Positions 1-44,410 of a stretch of 44,410 nt of DNA are shown here, in pieces. The notes beneath the pieces were generated by a model, which saw only the letters and a list, made by a program, of their open reading frames with translations, was not told the DNA's origin and made no database searches. Source of the DNA: Sneathiellales bacterium (GTDB lineage Bacteria > Pseudomonadota > Alphaproteobacteria > JANQFL01); NCBI GenBank assembly GCA_028277845.1, contig JANQFL010000025.1, forward strand, positions 1 to 44,410, read 5' to 3'. Made by a program: the position numbers and the translations under genes. The first letter of the stretch is position 1. The number at the start of each line of letters is the position of its first letter.

Positions 1-8
1 TGCCGTCT

Positions 9-32
9 CGGCCATACCGCCAGGTATGGCCG
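9..32. repeat. Perfect 10-bp stem-loop near the window edge
   Basis: Bases 9-18 (CGGCCATACC) are the exact reverse complement of 23-32, with a 4-base loop. No T-run follows on either strand, so this is not a standard intrinsic terminator. It could be an operator or an RNA hairpin of a gene beyond the left edge. Bases 33-122 hold nothing else that I recognise. Confidence 0.5.
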
Positions 33-122
33 TCACCGCCAGCCTTGGCCTTGGCGCCAATACGCTCCGTCAGAATGGATTCCATCTAAAGAGGAATTGC
101 TCTAAGTTCGGGATTGTCGCGC

Positions 123-590
123 TTATGCGCCGTGGCTGCCCAATACCGCACCCAGAACGGCTATCAGGCTTAACGTTAACAACGCCCAGTGGAGGCGTTG
201 CACCAGACGGAATGTCCGGTCCGGTTTCGCCTTGGCGCGGGATTCGAACCACCGGTGCAGGAACAGGGGTTCGGCGACGAACAGCATGACCGTGAAAATC
301 ACCCAGACCGCCGTCATGGCGTGCATCCACCAGAACGCGATCATGGTGAACCGCTCCCACAGGTCCCAGACGTGGGTCATGTAGAACCCGGACAGTCCGA
401 CCAGCAGCGTCGTCCCGCGCGCCTGCCAGGCGAAGCTGCGTTCGATGGATTCGAAGAACCGGACGCGGTCCTTCGGTTCGGCCATGCGTTTGACCGCGGG
501 CAGTAGCACCGTCGTGACGAACGCCACCCCGCCGATCCACAAAACGACACCGATAACATGCAGGGCCCGGGCAATCGTGACGTCGTCCAT
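123..590 (-). CDS. CopD-like four-helix membrane protein
   Basis: A 155-residue, very hydrophobic protein with about four membrane helices (roughly residues 6-30, 52-74, 82-106 and 132-152). It has a His/Trp-rich first helix (ALHVIGVVLWIGG) and His/Trp residues in helix 3. This pattern is typical of small CopD-like inner-membrane proteins, some of which are linked to copper handling or haem. The start is an ATG preceded by AGGA about eight bases upstream. It is transcribed away from the DUF411 and cytochrome c'-like genes, with a 168-base divergent gap between them, which supports a shared metal/redox theme. The fold class is fairly clear; the biochemical role is inferred. Confidence 0.7.
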   Translation of the reverse strand: MDDVTIARALHVIGVVLWIGGVAFVTTVLLPAVKRMAEPKDRVRFFESIERSFAWQARGTTLLVGLSGFYMTHVWDLWERFTMIAFWWMHAMTAVWVIFTVMLFVAEPLFLHRWFESRAKAKPDRTFRLVQRLHWALLTLSLIAVLGAVLGSHGA

Positions 591-758
591 TTGTGTTTCC
601 TGTATTCGGTTGCGCTCGGGCCGGTTTTACCACGGCCGATGTGCCACGGCGTCCCTACGATAACAAATCCGCCGCCGGGAACGGCTTGACCTTCCTCAAG
701 GTGGAAGCTCCAGCGTCGCGCCACAGTGACCGTAGCGTATCTTGGAAAGGACGGAATC

Positions 759-1211
759 ATGGCGCGTTTCTTGTGGCGTGCGGCGTTGTCGGCCGTGCTG
801 GCATTGATGGTCTGGATGCCGGTCCAGGCTGCCGAGGCGCCGTTGATGACCGTATGGAAAAGCCCCTGGTGCGGCTGCTGCATGCATTGGGTCAAGCACA
901 TGGAAGCCCACGGCTTCCGGGTCGACGTCAAGGACGTGGAAGACCTGGACCCGGTGAAGAAGCTCGCCGGCATCCCCGACAATCTGCAATCCTGTCATAC
1001 GGCTCACGTGGATGGTTACGTCATCGAAGGCCATGTGCCCGCGGCGGACGTCAAACGCCTGTTGAACGAGCGGCCTGCGGCCCGCGGTCTGGCCGTGCCC
1101 GGCATGCCTTCGGGCTCGCCCGGCATGGAAAACGGCGAACATGATCCCTATGACGTGCTGCTCATCGGCAAGGACCGTACGACGACGGTCTACGGATCCT
1201 ACAACCGGTAG
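759..1211 (+). CDS. DUF411 family periplasmic metal-binding protein
   Basis: A 150-residue precursor with a signal peptide (residues 1-24, cut after VQA). The mature part carries the DUF411 signature: the motif SPWCGCC (Cys38, Cys40, Cys41) and a later Cys79-His80, set in a thioredoxin-like small fold. DUF411 proteins are often encoded near copper resistance genes and are thought to bind metal in the periplasm; the exact function is unproven. I chose ATG 759 because GGAAAGG lies at 744-750, and the upstream in-frame ATG at 726 would bury the signal peptide. The cytochrome c'-like gene begins 13 bases downstream, so the two are probably co-transcribed. Confidence 0.85.
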   Translation: MARFLWRAALSAVLALMVWMPVQAAEAPLMTVWKSPWCGCCMHWVKHMEAHGFRVDVKDVEDLDPVKKLAGIPDNLQSCHTAHVDGYVIEGHVPAADVKRLLNERPAARGLAVPGMPSGSPGMENGEHDPYDVLLIGKDRTTTVYGSYNR

Positions 1212-1224
1212 GCGGCCGTACGGC

Positions 1225-1803
1225 ATGGCGAACCGGTTCGGCCTCGTCTTGCGTCGCCCGGTCCTGTCCGCCGTAACGGTGCTGGCGGTGGCGGGCGGCG
1301 CGTTCGCCCATGAAGGGGCGACCGGTATAGTCAAGGAGCGCATGGACGCCATGGAACGGATCGCAACGGCCATGAAGCGTGTCGGCGCCATGATGAACGG
1401 CAAGACCGACTACGAGGCCGGCGAGGTGGTTCGTGCGGCGGAAACCATCCACCGGCATGGCGGTGAGAATCTGACCCGTCTGTTTCCCAAGGATAGCCTG
1501 CAGCGGCCGACCCGGGCGCGTCCCGATATCTGGCGGGATTGGCAAAAGTTCAAATCCCTGGCGGATCAGGTCGCCCTATACAGCGACGTTCTGAAGGACG
1601 CGGCCGAAAACGGTCCGGTCGGATCCCGCCAGGGCATGCAGTCGGGTGTGCAACCGGACAAGCAATCGGGTGGGGGCCAAATGATGGGACAGGAGCCGAC
1701 GGACGATCCGGAGCAACTCAGGCAAATGCCCGCGCGCGCGTCCTTCATGCGTCTGGCGCGGACCTGCAAGGCCTGCCATACGGCGTTTCGCACCAGGAAA
1801 TAA
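1225..1803 (+). CDS. Cytochrome c'-like protein with an inserted loop
   Basis: A 192-residue precursor with a signal peptide ending near AFA (residue 28). The C-terminal haem motif CKACH (Cys181, Cys184, His185), followed by FR, and a four-helix-bundle-like sequence with RLFPKDS and IWRDWQKF are typical of the cytochrome c'/class II cytochrome c family. These periplasmic proteins bind NO or other gases, or move electrons. Residues about 131-168 form a Gly/Gln/Met-rich insert (SRQGMQSG, GGGQMMGQ) between helices, which makes the protein longer than typical family members of about 130-150 residues. It probably forms a transcription unit with the DUF411 gene upstream. Confidence 0.82.
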   Translation: MANRFGLVLRRPVLSAVTVLAVAGGAFAHEGATGIVKERMDAMERIATAMKRVGAMMNGKTDYEAGEVVRAAETIHRHGGENLTRLFPKDSLQRPTRARPDIWRDWQKFKSLADQVALYSDVLKDAAENGPVGSRQGMQSGVQPDKQSGGGQMMGQEPTDDPEQLRQMPARASFMRLARTCKACHTAFRTRK

Positions 1804-2109
1804 GTTCCGAAAACCGGGCCGGATGCCCCTTGAATACGAACGGCGAACCGCCGCCGTACGAGCCTCTCTCGTAGCCTGGGCTAGAACATCTCCTGGCAAT
1901 CGAACCCTTCTCCGTTTGCGATGGTCAACCGGTAGCGGATGGTTGCGTAAACTCTCGATATTGAATGGGTGCCTATCAAGTGATCGTATTATTACTTGCT
2001 TGAATTGCCATCTTGGGTCGTGGCATGGCTATTGTTTGACCGAGCTGAATACCCTCATCATCACCACGACGGAGTTAGGCAATTGGAAACCGAAGCAACC
2101 GGAACCGTA
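1804..2109. other. Low-GC intergenic stretch with no clear gene
   Basis: About 306 bases between the cytochrome c'-like gene and a small membrane protein. A hand count of 1981-2040 gives 25 G+C of 60, far below the flanking genes. A short in-frame extension of the next gene runs back to an ATG at 1996 and would encode a four-histidine run, but I see no ribosome site or hydrophobic leader that favours it. No tRNA, terminator with a T-run, or mobile-element end was found. Confidence 0.5.
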
Positions 2110-2352
2110 ATGTCGTTATTACCGATGTACCTGATGATATTGCCCTGGGCTATCGGAGCCTGGTGGATCGCCCCAAAATTTGGCGGCAACAAGTATCTGT
2201 GGTGTGGGTTGATGCTGATTCCACTCGTTCAAGGGGCAGTCTTGATTGTGTTTTTGGTCGTCGTCGTTAACGCCGTTTTGCATCGCCTCAACGCCGTGCT
2301 TGAACGATTGAACGACACTCCGGTCCCGGCAGGGAGCGACAGCCGACCCTGA
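2110..2352 (+). CDS. Orphan small membrane protein
   Basis: An 80-residue protein with two strongly hydrophobic segments (about residues 2-20 and 28-52, the second ending in IVFLVVVVNAVL), then an amphipathic tail (LHRLNAVLERLND). I do not recognise the family. ATG 2110 was chosen because the protein starts directly with the first membrane helix; a TTG at 2083 or the ATG at 1996 would add a polar N-terminus. Base composition is much lower in GC than the neighbours (2221-2280 is 30/60 G+C by hand count), suggesting recent acquisition. It converges on the ligase gene, with a 16-base gap. Confidence 0.5.
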   Translation: MSLLPMYLMILPWAIGAWWIAPKFGGNKYLWCGLMLIPLVQGAVLIVFLVVVVNAVLHRLNAVLERLNDTPVPAGSDSRP

Positions 2353-2368
2353 CGCGCGAGCGGCTAGG

Positions 2369-3874
2369 TCAGAACATCTCCAGATATTCCGCCTGTTCCC
2401 AGTCGGTGACGGTGGACAGGAAGCGGGCGATTTCGGCTTCCTTGATGTGGACGAAATAGTCGACGAAGCGGTCGCCCAGCTTGTCGCGGTAGAACCCATC
2501 GTCGCGCAGGGCCGCCACGGCCTCCATCAGGCTGCGGGGCATGGCGTCCGCGTCGGGCGTGTCGTAGGGCGTGGCGGTGGGCGGCGGCGGGGTCAGGGCG
2601 CGGGTCATGCCGTCCAGCCCGGCCAGTACCTGCGACGCCATGTACAGATACGGATTGGCCGCCGGTTCGCCGGCCCGGTTTTCGATGCGCGTGGCGCCGT
2701 CGCCCGGTCCGCCCAGGGCGCGCAGCATGACGCCCCGGTTGTCGCGGCCCCACGCCACCCGGTCGGGCGCCAGGGAATTGGGCTTGTAGCGCTTGTAGGC
2801 ATTGACGGTCGGCGCCGCGAACACGGCGCCGGCGCGGGCATGGGCGATCAGCCCGGCGACGTACTGCTGACCCAGGGGCGAGAGCAGCTCCGCGCCGCTG
2901 GCCGGCATGAAGGCGTTGGCGTCGGTCTTGCGGTCGACCAGGGACTGGTGCAGGTGCCAGCCGCTGGCGAACAGGTTGGGCAGTTGCGGCATACACATGA
3001 AGGTCGCCAGGTAACCGTGGCGCCGGGCGATCTGCTTGGTGGCGCTGCGGAACAGCATCATGGTGTCCGCCGCCATCAGCCCGCCGGCGGGCTGAAACGT
3101 CACTTCGCACTGGCTCGGGCCGAACTCCACCTCGGTGGAGCGCAGCGGCAGGCCCAGTTCCATCAGCCCCTTGCGGATGATGCTGAAGGCTGGCTCCAGT
3201 TCGTCGAAGCGGCTTTCGGTCAGGTAGTTGTAGCCGTGCGCCAGCAGGCTGACGTCCGGCGGTGTCGCCGGCTGGGTGGCGTCGGCGGCGTCGAGCTTGG
3301 CGTCGTTCAGCTTGAACAGATGAAACTCGACCTCCAGCCCGGCGGTGAAGTCGTAACCGGCCTCGGCCATGTCGCCGACGGCGTTCTGCAGGATGCGCCG
3401 GGTCGAGAACGGCACCGGCGTGCCGTCGGCGAAATAGATGTCGCACAGCATCCAGCCCGTCGCCTCGGCCCACGGCAGCACGTGGAAGGTGGTCGGGTCG
3501 GGCACCATGATGAAATCGCCGGCGCCGGTCATCTGTTCCATGCCGAAGCCGCCGCCCTCGGTGAACACGGGGTAGACCGTGCGGTGGGAGGTGTCCTTGG
3601 CCAGCAGCGTGGTGACGATGTTGATGCCGTTCCTGAAGGCGCCGGGCACGGCGTCGGCCATCAGCGACTTGCCGCGCAGCAGCCCGTGCTGGTCGGCGAA
3701 GGAAAAGCGCACCACCTGAAGGCCTTCGATGGTGATGTGCTTGTGCACTTCCTTGGCCGCCAGGATCTGCTCGTCGCTCCACAGCCCGTGCCGGGCGATG
3801 AAGTCCTCGCGCCCGACGCTCACGGGCGGGTCGGACGGCGCCGGAGCGTCGCTCTTTTTCACGTCGTCTTTCAT
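2369..3874 (-). CDS. Glutamine-synthetase-like amine ligase (gamma-glutamyl ligase type)
   Basis: A 501-residue member of the glutamine synthetase superfamily, closer in pattern to PuuA/GlnT-type gamma-glutamyl ligases than to housekeeping GlnA. Visible landmarks include the metal-binding E-x-E strand (LEVEFHLF), the second acidic block (EVEFGPSQCEVTF), the glutamate-site loop SGWHLHQS, the ATP-site block YKRYKPNS...RVAWGRDNR, and RIENRAGEPAANPYLY. All core regions are present, so the enzyme should be active. ATG 3874 is chosen; frame continues upstream to 3964 but gives a low-complexity tail. It is the last gene of a minus-strand run after the Rieske oxygenase, 171 bases downstream of it. 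In amine catabolism such ligases add glutamate to a primary amine before oxidation; the substrate here is unknown. Confidence 0.85.
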   Translation of the reverse strand: MKDDVKKSDAPAPSDPPVSVGREDFIARHGLWSDEQILAAKEVHKHITIEGLQVVRFSFADQHGLLRGKSLMADAVPGAFRNGINIVTTLLAKDTSHRTVYPVFTEGGGFGMEQMTGAGDFIMVPDPTTFHVLPWAEATGWMLCDIYFADGTPVPFSTRRILQNAVGDMAEAGYDFTAGLEVEFHLFKLNDAKLDAADATQPATPPDVSLLAHGYNYLTESRFDELEPAFSIIRKGLMELGLPLRSTEVEFGPSQCEVTFQPAGGLMAADTMMLFRSATKQIARRHGYLATFMCMPQLPNLFASGWHLHQSLVDRKTDANAFMPASGAELLSPLGQQYVAGLIAHARAGAVFAAPTVNAYKRYKPNSLAPDRVAWGRDNRGVMLRALGGPGDGATRIENRAGEPAANPYLYMASQVLAGLDGMTRALTPPPPTATPYDTPDADAMPRSLMEAVAALRDDGFYRDKLGDRFVDYFVHIKEAEIARFLSTVTDWEQAEYLEMF

Positions 3875-3941
3875 GGCCTGCGTATTCTTTGTTGGTTCGT
3901 TTACTCTACCACGTCTGGTCTTTGTCCGCGAAGGCGGCCAA

Positions 3942-4024
3942 GCCGGCCCTCTCCCCCGTCCCAACCACCCCTAGGGTACACTCATGGGTGGTTGGGCCAT
4001 GGGGATCTTGCGGAGAGGGCCGGC
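3942..4024. repeat. Nested inverted repeat (REP-like double hairpin)
   Basis: Two nested perfect stems. The outer 13 bp pairs 3942-3954 (GCCGGCCCTCTCC) with 4012-4024. The inner 11 bp pairs 3960-3970 (CCCAACCACCC) with 3986-3996, leaving a 15-base loop. The element sits in the 171-base gap between the Rieske gene (upstream on the minus strand) and the ligase gene. No T-run follows, so it is more like a REP-type palindrome or an mRNA-stabilising or attenuating hairpin than a classical terminator. Confidence 0.65.
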
Positions 4025-4045
4025 CCCGGTGTCATTCACAAAAAC

Positions 4046-5344
4046 TCACCCCCGCCACGGGCTTTCGGCCCAAGGCGACTCGCCGCGCCGGTCCATGTCG
4101 TGGGCGCGCCAGTCGTCCTGCCAGTTGTCCGAGGCGACGATGGTGTCGATGGCGACCAGCCCGTCCGGGTCGTCGAGGGGCGCGGCGCCGCCGTCCTCCA
4201 CCGTGTCGATGGCCTGCATCAGCAGCTTGCGGTTGGCGGTGATGGCCCGGTCGGTGGCGCCCAGGTGCTCGATGGTGCGGTCCTGGATCGGGCCCAGGCT
4301 TTCCACCGCCCACTGGTCGTGCACGTTGATGTCGCGGCCCATGCCGGTGTAGCTCAGGGTGCGCTGTTCGTCGGCGTCGTAGCCCCAGTTGTTGTCCCGG
4401 TTCTTGACCGAACGGTAATCGGGCAGGGTGCAGCTCGCCAGGCGCTGGTCGCGCATGGTCTGCTTGTCCACCGTCCGGCGGTAGTCGGTGAAGATAGCGT
4501 ACCAGTAATTGTTCACGTCATCCACCGGCACGTGCCACTGGGTGATGATCATGTCGTTGCTCATGGGAATGACGAAGGCGTTGGGGAAGGCCAGGTTGGT
4601 CACCCGGATGTGGCTCTTGACCTCGTCCAGTTCCCTCAGCGCGAAGATGCGCAGGCCGTAGCCGGTCTGCTCCACCTTGATCTCGGGCCGGTCGTAGTTG
4701 CGCAGCACCTCGGTCACCGGCGTGTCGGTGCCGGCGGCGCGGGCGCCGAACTGCTGGCCGTACAGCTCCTCGTCCGGGTCCTCGAAGAAACGGTGCAGAT
4801 AGGACGCGTGGGCCGGGTCGATGCCCACCTCCAGCGCTTGCAGCCAGTTGCATTCGATCAGCCCCTTGAAGGCGAACGAGTGGGCGTCGGGCGCGTTGAA
4901 GGCGTCGATGGCCGGCAGGGCCGGCGGCTCGCCCGGGCCCATATAGGCGAAGATGATGCCGTTCTTCTCGACGCACGGATAGGCGGGCTGGCGCACCTTG
5001 TTGCAGAAATTGCTGCCGACCGGCTCGGCCGGCTGCTCCAGGCACTTGCCGTCCACGTCGAACAGCCAGCCGTGGAACGGGCAGCGGATACCGCCGTCCT
5101 CGAGCCGCCCGAACGTCATGTCGGCACCCCGGTGGCAGCAGTGCTTGTGGATCAGCCCGTAGCGCCCGGCCTCGTCCTTGAACAGCACCAGGTCCTCGCC
5201 CAGCAGCCGCACCGGCTTCACCGGCCGCGGCCCGTCCAGTTCCTCGACCAGGGCGGCCGGCTGCCAATAACGCCTGAGCAGTTCGCCGCACGGGGTGCCC
5301 GTATCGGTCCGGGTGATGCGTTCGTTCATTTCGGCACTGAGCAT
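4046..5344 (-). CDS. Rieske non-haem iron oxygenase, alpha subunit (phthalate dioxygenase-like)
   Basis: A 432-residue oxygenase. The N-terminal Rieske domain has C69-x-H71 and C88-x2-H91, the [2Fe-2S] ligands. The catalytic domain has the mononuclear iron motif DPAHASYLH (Asp176 bridging residue, His179 and His184 ligands). The opening RITRTDTGTPCGELLRRYWQP resembles phthalate 4,5-dioxygenase and related homotrimeric oxygenases that need only an external reductase. The start at 5344 has GGAGGG about five bases upstream; the internal ATG at 5329 lacks one. No reductase or ferredoxin gene lies in the window. It sits between an MFS transporter and the gamma-glutamyl ligase-like gene, so a role in oxidising an imported (perhaps glutamylated) compound is plausible but inferred. 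Confidence 0.88.
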   Translation of the reverse strand: MLSAEMNERITRTDTGTPCGELLRRYWQPAALVEELDGPRPVKPVRLLGEDLVLFKDEAGRYGLIHKHCCHRGADMTFGRLEDGGIRCPFHGWLFDVDGKCLEQPAEPVGSNFCNKVRQPAYPCVEKNGIIFAYMGPGEPPALPAIDAFNAPDAHSFAFKGLIECNWLQALEVGIDPAHASYLHRFFEDPDEELYGQQFGARAAGTDTPVTEVLRNYDRPEIKVEQTGYGLRIFALRELDEVKSHIRVTNLAFPNAFVIPMSNDMIITQWHVPVDDVNNYWYAIFTDYRRTVDKQTMRDQRLASCTLPDYRSVKNRDNNWGYDADEQRTLSYTGMGRDINVHDQWAVESLGPIQDRTIEHLGATDRAITANRKLLMQAIDTVEDGGAAPLDDPDGLVAIDTIVASDNWQDDWRAHDMDRRGESPWAESPWRG

Positions 5345-5488
5345 TCGGGCCCTCCAAGCAGGCAATCGACCGCACACAAATGATCTTCGCATGCCCGAGG
5401 CAAGTCTAGCGCCTTCTGGCCCATATGTATTCGAACTGGGTTGGCTCCATTCACTCGGCCTATAGGGTACGCGCGCCGGTTCCGGCCG

Positions 5489-6700
5489 TTATTGCTGCGC
5501 CGCCAGCGGCCGTTGCAGCGCCGCGACCAGAGCGCCCGCCAGCAGAACCAGTCCCGCCGCCAGCAGGCTGGGTTCGGTGCTGCCGGCCCAGTCGGTGATG
5601 GCGCCGGCGCCCACCGGGCCGATGATCTGGCCGACCGAGAACACCACCGTGAACAGGGCGATGGAGGCACCCCATTGTGCCGGCGGCAGGTTCTTGCGGC
5701 CGAAGGTGGTGACCGCCGTCGGCACCATGAACAGGGACAGGCCGAACAGGGTGGCCGAGGCGAGGATGCTGGCCGGGCCCGCCGCCAGCAGGGGCAGCAG
5801 GATGCCCGCGCCGGTGGCCAGGCTGGTCAGGCCCATGGCCAGGCCGCCGCGGGACCGTTCCAGCACGCGGCGCCAGACGAGTGGCGACAGCATCACCGCG
5901 ATGCCCATGACGGCCCAGGTGGTGGCGACCAGGCCGGGGCCGTAGCCGCCGGTGCGCATCCAGGCGATCAGGAAGGTGATGTAGACCGTGTAGCCGACGC
6001 CGAACAGGAAGTACGTCAGCAGCGCCGGCGACATGCGCCACGCCGGCAGCGGTCCGGCGCCCGCCCCGTCCGCCGCCTGGCCGGGGGACGGCGCGGTGCG
6101 GGCCGCCCACCACGACGCCACCAGGGCGACCGCGCTGGCGCCGCCCAGCATCAGCCAGGCCGCCGGCCAGCCGGCGTCGCCGCTCCAGGCCAGGTAGGGC
6201 GGCAGCGACACGGCGGTCAGCAGCATGCCGAACCCGCCGCCGCCGAAATAGACCGCGATCACCAGGGCGTTGCGCGCCTTGTCGTCGGCGAACAGGGCGG
6301 AGGCCATGGCGCCGCCGGCGATGAACACCGGTGCGCCCCCGATACCCGCCATGACGCGCCAGAAGCTGAGGATCCACAGATCGCGGCTCACCGCCGACAT
6401 CAGCAGCGCCAGCGCCGTCAGCGCCATGCCCCAGACGAACAGCCGCTTCGGCCCGAGCCGGGAGACCAGCGCCAGCGCCAGTACCGCTCCGACCAGATAG
6501 CCGATGGCGTTGACCGTGTTGATCCAGCCCGCCTCGGTGTAGCTCCAGTCCAGGTCGCCGCGCATGGCCGGCAGCAACAGCCCATAGGAAAACCGCGCCA
6601 GCCCGTTCGACACCGCCGGCCCCAGCGACAGACCGATGGCGATCCACCAGAGGCGTGCGGGGTTGGCGCCGCCGCCGTTCGCGTTTCCGTCACCGGTCAC
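5489..6700 (-). CDS. MFS transporter, YbfB/YjiJ type
   Basis: A 403-residue major facilitator with about 12 membrane helices. It opens with a segment (LSLGPAVSNGLARFSYGLLLP) typical of the YbfB/YjiJ branch, has the loop 2-3 region (SRLGPKRLFVWG), and a cytoplasmic linker rich in Gly/Ala/Pro at about residues 205-220. The start is GTG at 6700. It lies 24 bases after tetR on the same strand and 144 bases before the Rieske gene, so it probably carries the substrate or product of the Rieske/ligase pathway. The direction of transport is not visible. Confidence 0.85.
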   Translation of the reverse strand: MTGDGNANGGGANPARLWWIAIGLSLGPAVSNGLARFSYGLLLPAMRGDLDWSYTEAGWINTVNAIGYLVGAVLALALVSRLGPKRLFVWGMALTALALLMSAVSRDLWILSFWRVMAGIGGAPVFIAGGAMASALFADDKARNALVIAVYFGGGGFGMLLTAVSLPPYLAWSGDAGWPAAWLMLGGASAVALVASWWAARTAPSPGQAADGAGAGPLPAWRMSPALLTYFLFGVGYTVYITFLIAWMRTGGYGPGLVATTWAVMGIAVMLSPLVWRRVLERSRGGLAMGLTSLATGAGILLPLLAAGPASILASATLFGLSLFMVPTAVTTFGRKNLPPAQWGASIALFTVVFSVGQIIGPVGAGAITDWAGSTEPSLLAAGLVLLAGALVAALQRPLAAQQ

Positions 6701-6724
6701 CGCGACACCCCGGACGTGGACCGG

Positions 6725-7291
6725 CTACAGCAACGCATCCAGCTCGATCTCGTCGAACACGCCCGTGTCGTCCATGATACGGGCGAGGAGCACGGCGCCT
6801 TCCAGGGTGGCGAGGGTCTTGAGGGCGGTTTTGCGCAGCGTGGTGGCCGATGTGCGGCGGCCCCAGGCGGTCCGGCCCAGAGCGTCGGTCAGCCAGTCGG
6901 CCGCGCGGGTGAAGAAGGCACGGACCTCGGCGGCCACTTCCGGCGGCAGATCGGCGATTTCGGCGCCCAGCAGGCCGGCCAGGCACATCAGGCCGTCGTC
7001 GGCCAGGGCGCGGCGGAACGGGGCGCGGAACCGCTTGAGCACGTCGCCGGCACTGGCGGTATCGTCCTCGGCCGGACCCAGGCTGGCGATAAACGCTTCG
7101 GTGTAGCGGGCAGCGACGGCGGCGCCCAGGGCGCCCTTGGTCGGAAAGTAATAGTGCACGGTGGCGCTTTTGACGCCGACCGCATCGGCGATTTCGCGGA
7201 AACTGACGCCGTTGTAACCCCGGGTGCGGATCATCGCCTCGGCGGTATTCAGGATCGAAGCCTCGTTATTGGCGCTGCGCGGTCCGACCAT
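6725..7291 (-). CDS. TetR family repressor heading the Rieske/ligase operon
   Basis: A 188-residue protein with an N-terminal TetR helix-turn-helix at about residues 12-56 (GYNGVSFREIADAVGVKSATVHYYF) and a C-terminal all-helical ligand domain of the TetR_C type. It is the first gene of a minus-strand set, followed 24 bases later by the MFS gene. Two copies of a TATCGATA-centred palindrome lie just upstream of its start codon, so it most likely represses its own operon until it binds a pathway compound. The effector is unknown. Confidence 0.88.
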   Translation of the reverse strand: MVGPRSANNEASILNTAEAMIRTRGYNGVSFREIADAVGVKSATVHYYFPTKGALGAAVAARYTEAFIASLGPAEDDTASAGDVLKRFRAPFRRALADDGLMCLAGLLGAEIADLPPEVAAEVRAFFTRAADWLTDALGRTAWGRRTSATTLRKTALKTLATLEGAVLLARIMDDTGVFDEIELDALL

Positions 7292-7302
7292 CGCATTCTC
7301 TC

Positions 7303-7314
7303 TCTATCGATAGA
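7303..7314. promoter_or_regulatory. Proximal TetR operator copy
   Basis: Perfect 12-bp palindrome TCTATCGATAGA (7303-7314), nearly extendable to 16 bp, 12 bases before the tetR start codon. It matches the centre of the distal copy at 7369-7384. Binding here would overlap the leader of the transcript. Confidence 0.7.
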
Positions 7315-7368
7315 TAGATAAACGGGATACCAGCCAGACGCAACGATCTTTTTCGCACTATATTTATC

Positions 7369-7384
7369 TATCTATCGATAGATA
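7369..7384. promoter_or_regulatory. Distal TetR operator copy, in an AT-rich promoter
   Basis: Perfect 16-bp palindrome TATCTATCGATAGATA, centred at 7376/7377. The flanks stay nearly symmetrical for another four bases on each side. It lies in the AT-rich gap (7292-7413) that must hold the promoter of the tetR-MFS-Rieske-ligase operon. Its centre is 68 bp from that of the proximal copy, about 6.5 helical turns. Confidence 0.72.
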
Positions 7385-7413
7385 AATAGTATTCTGGTTT
7401 TATTTTCAGCCGG

Positions 7414-8184
7414 TTATGGCGTTCCAACATCGGTGGCATAGCGCTCCGCCAGGGCCCGGACCGACTCCCGGTAGGGACCGGGGCCGTAGCTGATGCGGGA
7501 GACGCCGCATTCACTGAGCGCCGCGATGGACGGCGCGCCCGGCATCATCATGACGTTTACCGGCAGGTCGACCGCGTCGCAGATGTTGGTGATGAGCGCC
7601 GCATCTGTCAGGCCGGGCACGAAGAAGCCGCTGGCCCCGGCGTCCCGGTAGACGCCGGCGCGGGAGATGGCGCCCGCGATCAGGCCGGCGTGCTCGGCGG
7701 CGTCCCTTTGCTTGAGGAACAGGTCCGTGCGGGCGTTGATGAACAGGGGCACGCCGGCGGCATCGGCGGCGCGGCGCACGGCGGCGATGCGGGTGCCCTG
7801 TTCGGCAGCGTCGTAAAGACCGTCGCCGCCGACGATCTGGTCCTCGAAATTGATGCCGATGGCCCCGGCGGCGATGATGCGGCCCACATTCCCGGCCACG
7901 GCGTCCGGTTCGGCGGCGAACCCGCCTTCGAAATCCACGCTCAGCGGCACGTCGACGGTGGCAACGATGCGTTCGACGATGGTGACCAGCAGACCGAGCG
8001 GCAGGGCCTCGCCGTCCGCATAACCTTGGGCCGCGGCGACCGACCAGCTGCCGGTCGCCAGGGCGGGCGCGCCGGCGTCGGCCACGGCCTTGGCGCTGCC
8101 GGCGTCCCAGATGTTGTACAGCACGATCGGGTCGCCCGCGCGGTGCAGGGCGGCGAAGGCTCGGGCCTGGTCGGCTTGCGTCAT
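7414..8184 (-). CDS. Isocitrate lyase/PEP mutase family protein
   Basis: A 256-residue TIM-barrel enzyme. Family marks are the opening YNIWDAGSAKAVADAGAPALATGSWSVA, the metal-binding strand SVDFEGGF, INFEDQI, and NARTDLFL. Members such as oxaloacetate decarboxylases, 2-methylisocitrate lyases and PEP mutases cleave or form C-C or C-P bonds next to a carboxylate, with Mg2+. The Cys-containing catalytic loop of true isocitrate lyases is not evident, so specificity is open. It is followed 44 bases downstream by the TetR operator region but lies on the same strand; it is a separate unit, probably starting from the ada side. Confidence 0.85.
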   Translation of the reverse strand: MTQADQARAFAALHRAGDPIVLYNIWDAGSAKAVADAGAPALATGSWSVAAAQGYADGEALPLGLLVTIVERIVATVDVPLSVDFEGGFAAEPDAVAGNVGRIIAAGAIGINFEDQIVGGDGLYDAAEQGTRIAAVRRAADAAGVPLFINARTDLFLKQRDAAEHAGLIAGAISRAGVYRDAGASGFFVPGLTDAALITNICDAVDLPVNVMMMPGAPSIAALSECGVSRISYGPGPYRESVRALAERYATDVGTP

Positions 8185-8227
8185 GGGATACCTGTGTTTG
8201 CTGGAAGTGGAATGGGTGTCCGGGACG

Positions 8228-9283
8228 TCACTGGTCAGATAACGCGCGCTCCAGGTCGATCAACCGCTGCTTGCGCCACAGGCCGCCGCCATAGCCGGTC
8301 AGGGACCCGTCGGCGCCGATGACCCGGTGGCAGGGGATGGCGATGGCGATCTGGTTGGCGCCGTTGGCCCGCGCCACCGCCCGCACCGCGGACGGCCGCC
8401 CGATCGCCCGGGCGATGTCGCCGTAGCTGCGGGTCCGGCCCGGCGCGATGCGCCGCAGCTCGCGCCACACGTCGCGCTGGAACGGGCTGCCGTGCATGGT
8501 CAGCGGCGTGTCGAAGCGGCCGCCGTCGCCGCGGAAATAGGCCTCCAGTTCCGCCGCGATCCGGTCCACCGGTTCCAGCCGCCCGATGCCCACGTCGCCC
8601 CGCGCCGCCCGGCGCAGCTTCTTCAGCTCGGTGGGCAGGGCCTTGCGGTCGAGAAATTCCAGCAGGTGCAGGCTGCGCCGGTCGGCGACGGCGATCATGG
8701 CGCCGATGGGCGTGGCGATCCAGTCGGCCTTGAGCAGTTCCTTGCCGGTGAAGCGGGCCGGCGATTGCCCGAGCAACCGGGCGAAGGCGGCGCGGAAGCC
8801 GCTCGGCGACTCGAACCCGGCTTCCAACTGGGCATCGATCACCCGCCCGCCGCCGGCCAGCACCGTGAAGCCGTCACGGATACGCGTTTGCCGGGCCATT
8901 TCCAGGAAGGTCATACCGAAATGGCGCTTGAAGCTGCGCCGCACCGTCGACGGATCGAAGCCCAGGGCGGCCACACCCGCTTCGGTCCAGCGCCGCGCCG
9001 GATCGGCGGCGAGGGCGTCGAGCAGCCGGCGCACCAGCGGGTCGGCCTCGGCCGCCGGTTGCAGCGGGCTGCAGCGCTTGCACGGGCGGTATCCCGCCTC
9101 GATGCAGGCGGCGACGGTGTCGAAGAAATGGCAGTTTTCCCGCTTGGGATTGCGCGCCGGGCAGGTCAGGCGGCAGAACACGCCGGTCGACGCGACGCCG
9201 ACGAAGACCCGCCCGTCATAGGCGGGATCGCGCTCCAGCAGGGCCGTGTACAGGGTATCGTCGTCGGGCAGGTCGAACAGCAT
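8228..9283 (-). CDS. ada: Ada: methyl-responsive regulator and O6-methylguanine-DNA methyltransferase
   Basis: A 351-residue, full-length Ada. The N-terminal zinc site Cys37, Cys41, Cys68 and Cys71 matches the spacing of the E. coli set (38, 42, 69, 72), with the first Cys taking methyl groups from phosphotriesters. An AraC-type helix-turn-helix follows (about residues 85-180). The C-terminal methyltransferase domain carries the active site PCHRV (Cys318) and the DNA-contact block near GYGGGLWRK. The methylated protein normally activates alkylation-repair genes including its own. The neighbours are not repair genes, so it appears as a single-gene unit; the 126-base upstream gap should hold its promoter, but I see no clear Ada box. 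Confidence 0.95.
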   Translation of the reverse strand: MLFDLPDDDTLYTALLERDPAYDGRVFVGVASTGVFCRLTCPARNPKRENCHFFDTVAACIEAGYRPCKRCSPLQPAAEADPLVRRLLDALAADPARRWTEAGVAALGFDPSTVRRSFKRHFGMTFLEMARQTRIRDGFTVLAGGGRVIDAQLEAGFESPSGFRAAFARLLGQSPARFTGKELLKADWIATPIGAMIAVADRRSLHLLEFLDRKALPTELKKLRRAARGDVGIGRLEPVDRIAAELEAYFRGDGGRFDTPLTMHGSPFQRDVWRELRRIAPGRTRSYGDIARAIGRPSAVRAVARANGANQIAIAIPCHRVIGADGSLTGYGGGLWRKQRLIDLERALSDQ

Positions 9284-9409
9284 GCCGATGTCTTATCAAA
9301 GCCCGGGGGCATTGTCCGCCGCAATTCGGGCGTTGATTTCGCGACGGACCGGAGAGGCACCGTCGCACCCAATAACGCACCTGCCGGGCGTTGCGGGAAC
9401 CGCGCGGAG

Positions 9410-10261
9410 TCAGCGCACGATATTGTCGCGCAGCCAGTCGGCCAGTTGTTGGGCGTATTGCGGCCAGGTGATCAGGTCGTGGGACACCAGCTCCGTGTCG
9501 ACGACGGCGGTGCCGCCGTTGCGTTTGGCCACCGCGACGCAGTGCGGGTTTTCCCGGATCCAGTTCCACGGATCCCTGGCCGCGTGAAAGGCGATGACCC
9601 GTTCGTGGTCCTCGATGCCATTGCCCCAGCCGAAGCGGCCCCGCGCGCCGCACGCGCCAGAATTGAGGATGCGTCCGCGAATCCTGATGTCGCCGTCATA
9701 CTCGGCGGCAACGGCGCCGCCCTGGCTGTGGCCCATCAGGAAGATGTTGTTCCTGTCGACCCACGGCAGTTCGGCCAGGCGTTTCAGGGCGTACTCCATT
9801 TCGGCGATACGGAAGGCAAAGGACCGTTCGCTGAACCAGGTCATGGAATTGACGGCGGTACACGACGGCGGCCGGGCGCGGCCGAATGTCCTGGGCGCGA
9901 CGAGAACGAAGTCCTCCTTGGACTTGCCCATGAAACTCTGGACCTGCAAGTCCGTGGCCCGCGTGTAGCCGCCGCACCCGTGCAGGAACAGAACGACGGG
10001 CACCTTGCGGCCGGCCAGGCGCCGGCCGATGAAATTGAATTTGGCCTCGGCAGTGGGTACGCCCTTTTTGATGTCCGCCGCGATCGCCAGGACATGCAGC
10101 TTGTGCTTCGAACCCAGACTGTTGCTGGCGCGGATCACGCCCTTGTCGAGGGTCCTCTGAATATCGTGCCAAGGATCGTCGACGAAATCCTTGCCGCCGC
10201 CGGTGGTCTGGCAGGCCGCCAGGATACCGGCCGTCAACAACAGGCATGCCAATCGTTTCAT
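9410..10261 (-). CDS. Lipoprotein alpha/beta hydrolase (dienelactone hydrolase-like)
   Basis: A 283-residue precursor with a short lipoprotein signal (KRLACLLLTAGILAAC; lipid-carrying Cys17). The body has an alpha/beta hydrolase fold: the oxyanion region LFLHGCGGY (about 91-99) and the nucleophile elbow GHSQGG with Ser179. Downstream acid and His candidates lie in the last third (for example VSHDLITWP). Cysteines at 96 and 134 may form a disulfide. It resembles envelope-anchored dienelactone hydrolase-like proteins; the substrate is unknown. ATG 10261 is preferred over the upstream in-frame start since it begins the signal and follows AAGGGG. It is divergent from the porin gene. Confidence 0.78.
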   Translation of the reverse strand: MKRLACLLLTAGILAACQTTGGGKDFVDDPWHDIQRTLDKGVIRASNSLGSKHKLHVLAIAADIKKGVPTAEAKFNFIGRRLAGRKVPVVLFLHGCGGYTRATDLQVQSFMGKSKEDFVLVAPRTFGRARPPSCTAVNSMTWFSERSFAFRIAEMEYALKRLAELPWVDRNNIFLMGHSQGGAVAAEYDGDIRIRGRILNSGACGARGRFGWGNGIEDHERVIAFHAARDPWNWIRENPHCVAVAKRNGGTAVVDTELVSHDLITWPQYAQQLADWLRDNIVR

Positions 10262-10379
10262 GTCCGTCCCCTTTTCGCCCGGAAAGGCGCGCGCATGATC
10301 CCCCGTTCCATCCATTCAGCCGTGAATTGATGAACATTCTATTGCCGTTTTTCGCTCCCCGATCACATTTTCGGCTTCT

Positions 10380-10391
10380 TGACCGAGGTCA
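10380..10391. promoter_or_regulatory. Short inverted repeat in the hydrolase/porin divergent promoter
   Basis: TGACC-GA-GGTCA, a perfect 5-bp inverted repeat, lies in the 256-base gap between the divergently transcribed hydrolase and porin genes. It could be a regulator site for either promoter. The remainder of the gap (10262-10517) has AT-rich patches at 10327-10380 and no open reading frame I would accept. Confidence 0.35.
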
Positions 10392-10517
10392 TATCCCGCC
10401 GCCGCCGGGAGTGATTGATTGGCTTTGCATACGCACATTTTTCAGCCCGGCCAAGGCGCCCGGGCCTGCCGGAGCGGCATGCCCCGCACCGGCCAATTTA
10501 TCGCGGAGATCATGATC

Positions 10518-11813
10518 ATGCGCGGGTTACCCGGAATTGCACTTGCCTTCGGCGTGTCGGCGGCGGTGTCGGCGTTCGCTTCCCCGGCCCTGGCCGGCGA
10601 GGACATCAACAACGTCTTCCTTGACGCCAAACCGATCCTCGACGTGCGCTACCGCTTCGAATTCGTCGATCAGGACGGCATCGCCAACGAGGCCGAGGCC
10701 CATACGGTGCGCTCGCGCTTCGGGCTCGAAACCGGCCGTCTGTACGGCTTCGGCCTGGGTTTCGACGCGGAATGGATCGAGGCCATCGGCGACGAACGCT
10801 TCAACAACACCATCAACGGCAAGACCACCTATCCGGTGGTCGCCGATCCCGACGACTTCCAGGTCAACCAGTTGTTCCTGATTTCCAAGGACACGGTGCC
10901 GGACACGACCTTCAAACTGGGCCGCCAACGCATCATCTGGGACAACGCCCGCTTCATCGGCAATGTGGGCTTCCGCCAGAACGAACAGACCTTCGACGCC
11001 TTCCGCGCCGTCACCAAGGCGATCCCCGATACCGAACTGGAATATGTCTACCTGGACGAGGTGCACCGTATTTTCGGCACCGAAAGCGCGTCCGGCGAGT
11101 TTGGCCTGAACAGCCACGGCGTGCGTTTGAAATATTCCGGCCTCGAATATCTCACCATCACGCCGTTCGCGTTGCTGCTGGACTATGATTCGTCGGCGCT
11201 CGCCGGGTCCGACACCCAGACCTACGGCGTGCTGCTCAAGGGCGCGGCGCCGCTGAACGACGACTGGAAGGTGCTGTACGAAGCCCAGGGCGCCTATCAG
11301 GGCGACTTCGCCGACAATCCGGCCGATTTCGACCTGTGGTACTACCGCGTCGAGCCGGGCATCGCCTGGCGCAAGGTCGCGCTCAAGGTGGGCTATGAGG
11401 TGCTGGAAGGGGACGGCACCAAGGCCTTCCAGACGCCGCTGGCGACGCTGCACAAATTCAACGGCTTCACCGACAAGTTCCTGACCACGCCGGCCGACGG
11501 CATCGAGGACGCCTATGTGCGCCTCTCCGCCGGGCTGCCCGGCGAAGGCCTGCTGGCCGGGTTCAAGGTCGCCGGCGGTTACCACCAGTACTGGGCCGAG
11601 AACGGCGGCAGCGACTACGGCTCGGAATGGGACGCCGGCGTGTTCAAGACCTTCAAGACGCCGGCCGGCGCGGTCAATCTGGGCGTGCAGTATTCGTCCT
11701 ACAGCGCCGACAATTTCGCCACCGACACCGACAAGCTGTGGCTGACGGCCCAATTCAAGCTGGCGCCCAAGCCGGTGCGGGCCTATCTCGGCAAGGGCAA
11801 GAAAGACAAGTAA
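10518..11813 (+). CDS. Outer-membrane beta-barrel protein (alginate export/porin-like)
   Basis: A 431-residue protein with a signal peptide ending near PALA (about residue 26). The mature part alternates short amphipathic strands and loops rich in Asp/Gly/Tyr, typical of an outer-membrane beta-barrel. Segments such as ILDVRYRFEFVDQDG, TFKLGRQRIIWDNARFIGNVGFRQNEQTFD and the strand-rich C-terminus resemble the alginate-export/OprD-like porin group found in many alphaproteobacteria. The mature chain does not end on the usual aromatic residue but on a Lys-rich tail (GKGKKDK). The start codon could be 10512 or 10518; GGAG at 10505-10508 fits 10518 better. A strong hairpin follows the stop codon. 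Confidence 0.78.
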   Translation: MRGLPGIALAFGVSAAVSAFASPALAGEDINNVFLDAKPILDVRYRFEFVDQDGIANEAEAHTVRSRFGLETGRLYGFGLGFDAEWIEAIGDERFNNTINGKTTYPVVADPDDFQVNQLFLISKDTVPDTTFKLGRQRIIWDNARFIGNVGFRQNEQTFDAFRAVTKAIPDTELEYVYLDEVHRIFGTESASGEFGLNSHGVRLKYSGLEYLTITPFALLLDYDSSALAGSDTQTYGVLLKGAAPLNDDWKVLYEAQGAYQGDFADNPADFDLWYYRVEPGIAWRKVALKVGYEVLEGDGTKAFQTPLATLHKFNGFTDKFLTTPADGIEDAYVRLSAGLPGEGLLAGFKVAGGYHQYWAENGGSDYGSEWDAGVFKTFKTPAGAVNLGVQYSSYSADNFATDTDKLWLTAQFKLAPKPVRAYLGKGKKDK

Positions 11814-11836
11814 GCCGCCCTGCATTTCCCGTGGAC

Positions 11837-11867
11837 GGCGCGGACCCGTTGTTCTAGGGTCCGCGCC
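11837..11867 (+). terminator. GC-rich hairpin after the porin gene
   Basis: GGCGCGGACCC (11837-11847) pairs perfectly with 11857-11867 around a 9-base loop, 24 bases after the porin stop codon. It lacks a T-run, so it may act with Rho or protect the 3' end of the mRNA rather than end transcription by itself. Confidence 0.5.
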
Positions 11868-11916
11868 CGGACACCTGTGTCCGCATGGCATTCATATAGA
11901 CCACGGCGGTTGACGC

Positions 11917-12555
11917 ATGAGCGACATCGAACCACTCCTGGACGGGTATCGCAGCTTCCGCGAGCGCTATTTCCAGGACGACCCCGGCCTGTATCGCGAC
12001 ACATTGCAGCACGGCCAGTCGCCGCGCTACGCCGTCGTCGCCTGCTCCGACAGCCGGGTCGACCCGGCCATCGTTTTGAACACCGAACCCGGCGACATCT
12101 TCACCGTGCGCAATGTCGCCGCCCTGGTACCGCCCTATGACATGGCGCCCAGCCACCCGAGCGCAGGCGCGGCCATCGAGTATGCCGTGAACGGCCTCAA
12201 GGTTGGGCACATCATCGTAATCGGACATGTCCTGTGCGGTGGCGTGGCGGCGATGGTGAGCCGCCAGGAGGGGGGACCCAGCAGTGGCGAGTTGGTCGAA
12301 CCCTGGACCAACCTGTTGCGCCAAGCCCGCGACCGGGCCCTGGCCGAAGACCCGGGCCTGTCGGGCGACGCCCTGCTGCGTGCCTGCGAGCGTCACTCGG
12401 TGCGATTGTCCCTCGACAATCTGATGACCTATCCCTTCGTCCGGGATCAGGTGGACGCCGGCGCGCTCGGCGTGCATGGCTGGTATTTCGACTTCGTGGC
12501 CGGTCGGCTCGAGCGTTGGAACCCTGAGGCCGGCGCGTTCGAAGCGGTCGATTAG
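11917..12555 (+). CDS. Beta-class carbonic anhydrase
   Basis: A 212-residue zinc enzyme that interconverts CO2 and bicarbonate. The catalytic set is complete: CSDSRVDP (Cys43, Asp45, Arg47) and GHVLCGG (His104, Cys107), giving two Cys and one His for zinc and the Asp-Arg dyad. No signal peptide is seen, so it is cytoplasmic. The usual GHSxCGG reads GHVLCGG here. The gene follows the porin by about 100 bases, behind the hairpin, and its last four bases overlap the end of the convergent flavoprotein gene. It may supply bicarbonate or CO2 for general metabolism; no carboxylase gene is adjacent. Confidence 0.92.
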   Translation: MSDIEPLLDGYRSFRERYFQDDPGLYRDTLQHGQSPRYAVVACSDSRVDPAIVLNTEPGDIFTVRNVAALVPPYDMAPSHPSAGAAIEYAVNGLKVGHIIVIGHVLCGGVAAMVSRQEGGPSSGELVEPWTNLLRQARDRALAEDPGLSGDALLRACERHSVRLSLDNLMTYPFVRDQVDAGALGVHGWYFDFVAGRLERWNPEAGAFEAVD

Positions 12556-14633
12556 AGCGAAATCTCCGGCAGTTCCCGGTTGAACAGGGCGGCGTCCCAC
12601 GGTTCGCCTTCCAAATTGCGTGCCGCCAAATGGCCGAGGAAGATGGCATTGGCCACCGATCCCGGCGCCAGGCAGTCGCCGATGGCCTCCAGCGTGCGGA
12701 TGTGGTCCGCGCCGCCGTTCTCCTGCCGTGTCCGCAAGTCCCGGAACAGGCCGTCAAGGCCGTCCCGGGCCGTGACCAGCACCAGTGTGTCCATGGCCAG
12801 CGTTTCGGTCCGTCCGGTGAAGACGCACGCCGTTTGCGCCTGGTCCCGCGTAACGGACGACAGGGTCCGGTTGGCGGCGATGGTGACGCCCAACTCGATC
12901 AAACGCCCCTGGATGCGGTGCTGTTCCATGGTGTATTCGGTCCAGGCCGACACCAGCGGCGCGTTCGTCACCAGGGTGACCTCGGTGCCGTCCCGCGCCG
13001 CCAGCAGTTCGGCCAGCACGCCGCCCATGAGGTAATGGTCGTCGTCGAACAGCACGACCCGTCCGAGCGGCGCGCCGCCGCCTTCGCCGGTCAGGTCGTC
13101 GGGCGTCAGCACCTTTTGGGTGTCCAGCGTCTCGATGCCCTGGAGCGGTTCGTGCAGTGTCCGCCCGGTGCCGTCGCGGCGCCAGGTGGATCCGGTAGCG
13201 ATGACGACGTGGGGCGTGGCGAACTCGATCACCGCATCGGCGTCGAGCGGGCTGTCCAGATAGATGTCCACGTTGGCCATCTGCCTGAGCAGGTATTCCC
13301 GGTAATCGCGCACCCGGCCGTAGCTGGCCAGCCCAGGCAGGCGGGTTTCGCCGTTGAGGCGGCCGCCCAGGGCGCCGCTCGCCTCGGCCAGGGTGACGGG
13401 GTAGCCGCGCTTGCCCAACTGCAGCGCGCATTCCAGCCCCGCCGGGCCGCCGCCGACCACCAGCACCGGATCGTCGGACGCCTTGGGCGCGATGGTTTCC
13501 GGGTGCCAGCCGCGGCGCCATTCCTCGCCCATGGTCGGGTTCTGGGTGCAGCGGATCGGCGCCACCCGGTTGTCGCCGGCGACGCAGATATTGCAGCCGA
13601 TGCATTCGCGGATCTCGTCGGCCCGGCCGTCGGCCAGCTTGGCCGGCAGGAACGGGTCGGCGATGGACGGCCGCGCCGCGCCGATGAAATCCAGCTGGCC
13701 CTTCTTGATTTTGGCCACCATGGCGTCGGGCGATGTGTAGCGCCCGACGCCGACGACGGGTTTCGAGGTGACCGATTTGACGAATGCGGTGTACGGGTCC
13801 TGGTAGCCTTCCTCGGCGAAGCGGGCGGTGACGCTGTCGTTGCTCCAGTCCGACACGTTGACGTCCCACAGGTCCGGCAACTCGGCCAGCATCTCGACGA
13901 TCTCCCGGCCCTCGCCGTCGGCGGCGATGCCGTCATCGCCCATGAGTTCGTCGACGGCGAAGCGGAAGGCCACGGCGCAGGTGTCGCCGACCGCGTCCCT
14001 GGTTTCCTCCAGCACCTCCCGGGTCAGCCGCACCCGGTTTTCCAGCGCGCCGCCGTATTCGTCGCCGCGCCGGTTGTTGCGGCGCTGCATGAAGTGCATC
14101 AGCGTGGTCATGTCGTGGCCGGCGTAGACGTAGACGATATCGAAGCCGGCCTCGCGGGCGCGCAGCGCGGCGTCCCGGTGCCAGCGGCGGAAATTGCGGA
14201 TATCGGTCTTGTCCATGGCCCGGGCGGAAATGGGATCGTGGGCGATCACCGGCCCGGCGCTGGGCGCCATGGGCGGCAGGCGCGAATCCCGGTTCGGCGC
14301 GTGGTGGCCGTTATAAGCCAGCTCGATGCCGGCCAGCGATCCGTGTGCGTGCACCGCGTCGGTCATCAGCCGCATGGCGGCGATGTCCCGGTCGTCCCAC
14401 AGCCGGCCTTCGATATAGGGCGTCAGTTCGGACGAGGGGTGGATTTCCACTTCCTCGGTGCACACCACGCCCCAGCCGCCTTGCGCCTTGATGCCGCGCA
14501 TGGCGGCGTGCCGCCGGGGGTGCCGATGGCCCATGCCGTTGCAATGAGGCACCTGGTAGAACCGGTTGGGCGCGGTCACCGGTCCGATCGCCACCGGCTC
14601 GAACAAAATGTCGTAACGTGGATCGCGCGCCAT
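12552..14633 (-). CDS. TMADH/histamine dehydrogenase-type iron-sulfur flavoprotein
   Basis: A 693-residue, two-module enzyme. The N-terminal TIM barrel is of the old yellow enzyme type, beginning ARDPRYDILFEP and RFYQVPHC. Cys31 matches the Cys that carries 6-S-cysteinyl FMN in trimethylamine dehydrogenase. The [4Fe-4S] motif is C344-x2-C347-x2-C350-x11-C362. The C-terminal half has an FAD/NAD-type Rossmann fold (LVVGGGPAGLECAL, about residues 391-404). In TMADH three aromatics (Tyr60, Trp264, Trp355) form the amine pocket. Here the aligned positions are Glu61, a conserved Trp (VSDWSND) and Asp354, a pattern closer to histamine dehydrogenase than to TMADH. It therefore probably oxidises an amine other than trimethylamine, passing electrons to an electron-transferring flavoprotein. 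Confidence 0.85.
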   Translation of the reverse strand: MARDPRYDILFEPVAIGPVTAPNRFYQVPHCNGMGHRHPRRHAAMRGIKAQGGWGVVCTEEVEIHPSSELTPYIEGRLWDDRDIAAMRLMTDAVHAHGSLAGIELAYNGHHAPNRDSRLPPMAPSAGPVIAHDPISARAMDKTDIRNFRRWHRDAALRAREAGFDIVYVYAGHDMTTLMHFMQRRNNRRGDEYGGALENRVRLTREVLEETRDAVGDTCAVAFRFAVDELMGDDGIAADGEGREIVEMLAELPDLWDVNVSDWSNDSVTARFAEEGYQDPYTAFVKSVTSKPVVGVGRYTSPDAMVAKIKKGQLDFIGAARPSIADPFLPAKLADGRADEIRECIGCNICVAGDNRVAPIRCTQNPTMGEEWRRGWHPETIAPKASDDPVLVVGGGPAGLECALQLGKRGYPVTLAEASGALGGRLNGETRLPGLASYGRVRDYREYLLRQMANVDIYLDSPLDADAVIEFATPHVVIATGSTWRRDGTGRTLHEPLQGIETLDTQKVLTPDDLTGEGGGAPLGRVVLFDDDHYLMGGVLAELLAARDGTEVTLVTNAPLVSAWTEYTMEQHRIQGRLIELGVTIAANRTLSSVTRDQAQTACVFTGRTETLAMDTLVLVTARDGLDGLFRDLRTRQENGGADHIRTLEAIGDCLAPGSVANAIFLGHLAARNLEGEPWDAALFNRELPEISL

Positions 14634-14792
14634 ACGGCCCTCTTGCTTTTCGGCTTTTCTTAAGGTGTTGGCGGCAGAGTGTCATGGCCGGCCCGGCCGG
14701 GCAACGATCTTGGCGTTGCGTGCCGTTTATGACAGAAACGGGTGACGGGCCGGATCAATGGGTCCGCGCCGTTCCGTTGGGGGAGAACAGGT

Positions 14793-16193
14793 TTGGCGAA
14801 ACAGGTTTCCCGCAGGGTCAGGAAGCTGCGGCAAAATGAACTGGATATTGCCGCCGCGAACAGCCTGGGCGACATCGTCTGGCCGGTGCTGCCGGCCGGC
14901 CGCAATCTGCAGGCCCTGGCCTTGCAGGTGCCGTTGCAGCAAAGCCAGTACTGGGCGCCGGACCGCCTGCTGCGGCATCAGATGGCGCAGATCCAGTCTC
15001 TCCTCATCCACGCCTACAAGCATGTGCCGTTCTACCGCGAACGGCTCGGTCCGTTGGCCGAGCGACAGTTGCCCAGGCTGACCATGGACATCTTCCGGGA
15101 ACTGCCGTTGCTGCAACGGACCGACATCCAGGACGCCGGCGCCGCGATGGTGACGCGGGAACTGCCGGAGGGACACGGCGGTGTGTTCGACATACGGACA
15201 TCGGGCTCGACCGGCCGGCCGCTGGAAATCAAGGGCACGAGCATGACGGCCCTGTTCTACCGCGCCATCGGGGTCCGGGCCGAGCTTTGGCATCAACGGG
15301 ATTTTCACAGCAAGGTGGTGGCGCTGAAAAACATCAAGCCGGGCGAGGAAGATCCACGCCCGGGTCCCTGGATTTCGGGTGTTCCCACCGGGCCGGGCAT
15401 CAAGCTCGCCATGGCCCAGCCGGTCAGCACGCTGCTCGATCAGATCCTCGCCGAGGATCCCGATTATCTTCAGGCCCATGCCTCGACCCTGCGCGAACTG
15501 ATCCGCCACTCGGTCGCGGTCGGCCGCAAGCCGGAACGCCTGCTTGCCGTCAAGACCGAATCCGAAATGGTCGAACCCGACCTGCGCGATTTTTGCCGGC
15601 GGGAATGGGGCGTGCCCATCAGCGACATCTACAGTTGCCAGGAAGCCAATCTGCTGGCCATCGAATGCCCCGACAACCCGCCGCATTACCACATCCAGTC
15701 CGAAGCGGCGCTGGTCGAAGTGCTCGGGGACGACGGCAAACCGTGCGGACCGGGTGAAACCGGGCGCGTGGTCATCACGTCGCTGCACAATTACGCCACG
15801 CCCCTGGTGCGGTACGAAATCGGCGACTACGCCGAAGTGGGCGAACCGTGCTCCTGCGGCCGCGGCCTGCCGGTCCTCAACCACATCGCCGGCCGTTTGC
15901 GCAACCTGGCGGTGCTGCCGTCGGGCGAGAAGGTGACGCCGGTGCTGAACTCCGAACGGGTCCTCAACGACCTGCCGATCCGCCAGTTCCAGCTCATCCA
16001 GAAGTCGGTCGACGAAATCGAGGCCCGCATCGTCGTCACGCAACCGATGACCGGCGCCGACGAGGCCACCTTCGCCGATTACTTCCGGCGCGGCCTCGGC
16101 CACGAATTTCCGTTCCGCTTCGTCTACGTGGACGACATCCCGCGCCAGGCCAACGGCAAGTACGAAGTGTTCCGTTGCGAGGTGGAGACCTAG
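14793..16193 (+). CDS. PaaK/CapK-type adenylate-forming enzyme
   Basis: A protein of about 466 residues of the phenylacetate-CoA ligase/CapK branch of adenylate-forming enzymes. Visible are the early block AYKHVPFYRERLG, the ATP loop SGSTGRP, a metal-binding-like CSCGRGLPVL followed by HIAGR, and a C-terminal lid ending RQANGKYEVFR. Such enzymes activate a carboxylate as acyl-AMP and usually transfer it to CoA. The start is uncertain: TTG 14793 has GGGGGAG about eight bases upstream; an in-frame GTG at 14742 lacks a site. It diverges from the flavoprotein gene (159-base gap) and converges on the acyl-CoA ligase (6-base gap). The substrate is not readable; CapK-like members act on other acids than phenylacetate. 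Confidence 0.8.
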   Translation: MAKQVSRRVRKLRQNELDIAAANSLGDIVWPVLPAGRNLQALALQVPLQQSQYWAPDRLLRHQMAQIQSLLIHAYKHVPFYRERLGPLAERQLPRLTMDIFRELPLLQRTDIQDAGAAMVTRELPEGHGGVFDIRTSGSTGRPLEIKGTSMTALFYRAIGVRAELWHQRDFHSKVVALKNIKPGEEDPRPGPWISGVPTGPGIKLAMAQPVSTLLDQILAEDPDYLQAHASTLRELIRHSVAVGRKPERLLAVKTESEMVEPDLRDFCRREWGVPISDIYSCQEANLLAIECPDNPPHYHIQSEAALVEVLGDDGKPCGPGETGRVVITSLHNYATPLVRYEIGDYAEVGEPCSCGRGLPVLNHIAGRLRNLAVLPSGEKVTPVLNSERVLNDLPIRQFQLIQKSVDEIEARIVVTQPMTGADEATFADYFRRGLGHEFPFRFVYVDDIPRQANGKYEVFRCEVET

Positions 16194-16199
16194 CCCGCC

Positions 16200-17834
16200 T
16201 TACCGCCAGACACCGTCGACGGCATCGAACGCATCCATGCGCAGGTCGTCGACGCCGCGGATCAGCCGCTGCTTGGCGATCTTGTTGGTCGGCGTGCGCG
16301 GCAGGTCGTCGGTGTAGGCGATGTAGCGCGGCAGCTTGAATTTCGCCAGGCGGCCTTCGCAATGGGCCAGCACGGTCTCGGGCGGGCAGTCCTCCCGCGC
16401 CACTTCGGGCCGCAGGATGATGTAGGCCTTCACCTCCTCGCGCCGCATGGGATCGGGCACCGGCACCACGGCGGCTTCGTCCACCTGGTCCATGTCGCGC
16501 AGCACCGCCTCCACTTCCCGGGCCGAAATGTTTTCGCCGGCCCGTTTGATCATCTCCTTGATGCGGCCGACGATGTAGTAATAGCCGTTCTCGTCCTGGC
16601 GGGCGAGGTCGCCGGTGCGGAACCAGCGGCCGCGGAAGTTCTCGGCGTTGGCGTCGGGGCGCTTGTAATAGCCCCACAGGATGGCCCGGCCGGTGACCCA
16701 CAACTCACCCACGTCCCCCTGCGCGACCGTGTTGCCGTCGTCGTCGACGATCTTCAGCTCCCGGTACGGCGCCGGCAGGCCGCAGCTGCCCTTTCCGGTC
16801 ATATGGCCGGCGTTCCACGGCACCGTGGTGCCGGCGCCGATTTCCGTCATGCCGAAGGTGTCGCGGGCGATGACGCCGAAGCGTTCCTCGACCTCGTTGT
16901 GGGCCTGGCCGCGCCAGGCGAACACGCTGACATAGGCCAGCTTCAACTGCTTGTCCCTGGGCGACGGCGGATAATGCTTCAGGGCCGGTTCGGGGAAGGC
17001 GCAGTAATGGATCTCGTAATCCTCGAGCCAGTCCATGAATTTGCTCAGGCTCATGCGCCGGGCGATGTAGGCGGTGCCGCCAAGCTGCATGGCCATCAGC
17101 AACTGCCACATGGGGTCCATGTAGAAGAACGGCGCCCAGATCAGCACGTTGCGGATTTGATCGGCGCCGCCCCGCATGAAGCCGGCCACCATGCCCAGCA
17201 TCATCCAGTATTCGTGGGTCAGCATGCAGCCCTTGGGAAAACCGGTGGTGCCCGAGGTGTATTGCAGGTTCAGCAGGTCCGATGCGGTGACCGGGGTCGG
17301 CGTCTCGAACGGCGCGTCGCCGTTGTCGGCCAGGTCCTGCCAATCGGCGAACCCGTCCGGGCCCTTGCCGTGCACGATGACCCGCTTATCGTCCAGCAAG
17401 GCCGGCCGGTCGTCCATGGTGCGGAAGGTGTCCAGATATTCGGCGTCGATGATCAGCGTCTGGGCGTCCGAGTTGTTCAGCACGAAACCCAGTTCCGCGC
17501 CCGTATAGGCCACATTGACCGGCACCAGCACGGCACCGATGCGGCCGAGGGCGAACCAGGTGATGGCGAAGGCGGGCACATTGGGCAGCATGACGGCGAC
17601 ATGGGCGCCCTTGCGCACGCCATGGGCGGTCAGGCTCGATGCCAGCCGGTCGGCGGCATTGTCCAACTCGCGGTAGGACATGGCGATATCCTCGTCGAAC
17701 CACACGGCGGCGGTTTGGTCGCCCAGCGTTTCGGCCCGCTCGCGCACGAAGGCGCCCAGCGTTTCCGGCAGGGGCAACGCCTCCGCTTCCTTGTTCAACC
17801 GCGCCTGTTCGATGACGCCCGGATCCTGGTTCAT
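16200..17834 (-). CDS. Acyl-CoA ligase, CaiC/fatty-acid-CoA ligase-like
   Basis: A 544-residue AMP-forming ligase. It has the P-loop YTSGTTGFPKGC, the adenine block (FGMTEIGAGT), GRWFRTGDLARQDENGYYYIVGR, and the C-terminal KRAGENIS and TPTNKIAKQ with the catalytic Lys. Overall order and spacing resemble crotonobetaine/carnitine-CoA ligase (CaiC) and related medium-chain ligases. It is the last gene of the six-gene ABC operon: it starts five bases after the crotonase stop codon. That placing suggests it activates the acid that the ABC transporter brings in. Which acid is not determinable; the CaiC-like/crotonase pairing hints at a short polar or betaine-type acid, but only weakly. Confidence 0.87.
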   Translation of the reverse strand: MNQDPGVIEQARLNKEAEALPLPETLGAFVRERAETLGDQTAAVWFDEDIAMSYRELDNAADRLASSLTAHGVRKGAHVAVMLPNVPAFAITWFALGRIGAVLVPVNVAYTGAELGFVLNNSDAQTLIIDAEYLDTFRTMDDRPALLDDKRVIVHGKGPDGFADWQDLADNGDAPFETPTPVTASDLLNLQYTSGTTGFPKGCMLTHEYWMMLGMVAGFMRGGADQIRNVLIWAPFFYMDPMWQLLMAMQLGGTAYIARRMSLSKFMDWLEDYEIHYCAFPEPALKHYPPSPRDKQLKLAYVSVFAWRGQAHNEVEERFGVIARDTFGMTEIGAGTTVPWNAGHMTGKGSCGLPAPYRELKIVDDDGNTVAQGDVGELWVTGRAILWGYYKRPDANAENFRGRWFRTGDLARQDENGYYYIVGRIKEMIKRAGENISAREVEAVLRDMDQVDEAAVVPVPDPMRREEVKAYIILRPEVAREDCPPETVLAHCEGRLAKFKLPRYIAYTDDLPRTPTNKIAKQRLIRGVDDLRMDAFDAVDGVWR

Positions 17835-17838
17835 CCGT

Positions 17839-18639
17839 TTACTCTCCCGCTTTCTTGTGTGATTGAATGTCTTCCGATGACGGCAGCCGCGTATCCAGCG
17901 CCGCCCGCTGCAACCGGTACAGATGGCTGGTGAAGGCCATGGCGTCGGTCCGGTTCATGTCCTGGGCCCGCTGATAGGCCTCCATCTCCACCCTCAGCGC
18001 CAGGGCCGGATGGCGGGCGATGCGCGCCGCAACCTCGTGCGCTCGGTCCATCAGCGCCTCGGGCGCCACCACGTCGTTGATCAGGTTGACGTCGCGGGCA
18101 TGGTCCGCGTCGAACGGGTCGCCGGTCAGCAGCATCCACATGGCCGCCGTGTGGGGGATTTGCCGGCCCAGCCGGCTGGCCCCGCCGGCGCCGCCCATGC
18201 CGTAGGTGATTTCGGGAAACCCGAAGGTGGCGTTGGGCGTGGCCAGGCGGATGTCGGTCAGGGTCAACAGATACAACAGGCCCTGTCCCATGCACGGTCC
18301 GTTGACCGCGGCGACGATGGGCTTGTAGCGGTTGAGGGACAACACCTCCGCTTCCCAGCCGGGATACTCGGGCGCCTCGTCGTCCCGGCTCATGGAAAAG
18401 TGGCGCTCGATCACTTCCGCCTGGGTGCGTTCGGGGCGCGGGGTCTTGATGTCGTCGCCGCCGCAGAAGGCACGCTCGCCCGCCGCGGTCCAGATGCCCA
18501 CCTTGACCGCCCGGTCGGACAGGAAGTCCCTCAATATCTCGTAGAACGCCTTGTGCAGATCCGGCGTGAACACGTTGATCGGCGGGTTGTCCAGTGTGAT
18601 GACGGCGACGCCGTCTTGTTTTTCGTAGTGCAGGGGCAT
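17839..18639 (-). CDS. Crotonase-fold enzyme (enoyl-CoA hydratase/isomerase family) with one catalytic Glu missing
   Basis: A 266-residue crotonase. The oxyanion-hole segments are present (CGGDDIK near 59-65, NGPCMGQG near 112-119). Of the two catalytic Glu of enoyl-CoA hydratase, the second is kept (FPEITYG) but the first, 20 residues earlier, is Tyr (LLYLLTLTD replaces the usual CELAMMCD type segment). A standard hydratase reaction is therefore doubtful; an isomerase, lyase or other crotonase activity is possible. It is 19 bases downstream of the last ABC permease and five bases upstream of the acyl-CoA ligase, so the three functions are co-expressed. Confidence 0.85.
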   Translation of the reverse strand: MPLHYEKQDGVAVITLDNPPINVFTPDLHKAFYEILRDFLSDRAVKVGIWTAAGERAFCGGDDIKTPRPERTQAEVIERHFSMSRDDEAPEYPGWEAEVLSLNRYKPIVAAVNGPCMGQGLLYLLTLTDIRLATPNATFGFPEITYGMGGAGGASRLGRQIPHTAAMWMLLTGDPFDADHARDVNLINDVVAPEALMDRAHEVAARIARHPALALRVEMEAYQRAQDMNRTDAMAFTSHLYRLQRAALDTRLPSSEDIQSHKKAGE

Positions 18640-18658
18640 GGAGGCTATCCCGTGTTGA

Positions 18659-19459
18659 TCATACGCGTGATTGGTTGGCGCCGCGGCGGCGCAGCAGCTC
18701 GGCCAGGGTCATGGCGACCGTGGTGATGGCGACGAAGAAGATGGAAATCGCGGCGATGGTCGGGTTCAGTTCGAAGCGCAGGTCGTTCCAGATGCGCACC
18801 GGCAGGGTTTCGCTGCCGCCCATGACGAACAGGGCGACGATCAGCTCGTCGAAGGACACGAAGAACGAGAATATGAACGCCGAGACCACCGCCGGCATGA
18901 GCGACGGCAGGGTCGCGGAGACGAAGGCGCGCACCGGGCCGGCGCCCAGCACGCGGGCGGCCCGTTCCAACGTGGGATCGATCTGGCGGTAGGCGGCGCC
19001 GATGATCATCACGGCGAAGGGCAGGGCGAGCGCCCCGTGGGCCGCCGCCAGGGTCAGCTCCTGGTCGTTGATGCCGAGCCGGATGGCGACGACGAAGACG
19101 CCCAGGGCGATGATGACATTGGGCACGATGGCCGGCGCGGCGAACAACACCGTCAACGCCGTGCGCCAGCGGGTGCGCCAGCGTTCCAGCCCGACCACCG
19201 CCAGCCCGCCGAGCACGGTGGCCAGCGTGCTGGCCACGGCGGCGACGCGCAGGGAGCGGACCGTGGCGTCGATCCAGACCGGGTCGGAGAAATAGGCCTC
19301 GTACCAGCGCAGCCCCCAGCTTTCCGGCGGGAAGCCAAGGAAGCGGTCGTCGCTGAACGACATGGGCGCGACGATCAGGATGGGGAAAAACAGATACAGC
19401 ACCACGACGGCGAAATAGGCCGTCAGCAGCACGCGCCCGGTTTTGTCGCCGCCCATCAT
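18659..19459 (-). CDS. ABC transporter permease, PotC-like
   Basis: A 266-residue inner-membrane permease with about six helices. The binding-protein-dependent transport signature EAA loop is visible as ERAARVLGAGPVRAFVSATLPSLMPAV in the last third. It is the second permease of the operon. Its ATG overlaps the TGA of the previous permease (TGATG at 19461-19457), indicating translational coupling. An open frame continues upstream to 19996 but runs through the other permease in a different phase and was ignored. Confidence 0.9.
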   Translation of the reverse strand: MMGGDKTGRVLLTAYFAVVVLYLFFPILIVAPMSFSDDRFLGFPPESWGLRWYEAYFSDPVWIDATVRSLRVAAVASTLATVLGGLAVVGLERWRTRWRTALTVLFAAPAIVPNVIIALGVFVVAIRLGINDQELTLAAAHGALALPFAVMIIGAAYRQIDPTLERAARVLGAGPVRAFVSATLPSLMPAVVSAFIFSFFVSFDELIVALFVMGGSETLPVRIWNDLRFELNPTIAAISIFFVAITTVAMTLAELLRRRGANQSRV

Positions 19460-20319
19460 CACGGCGTGTCCGTCTTGGCGGCGGCGTAGACCAGGCGCCG
19501 GGTCAACAGCCGGGCAGCCACCAGCACGGCGACCGTCGCCAGCAGCAATATGATCGCCAGGGCCGCGGCGAAGCCCCAGTTGGTCTGCGACACCTGCGAG
19601 GAAATCAGGTTGGCCATCATCATGTCGCGCCGGCCGCCGATCAGGGCGGGCGTGATGAAGAAGCCCATGGACAGGATGAAGACGATCAGCGTACCCGTCA
19701 CCGCCCCTTCCAGGCTGAGCGGCAGGAAGACCCGGGCGAAGGCCTGGCCCGAACGGGCGCCGAGAATGCGGGCGGCGCGCAGCAGGTTCTGGTCGATCTC
19801 GGTCATGGCGCTGTAGCAGGTGACGATCATGATGGGCAGCAGGATCTGCACCATGCCCACATAGACCGCGCCAGTGGTGAACAGCAGCTTGACCGGCTGG
19901 TCGGTGATGCCCAATGTCATCAGCAGGCCGTTGACGATGCCTTCCCGGCCCAGCACCACCATCCAGGCGTAGGTGCGCACCAATATGCTCATCCACAACG
20001 GCACCAGGACCAGGAACATCAGCACGGGCCGGCGCCGGGGCGGCTGGCGCACGATGAAGTAGGCCACCGGATAGCCGATCAGCAGGCAGGCCATGGCGAC
20101 CACCACCGACACCCGCAGGGTGTTGAGGAACACAGCCATGTACGCGCCGCGCGCCAGGAAGCGTTCGAAATGGGCGGTGGTGAAGGCCGGGTCGAACAGG
20201 CCCTGGTCGAACACGATGCCCACGGGCACCACGAAAAAGGTGACCAGCAGCAACAGGCCGGGCGCGGCGAGAATGCTATGTCGGTCGGCGGCGGGCATGG
20301 CTTTGATCCGTGCGCTCAC
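19459..20319 (-). CDS. ABC transporter permease, PotB-like
   Basis: A 286-residue permease with about six membrane helices (first at roughly 17-40). The EAA loop reads LLRAARILGARSGQAFARVFLPLSL in the second half. It belongs to the spermidine/putrescine/thiamine-type importer class together with the following gene. It lies 46 bases after the binding-protein gene, the gap holding a strong hairpin, and overlaps the next permease by one base. Confidence 0.9.
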   Translation of the reverse strand: MSARIKAMPAADRHSILAAPGLLLLVTFFVVPVGIVFDQGLFDPAFTTAHFERFLARGAYMAVFLNTLRVSVVVAMACLLIGYPVAYFIVRQPPRRRPVLMFLVLVPLWMSILVRTYAWMVVLGREGIVNGLLMTLGITDQPVKLLFTTGAVYVGMVQILLPIMIVTCYSAMTEIDQNLLRAARILGARSGQAFARVFLPLSLEGAVTGTLIVFILSMGFFITPALIGGRRDMMMANLISSQVSQTNWGFAAALAIILLLATVAVLVAARLLTRRLVYAAAKTDTP

Positions 20320-20320
20320 G

Positions 20321-20355
20321 GGCGGGGCGGGGGCGGCAAAGGCCGCCGCCCCGCC
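20321..20355 (-). terminator. Intra-operon hairpin between binding protein and permease
   Basis: GGCGGGGCGG (20321-20330) pairs perfectly with 20346-20355; the inner 15 bases can pair further. It fills the gap after the binding-protein stop codon. Such hairpins commonly raise binding-protein mRNA over permease mRNA by partial termination or 3' protection. No T-run follows. Confidence 0.5.
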
Positions 20356-20365
20356 GATGCGCGTC

Positions 20366-21439
20366 CTACTCCAGCAGCCAGGCTTCCCAGCGTTCCTTCA
20401 GTTCGCTGAGATTGGCGGCCCAGAACTTGGCGTCGGTGGCGAACTGCTTGGCCGCGTTGTCCGGGTGCGACGGCAGGTGCCGGCCCATCTCGGCCGGCAG
20501 TTCGTCGTACAGGCCTTTGACGAAGCCCGGATAGGGCACCATCTTGGCGAACGCCGCCGCGCGTTGCGGGCTGGTGGTCAGATAGCTGAGATAGGCGTGG
20601 GCGGCATCGCCGTGCTTGGTGCCCTTGATGATCGCCGAATAGGACAGCTTCAGGCCGCCGCCGTTCCAGACGATGGCCGCCGGCGTGCCTTCCGTGGCCA
20701 GCTTGGTGATGCGGCCGTTCCAGGCGCTGGTGTAGAAGGCCTCGCCGTCCGACAGCATCTGCACCGGCTGGGCGCCGGCGGTCCACCACGACACGATGTG
20801 GGGCTTGATTTCGTCGAGCTTGCGGAACGCCCGGTCCACGCCGTCCTTGGTCGACAGCACGGTGTAGACGTCGGCCGGCGCCACGCCGTCGGCGATCAGG
20901 GCGAACTCCAGGTTGTCGTAGGGTTGGTTCTGCAGGGCGCGCGGGCCGGGGAAGGTTTTCACGTCCCAGAAGTCGGCCCAGGACGTCATCCGCTTGCCGG
21001 CCGGCAGCTTGTCGGTACGCACGGCCAGGATGGTCGAGTAGCTGGCGACCACGACCGCGTCGTCGGCGCGGGCCACGGCGGGCAGCGTGTTTTTGGGATC
21101 GAGCTTGGACCAGTTGATGGGCTCGAGCCAGCCGTTGGCCGAGGCGATGGCGTACTCCGTCGCCGACAGTTCGGACACGTCCCAGGTCGGCTTGCCGGCC
21201 GCCATCATCGCCTTGAGGGCGGAGGCCCGGTCGGTGGTCGCCAGGGCCTTGACGCCGATGCCGGTTTCCTTGGTGAACGGGTCCTCGAACAGCATCTTCA
21301 TCACCTTGGCCAGGCCGCCGCCCGACCCGGCCACGGTGATCGTGACGTCGTCGGCCGACGCGTGTCCAGCGGTCAATGTCAGCGGCGCCGCGGCGAGGGC
21401 CGCCGCCAGGACCAGTGCTTTGCCTTTGAAGTGTTTCAT
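20366..21439 (-). CDS. ABC transporter periplasmic substrate-binding protein, PotD-like class
   Basis: A 357-residue precursor with a signal peptide (residues 1-29, ending ASA). The mature protein begins DDVTITVAGSGGG and shows the pattern of PotD/ThiB-type type II binding proteins: FEDPFTKETGIGVKAL, an acidic/aromatic ligand cleft with WDVSELSA and SWADFWDVKTFPGPRAL, and a hinge followed by YLSYLTTSPQRAAAFAK. ATG 21439 has GGAGG nearby and was chosen over an open-frame extension to 21679. It is the second gene of the operon. The signature acidic residues that bind polyamines cannot be assigned by eye, so polyamine specificity is not claimed. Confidence 0.88.
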   Translation of the reverse strand: MKHFKGKALVLAAALAAAPLTLTAGHASADDVTITVAGSGGGLAKVMKMLFEDPFTKETGIGVKALATTDRASALKAMMAAGKPTWDVSELSATEYAIASANGWLEPINWSKLDPKNTLPAVARADDAVVVASYSTILAVRTDKLPAGKRMTSWADFWDVKTFPGPRALQNQPYDNLEFALIADGVAPADVYTVLSTKDGVDRAFRKLDEIKPHIVSWWTAGAQPVQMLSDGEAFYTSAWNGRITKLATEGTPAAIVWNGGGLKLSYSAIIKGTKHGDAAHAYLSYLTTSPQRAAAFAKMVPYPGFVKGLYDELPAEMGRHLPSHPDNAAKQFATDAKFWAANLSELKERWEAWLLE

Positions 21440-21467
21440 GGTTTTCCTCCCAGGATTGAAACGGAAT

Positions 21468-22571
21468 TCAGTCGCGGACGATGGGCACGGCGTCGTGCGG
21501 ACGAAACGCCAGGCGCACGCGGTCGTTGCGGCGCAGCGGGGCGCGGCCCTCGCCGCGGTTTTCACGGAATTGCATGGTCCGGCCCGACGGCAGGTTGACG
21601 CTGTACTGCACGGTCTCGCCCAGGAACAGGGGCTCGTCGACCATGCCGTCGAACACCACCATGCCGGCGTCGGGGGCATCGGAACCGTTGGCCAGGGCGC
21701 GGATCTTTTCCGGCCGCAGGCTGATCGCCTTGGCGCCGTTCATGCCTTCGGCCGGGATCGCGACGCCCAGGTCGGCGACATGCACCCCGCCGCCGTCCGC
21801 CGGCGTCACGTCAAAGAGGTTGGTCTGGCCGATGAACTCGGCGACGAAGCGGGTCGTCGGTTGGTCGTAGACCCGGTCGGGCGTGTCGATTTGCGCGATG
21901 CGGCCGTCGCGCATGACGGCGATGCGGTCGGAGAGCGTCAGCGCCTCGCCCTGGTCGTGGGTGACGAAGACGATGGTGCTGCCCAGCCGCGAGTGCAGGT
22001 GGCGGATTTCCAGGCGCATGGCCTCGCGCAGTTTGAGGTCGAGGGCGCTGAGGCTTTCGTCCATCAGCAGGACGGCGGGCTGGAACACCACGGCGCGGGC
22101 CAGGGCGACCCGCTGCTGCTGCCCGCCCGACAGTTCCGACGGCCGGCGCCCGGCATAGTCGCCGAGCCGCACCATGTCGAGGGCCTCCGCCACCTTGTCG
22201 CGCATCACCGGCTTGGGCGTCTTGCGTAGTTTGAGCGGGAAGGCGACGTTTTCGAACACCGACATGTGGGGGAACAGGGCGAAGCTCTGAAACACCATGC
22301 CCACATTGCGCTTCTCCGGCGGCAGGGACAGGATCGACTGGCCGTCGATCCGCACGTCGCCGCCCGATGCCTCGGTGAAGCCGGCCAGGATGTTGAGGGC
22401 GGTGGTCTTGCCCGAGCCGCTGGGGCCGAGCAGGGTCAGAAACTCGCCGGCGCCGATTTCCAGGTCGAAATCGGCCAGGGCGGCGACGTCGCCGTAGCGC
22501 TTGCTGACATTATGAAACCGTATCCGCGCACCGGACGGCTCGGTCGAATCGGTCAACGGACGATCCTCCAC
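21468..22571 (-). CDS. ABC transporter ATPase, PotA-like
   Basis: A 367-residue ATPase with Walker A GPSGSGKT (49-56), the Q-loop (VFQSFALFPHMSVFENV), signature LSGGQQQR, Walker B VLLMDESLSALD and the switch His in FVTHDQGEAL. A C-terminal TOBE-like domain (about 285-360, with SLRPEKIRAL) is typical of PotA/UgpC importers. In Walker B the usual DEP is DES. It is the first gene of the six-gene minus-strand operon, with the twin operator just upstream and the divergent tetR2 on the other side. Confidence 0.92.
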   Translation of the reverse strand: MEDRPLTDSTEPSGARIRFHNVSKRYGDVAALADFDLEIGAGEFLTLLGPSGSGKTTALNILAGFTEASGGDVRIDGQSILSLPPEKRNVGMVFQSFALFPHMSVFENVAFPLKLRKTPKPVMRDKVAEALDMVRLGDYAGRRPSELSGGQQQRVALARAVVFQPAVLLMDESLSALDLKLREAMRLEIRHLHSRLGSTIVFVTHDQGEALTLSDRIAVMRDGRIAQIDTPDRVYDQPTTRFVAEFIGQTNLFDVTPADGGGVHVADLGVAIPAEGMNGAKAISLRPEKIRALANGSDAPDAGMVVFDGMVDEPLFLGETVQYSVNLPSGRTMQFRENRGEGRAPLRRNDRVRLAFRPHDAVPIVRD

Positions 22572-22586
22572 CCTGTTCTCGGTTTT

Positions 22587-22620
22587 ATGACGCTAACGTC
22601 ATTTATGACATTGACGTCAT
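22587..22620. promoter_or_regulatory. Twin operator ATGAC-N6-GTCAT between the ABC operon and tetR2
   Basis: Two tandem copies of ATGAC-N6-GTCAT occur at 22587-22602 (spacer GCTAAC) and 22605-22620 (spacer ATTGAC), offset by 18 bp, in the 74-base AT-rich gap between the ABC ATPase start (22571) and tetR2 (22646). A further partial half-site (AATGTCA) lies at 22629-22635. The position allows one repressor to control both promoters. Confidence 0.75.
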
Positions 22621-22645
22621 TTTCATTTAATGTCAAGCTCCCGCC

Positions 22646-23446
22646 ATGATGACCGGCCAAGACATTGAATCCTTTCACATAGTTTCCGTTCTCAACGAGC
22701 GCGCCCAATCCCGCCGCGGCGTGCCCAAGCGCATGCGCACCCGGGCCAAGCTGCTGGCGGCCACGGCGGAGGAGCTGGAACGGGTGGGTTACGAGGCCCT
22801 GACGGTCGACGGTATCGTCGAAACGGCCGGCGCCGCCCGCGGCACGTTTTATCTCTATTTCGAAAACCGCAACGAGGCGGCGGTGGCGGTGTTGCGGGCC
22901 TACAAGGCGCTGCTCAGGGTCATGCGCCCGCGCGGCGGTCCGGCCCTGCACCCGTTCGATTCGATCCACCGTTTCAACCGCTATTACGTGCAATGCTACG
23001 TGCGGAACGTGAACGTGCTGGCGGCCCGCGAACCGCTGATGCGCGAACGCCCCGACCTGGCCGATGCCCGCGACAGCCTGAACCACCGCTGGGCCAAGGT
23101 GGTGCTGCGCGATCTGTGCGTGCGCTCGGGCGCCGCGCCGGACCTGCTGCACAACCCCATGGCGCTGCTGGCCGTGCGCTCGGTGCTGGCCATGGCCGAC
23201 GAACTGTTGCGCGAGCTTTATGTGCACCGCAGCCGCCATCTGGTCGACGTGGTCGACAACCCCGACCAGGTGATCGAGGTCATGTCCTTCATGTGGTACC
23301 GCGCCCTGTTCGGCGACTCGCCGCCCGAAGACAGGCTCGACCTCACGCGTCCGCTGTTGCAGATGGTGCTGCGCGGCGGCGGCAAGGCGGTATCGCCCGC
23401 CGGAACCGCCGGCCGGCCGCCGCTCAGCCGGATCGTCAACCGCTAG
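22646..23446 (+). CDS. TetR family regulator of the ABC/acyl-CoA ligase operon
   Basis: A 266-residue regulator, long for TetR. About 30 extra residues precede the helix-turn-helix (residues about 34-75, RTRAKLLAATAEELERVGYEALT...ARGTFYLYF). The long C-terminal domain has many Arg/Asp and a Gly/Ala/Pro tail. The start codon may be 22646 or 22649 (ATGATG). It is divergent from the ABC operon across the twin operator, so it is the obvious local regulator; its ligand is probably the transported acid or its CoA ester. The maoC gene follows 18 bases later on the same strand. Confidence 0.87.
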   Translation: MMTGQDIESFHIVSVLNERAQSRRGVPKRMRTRAKLLAATAEELERVGYEALTVDGIVETAGAARGTFYLYFENRNEAAVAVLRAYKALLRVMRPRGGPALHPFDSIHRFNRYYVQCYVRNVNVLAAREPLMRERPDLADARDSLNHRWAKVVLRDLCVRSGAAPDLLHNPMALLAVRSVLAMADELLRELYVHRSRHLVDVVDNPDQVIEVMSFMWYRALFGDSPPEDRLDLTRPLLQMVLRGGGKAVSPAGTAGRPPLSRIVNR

Positions 23447-23464
23447 CAACCGAACGAGGCCCCC

Positions 23465-23929
23465 ATGTCCGACACGCCAAACCCGCGCGGATTAACCCAC
23501 ATGAAACCCGGCGACGCGCCGGCCTACTCGCCCTGGCTGGAAGTGACCCAGGACGACGTGACCGCCTTCGGCGCGGCGACCAAGGACATGGACCCCATGC
23601 ACGTGGACCCGGAGTGGAGCGTCCGCAACGGCCCGTTCGGCGGCACCATCAGTTTCGGCTTCTACACCCTGTCGCTGTTGACCTACTTCTCCCACCAGGT
23701 GTTCAAGTGGGAACGGGAGTCGCTCGGCCTCAACTACGGCTTCGACCGGGTCCGCTTCGTCGCGCCCGTGCCGGTCGGCGCATGGATCCGCGCCCGTTTC
23801 GCCGCCAAGCGCGTCGACGAACGCCCCGACGGTTCGCGTTTGATCACGTTGGATTCGACCATCGAAATCAGGGACCAGGACAAGCCCGCCGCGTCGGCCG
23901 AGTGGTTGGTGATGGCCCTGCCGGGCTGA
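23465..23929 (+). CDS. MaoC-like hot-dog fold dehydratase
   Basis: A 154-residue single hot-dog-fold protein of the MaoC/R-specific enoyl-CoA hydratase type. The catalytic motif D-x-N-P-x-H appears as DMDPMHVD (Asp41, His46), followed by FGGTISFGFYTLSLLTYF typical of the central helix. These enzymes hydrate enoyl-CoA thioesters to the R-hydroxyacyl form. It is co-directional with tetR2, 18 bases downstream, and may supply the hydration step that the atypical crotonase across the operator cannot. It converges on the aldehyde dehydrogenase gene, with 46 bases between. Confidence 0.87.
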   Translation: MSDTPNPRGLTHMKPGDAPAYSPWLEVTQDDVTAFGAATKDMDPMHVDPEWSVRNGPFGGTISFGFYTLSLLTYFSHQVFKWERESLGLNYGFDRVRFVAPVPVGAWIRARFAAKRVDERPDGSRLITLDSTIEIRDQDKPAASAEWLVMALPG

Positions 23930-23975
23930 CCGGTCTTCGACGCCGCAGGCTTCCCGGTCTGGCTTCGCGCGCGTG

Positions 23976-25376
23976 CTATGAAAACACGACTTGAATGTCG
24001 GTGTATTCGGCCAGGCCTTCTTCGCCGAATTCGACGCCGAGCCCCGATGCCTTGATGCCGCCGAACGGAGCGTTGGGCTGGATGGCGCCGTGTTTGTTGA
24101 TCCAGACGGAGCCGCATTGCAGACGGCCGGCGATGCGCCGTGCCGCGTCGATGTCGGACGACCAGACCGAACCACCCAGGCCGTTGGGGCTGTCATTGGC
24201 GGCGTCGATCGCCGCGTCCAGGTCGTCGTACTTGATGATAGGCAGCGCCGGACCGAATTGCTCCTCGTCCACCAGGGGGTCGCCGTTGGACAGACCGGCG
24301 ACAATCGTCGGATTGAAGAACAGGCCGTCCCCCGGTTCGCCGCCCAGCAGGACCCGGCCCTTGCGTTTGGCGCTGTCGACCAGGCGCTGCACTTTCTCGA
24401 ACTGCATCCGGTTTTGCACCGGGCCCAGGACGGACGCTTCGTCGCTGCCATTGCCCACCGGGACGGTCCTGGCGAATTCGACCAGGGCCGCGCAGACGTC
24501 GTCATGGACATCCCCGTGGACGTAGAGGCGTTTCATGGCGGCGCACGTCTGGCCGTTATTGATGAACGCACCCCAGAACAGGCCCTCGGCAATGGCCGCC
24601 GGGTCAACGTCGGGCAGCACGACGGCGGCGTCGTTGCCGCCCATTTCCAGGGTGAGGCGTTTCATTGTCGACGCTGCCGACGCCATGATGTGTTCGCCCG
24701 TGGCGCAGGAGCCGGTAAAGACGATTTTCCGGATGTCCGGGTGCGTGGACATGGCGGCGCCCAGATTGACCTCCTTGTCGTCGCCGGACACCGCATTGAC
24801 CACGCCGGCGGGCAGGACCTCGTTCATCAGTTCGACCAGCCGCAGGGTCGCCAGCGGGGTATTGGGCGAGGGTTTGATGACGACCGTGTTGCCGGTCCGC
24901 AGCGCGGGCAGGATATGCCAGACGGCGATCAACACGGGAAAGTTCCAGGGGGTGATCGAGCCGACGACGCCGATCGGTTTGCGGTGCAGTTCGACCCGGC
25001 CCTCATTGTTGTCCTGCAGCACCTTGAGCGGCAACGACAGGCCCGCCGTGAAGCCGGCCCAGGCCTCGGCGCCCCCCAGTTCCCATCGCGAACCCAGCCC
25101 GTTCAACGGCTTGCCCTGTTCGGCGGTGACGATTTGCGCGAGTTCCTCGGCGTGTTCGGCAATTTTTGCGGTCACGGCTTCGCAGGCCCGGCGCAACGCG
25201 TCGTCCGGCGTTCGCGACCAGGATTCGAATGCCCGCGCCGCGGCGCCGACCGCCCTGTCCAGGTCGTCCAACGCCGCGTTCGGGGCGTCGCCGGCGGTGC
25301 CTCCCGCCGGGTTGGCCACGGCAAAGTGGGCGCGTGCGGACGCACGGCGTCCGTCGATCGTCATGTGGTAGGTCAT
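23976..25376 (-). CDS. NAD(P)-dependent aldehyde dehydrogenase
   Basis: A 466-residue ALDH-superfamily enzyme. The catalytic set is Asn145 (TPWNFP), general base Glu244 (LEMGGND) and Cys278 (NNGQTCAA); the cofactor segment is VVIKPSPNTPLATL. It oxidises an aldehyde to the acid in the cytoplasm. It is the last gene of the four-gene operon with the StyA-like monooxygenase, EthD-like protein and flavin reductase (14-base gap). In styrene degraders the aldehyde dehydrogenase follows the monooxygenase and isomerase, so it probably removes the aldehyde product here. Position 248, Asn in GGND, is often Lys in other members. Confidence 0.9.
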   Translation of the reverse strand: MTYHMTIDGRRASARAHFAVANPAGGTAGDAPNAALDDLDRAVGAAARAFESWSRTPDDALRRACEAVTAKIAEHAEELAQIVTAEQGKPLNGLGSRWELGGAEAWAGFTAGLSLPLKVLQDNNEGRVELHRKPIGVVGSITPWNFPVLIAVWHILPALRTGNTVVIKPSPNTPLATLRLVELMNEVLPAGVVNAVSGDDKEVNLGAAMSTHPDIRKIVFTGSCATGEHIMASAASTMKRLTLEMGGNDAAVVLPDVDPAAIAEGLFWGAFINNGQTCAAMKRLYVHGDVHDDVCAALVEFARTVPVGNGSDEASVLGPVQNRMQFEKVQRLVDSAKRKGRVLLGGEPGDGLFFNPTIVAGLSNGDPLVDEEQFGPALPIIKYDDLDAAIDAANDSPNGLGGSVWSSDIDAARRIAGRLQCGSVWINKHGAIQPNAPFGGIKASGLGVEFGEEGLAEYTDIQVVFS

Positions 25377-25390
25377 GGATTCCCCGTTGT

Positions 25391-25882
25391 TCAGGTTGGA
25401 ATGGCGCCGAATTCGGCGCCCAGGACGCGATACTGGCTTGAATAGAACACGAGCGGATCGGCATCGGCGTAACCGCAGCCGGTGACGCCGCCGATCAACA
25501 ATGTGTGATCGGCCACCACGACGGACTGCGTGACATGGCAGTCGAAATAGGCAATGGATCCGTCCAGCCGGGGCATGCCGTCCGACTCGAGGAACGCCGG
25601 CCGCAGGCCGGGCACCTGGCGGCCCGCGAAATGGCTCGATATTTCCCGGGCGGAAGCCGGCAGGACGTTGACCCCGAAACGGCCGCGCCGGGCGATCGCC
25701 CGCAGGGTCCGGCCGTCACGAAGCGAAACGAGCACCGTCGGCGGCGACAGGCTGACGGAGGTAAAGCTGTTGGCCGTCATGGCGACGGTCCGGCCGTCCG
25801 GTTCACGCGTCGTGACGATGGTCACGCCCGTCGTGAAGCGGGAAACGGCTGTCCGGAACGCCTTGGGATCGGGGCGCTCCAT
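25391..25882 (-). CDS. Flavin reductase (small FMN/FAD reductase, StyB/HpaC type)
   Basis: A 163-residue NAD(P)H:flavin oxidoreductase of the split-barrel family. It opens FRTAVSRFTTGVTIVTTREP, followed by MTANSFTSVSLSPPTVLVSL, the flavin-binding signature, and ends ADADPLVFYSSQYRVLG. Such reductases deliver reduced flavin to a partner monooxygenase. It follows the EthD-like gene by three bases and precedes the ALDH gene by 14 bases. The StyA-like gene two genes upstream is the likely partner. Family and role are well supported; NADH versus NADPH preference is not visible. Confidence 0.92.
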   Translation of the reverse strand: MERPDPKAFRTAVSRFTTGVTIVTTREPDGRTVAMTANSFTSVSLSPPTVLVSLRDGRTLRAIARRGRFGVNVLPASAREISSHFAGRQVPGLRPAFLESDGMPRLDGSIAYFDCHVTQSVVVADHTLLIGGVTGCGYADADPLVFYSSQYRVLGAEFGAIPT

Positions 25883-25885
25883 GCC

Positions 25886-26182
25886 TTACGGCTCCACCGC
25901 AAAATGAAAGACCTGCGCGCCCTTGGGCGAATAGTTCGGAACATCGCCGGCGACCCGCTGGCCGATCTCCGATCCCATGGCGGCGCCAAAGGCGTCCGCG
26001 TCCTCGAAATACCCCTGAAAGATGCAGAATACGTCGCCCGGACCGACGGCGTCGGGATAGGCGTAGCGCATGGTCTTCAGGCCGGGGAGCTGTCCGGCCA
26101 GAGGCAGGTGCGTGTCCTCGTAATAGGCCTTGAAGGCAGCCTCGTCGTCGGGCCTGGGGTAGATGACGGTCAGACAGTGCAT
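25886..26182 (-). CDS. EthD family small protein
   Basis: A 98-residue protein with the EthD (dimeric alpha+beta barrel) pattern: LTVIYPRPDDEAAFKAYYEDTHLPLAGQLPGLK, a central FQGYFEDADAFGAAM, and a C-terminal GAQVFHFAVEP. EthD-type proteins occur with oxygenases and in other catabolic clusters, and their role is usually unknown; related folds include isomerases and monooxygenases. It sits between the StyA-like and flavin reductase genes, 13 bases after the first and three before the second, so it is made in step with them. It takes the place where a styrene-oxide isomerase would be expected, which makes it a candidate for handling the epoxide. Confidence 0.85.
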   Translation of the reverse strand: MHCLTVIYPRPDDEAAFKAYYEDTHLPLAGQLPGLKTMRYAYPDAVGPGDVFCIFQGYFEDADAFGAAMGSEIGQRVAGDVPNYSPKGAQVFHFAVEP

Positions 26183-26195
26183 GGCATGGGCCTCC

Positions 26196-27431
26196 CTATT
26201 CCGCCGCCCGGTCCATTGTGCTGCGTTCGATCCAGCGGCGGATCCGGGCCGGCGAGCCGAGATTGTCCCACTGGCGTTCGGGCCAGTTGAAGTTTTCGGT
26301 GAACTCGTCGCACAGGGACTTGTTCTGGCTCATGGCGCCAAGCAGCATCTGAAATTCCTCCGACGGTGGGGGCATGACCAGGTTGGTCCAGCGCGCCGCC
26401 GCCAGGCAGCGGTCGTTGCGCGCCATGTCGACCCGTTCGATGAAGCGCCGGTCCAGCACCGGCGCGTCGACGATTTCCCGGCCCATCTGGAACGCGGCAT
26501 AGGAGGCAATGTTGGCGCCCTGGCCGTTGACCGGATCGACGGTCACGTGCACGTCGCCGACGGCGACGGCGTATTTGCCGTTGTCGAATTCGACATAACT
26601 CTTGCGCACCGTCGGCACGACGCCGCCCTGCAGAATATCGACCGGCTGGCACAGGTCGAAGGACGCGGTGTCGACCCGGTCGTAAACGGACGGATGAAAC
26701 CTTTCCAGGGCATCGAGGATGACCTGGCGGAACGCGGCCGGGTCATTTTCGTATTTGGCCGTGACGGTCGCTTCCAGCTCCGTGCCGGGCACGTTTTCGA
26801 ATAGAAGCGCCGTACCCATGCCGCCGAATGTGATGGTCGGGATGACGATCAGTTCGCCGGCTCCGGGTGTCAGGGACAAGGTGACGTTTTTCGGATTCGC
26901 ATGGGCGACGCCGGTATACAGGCCGCAACTGAGACGCCGTTGCGGCTGCTGATAGGGGGATTCGGCGGGATCGTGTTCGAACATCGCGCCCAGCGGCCCC
27001 TTGCCGACGGCAACCACCACCAGATCGAACCGGTCGGCGAGCACCGGGATGTCGTTTTCTTCGATGCGCCGGTATTCGATCCGGCCGCCGCGGCTCTCGA
27101 AATCGTCCATCAGGGCGGGCAGGTAGATCCGGTAGTCGACGGCCCGCGACGGCTTCTTGAAATGTCCGGGGAAATTGATCGGTTCGGGAAAGTTGAGCCA
27201 ATGATCATGGTAATGGTAGTGATCGTCCATGTCCGGCCAGTGGTTCACGCCCAAGGCCTTTTCCCGCTCCAGCGTCGTGTTGTGATGGGCCACCGTATTG
27301 AGCAGCGGCGCCGTGCGGTAGTCGCCGGGCTCGCGGTCGGTGACGATCGTGGCCTCGATATCCCGCTGCTGCAGGTACAGCGCAAGATGCAGTCCCGCGA
27401 CGCCGGCGCCGATAATGCCGATGTTGTGCAT
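26196..27431 (-). CDS. StyA-like FAD-dependent monooxygenase (group E; styrene/indole monooxygenase family)
   Basis: A 411-residue flavoprotein monooxygenase. The FAD-binding GIIGAGVAGLHL (4-15), the LLNTVAHH segment, the PSRAVDYRIYLP block, ELIVIPT and DPVNGQGANIASYAA match StyA of Pseudomonas styrene degraders in order and spacing, as does the C-terminal DEFTENFNWPERQWDNLGSP. Two-component enzymes of this group epoxidise styrene or indole using reduced FAD from a partner reductase. It lies first in the operon, with GGGAGG upstream of the ATG, divergent from lysR. The close StyA-like features support the family; the actual substrate (styrene, indole or another alkene) is inferred only as a class. 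Confidence 0.88.
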   Translation of the reverse strand: MHNIGIIGAGVAGLHLALYLQQRDIEATIVTDREPGDYRTAPLLNTVAHHNTTLEREKALGVNHWPDMDDHYHYHDHWLNFPEPINFPGHFKKPSRAVDYRIYLPALMDDFESRGGRIEYRRIEENDIPVLADRFDLVVVAVGKGPLGAMFEHDPAESPYQQPQRRLSCGLYTGVAHANPKNVTLSLTPGAGELIVIPTITFGGMGTALLFENVPGTELEATVTAKYENDPAAFRQVILDALERFHPSVYDRVDTASFDLCQPVDILQGGVVPTVRKSYVEFDNGKYAVAVGDVHVTVDPVNGQGANIASYAAFQMGREIVDAPVLDRRFIERVDMARNDRCLAAARWTNLVMPPPSEEFQMLLGAMSQNKSLCDEFTENFNWPERQWDNLGSPARIRRWIERSTMDRAAE

Positions 27432-27501
27432 ATGATGCCCTCCCTTTGTTGACCATCAGGCTATTGCAGGAGAGCTTCATCGAGAATAGCATATAATAGA
27501 T

Positions 27502-27511
27502 AATAATTATT
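27502..27511. promoter_or_regulatory. AT-rich divergent promoter with palindrome AATAATTATT
   Basis: The 90-base gap between the StyA-like gene and lysR is strongly AT-rich at 27484-27521. It contains the perfect palindrome AATAATTATT (27502-27511) and two overlapping TATAAT-like words. This is the natural place for the LysR site controlling the monooxygenase operon. No exact T-N11-A box was fixed. Confidence 0.45.
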
Positions 27512-27521
27512 CAATACTGGA

Positions 27522-28418
27522 ATGAATATGGATCGTCTGGAGTGCCTCGAAACCTTCGTGCATGTGTTGGAAAGCGGCAGTTTCTCGGCGGCGGCGAAAC
27601 GCCTGGGCACGACCCAACCGACGGTCAGTAAGCGAATCGCCATGCTGGAGGACGCATTCGGCGCCACCCTGTTTCTACGCTCGACCCGGCGGCTGGCGCC
27701 CACGGAGGAGGCCGGCCGGATTTATCCGCGGGCCCGCGACATCCTGGAAACCTACGACATCGTCCGCGCCAGCGCGCGCAATGTCGTTCCGGTTCCGACC
27801 GGCACTCTGGTCGTGAGCGTGCCGTCGTCGCTGGGCCGGCATTTGCTGATGCCGCTGGCCGCGGAATACATGCGGTTGCACCCCGAGGTGTCCCTGGATA
27901 TCCGCCTGTCGGAACGGCAAGTGAACCTGGTCGAGGAAGGGGTTGAACTGGCCCTGCGCATCGGGGAGTTGAACGACAGTTCGTTGCGCCTGCGGGCCCT
28001 GGGCCGCGTGCGCCGGTTCGCGGTCGCCAGTCCGGACTATCTTCACCACCGGCCGTCGCCGCGGGACCCCGGCGAACTGGCGGAACACATTTGCATCGGC
28101 TATTCCCGATTCGGCGCGCCGACGAAGTGGGTCTTCGAGGGGGAACACGGCCGCCACGTGGTCAATGTGGAATGCATCATCAAGCTCGACGACGCGGACA
28201 CGCTTCAGGCGGCGGTGCTCGAAGGCATGGGTGTCGGCATTCTGCCCAATTGGCTGGTGCAACCGCGGCTGGAGGCCGGTGACCTGGAGATCGTTCTTCC
28301 CGATTACACCGTCCCAAGCCTGCCCCTCAACGCGATCTACGCCGATTCCGGCCCGCTGTCGCTACGGGCCCGCAGTTTTCTCGACTTCCTTGCCGAGAAG
28401 CGGATGCGGTTGACCTGA
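27522..28418 (+). CDS. LysR family regulator of the StyA-like operon
   Basis: A 298-residue LysR protein. The N-terminal winged helix-turn-helix (about residues 4-62, FVHVLESGSFSAAAKRLGTTQPTVSKRI) is followed by the two-lobe ligand domain (about 93-292, from VVSVPSSLGRHLLMP). It is divergent from the StyA-like gene, the standard layout of a LysR activator with its target operon. The start could be 27522 or the ATG at 27528, which has GGA at 27519-27521. Its 3' end overlaps the convergent KstD-like gene by 57 bases. Confidence 0.93.
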   Translation: MNMDRLECLETFVHVLESGSFSAAAKRLGTTQPTVSKRIAMLEDAFGATLFLRSTRRLAPTEEAGRIYPRARDILETYDIVRASARNVVPVPTGTLVVSVPSSLGRHLLMPLAAEYMRLHPEVSLDIRLSERQVNLVEEGVELALRIGELNDSSLRLRALGRVRRFAVASPDYLHHRPSPRDPGELAEHICIGYSRFGAPTKWVFEGEHGRHVVNVECIIKLDDADTLQAAVLEGMGVGILPNWLVQPRLEAGDLEIVLPDYTVPSLPLNAIYADSGPLSLRARSFLDFLAEKRMRLT

Positions 28419-30125
28419 CCTTCCCGGTCCGTGCGCGGCCGCCAAGCGCCGCCCGGCGATGTAGCCGAACGTCATGGCCGGGCCGATGGTGATACCGGCG
28501 CCGGGGTAGGTGCCGCCCATGACCGACGCCGCGTCGTTGCCCACGGCATAGAGCCCGGGAATGACCGCGCCGCCATCGCCGACCACCTGGGCGTCGGCGT
28601 TGGTGGCGATGCCGGCGAACGTGCCGAGCTCCGCCGGTTCCAGTTTCACGGCGTAATAGGGGCCGGTTTCCAGCGGCGCCAGGCAGGGGTTCGGTTTCCA
28701 GGTGGGGTCGCCGTTGAAAAACTGATAGGCATCCGAACCCCGGTTGAAGTCCGGATCCTCGCCCCGCCGGGCGTGTTCGTTGAAGCGTTCGACCGTGCTT
28801 GCCAGGCCGTCCGGGTCGATGCCGCAGGCCGCCGCCAGCGCCGCGACGGTGTCGCCCCGCTTGATGTAGCCCGAGGCGACAAACGGTCCGATGCGCACCG
28901 GCGCCGGTCCCAGCGCGCCCAGGCCGAAGCGCTTGATGGCCCGGTGATCGCACACCACCCAGGCCTCGATGGCCGCGTCGCCGCCGCAGGCCTCGGCCAT
29001 GGCGGCGACGAAGACGTGGTAGGACTGGGCCTCGTTGACGAAGCGCCGGCCGCGCCGGTCGACGCTGATATAGCCCGGCTTGCCCCGGTCGAGGAAATGG
29101 GGATAGGGGGTCGTGGTGCCGTCCGCCTGGGGCACGGTCGAGGCCGGCGTCCAGGCGGCGGGCTGGTTGACGTCGTCGTGAAACCGCCCGCCGACGGACT
29201 GGGCCAGGCGCAGCCCGTCGCCCGTGTTGCCGGGCGGCGGCAGGGTGACGTGGTTCTTGCCCGCGGCCAGGTGTTTGTAAACGTGCCCGGTGCGGTCCTT
29301 GTCGCGGGGGAAGCCGCCCGAGGCCAGCACCACGCCGCGCCGGGTTTTGACGGTGACCCGCCGGCCGTCCTTTTCGACGACGGCGCCGGTCACCCGGCCG
29401 TTGTCCCCGGTCAGTTCGACCACCGGCGACGACAGCCACAGGCCGATGCCGCGTTCGCGGGCATGCCAGGCCAGGCGGGCGATCAGGGCATTGCCGTTGA
29501 CCAGCCGCGTGCCCCGGTCGTGGCGCAACCTGTCCCTGGCATAGCGCGCCACCATGCCGGCGACGTGCAGGGCGGATTTGACCGACCGGGTCATGTTGAA
29601 GACGTGCGGCACGTCGTTGCGGCCCACCATCATGCCGCCGAAGCCCATCATGGTGCGGATCGGCGGCCGCAGCTTGGCGAACAGCGGCCCCAGCCTGCGC
29701 CCGTCGAAGCCGTCCGGCACCAGGGAGCGGCCGCCCTGGGACGCACCGGGTTCGTAAGGATGGTAATCGGCCCAGGTGGGCGCCACGGATAGCGCGACGA
29801 GGCCTTCCCGTTCGAAGCGGTCCAGCATTTCGGGGGCGGTGTCGACGAAGGCTTCGGCCCGCGACCGGTCCAGGTGGTTGCCCACATGGGCGGCCAGATA
29901 GTCCAGGGCGTCGCCGCGGCTGTCGGGCAATCCGGCGTCCAGTTGATGACGGTTCATGGGCACCCACAGGACGCCGGCGGAATAGGCCGTGGTGCCGCCG
30001 AACAGGGGCTCCTTCTCCACCATCAGCACGTCCAGGCCTTCGAGCCGGGCGGTCAACGCCGCGGCATAACCGCCGGCGCCCGAGCCGGCCACGAGCACGT
30101 CGCAGTGATGTTCATTCTCGTTCAC
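28362..30125 (-). CDS. KstD-like FAD-dependent dehydrogenase (3-ketosteroid dehydrogenase/fumarate reductase superfamily)
   Basis: A 587-residue flavoprotein. The FAD fingerprint LVAGSGAGGYAAALTARLEGLDVLMVEKE lies near residue 11-38. The C-terminal GTYPGAGITIGPAMTFGYIAG corresponds to the KstD block where Tyr and Gly of Y-P-G-x-G form the active site, and the NEAQSYH segment holds another Tyr in the position used by KstD. These features favour a 1,2-desaturase of a cyclic ketone (steroid or similar) rather than a fumarate reductase. The start is GTG at 30125. It follows the SDR gene by 28 bases on the same strand. Its last 57 bases lie antisense to the lysR 3' end. Confidence 0.82.
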   Translation of the reverse strand: MNENEHHCDVLVAGSGAGGYAAALTARLEGLDVLMVEKEPLFGGTTAYSAGVLWVPMNRHQLDAGLPDSRGDALDYLAAHVGNHLDRSRAEAFVDTAPEMLDRFEREGLVALSVAPTWADYHPYEPGASQGGRSLVPDGFDGRRLGPLFAKLRPPIRTMMGFGGMMVGRNDVPHVFNMTRSVKSALHVAGMVARYARDRLRHDRGTRLVNGNALIARLAWHARERGIGLWLSSPVVELTGDNGRVTGAVVEKDGRRVTVKTRRGVVLASGGFPRDKDRTGHVYKHLAAGKNHVTLPPPGNTGDGLRLAQSVGGRFHDDVNQPAAWTPASTVPQADGTTTPYPHFLDRGKPGYISVDRRGRRFVNEAQSYHVFVAAMAEACGGDAAIEAWVVCDHRAIKRFGLGALGPAPVRIGPFVASGYIKRGDTVAALAAACGIDPDGLASTVERFNEHARRGEDPDFNRGSDAYQFFNGDPTWKPNPCLAPLETGPYYAVKLEPAELGTFAGIATNADAQVVGDGGAVIPGLYAVGNDAASVMGGTYPGAGITIGPAMTFGYIAGRRLAAAHGPGRSGQPHPLLGKEVEKTAGP

Positions 30126-30153
30126 GTTCGCGTCCCCAAATTCCTATCGTGCA

Positions 30154-30927
30154 TCAACCGGCGAGAAAGCCGCCGTCCACGGCGAGCATGTGTCCGGTGA
30201 CGTAGCTGGACAGATCGGAGGCCAGGAACAGGACCGGCCCGATCAGTTCCTCCGGTTCGCCCACCCGGCCCATGGGTGTCTTGGCCAGAAAGCCGCCCAG
30301 CCGTTCCGGATCGTTACGGGTGGCTTCGGTCATGGGCGTGGCGATGACGCCGGGCGCCAGGCCGTTGACCCGGATGCCGTCGGCCGCCAGTTCCACCGCC
30401 AGGCCCTTGGTGATCATCTTGACCGCGCCCTTGGACGCGGCGTAGCCGGCCACGTTGGCGTAGGAGATATACGAGCAGATCGAGCCCATGTTGACGACCC
30501 GCCCCTTGGTGCGGCGCAGTTGCGGCAGAAAGGCCTTGGTGACGTTCAGGACACCGCCGGCGTTGATGCGCAAATGATCGTCGGCGCTGGCCAGGAAGTC
30601 GTCGTCCGCCACCGGCGTGCGTTTCAGAATGCCGGCATTGTTGACCAGAACGGACACGGCGCCGAGGTCCCGCTCCACCCGGGCCGCGACGGATTGCGCG
30701 TCCTCGCGGTCGGAGACATCCAGGTGCAGTCCGATAGCGGTGCCGCCGGCCTCGGTGATTTCACTTGCCCGCGCCATGACCGCGTCGGTCTGCACGTCGG
30801 CCAGGCAAACCTTGGCGCCACATGCCGCCAATCCCCGGGCGATCGCGGCGCCGTTGCCCTGGGCGGCACCGGTGACAAGCGCGACATCGCCGTTCAATAG
30901 ATCCGCAAATCGTTCCGGTAGCTGCAT
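30154..30927 (-). CDS. Short-chain dehydrogenase/reductase
   Basis: A 257-residue classical SDR. It has the cofactor loop TGAAQGNG (19-26), NNAG (96-99), catalytic Ser149, Tyr162 and Lys166 (YAASK), and the DGIRVNGLAPGVIATPM region. It reduces or oxidises a carbonyl/hydroxyl with NAD(P). It is the first gene of a two-gene unit with the KstD-like gene and is divergent from iclR across overlapping inverted repeats. The two together could work on a cyclic alcohol/ketone. The substrate is unknown. Confidence 0.92.
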   Translation of the reverse strand: MQLPERFADLLNGDVALVTGAAQGNGAAIARGLAACGAKVCLADVQTDAVMARASEITEAGGTAIGLHLDVSDREDAQSVAARVERDLGAVSVLVNNAGILKRTPVADDDFLASADDHLRINAGGVLNVTKAFLPQLRRTKGRVVNMGSICSYISYANVAGYAASKGAVKMITKGLAVELAADGIRVNGLAPGVIATPMTEATRNDPERLGGFLAKTPMGRVGEPEELIGPVLFLASDLSSYVTGHMLAVDGGFLAG

Positions 30928-30960
30928 CTTTCCAATTCCGAACTGACGGATTTCCTGATT

Positions 30961-30986
30961 GCTACGTAATATGTAGCATACTACAT
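30961..30986. promoter_or_regulatory. Overlapping inverted repeats, candidate IclR operator
   Basis: GCTAC-N7-GTAGC (30961-30977) overlaps ATGTAG-N4-CTACAT (30971-30986). Both are perfect inverted repeats that share one half-site, in the 115-base gap between the SDR start (30927) and iclR (31043). The overlap could allow two alternative regulator placements. Confidence 0.7.
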
Positions 30987-31042
30987 TATACGATATCGCT
31001 GTATGGAGCTGTCAAGGAGACCGCCTTGGCAAGGAGTGGCGG

Positions 31043-31840
31043 ATGATGACTGTTGCGACGATGAGCGGCGGGGTGCAATCGGTTGAAGTGGCCGGTACGG
31101 TCCTGCGTGCATTGCTCGACGCGGGCGGGCCGGCGAAACTGTCCCATTTGGCCCGCCGCACCGGCATGCCGACGGCCAAGGTCCGGCGGTATTTGGTCAG
31201 CCTCATGCGGACCGGGTTCGTGGTGCAGGACCCCAGGACATCGGAATACGATCTCGGGTCCCTGACCATGGAAATCGGGCTGCAGGGCTTCGCCCGGTTC
31301 GACATTTTGAAGCAGGCGGAAACCACGCTGGATCAGATTGTCGACGCGTTCGGCGAGACCGCGGCCATCGGTTACATGGGGCCGCGCGGGCCGGCCTTCG
31401 TGCGGATTTCCCAACCGCCAGGCAACCGGGGGTACAGCATTCCGTTCAATCATGTCTGTCCCATTACCTATTCCGCCACCGGTAAATTGTTCAGCGCGTT
31501 CGGTGACGTCGGCCAGTTGGCGGGCTTGATCGACGCCGAAATCGTACAGAATGCGAGAGTGGGGCGGCCGCACTGCCCCCATTCGGCGGAGGACTTTGCC
31601 CGTGATCTGGCCGCTGTCCGGGACCGGGGTTATGCCGTTATGGAAGACGGCGGCGGCGGCGAAGTGACGGCCGTCGCCGTGCCGGTTTACGACGCCGCGG
31701 ACCGGCTTCTGTTTTCACTGACGGTGTTCGCCCACCTCGGCCGGCTCAACGTCGACCCGGACAGCCTTCTGATCGCCATGTTGCTGGACTTCGCCGATGC
31801 ACTGTCCAAAAGCCTGGGCCGGCCCGACAAGGCAATGTGA
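31043..31840 (+). CDS. IclR family regulator
   Basis: A 265-residue IclR protein. The N-terminal winged helix-turn-helix (about residues 13-70, LSHLARRTGMPTAKVRRYLVSLMRTGFV) is followed by the effector domain (about 80-255) with PFNHVCPITYSATGKLFSAF and a cluster of hydrophobic beta strands. AAGGAG lies at 31031-31036, serving the ATG at 31043 or the one at 31046. It is divergent from the SDR/KstD-like genes, which are its probable targets. The effector would be a pathway intermediate. Confidence 0.92.
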   Translation: MMTVATMSGGVQSVEVAGTVLRALLDAGGPAKLSHLARRTGMPTAKVRRYLVSLMRTGFVVQDPRTSEYDLGSLTMEIGLQGFARFDILKQAETTLDQIVDAFGETAAIGYMGPRGPAFVRISQPPGNRGYSIPFNHVCPITYSATGKLFSAFGDVGQLAGLIDAEIVQNARVGRPHCPHSAEDFARDLAAVRDRGYAVMEDGGGGEVTAVAVPVYDAADRLLFSLTVFAHLGRLNVDPDSLLIAMLLDFADALSKSLGRPDKAM

Positions 31841-31847
31841 CGGCCGC

Positions 31848-31862
31848 CGGCAAGGTTTGCCG
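31848..31862 (+). terminator. Weak hairpin after iclR
   Basis: CGGCAA-GGT-TTGCCG, a six-bp stem with a three-base loop, lies eight bases after the iclR stop codon. No T-run follows directly. It may mark the transcript end. Confidence 0.3.
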
Positions 31863-31969
31863 CCATCATCGGTAGAAAAAAACTTGAATTGCATGTCAAT
31901 TGGATGAGTTTGTAAGGGCTCTATGTTAAAATCGGCTCACGCTCTGATAATGCGAATGCGCTGAAGCCT

Positions 31970-34120
31970 ATGGCGGATATCGTTCGCACGATTGCCGAGT
32001 TCGCGGAAAACGTTGCGCTTCTCATCGCACTGACGTTCCTGTGCAGTCTGACCATCCGGCGGCTGACGTTCGCCTCTCCCGCGACCGTGTCGGCCATCAT
32101 CGGATTTCTGTTCGGGGCGGTCGCATTCGTCGGCATGCAGATCCCGGTGCACGTCGCCGACGGCATCATCATCGACGGCCGCAACGTGCTTGTGATGCTG
32201 GCGGCGCCGTTCGGTGGCACGCCGGCCGGTTTGATCGCCGGTGCCATCGTCGCGGGCTACCGGTTCTATCTCGGCGGCGCCGGCATGACGGCGGGCGTCG
32301 GGGCTATTCTGAGCGCCATGCTGGTCGGACTGGTCTTCCGGCTGTATTTCAAGCTCGACCCGAACGATCTCAAGATCCGGCACTTTCTGGCCATGGCGCT
32401 GGTCATGACGCCGGTCAGCCTGGCATGGATCTGGGCCCTTCCGGCCAGTGTCGAGGCCTGGCCGATCTTTCAGCGCCTCGTCGGGCCGGTGGGCCTGATG
32501 TATCCGCTCACGGCTCTCATTCTCGGCCTGTTGCTGATCCACGAATACAAACGCATCATCCTGTCATCGGCATTGGCCGACAGCGAAAAGCGGTTCCGCG
32601 ACTTCGCCGAGGTCACGTCGGATTGGTTTTGGGAAACGGACGCCGAGGGACGCTACACATACCTGTCCGGCCGGTTCTCCGAAATCACCGGATTGCCCAC
32701 CGAATCAGCGTTGGGCCGCACCGCCCGGGAACTCGGCCGCGTTGTCGATGAAGCCGAAAGCCAGGACGACCTGTCGGAAGCGATCGCGCGGCGCAAACCG
32801 TACCGCAATGCCGTGTCCTGGCGCACCTTCGCGGACGGCAGCAAGCACTGGGTGCGCTCAGGCGCGGTGCCGATCCTGGACGACGCCGGCGCCTTCGCCG
32901 GATGGCGCGGCACCAGCACGGACATCACGCGTCAGCGGGAATCCGCCGACCAATTGCGCCAGGCGCAGAAAATGGACGCCGTCGGGCAGCTCACCAGCGG
33001 CGTCGCCCACGATTTCAACAACGTGCTGGCCATCGTGATGGGCAATATGGAACTGTTGGCCGACCGGCTGGAAAACAAGGACGACCTCAAGACGTTCGTC
33101 GAGCCCGCCGTGGCGGCATCCGAACACGGCGCCGAATTGACTCAACGGTTGCTGGCCTTCGCCCGCAAACAGACGCTGGAAGTCCAGGTCGTCGATTTGC
33201 GTGAACTGGCCCGCGGCATGGAACACATGCTGGCGCGCGTGCTCGAGCAATCCATCAGCATCGAATTCGTCGAGTCGCCCGGCCTTTGGCGGTGCGAAGT
33301 CGATCCCGGCCAGGTGGAACAGGCGATCCTCAACCTGGCGATCAACGCCCGCGATGCCATGCCCAAAGGCGGCAAGCTGACGATCGAAATGGCCAATGCC
33401 CGATTGGACGATGATTATGCCGCCGCGCAAGGCGAGGTGGCCCCCGGCAATTACGTCATGCTGGCGGTCAGCGACTCGGGCTGCGGCATGAGTCCCCAGG
33501 TGAAGGAGCGGATCTTCGAACCGTTTTATACGACCAAGGACGTCGGCAAGGGGACGGGGCTCGGACTCAGTATGGTGTTCGGATTCGTCAAACAGTCGGG
33601 CGGACATATCACCGTCTACAGTGAGGAAGGCATCGGCACGGCCTTCAAGCTGTACTTTCCGAAGGCGGATGCCGCGCGGCCCGACCAGGCGTCTTGCCGG
33701 CCCGAATCCATGGATACCGCGTCGCCGGGCGAGTCCGTGCTGGTGGTCGAAGATCAGGACCGGTTGCGCGAGCTGGTCGAACGCATGCTGGTCAGCCTGG
33801 GCTATCGGGTCGTCGCGGCGTCCAGCGCCTCGGCCGCGCTTGCGCTGGTTTCCGCGCAGGACCCGCCGTGCGACCTCATGCTGACGGACGTGATTTTGCC
33901 CGGCGGCATGAACGGCCGCGAATTGGCGGACGCCGCTGAACAGGTGCAGCCGGGGCTGAAAATCCTCTACATGTCGGGCTACACCGACAACGCCATCGCA
34001 CACCACGGCCGGCTCGACGCCGATGCGCAATTATTGCGCAAGCCGTTCACACGGCGGGACTTGGCCCGCAAGATCAGGCAGGCCCTGGATTCTGCGCCGT
34101 CCGAAATCCAGTCCTCATGA
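31970..34120 (+). CDS. Hybrid histidine kinase with 5TMR-LYT-like input, PAS and receiver domains
   Basis: A 716-residue membrane sensor. Residues about 10-195 form several membrane helices with the pattern of the 5TM receptor of LytS/YpdA type (DGRNVLVMLAAPFGG, AGLIAGAIVAGYRFYLGG). A PAS domain follows (about 210-325). The dimerisation segment has the phospho-acceptor His347 in GVAHDFNN. The ATPase domain shows the N box (NLAINARDAMP), SDSGCGM and GTGLGLSMV. The C-terminal receiver (about 590-712) has the acidic pair in VVEDQD and Asp640 as the likely phosphate acceptor. It thus resembles kinases that pass phosphate within one chain. No response regulator gene is adjacent. Confidence 0.9.
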   Translation: MADIVRTIAEFAENVALLIALTFLCSLTIRRLTFASPATVSAIIGFLFGAVAFVGMQIPVHVADGIIIDGRNVLVMLAAPFGGTPAGLIAGAIVAGYRFYLGGAGMTAGVGAILSAMLVGLVFRLYFKLDPNDLKIRHFLAMALVMTPVSLAWIWALPASVEAWPIFQRLVGPVGLMYPLTALILGLLLIHEYKRIILSSALADSEKRFRDFAEVTSDWFWETDAEGRYTYLSGRFSEITGLPTESALGRTARELGRVVDEAESQDDLSEAIARRKPYRNAVSWRTFADGSKHWVRSGAVPILDDAGAFAGWRGTSTDITRQRESADQLRQAQKMDAVGQLTSGVAHDFNNVLAIVMGNMELLADRLENKDDLKTFVEPAVAASEHGAELTQRLLAFARKQTLEVQVVDLRELARGMEHMLARVLEQSISIEFVESPGLWRCEVDPGQVEQAILNLAINARDAMPKGGKLTIEMANARLDDDYAAAQGEVAPGNYVMLAVSDSGCGMSPQVKERIFEPFYTTKDVGKGTGLGLSMVFGFVKQSGGHITVYSEEGIGTAFKLYFPKADAARPDQASCRPESMDTASPGESVLVVEDQDRLRELVERMLVSLGYRVVAASSASAALALVSAQDPPCDLMLTDVILPGGMNGRELADAAEQVQPGLKILYMSGYTDNAIAHHGRLDADAQLLRKPFTRRDLARKIRQALDSAPSEIQSS

Positions 34121-34135
34121 GACCACGAAGCGGTC

Positions 34136-34154
34136 CCGGCCCGAGATGGGCCGG
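34136..34154. terminator. Hairpin between convergent kinase and GFA genes
   Basis: CCGGCCC-gagat-GGGCCGG, a perfect seven-bp stem with a five-base loop, lies between the stop codons of the hybrid kinase (34120) and the convergent GFA-family gene (34184). It could end both transcripts, although no T-run is present. Confidence 0.4.
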
Positions 34155-34183
34155 AGATCGCAAGTGCGGCGCGGCCGTTGCGG

Positions 34184-34597
34184 TCAGCGTTGCGGCATGC
34201 CGGGGAAGGTGGGCAGGCCGGAATCCACGGTATCCCAGGCATGGCCGCTGCCGACAAACAGCACCGCCTTGGGCGCGAAGCCTGCCGGATCGTCCATGCT
34301 GCCGACCCGGATCACCACACCCTTGGGGTTGCCGCTGCTTTCACCGTAGATCGGCGATGCACAGTTGCCGCAGGCATAGCGGGTCATGTGATTGCCGCTG
34401 TCGGCGTCGTATTCGTACGACGACATGTCGCCGCTCACGTCGAAGTCCGCCTTGGCGGCGACGATGTTCGACGCGTGGCCGCCGCCGGAAAACTTCTGGC
34501 AGTTGGTGCACTGGCAATGACCGCCCCACATGGGGTCCGACGTCAGGGTCCAGCGTACCTGGCCGCAATGGCATCCGCCTGTCAGGGGTTCGCTCAT
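34184..34597 (-). CDS. GFA (glutathione-dependent formaldehyde-activating) family protein
   Basis: A 137-residue protein with the zinc pattern of the GFA/CENP-V family: Cys9-His10-Cys11 (GGCHCG), Cys28-x-Cys30-x2-Cys33 (HCQCTNC) and Cys76-x2-Cys79 (ACGNC). Most family members are of unknown biochemical function, although one is a glutathione-formaldehyde condensing enzyme. ATG 34597 is chosen because it begins the CHCG region directly and has a good AGGACGAGG leader. Frame runs upstream to 34681 but without a motif. Confidence 0.9.
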   Translation of the reverse strand: MSEPLTGGCHCGQVRWTLTSDPMWGGHCQCTNCQKFSGGGHASNIVAAKADFDVSGDMSSYEYDADSGNHMTRYACGNCASPIYGESSGNPKGVVIRVGSMDDPAGFAPKAVLFVGSGHAWDTVDSGLPTFPGMPQR

Positions 34598-34739
34598 GGT
34601 CCTCGTCCTTTCCGTGTCGATGCCGGGTTTCCATGCGTGCCGATTGCCCCCGACCCCGGCGGGTTGGTGATCCGGTAACACTGCAATACTGTCAGGGGAA
34701 AGGAAACAGCGAATCTGAACCGATCACGGGGAGGTCATC

Positions 34740-35087
34740 ATGATTACGGCCATGCACGGCGTCTTCCATACGTCCGAAGCCGAACAGGCCCGCGCCTTTT
34801 TCCGCGATGTTCTGGGATTGCGCCATGTCGACGCCGGTCGGGGCTGGTTGATCTTTCACGTTCCGAAAGCCGAATTCGGCATCCATCCCGGCGATGGGCC
34901 GCGCCACGAAATTTCGTTCTGCTGCGACGACATTGCCGCGACACGGCAGGAACTGGAGGCCAAGGGCGCCACGTTCTCGACGCCGGTCACGGATCAGGGA
35001 TTCGGCCTCGTGACGACAATGCAGGTGCCCGGCGGGCTCGAGGTATTGCTGTACGAGCCGCGGCACGCCCAGCCGGAGGGCGCGTGA
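34740..35087 (+). CDS. VOC superfamily (glyoxalase-like) protein
   Basis: A 115-residue single-module VOC protein: HGVFHTSEAEQARAFFRDVLGL, HEISFCCDDIAATRQELEAKG, and the C-terminal GGLEVLLYEPRH. Candidate metal residues are His in the first strand, His in the third, and Glu in the last. Such proteins include glyoxalases, epimerases and binding proteins. The stop overlaps the start of the next gene (GTGA at 35084-35087), a translational coupling sign, so the two proteins probably act on the same or related compound. Confidence 0.85.
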   Translation: MITAMHGVFHTSEAEQARAFFRDVLGLRHVDAGRGWLIFHVPKAEFGIHPGDGPRHEISFCCDDIAATRQELEAKGATFSTPVTDQGFGLVTTMQVPGGLEVLLYEPRHAQPEGA

Positions 35088-36691
35088 ACACGCGGCCGGA
35101 TGACGCGGCCACCCTGGCCGATGCCATCGCCGGCCGGTTTGCCGACCTGGGCGTCAAACGGATCTTCGGCGTGCCCGGCGGCGGGTCGAGCCTGGACATC
35201 ATCGAGGCCGCCAACCGCAAGGGGATCGATTTCGTCCTCAGCCGGAGCGAAACGGCCGGCGCGTTGATGGCGGCGGTCACCGCGGAGTTGACCGAAACGC
35301 CGGGCGTGGTCCTGACCGGCATCGGCCCCGGCGCGGCCAGCGTGACCAACGGCGTTGCCTACGCGTCGTTGGAGCGGGTGCCGCTGATCGTGCTGACCGA
35401 TTGCGCCGACAGCGATCACACCGTGCATCAGGTCTTCGACCAAGCCGCCCTATTCGCACCGGTGAGCAAGGGATCGGTGCGGTTGAGCGCCGAATATGGC
35501 CTTGATGAGTTCGATCGTCTTGTTACCTCGATACGGCACGATCCGCGTGGTCCGGTGCATTTGGATTTGTCCACAACCGTTGCCAACACTTCCGCACCGA
35601 TCTCGTCTTCGCATGCACCTGATCCGCCAGTAGAGCCGGATGACGTGACGGAGCTTGGCCAGATGATGGCGCGTAGCCGGTATCCTATCGCGATTGCCGG
35701 TATGCAGGCTCGCCGGCCTGATGTTGCAGCGGCGTTTCGGACCCTGATTGACCGGCTCGGATGTCCGGCTATGACATCCTATAAGGCTAAGGGTGTGGTC
35801 GACGAAGGCGGAACGGCATATATCGGCCAGTTTACCCACGCGGCGCTCGACGGCATTATCCTTTCGCGGGCCGACCTGATCGTCACTGTCGGGCTCGATC
35901 CGGTCGAACTGGTTCCGGTCGACTGGCCCTGCCAGGAGCCGGCGCCGATAGCGGTCCTACTGCAAGGAGGCGGCGAAGGATTTCCGTTCAGACCGTCCGT
36001 AAAGTTGACCGGTCATCTCGCTGAAAATGTCAAAACTGTCGCACAAGCGGCACCGCCCTCCGAATGGCACAAAGACGACATTGCGGACCTCCGTGAAGCA
36101 TATCTGTTACCGCTGGGGCTGAAGGGCCGTGGTCATATGACGGACACAGTCATTGATGTCCTGGCGGATACAGCCCCTGCCGGGACGCGACTGACCGTCG
36201 ATTCCGGGGCGCATATGTTTTCTGCCATGACCCGTTGGCCTGCGCGGCGTCCACACGACGTGCTCAAGTCAAACGGCTTGTCGACCATGGGTTTTGCCGT
36301 GCCCGCGGCCATAGCGTCGGCGCTGGCCGAGCCGGACAGGCGGGTTGTGGCAGTGACCGGTGACGGTGGGTTGATGATGTGCTTGTCGGAACTGTCGACG
36401 GCAGTCCGCCTGAACCTACCCATCGTTACCGTCGTGCTCAACGACGGAAGGCTCTCGCTGATTGACATTAAGCAGCAGCGTCGGCAGTTCGTACCGGCGG
36501 GCGTGCGTTACCCGGTGGCCGACTTCGCTCGCACCGCAGAGGGCATGGGTTGCCGGAGTTGGCGGGTCACTCGGGATACGTCCTTGAATGATGTCTTTTT
36601 CGAGGCGTTTGCCCATGACGGACCATGCTTGGTTGACATTTCCATCGATCCGAGCGGCTACGCCGCGCAACTGGCGGCGTTGCGCGGATAG
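35084..36691 (+). CDS. ThDP-dependent enzyme (acetolactate synthase/decarboxylase-like)
   Basis: A 535-residue ThDP enzyme. It has an N-terminal Pyr domain (KRIFGVPGGG...SRSETAG with catalytic Glu56), a central domain, and a C-terminal PP domain with the ThDP motif GDGGLMM...LNDG (Gly426-Asp427-Gly428). Family members include acetolactate synthase, benzoylformate decarboxylase and sulfoacetaldehyde-type enzymes; the exact type is not clear. The start is GTG 35084, overlapping the VOC stop. The base composition changes within the gene: 35101-35160 is 43/60 G+C, whereas 35761-35820 and 36001-36060 are 32/60 each. The frame is intact, so the gene should be functional. Confidence 0.85.
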   Translation: MNTRPDDAATLADAIAGRFADLGVKRIFGVPGGGSSLDIIEAANRKGIDFVLSRSETAGALMAAVTAELTETPGVVLTGIGPGAASVTNGVAYASLERVPLIVLTDCADSDHTVHQVFDQAALFAPVSKGSVRLSAEYGLDEFDRLVTSIRHDPRGPVHLDLSTTVANTSAPISSSHAPDPPVEPDDVTELGQMMARSRYPIAIAGMQARRPDVAAAFRTLIDRLGCPAMTSYKAKGVVDEGGTAYIGQFTHAALDGIILSRADLIVTVGLDPVELVPVDWPCQEPAPIAVLLQGGGEGFPFRPSVKLTGHLAENVKTVAQAAPPSEWHKDDIADLREAYLLPLGLKGRGHMTDTVIDVLADTAPAGTRLTVDSGAHMFSAMTRWPARRPHDVLKSNGLSTMGFAVPAAIASALAEPDRRVVAVTGDGGLMMCLSELSTAVRLNLPIVTVVLNDGRLSLIDIKQQRRQFVPAGVRYPVADFARTAEGMGCRSWRVTRDTSLNDVFFEAFAHDGPCLVDISIDPSGYAAQLAALRG

Positions 36692-36708
36692 CGGAATTCC
36701 GGCGCGCC

Positions 36709-38127
36709 TCACGCGGGCGTCGGCGCGGATTCGTCGCTTCCGTCAAGCAGGCCGGCAATGATCTCCAAGCCCTCGGTCAGGCGCGCGCGGGTGGTTTCGT
36801 AGCCCAGGCAGAGCCGGATCGCGTGGGGCACGGCGGTCTGGCCGACGGCGAATGTGTCGCCGGTCAACAGGCGGACGCCGCGCCGCTCCGCCGCCAGGCG
36901 GAACGCGTCGGCCCGCCAGTGACCGGGCAGCGGCAGCCAGATGTTGAGACCGTAGGGATCGGCGGCGTAGCCGTGCCGGGCGAAAATGCCGGCGGCGATG
37001 CGCTGGCGCGCCGCGATTTCGGTACGCTGCCGGGTGTTGAGCCTGTCCGCCGTGCCGTCGTTGATCCAGCGGCTGGTGATTTCCGCCATCAGCGGCGGCG
37101 GCATCCAGCACGACATGCTGATGGCGCCGCGGACGGCCTGCTGCAATCGGCTCGGTGCGTGCACATAGCCGATGCGCAGGCCGGGGGCGAGGCTTTTGGA
37201 CACGCTGGTGATGAAGATGCATTGATCGGGCAGGAACGTCGCCAGCGGCGGCGGCCGATCGGGCGGCAGGAAGCCGAAGACGTCGTCCTCAATGACCGTC
37301 AGATCATGCCGGCGGGCGATTGCGGCGACGGCGCGGCGGCGGGGTTCGGGCATGGTGATCGTGGTCGGCGTGTGCAGTGTGGGCAGGCAGTAGAGCGTCC
37401 GGGCACGGCTGTCGCGGCAGGCGGCATCCAGGGCATCGGGGTCGAGGCCGTCTTCGTCCATGGCCACGGGATAGAGCTTCAGCGCCAAGCGGGCCGCCAT
37501 CTGTTTCAGGGGCGCGTAGGTCATGGGCTCGACCAGCACGGTGTCGCCGGGCCGGCTGGCGGCCATCAACGCCACCAGCACCGCATGCTGGCCGCCGCAG
37601 GTCAGGAAGACGTTGCTGCCCCGGACATCCAACCCGAGCCGCCCGATCCACGCCGCGCCGGCACTGGCGTGGGTATCGATGCTGCCGTCCGGCTGGAACT
37701 CCAGCACCCGCGCCAGATCCAGCGCGCCCGCGCCGCTGTCCGCCTGGTCGCTCAATTGGCGCAGTGTGCGCGTCATCATGTCGGCGCTTTGACCGACCGT
37801 CGGCAGATTGAGGCGCAGATCGATCGGACCGGTGTCCGGGCGGACCAGGTGCTTGCCGGGCACGGTGTCGAGAACGGCGGCATCGTGGCGCCGCACATAG
37901 GTGCCCCGGCCGACCTCGCCGCGCACCAGCCCCCGGCGTTCGGCCTCGGCATAGCTGCGGGTCACCGTGTTGAGGGATACCCCCAGGTCGTACGCCAGGT
38001 CGCGCTGCGGCGGCAGTTTCGTGCCGTCCGCCAGGGTGCCGGACTCGATGGCCGCCTCGATGGCGTCGGCAATCGCCTGGAAGCGCGGACCGGTTTGGCC
38101 GTCAATGTTCGGAAGCCAAATTGTCAT
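36709..38127 (-). CDS. MocR/GntR-type regulator with aminotransferase-like domain
   Basis: A 472-residue MocR protein. Its N-terminal GntR-type winged helix-turn-helix (residues about 10-76, LPPQRDLAYDLGVSLNTVTRSYAEAERRGL) is joined to an aminotransferase class I-like domain that binds PLP. The Schiff-base Lys is Lys311 in SVSKSLAPG. It acts as a regulator of a neighbouring PLP-enzyme gene rather than as an enzyme. It is divergent from a class III aminotransferase gene, with 79 bases between, the typical MocR layout. Confidence 0.92.
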   Translation of the reverse strand: MTIWLPNIDGQTGPRFQAIADAIEAAIESGTLADGTKLPPQRDLAYDLGVSLNTVTRSYAEAERRGLVRGEVGRGTYVRRHDAAVLDTVPGKHLVRPDTGPIDLRLNLPTVGQSADMMTRTLRQLSDQADSGAGALDLARVLEFQPDGSIDTHASAGAAWIGRLGLDVRGSNVFLTCGGQHAVLVALMAASRPGDTVLVEPMTYAPLKQMAARLALKLYPVAMDEDGLDPDALDAACRDSRARTLYCLPTLHTPTTITMPEPRRRAVAAIARRHDLTVIEDDVFGFLPPDRPPPLATFLPDQCIFITSVSKSLAPGLRIGYVHAPSRLQQAVRGAISMSCWMPPPLMAEITSRWINDGTADRLNTRQRTEIAARQRIAAGIFARHGYAADPYGLNIWLPLPGHWRADAFRLAAERRGVRLLTGDTFAVGQTAVPHAIRLCLGYETTRARLTEGLEIIAGLLDGSDESAPTPA

Positions 38128-38132
38128 GAGGA

Positions 38133-38187
38133 CAATCGATACATTGACTCGGTTTCGGCGTCAAGAATATCAATACAATATGGATTG
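38133..38187. promoter_or_regulatory. Candidate MocR operator region
   Basis: Two CAAT...ATTG pairs lie in the 79-base divergent gap: CAAT-N6-ATTG at 38133-38146 and CAAT-N9-ATTG at 38171-38187. MocR proteins often bind paired, spaced repeats in such gaps. The match to a family consensus was not established. Confidence 0.4.
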
Positions 38188-38206
38188 CAGCGAAAGGACG
38201 AGACCC

Positions 38207-39598
38207 ATGGCCGATCCCGCCAAAGAAACAGTTTCCGCAGCCGGTCCGACGGGCGGCCAACATGCGTTTTACGCCCGCGACGCCATCGTGCCGTTTCCCG
38301 TCATCGAGCATGCGGCGGGGGTCTTTATGACCGGCACCGACGGCAGCCGCTACATGGACGTCTCGTCGGGCCCGGTGGTCAGCAACATCGGCCACGGCAA
38401 CGCCCGGGTCGCCGACGCCATGGCGGCCCAGGTCAAGACCGTGGAGTACGTCTTCCCCCGGCTGGCGGCGAGCCGCGTCAGCGCGGCGTACGCCACCCGC
38501 CTGAGCGGCCTGGCCGGCCCGGGATTCGAGCGTGCCCACCTGGCGTCGGGCGGCAGCGAAGCCATGGAAAACGCCATCAAGTTCCTGCGCCAGTACGCCG
38601 TGGCCACGGGCGCGCCGTCGAAGCGCCGCATCATCACCTGCGAGCCGTCCTACCACGGCGCCACCATCGCCACGCTGGCCATGAACGGCGAGGTGACGAT
38701 GGCCGGGTTTCTCGACGGCTTTGCGACGCCGTCGCTTAAAGTGCCGGCGCCCATGACCTACCGCGTGCCGGACGGTGTCGATGCGCGCAGTTACGCCGAC
38801 CGGTGCGTGCAGGCACTGGAGCGCACGATCGTCGATCAGGGGCCGGAGACCGTTCTGGCCTTCGTCATCGAGCCGGTGGGCGGCCTGTCGACGGGCTGCG
38901 TCGTGCCGCCGGACGACTACATGCGGGGGATCCGGCAGGTCTGCAGCCACTACGGCGTCCATCTGGTGTTCGATGAAATCCTCTGCGGCATGGGCCGGAC
39001 CGGCAAGTTCCTGGCCGCCCGTCATTGGCCGGACGCGAAACCCGACATCGTCACCATGGCCAAGGGCATGGCCTCGGGATACAGCCCGTTGGGGGCGATG
39101 CTGGCGCCGGCGGACATGGTCGACGAACTGGCGGCGCTGACGGGCTTCGAATTCCAGTACTCCTACAACGCCCATCCGGTCTCGTGCGCCGCCGGCATGG
39201 CGGTGCTCGACGAATATCAGCGCCACGACCTGATCGCCCGGGCGGAAACCGGCGGGGCGCAATTGCGCGCGGGTCTCGAGGATCTGCAAACCGAGCATGC
39301 GGTGATCGGCGACATCCGCGGCCTCGGCATGTTGCTGGCCGTCGAACTGGTGGCGGACCGGGCAACCAAGGCCATGCTGCCCAACGATCTGCGTCCGACG
39401 GACCGGATCCGTATTCACGGCCTCGACAACGGGTTGCTGATCTATTCGCGGCCGACGTCGGGCGGCAAGTACGGCCACTGGTTCATCGTGGCGCCGCCCC
39501 TGACCATCACGCCGGACGAAATCGACGAACTCCTGCGGCGGCTGGACGGGACCCTGGCGGCTTTCGGTGCGGAAATGCGGGCGCTGGGCGCGCTGTAG
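38207..39598 (+). CDS. Class III PLP-dependent aminotransferase
   Basis: A 463-residue fold-type I aminotransferase of class III (GabT/ArgD-like group). Visible are the substrate/PLP loop ASGGSEAMENAIKF, EPSYHGATIATLAM, the acidic EPVGGLSTGCVVPP, DEILCGMGRTGKF, and the PLP Lys286 (TMAKGMASGYSPLGAM). It moves an amino group from an omega-amino or amine donor to a keto acid. ATG 38207 follows AAGGACGAG at a good distance; an upstream open frame to 37967 would overlap the divergent regulator and is rejected. It is probably controlled by the MocR protein upstream. Confidence 0.93.
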   Translation: MADPAKETVSAAGPTGGQHAFYARDAIVPFPVIEHAAGVFMTGTDGSRYMDVSSGPVVSNIGHGNARVADAMAAQVKTVEYVFPRLAASRVSAAYATRLSGLAGPGFERAHLASGGSEAMENAIKFLRQYAVATGAPSKRRIITCEPSYHGATIATLAMNGEVTMAGFLDGFATPSLKVPAPMTYRVPDGVDARSYADRCVQALERTIVDQGPETVLAFVIEPVGGLSTGCVVPPDDYMRGIRQVCSHYGVHLVFDEILCGMGRTGKFLAARHWPDAKPDIVTMAKGMASGYSPLGAMLAPADMVDELAALTGFEFQYSYNAHPVSCAAGMAVLDEYQRHDLIARAETGGAQLRAGLEDLQTEHAVIGDIRGLGMLLAVELVADRATKAMLPNDLRPTDRIRIHGLDNGLLIYSRPTSGGKYGHWFIVAPPLTITPDEIDELLRRLDGTLAAFGAEMRALGAL

Positions 39599-39609
39599 AA
39601 CCGCGGCCC

Positions 39610-40068
39610 TCAATCCGGCAACGTGAAGCCCCGCCGCGCCTTGACGTGGCTGAGCACGATGCTGGTCTGGATCTCGGCGATGGACGGGGTTTCGGCCAGG
39701 CGCTCGCGCAGGATGAATTCGTAGTCGCTGATATCGGCCACCAGCATGGTCAGCATGTAGTCGTACGCTCCGGTAACCAACTGGCACTCCAACACCTCGT
39801 CCATGGCCTGGATGGCGTCTTCGAAGGCGATGATGTTTTCCTTGGTGCGGTTGATCAGCTTGATGAAGACATAGAGCGAAATGTTGAGTCCGCATTTGCG
39901 CGGATCGACCGTGGCGGTGTAGCCGGTGATGACGCCGTCCCGTTCCAGCATGCGCACCCGGCGGTGGCACGGCGTCGGCGACAGGCCCACGTGTTCGGAC
40001 AGTTCCTGAATGGTCATGCGGCCGTTGGCCTGCAGGGCCCGGACGATCGCTTTGTCGGTGTTGTCCAT
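39610..40068 (-). CDS. Lrp/AsnC family regulator
   Basis: A 152-residue Lrp/AsnC protein. The N-terminal helix-turn-helix (about 4-52, GRMTIQELSEHVGLSPTPCHRRVRMLERDGVI) is followed by a RAM ligand domain (about 65-140, GAYDYMLTMLVADISDYEFIL). Such regulators sense amino acids. ATG 40068 is taken; a TTG at 40101 would add 11 residues. It is divergent from the PLP enzyme gene at 40199, so it probably controls that gene. It converges on the aminotransferase gene (11-base gap). Confidence 0.92.
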   Translation of the reverse strand: MDNTDKAIVRALQANGRMTIQELSEHVGLSPTPCHRRVRMLERDGVITGYTATVDPRKCGLNISLYVFIKLINRTKENIIAFEDAIQAMDEVLECQLVTGAYDYMLTMLVADISDYEFILRERLAETPSIAEIQTSIVLSHVKARRGFTLPD

Positions 40069-40156
40069 CGCTCTCGCGCCGAAATTAGAGGAAATCACCA
40101 ATTATATGTAAGATATTAGGGTAAATAGGTGAGATATGCCAACGCCGGAGTGGTAA

Positions 40157-40175
40157 GTTATTGTCACGCCATAAC
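40157..40175. promoter_or_regulatory. Candidate AsnC/Lrp operator
   Basis: GTTAT-N9-ATAAC, a perfect five-bp inverted repeat, in the 130-base divergent gap between asnC and the PLP enzyme. The gap is AT-rich at 40086-40140. No other operator is obvious. Confidence 0.4.
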
Positions 40176-40198
40176 AACCCGTTCTTGGAGGAACGCCC

Positions 40199-41491
40199 AT
40201 GGCCACCAGCGGCTACAAGAAAACATCCATCGGCGATCATGCCTTGCACGCCGAAACCCAGATGATGTCGTACGGCTACGATCCGCACATGTCGGAGGGC
40301 TCGGTGAAGCCCCCGGTCTTCCTGACCTCCACCTTCGCCTTCAAGAGCGCCGAGCACGGCGAGGAGTTCTTCGACCTGCTGTCCGGCCGCAAGCCGCTGC
40401 CGGAAGGGGAAACCGCCGGTCTCGTTTACAGCCGCTTCAACCATCCCAACCTGGAAATCACCGAGGACCGCCTGGCCCTGCTGGAAGGCGCCGAGGCCAG
40501 CGCCGTCTTTTCCAGCGGCATGGCGGCGATCAGCGCGGCGTTCCTGACCTTCCTGCGGCCGGGCGACGTGGTGGTGCATTCCTCGCCGCTCTATGGCGGC
40601 ACCGAAACCCTGATCCGCAACATCCTGCCGGGCTTCCAGATCCATTCCGAGGAATTTCACGACGGCCTGGACGCCGGCGACATCGAAGCCGCCATGCAGC
40701 GCGGCGAGGCCCGCGGCCGGGTGGCGATGATCTTCGTCGAGACGCCCGCCAACCCGACCAACTCGATGATCGATTTCGCCCGTGTCGTCGCGGCGGCCGA
40801 TGCGGCCGAAAAACGCACCGGCGAACGACCGTTGATCGTCTGCGACAACACCATGCTGGGGCCGGTGTTCCAGAAGCCGCTGGCCCATGGCGTCGATCTG
40901 ACCGTCTATTCCCTGACCAAATATGTCGGCGGCCACAGCGACCTGGTGGCCGGGTCGGTCAACGGATCGCGCGAACTGCTGACCCGGGTGCGCGGCATCC
41001 GCAGCGCCTTCGGCTCGCAGCTCGACCCCCATTCGTCGTGGATGATCAGCCGTTCACTGGAGACCCTGCACATCCGCATGGAGCGGGCCGCCGAATCGGG
41101 GCGTAAGGTGGCGGCGTGGCTGGCCAATAACGACATCTGCCCGGTCACGGTGCATCATCCGGAGTTCGAGCAGTCAAATGCTTACGGCGACACCTACGGC
41201 ACCCAATGCAGCGGGCCGGGGTCGACCTTTTCCTTCACCCTCGACGCGGACCGCGCCCGGGCGTTCAAACTGATCAACGCGCTGAGCATCTTCAAGTCGG
41301 CGGTCAGTCTGGGCGGGTCCGAATCGCTCGTTTGCCATCCGGCGTCGACCACCCATTCCGGCATTCCCCAGGACATCCGCAACGAAGTGGGCGTCACCGA
41401 CGGCCTGATCCGCATTTCCATCGGCCTCGAACATCCCGACGATCTGATCGCCGATCTCGACAACGCCTTCCGTCTCGCCTTGGCAGCCTGA
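40199..41491 (+). CDS. Cys/Met metabolism PLP-dependent enzyme (cystathionine gamma-synthase-like)
   Basis: A 430-residue member of the Cys/Met gamma-family. It has the PLP/phosphate block FSSGMAAISA, the substrate loop SSPLYGGTETL, the Lys241 Schiff base (YSLTKYVGGHSD), and a long family-typical insert at about residues 60-82 (LLSGRKPLPEGETAG) seen in an alphaproteobacterial group. The Cys found in methionine gamma-lyases in the LYGCT region is Gly here, so methionine gamma-lyase is not supported. It could catalyse a gamma- or beta-elimination or replacement. It is divergent from asnC. Confidence 0.92.
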   Translation: MATSGYKKTSIGDHALHAETQMMSYGYDPHMSEGSVKPPVFLTSTFAFKSAEHGEEFFDLLSGRKPLPEGETAGLVYSRFNHPNLEITEDRLALLEGAEASAVFSSGMAAISAAFLTFLRPGDVVVHSSPLYGGTETLIRNILPGFQIHSEEFHDGLDAGDIEAAMQRGEARGRVAMIFVETPANPTNSMIDFARVVAAADAAEKRTGERPLIVCDNTMLGPVFQKPLAHGVDLTVYSLTKYVGGHSDLVAGSVNGSRELLTRVRGIRSAFGSQLDPHSSWMISRSLETLHIRMERAAESGRKVAAWLANNDICPVTVHHPEFEQSNAYGDTYGTQCSGPGSTFSFTLDADRARAFKLINALSIFKSAVSLGGSESLVCHPASTTHSGIPQDIRNEVGVTDGLIRISIGLEHPDDLIADLDNAFRLALAA

Positions 41492-41542
41492 GTTGGGGTA
41501 CGGTAGTCCTCAAGTGACCTGAAGAGTCAGAAGGGGAGAGCC

Positions 41543-42064
41543 GTGAACCGTTTGTCGCGTTTGATCGTATTCGTCGTCGCCGGCGCCATGCTGGCGACGG
41601 TCACCGCCTGCGCCACCCGCATCAAATCGCCGCCGGGCATGACGACCACCGTCGTGTTGCTGCGTCATGCCGACCGTCCGGCGGGCGCGGACGAGCTGTC
41701 GCCCGGCGGACACGCCCGGGCGAGGTCCCTGGTGAACGCGGTCAAGCACCTGGACATCGACGCCATTTACAGCCCCAACCTCGTGCGCAACATCGATACG
41801 GTCAAACCGTTGGCGGAGGCCCGTGGCCTCGACATTACCGTCGCCGACGTCTTCGGCGTCGCCAGCCGGATGGTCGAGGAACACCCGGGCAAGACCGTGC
41901 TGTGGGTCGGCAATACCTCCAACCTGGACGTGATTTTCAATCAGTTGGGCGGCGAGGGGTCCGGTCCCAACCGGTACGGCGAGCTGTTCATCCTGCGCGT
42001 GCCCGATGGCGGCAAGACGGAGGTGGAGCGCAGCCGCTACGGCAAGGAACTCGGCACCTTTTAA
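41543..42064 (+). CDS. Lipoprotein with histidine phosphatase-like fold
   Basis: A 173-residue protein with an N-terminal lipobox (VTAC, Cys23) and the RHG-type motif LLRHADR (Arg41, His42). A second His/Arg pair of active phosphatases may be present later (LVRNIDT; TSNLDV), but the usual second-catalytic His is not clear. The start is GTG 41543, with AAGGGGAGAG upstream. The protein would be lipid-anchored in the envelope. The neighbours give no direct hint; it converges on lysE with four bases between. Confidence 0.78.
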   Translation: MNRLSRLIVFVVAGAMLATVTACATRIKSPPGMTTTVVLLRHADRPAGADELSPGGHARARSLVNAVKHLDIDAIYSPNLVRNIDTVKPLAEARGLDITVADVFGVASRMVEEHPGKTVLWVGNTSNLDVIFNQLGGEGSGPNRYGELFILRVPDGGKTEVERSRYGKELGTF

Positions 42065-42068
42065 CCCT

Positions 42069-42686
42069 TTACGACCGTTCGGCGAAGGCCAGCCGGGCGC
42101 CCAGCGCCACGAAGGTGCCGGCGAAGATGCGGCGCAGCCACGTCATGATGCGCGGGCGTGAAATGATCTCGTCGCGCACCGACACGGCCGCCAGGCCGAC
42201 CATCAGGAACACGACGAACGTCATCAGCATGAACACGGCGCCCAGGCCGATCATCTCGGCCACCGGGTTGGCGGCCCGCACGTCGACGAACTGTGGCAGG
42301 AAGGCCAGGAAAAATACCGACAGCTTGGGATTGAGCAGGCTGGCCAGGATACCGTGGAACACCACCTCGCCATGGCTGCGGGTGTCGCCTTTCCTGGCTT
42401 GGACCTGGACCGCCGAATGGTCGCGCAGCACCCGCCACGCCATGTACAGGAGATAGGCGACGCCGGCGTATTTCACCGTCTGGAACGCCAAGGCACTTGT
42501 GTGGAACAGGGCGGCCAGGCCGAACACGGCCGCCGCGATGTGGGGCACGATGCTGAGCGTGCTGCCGAGCGCCCCGAAGAAACTGCCGCCGGCGCCGCGG
42601 GACAGCGAGCACACCAGCGTATAGACCATGCCCGTGCCCGGCGTGATGACGACCACCAGGCACGTGATCAGAAACTCGATACTCAT
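42069..42686 (-). CDS. LysE/RhtB family amino-acid exporter
   Basis: A 205-residue inner-membrane protein with about five to six helices. The family opening FLITCLVVVITPGTGMVYTL and the loop after helix 3 (LLYMAWRVLRDH) match LysE/RhtB. It exports amino acids or related compounds. It is close to the Cys/Met enzyme gene, so a role in removing excess amino acid is plausible but not shown. A stem-loop lies in its leader. Confidence 0.92.
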   Translation of the reverse strand: MSIEFLITCLVVVITPGTGMVYTLVCSLSRGAGGSFFGALGSTLSIVPHIAAAVFGLAALFHTSALAFQTVKYAGVAYLLYMAWRVLRDHSAVQVQARKGDTRSHGEVVFHGILASLLNPKLSVFFLAFLPQFVDVRAANPVAEMIGLGAVFMLMTFVVFLMVGLAAVSVRDEIISRPRIMTWLRRIFAGTFVALGARLAFAERS

Positions 42687-42711
42687 GCGTCCCCCTTGCC
42701 CGTATTTGTCG

Positions 42712-42729
42712 TGCGCCCCGTCGGGCGCA
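42712..42729. terminator. Hairpin between histidine kinase end and lysE start
   Basis: TGCGCCC (42712-42718) pairs with GGGCGCA (42723-42729) around a four-base loop. On the minus strand it lies after the histidine kinase stop codon (42784) and before lysE. It may end the kinase transcript or act as the lysE leader stem. No T-run follows. Confidence 0.4.
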
Positions 42730-42783
42730 GTCTGTCATTATTTAGGCTTGGCGCCGGGAAGTGCAAGCTGGACGCGGCCCGTT

Positions 42784-44410
42784 TCAGGCGACTTGCGAAT
42801 CCCGGCCGAAGGGTTCGGACGTTTCATCGCCGCCCGGCGGGCCCGCGACGACGCGATGGATGGGGAAGCGGACCGTCGCCGTGGTGCCGACGCCGATTTG
42901 GCTTTGCAGATCCAGGCTGCCGCCATGCAATTCGATCAGCCCCTTGACCAGCGGCAGGCCGAGACCGGTGCCTTCATAACGCCGGTTGAGGTCGGTATCG
43001 ACCTGGACGAACTGCGCCAGCGCCCGCGGAATGTCTTCGGGCGCCATGCCGATGCCGGTATCGACGACCTGGAATACGGGGCCGCTGTCGGCCGGACACC
43101 ACGCCTTGAGCTCGACCTCTCCGCCGGCGTCGGTAAACTTCACGGCGTTGGACAGCAGGTTGACCAGGATCTGGATGAACTTGCGCCGGTCGGCATTGAG
43201 TTTGGGCAGGTCGCGCTGCAGATCGATGCGCATGTCCACTTCGTCTTTGTCGGCGCGGTGGTGCACCAGCTTGATCACCGACTGAACGGCCTCGCCGATA
43301 TCGATGACTTCTTCGTGCAGTTCGTCCTCGCCCGACTCGATCTTGCACAAGTCGAGCAGGTCGTTGATCAACGCCAGCAAGTGTTCGCCGGAGCCGTGAA
43401 TGTCGTTGATGTAGTCGGCATAGCGAGGGTCGCCGGCCGGCCCGAAGGTTTCGGCCTTGATGATCTCGGAGAAGCCGATGATGGCGTTGAGGGGTGTGCG
43501 GAACTCGTGGCTCATATTGGCCAGGAAGTGGGACTTGGCCCGGTTGGCCGTTTCCGCCTTGTCGTGGGCATGTTTGAGATCGTTGGCCAGTTTGGTCATC
43601 GAGGCGCTATGGGCCTCCAGTTTTTCCTTGGCTTCCTCCAACTGTGAGACACGCAGCCGCAACGCGTTGCGGCTCTCCGCCAGGGCTTCCTCCATTTGCC
43701 GGTGCTCGGTGATATCCGAGCCGGTGCCGCAGAAACCCTTGAACGTACCGAACTCGTCGAAGACGGGTTTACCGCTGATGGACACCCAGACGGTGACACC
43801 GTCCTCGCGCGTACGCGGATGTACGAAACTGCGGAAAGCCTTGTGCGAGCGTAGATTGTTCAGATGCTCGTACCAGGCGTCCGCGTCCACATTGGGGATA
43901 CCGGTTTCCTCGCGGGTCTTGCCCAGCAAGGCATCCTGGGGAACGCCCGTGACCGCCGAGAACCGGCTGGAAAAATATGAAAAGCGCAGGTTCTCGTCCA
44001 TTTCCCAGAACCAGTCGGACGAGGATTCGGCGAAGGCACGGAACCGCTGTTCGCTGGCCGACAAGGCCTCTTCGTGGGACTGCAGTGCCGCGGTCCGTTC
44101 GCGGATGCGGTCTTCCAACTGGTCGTTCAGTTTTTCCAGATCGTATTGCGACGCACGCAGTGCGTTGTTGGCTTCCTCGAGGGCGCGTTCGCGGGTCGAG
44201 TCCCGATCCTGCATTTCGTTGAATGCGTTGAAGATGATGCCGAACTCATCCTTGCGGTTCGTCGCCAACGGGGATTTCTCGCCCGTCTCGGTCGATTCGC
44301 GAATCGCCGTCAGCAACATCGTCAACGGCCGGTTGATGATCAGCCGAAAGGCGACGGTGGCGGCCAGAACCGCGATGACGAAACCCAGGGCCACGACCAG
44401 TTGGGTCAGG
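42784..44410 (-). CDS. Membrane sensor histidine kinase with HAMP and PAS (partial, runs off the window)
   Basis: At least 536 residues are visible; the N-terminal part lies beyond the window. From the edge: the end of a membrane helix, a HAMP-like linker ([15 protein letters not shown]), a coiled coil ([25 protein letters not shown]), a PAS domain ([13 protein letters not shown]...[10 protein letters not shown]), a second coiled coil, the phospho-acceptor His in [12 protein letters not shown] (codon at 43507-43509), and the ATPase with [15 protein letters not shown] and GTGLGLPLV. No receiver domain is present, so a separate response regulator is needed; none is in view. The signal it senses is unknown. 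Confidence 0.9.

Follow-up and report, generated by a model that had tools for sequence, protein, structure and literature searches.

The window, a stretch of 44,410 nucleotides from a Sneathiellales bacterium, encodes a styrene-type monooxygenase of a clade in which the genomes have no detectable gene for the isomerase StyC. In the styABCD pathway, StyC normally follows the styrene monooxygenase, and its absence is a trait of this lineage. The reading tentatively favoured here is that the genes form a LysR-controlled operon for the epoxidation of aryl alkenes, in which the epoxide would rearrange without a dedicated partner and an EthD-family protein would play an accessory part.

Organization, conservation and regulation of the operon

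The operon occupies the minus strand and is headed by styA (26196..27431), encoding a StyA-type FAD-dependent styrene monooxygenase of 411 amino acids. This is followed by ethD (25886..26182), encoding a 98-residue dimeric α+β barrel protein of the EthD family, and by genes for a 163-residue StyB-like flavin reductase (25391..25882; PF01613, Flavin_Reduct) and a 466-residue aldehyde dehydrogenase (ALDH; 23976..25376; PF00171, Aldedh) that is neither StyD nor FeaB. The intergenic gaps are 13, 3 and 14 nt, respectively, and a divergent gene on the plus strand (lysR; 27522..28418) encodes a LysR-type regulator of 298 residues (PF00126, PF03466). The preliminary description of this DNA had given the same order, gaps and divergent lysR, and the Pfam and NCBIfam families agree with it. 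The lysR gene overlaps tail-to-tail by 57 nt (28362-28418) with a minus-strand gene for a ketosteroid-dehydrogenase-like FAD protein (28362-30125).

A search of other genomes for the order StyA-EthD-reductase-ALDH, suggested in the preliminary description, recovered it in Flavimaribacter sediminis (genome G385, locus L004), where the same five genes occur in the same order with 56-81% identity per protein. The flanks of that unit are unrelated, with malate synthase on one side and BacA, a glutathione S-transferase (GST) and QueG on the other. The identical order in the two organisms indicates that it is not a chance arrangement. The exact order inclusive of the ALDH gene was seen in these two genomes only, within drawn rather than exhaustive samples comprising 1542 genomes or records in all. 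Shorter versions are lysR/styA-ethD-reductase in G563 and G621, and lysR/styA-reductase in locus L003 and in G778 and G987. No StyA was found among the 57 other genomes of a nearest-relatives search, none of which belongs to the same family as the window's own genome.

The regulator is conserved in position, with orthologues of lysR occupying the same place in L003 (71% identity) and L004 (69%). The gaps between lysR and styA contain a palindrome, ATTCC-N5-GGAAT, at the same place in StyC-less and StyC-bearing operons alike, which eight loci match exactly and from which L003, L076 and the window each depart at one position. The window copy (ATTCCAGTATTGAAT on the minus strand; 27509..27523) overlaps the listed start codon of lysR. 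As judged by comparison of these gaps, the palindrome is probably the LysR operator. In both genomes of family f171, a luciferase-like monooxygenase gene (5894-6925 in L074 and 9912-10943 in L075) lies beyond lysR on the side away from styA.

A styrene-type monooxygenase in a genome with no detectable StyC

The window StyA belongs to the family Smoa_sbd and scores 628.8 bits against the NCBIfam StyA model NF045732, above the curated equivalog cut-off of 550, and its closest solved structure is the StyA of PDB entry 3ihm (E 4e-126). Sequence fingerprints have been reported that separate styrene monooxygenases (SMOs; N46-V48-H50-Y73-H76-S96) from indole monooxygenases (IMOs; S46-Q48-M50-V/I73-I76-A96) (PMC13101512). 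Alignment with StyA of Pseudomonas putida S12 reveals the complete SMO set (NVHYHS) in the window StyA, and the IMO set is absent from it. The initial naming of this protein as StyA-like is thus well founded, and its family membership and fingerprint suggest a styrene-type epoxidase that would act on a vinyl side chain.

The same residues bear on the proposal that the operon serves in the degradation of indole, a substrate raised as an alternative in the preliminary description, or of another N-heteroaromatic. Strains with styrene operons, including S12, do also make indigo from indole (PMC9537497), and the iif-type indole monooxygenase clusters likewise pair a group E flavoprotein with a reductase. 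They differ from the window operon in fingerprint, however, and the window's genome carries its own separate copy of such a cluster: a second monooxygenase, 29% identical to the window StyA and bearing the IMO fingerprint SQMVIA, is encoded elsewhere in the genome (G000:C122; L080 6692-9302), flanked by genes for a flavin reductase and an SDR, as an iif-like indole set apart from the window operon. Given the SMO fingerprint and this separate set, the window operon is unlikely to act on indole, and a role in N-heteroaromatic degradation is considered highly improbable.

No StyC-like gene is present in the window operon. A StyC gene elsewhere in the genome, which under the same regulator would have counted for the preliminary description as a refutation of its interpretation, was sought with the curated model NF045734, and no match was obtained even at E <= 10 in this 98.5%-complete genome; the absence noted earlier for the operon therefore holds genome-wide. 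The 14 stock control genomes did not yield a useful StyC control, so StyC-bearing genomes served instead, and the same search returned 216-224 bits in G168, G265, G1043 and a Phaeobacter plasmid. The first three of these genomes each contain three to four StyC-like genes, scoring 58 to 224 bits. In six genomes with a similar StyA (F. sediminis, the Gammaproteobacteria bacterium UBA5109 (G386), G563, G621, G778 and G987), StyC was not found above chance, absence being weaker evidence in incomplete assemblies such as G386 than in the window's own genome. The best scores against the StyC model in such genomes were 15 bits in F. sediminis, 18 bits in G778 and 15 bits in G987. The flanks of styA in L003, L004 and L073-L075 were inspected for a shared candidate isomerase and contain only housekeeping or unrelated genes.

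Maximum-likelihood analysis of 26 group E proteins gathers the seven StyA proteins from genomes with no detectable StyC into one clade (support 99/99) that includes none of the ten StyC-linked StyA proteins. Since these seven sequences are related, the StyC-less state represents one or few events, not seven. Two StyA proteins of Rhodococcus jostii RHA1, both encoded on plasmid pRHL1, join the StyC-less group (97/99), and a search of this plasmid gave no match to StyC. The pRHL1 locus (L040 4603-9025) comprises two styA genes separated by a gene for an AraC regulator, followed by genes for EthD and a flavin reductase. The StyA of Gordonia rubripertincta CWB2, likewise of the styrene type and without a neighbouring StyC gene, groups with Rhodococcus StyA and not with the StyC-less clade. 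Given this separate place in the tree, at least one further loss or replacement of StyC has probably occurred.

EthD in StyC-bearing and StyC-less operons

The preliminary description suggested that EthD could fill the place of the missing isomerase. The family assignment of EthD is secure: the protein exceeds the cut-offs of both PF07110 (35.6; cut-off 22) and TIGR02118 (65.2; cut-off 30.5), and its predicted model (pLDDT 88.5) adopts the ferredoxin-like α+β barrel fold, with the EthD structure 2ftr as the best match (Z 16.4, rmsd 1.4, 96 residues aligned). The next neighbours of the fold are diverse α+β barrel proteins, which include a hydroxynitrile lyase, a polyketide cyclase and 4-methylmuconolactone methylisomerase (Z 11.2). 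The predicted fold is thus that of a superfamily with many activities, and does not decide for or against isomerase activity.

The distribution of EthD is more informative. Six operons contain both EthD and StyC, namely those of P. putida S12, Phaeobacter, Marinibacterium, G168, G265 and G1043. The gene order in P. putida S12 is styABCDE followed by ethD, whereas Phaeobacter inhibens P88 has styA-ompW-reductase-styC-ethD-aldh, an order repeated in Marinibacterium, where ethD is unannotated. Three genomes of family f42, from the class of the window's genome, display a divergent lysR and then styA-ethD-styB-styC. Conversely, three of the seven StyA proteins from StyC-less genomes have no EthD encoded beside them (L003, L074 and L075), nor is an ALDH gene found beside styA in these loci, which indicates that the StyA clade can do without EthD. 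Within the literature searched, the sole instance of EthD together with a styrene monooxygenase places EthD in the paa cluster of Exiguobacterium.

The possibility that EthD took over the StyC step, as a soluble enzyme that isomerizes or opens epoxides, draws on its position, with ethD lying between styA and the reductase gene in the StyC-less window, F. sediminis, G563 and G621, and on the fold that it has in common with the methylisomerase, among other enzymes. Against this, the same type of EthD accompanies StyC in the six operons above, the alignment reveals no set of residues by which EthD of StyC-less operons can be distinguished from that of StyC-bearing ones, and the three StyC-less relatives lack it beside styA. 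Moreover, StyC, the known isomerase, is a heme-dependent membrane protein (PMC12502698), unlike EthD. Such a takeover is judged quite improbable, and because six EthD operons also have StyC, EthD as a straightforward replacement was rejected as the leading reading. From its occurrence, EthD is more likely a shared helper of styrene-type operons than a substitute for StyC. It appears to be a recurrent member of these operons, closing the well-studied operon of S12 and occurring in several more. Hence, the earlier interpretation stands as to the identity of StyA, the genome-wide lack of StyC and the conserved gene order, but not as to EthD in the role of isomerase.

The possible fate of the epoxide

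StyB is the best NCBIfam model for the reductase, at 181.8 bits just below its cut-off of 200, whereas the ALDH falls far below the cut-off of the StyD model (369 bits against 850). Compared with the S12 styABCD(E) operon of plasmid pTTS12, the window operon has a similar StyA (48% identity), a StyB-like reductase (42%), an ALDH and an EthD (39% identical to the terminal EthD of S12), but it is devoid of StyC and StyE, its ALDH is not StyD (37%) and LysR takes the place of StyS/StyR. The ALDH is instead 81% identical to that of F. sediminis and 74.6% identical to those of Phaeobacter and Marinibacterium. A paralogue elsewhere in the window's genome (65% identity) adjoins a gene for HPPD. The P. 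inhibens P88 operon further resembles that of the window in its EthD (56% identity) and divergent LysR, but it and the Marinibacterium operon differ in having StyC, OmpW and adjacent paa genes, and the reductase of Phaeobacter reaches only 34% identity. The ALDH is therefore of the type that follows StyC in Phaeobacter, and this close match (75% identity) to an enzyme from an operon with StyC suggests an arylacetaldehyde-like substrate.

The route that may follow from these features would begin with the flavin reductase, which would make the reduced FAD used by StyA, together with O2, to epoxidize a vinyl side chain, as family membership and fingerprint suggest. The epoxide would then give rise to an aldehyde without a dedicated partner, perhaps because the epoxide of the natural substrate, for example an electron-rich vinyl arene, rearranges readily; alternatively, StyA itself may release some aldehyde. 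The preliminary description had likewise considered an alkene whose epoxide rearranges unaided. According to a review, it has been suggested that SMO turnover yields phenylacetaldehyde non-specifically (PMC5874493). The ALDH would oxidize the arylacetaldehyde-like product to the acid, and EthD would serve as a general accessory protein of styrene-type operons, not as the missing isomerase. This favoured reading is supported by the score and fingerprint of StyA, the lack of StyC, the co-occurrence of EthD with StyC, the three StyC-less relatives with neither EthD nor ALDH beside StyA, the ALDH identity, the well-supported clade and the reported suggestion on SMO turnover. Weighing against it, the fold neighbours of EthD indicate that this fold can host isomerases, the ALDH might receive its aldehyde from another source, and the exact order with the ALDH gene is known from two genomes only.

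The lower pathway presents a further difficulty. TIGR02156, the model for PaaA, has no match in the window's genome, leaving an arylacetate product with no evident usual route. The model exceeded its cut-off in five of eight genomes or records (F. sediminis, G168, G265, G342 and the Phaeobacter plasmid), and PaaA was not found in G386 with it. Flavimaribacter sediminis, alike in operon order and content and in having no StyC above chance in its genome, differs from the window's genome in this presence of PaaA. With PaaA absent, the usual phenylacetate pathway is probably not where the product goes; the acid is probably not phenylacetate bound for the PaaABCDE route, or else it is excreted.

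The main rival to the favoured reading is a host enzyme: a gene located elsewhere in the genome would supply a substitute for StyC, for instance a GST or an epoxide hydrolase. Precedent is provided by G. rubripertincta CWB2, the locus of which has no StyC match beside styAB and in which GSTs are supposed to stand in for StyC (PMC8552685). A StyC-free epoxide-to-acid route, which the preliminary description had thought possibly undescribed, thus has a forerunner; CWB2 differs from the window in its use of GSTs and in the placement of its StyA. The window operon itself includes neither a GST nor an epoxide hydrolase gene, the sole nearby GST in F. sediminis lies upstream among the BacA and QueG genes, and the operon ALDH is better suited to an aldehyde than to a glutathione adduct or a diol. 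On balance, replacement by a host enzyme is somewhat unlikely.

It is also conceivable that StyA performs a different oxygenation, such as sulfoxidation or detoxification, with the ALDH and EthD acting on a side product or being loosely linked passengers. The three relatives that carry only lysR, styA and the reductase gene are consistent with this, as is the related two-component VpStyA1/A2B, which has been described as an aryl alkyl sulfoxidase and not an epoxidase (PMC6017014). Full retention of the SMO fingerprint and an ALDH of the type found in a StyC-bearing styrene operon argue otherwise, making this explanation improbable.

Extended to the family, the proposal is that the StyC-less StyA clade converts an aryl alkene to the aldehyde, either in one go or by way of an epoxide for which no partner is required, or else employs EthD as a soluble, heme-free epoxide isomerase, so that an epoxide-to-acid route would operate with no membrane isomerase or glutathione; for the clade as a whole this is regarded as unlikely. 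Should aldehyde formation indeed require no isomerase, the enzyme would be of use in the one-step production of aldehydes from alkenes. More generally, the grouping of seven matches to the StyA model, all from StyC-less genomes, in a single clade means that annotation of a protein as StyA does not imply a styABCD pathway.
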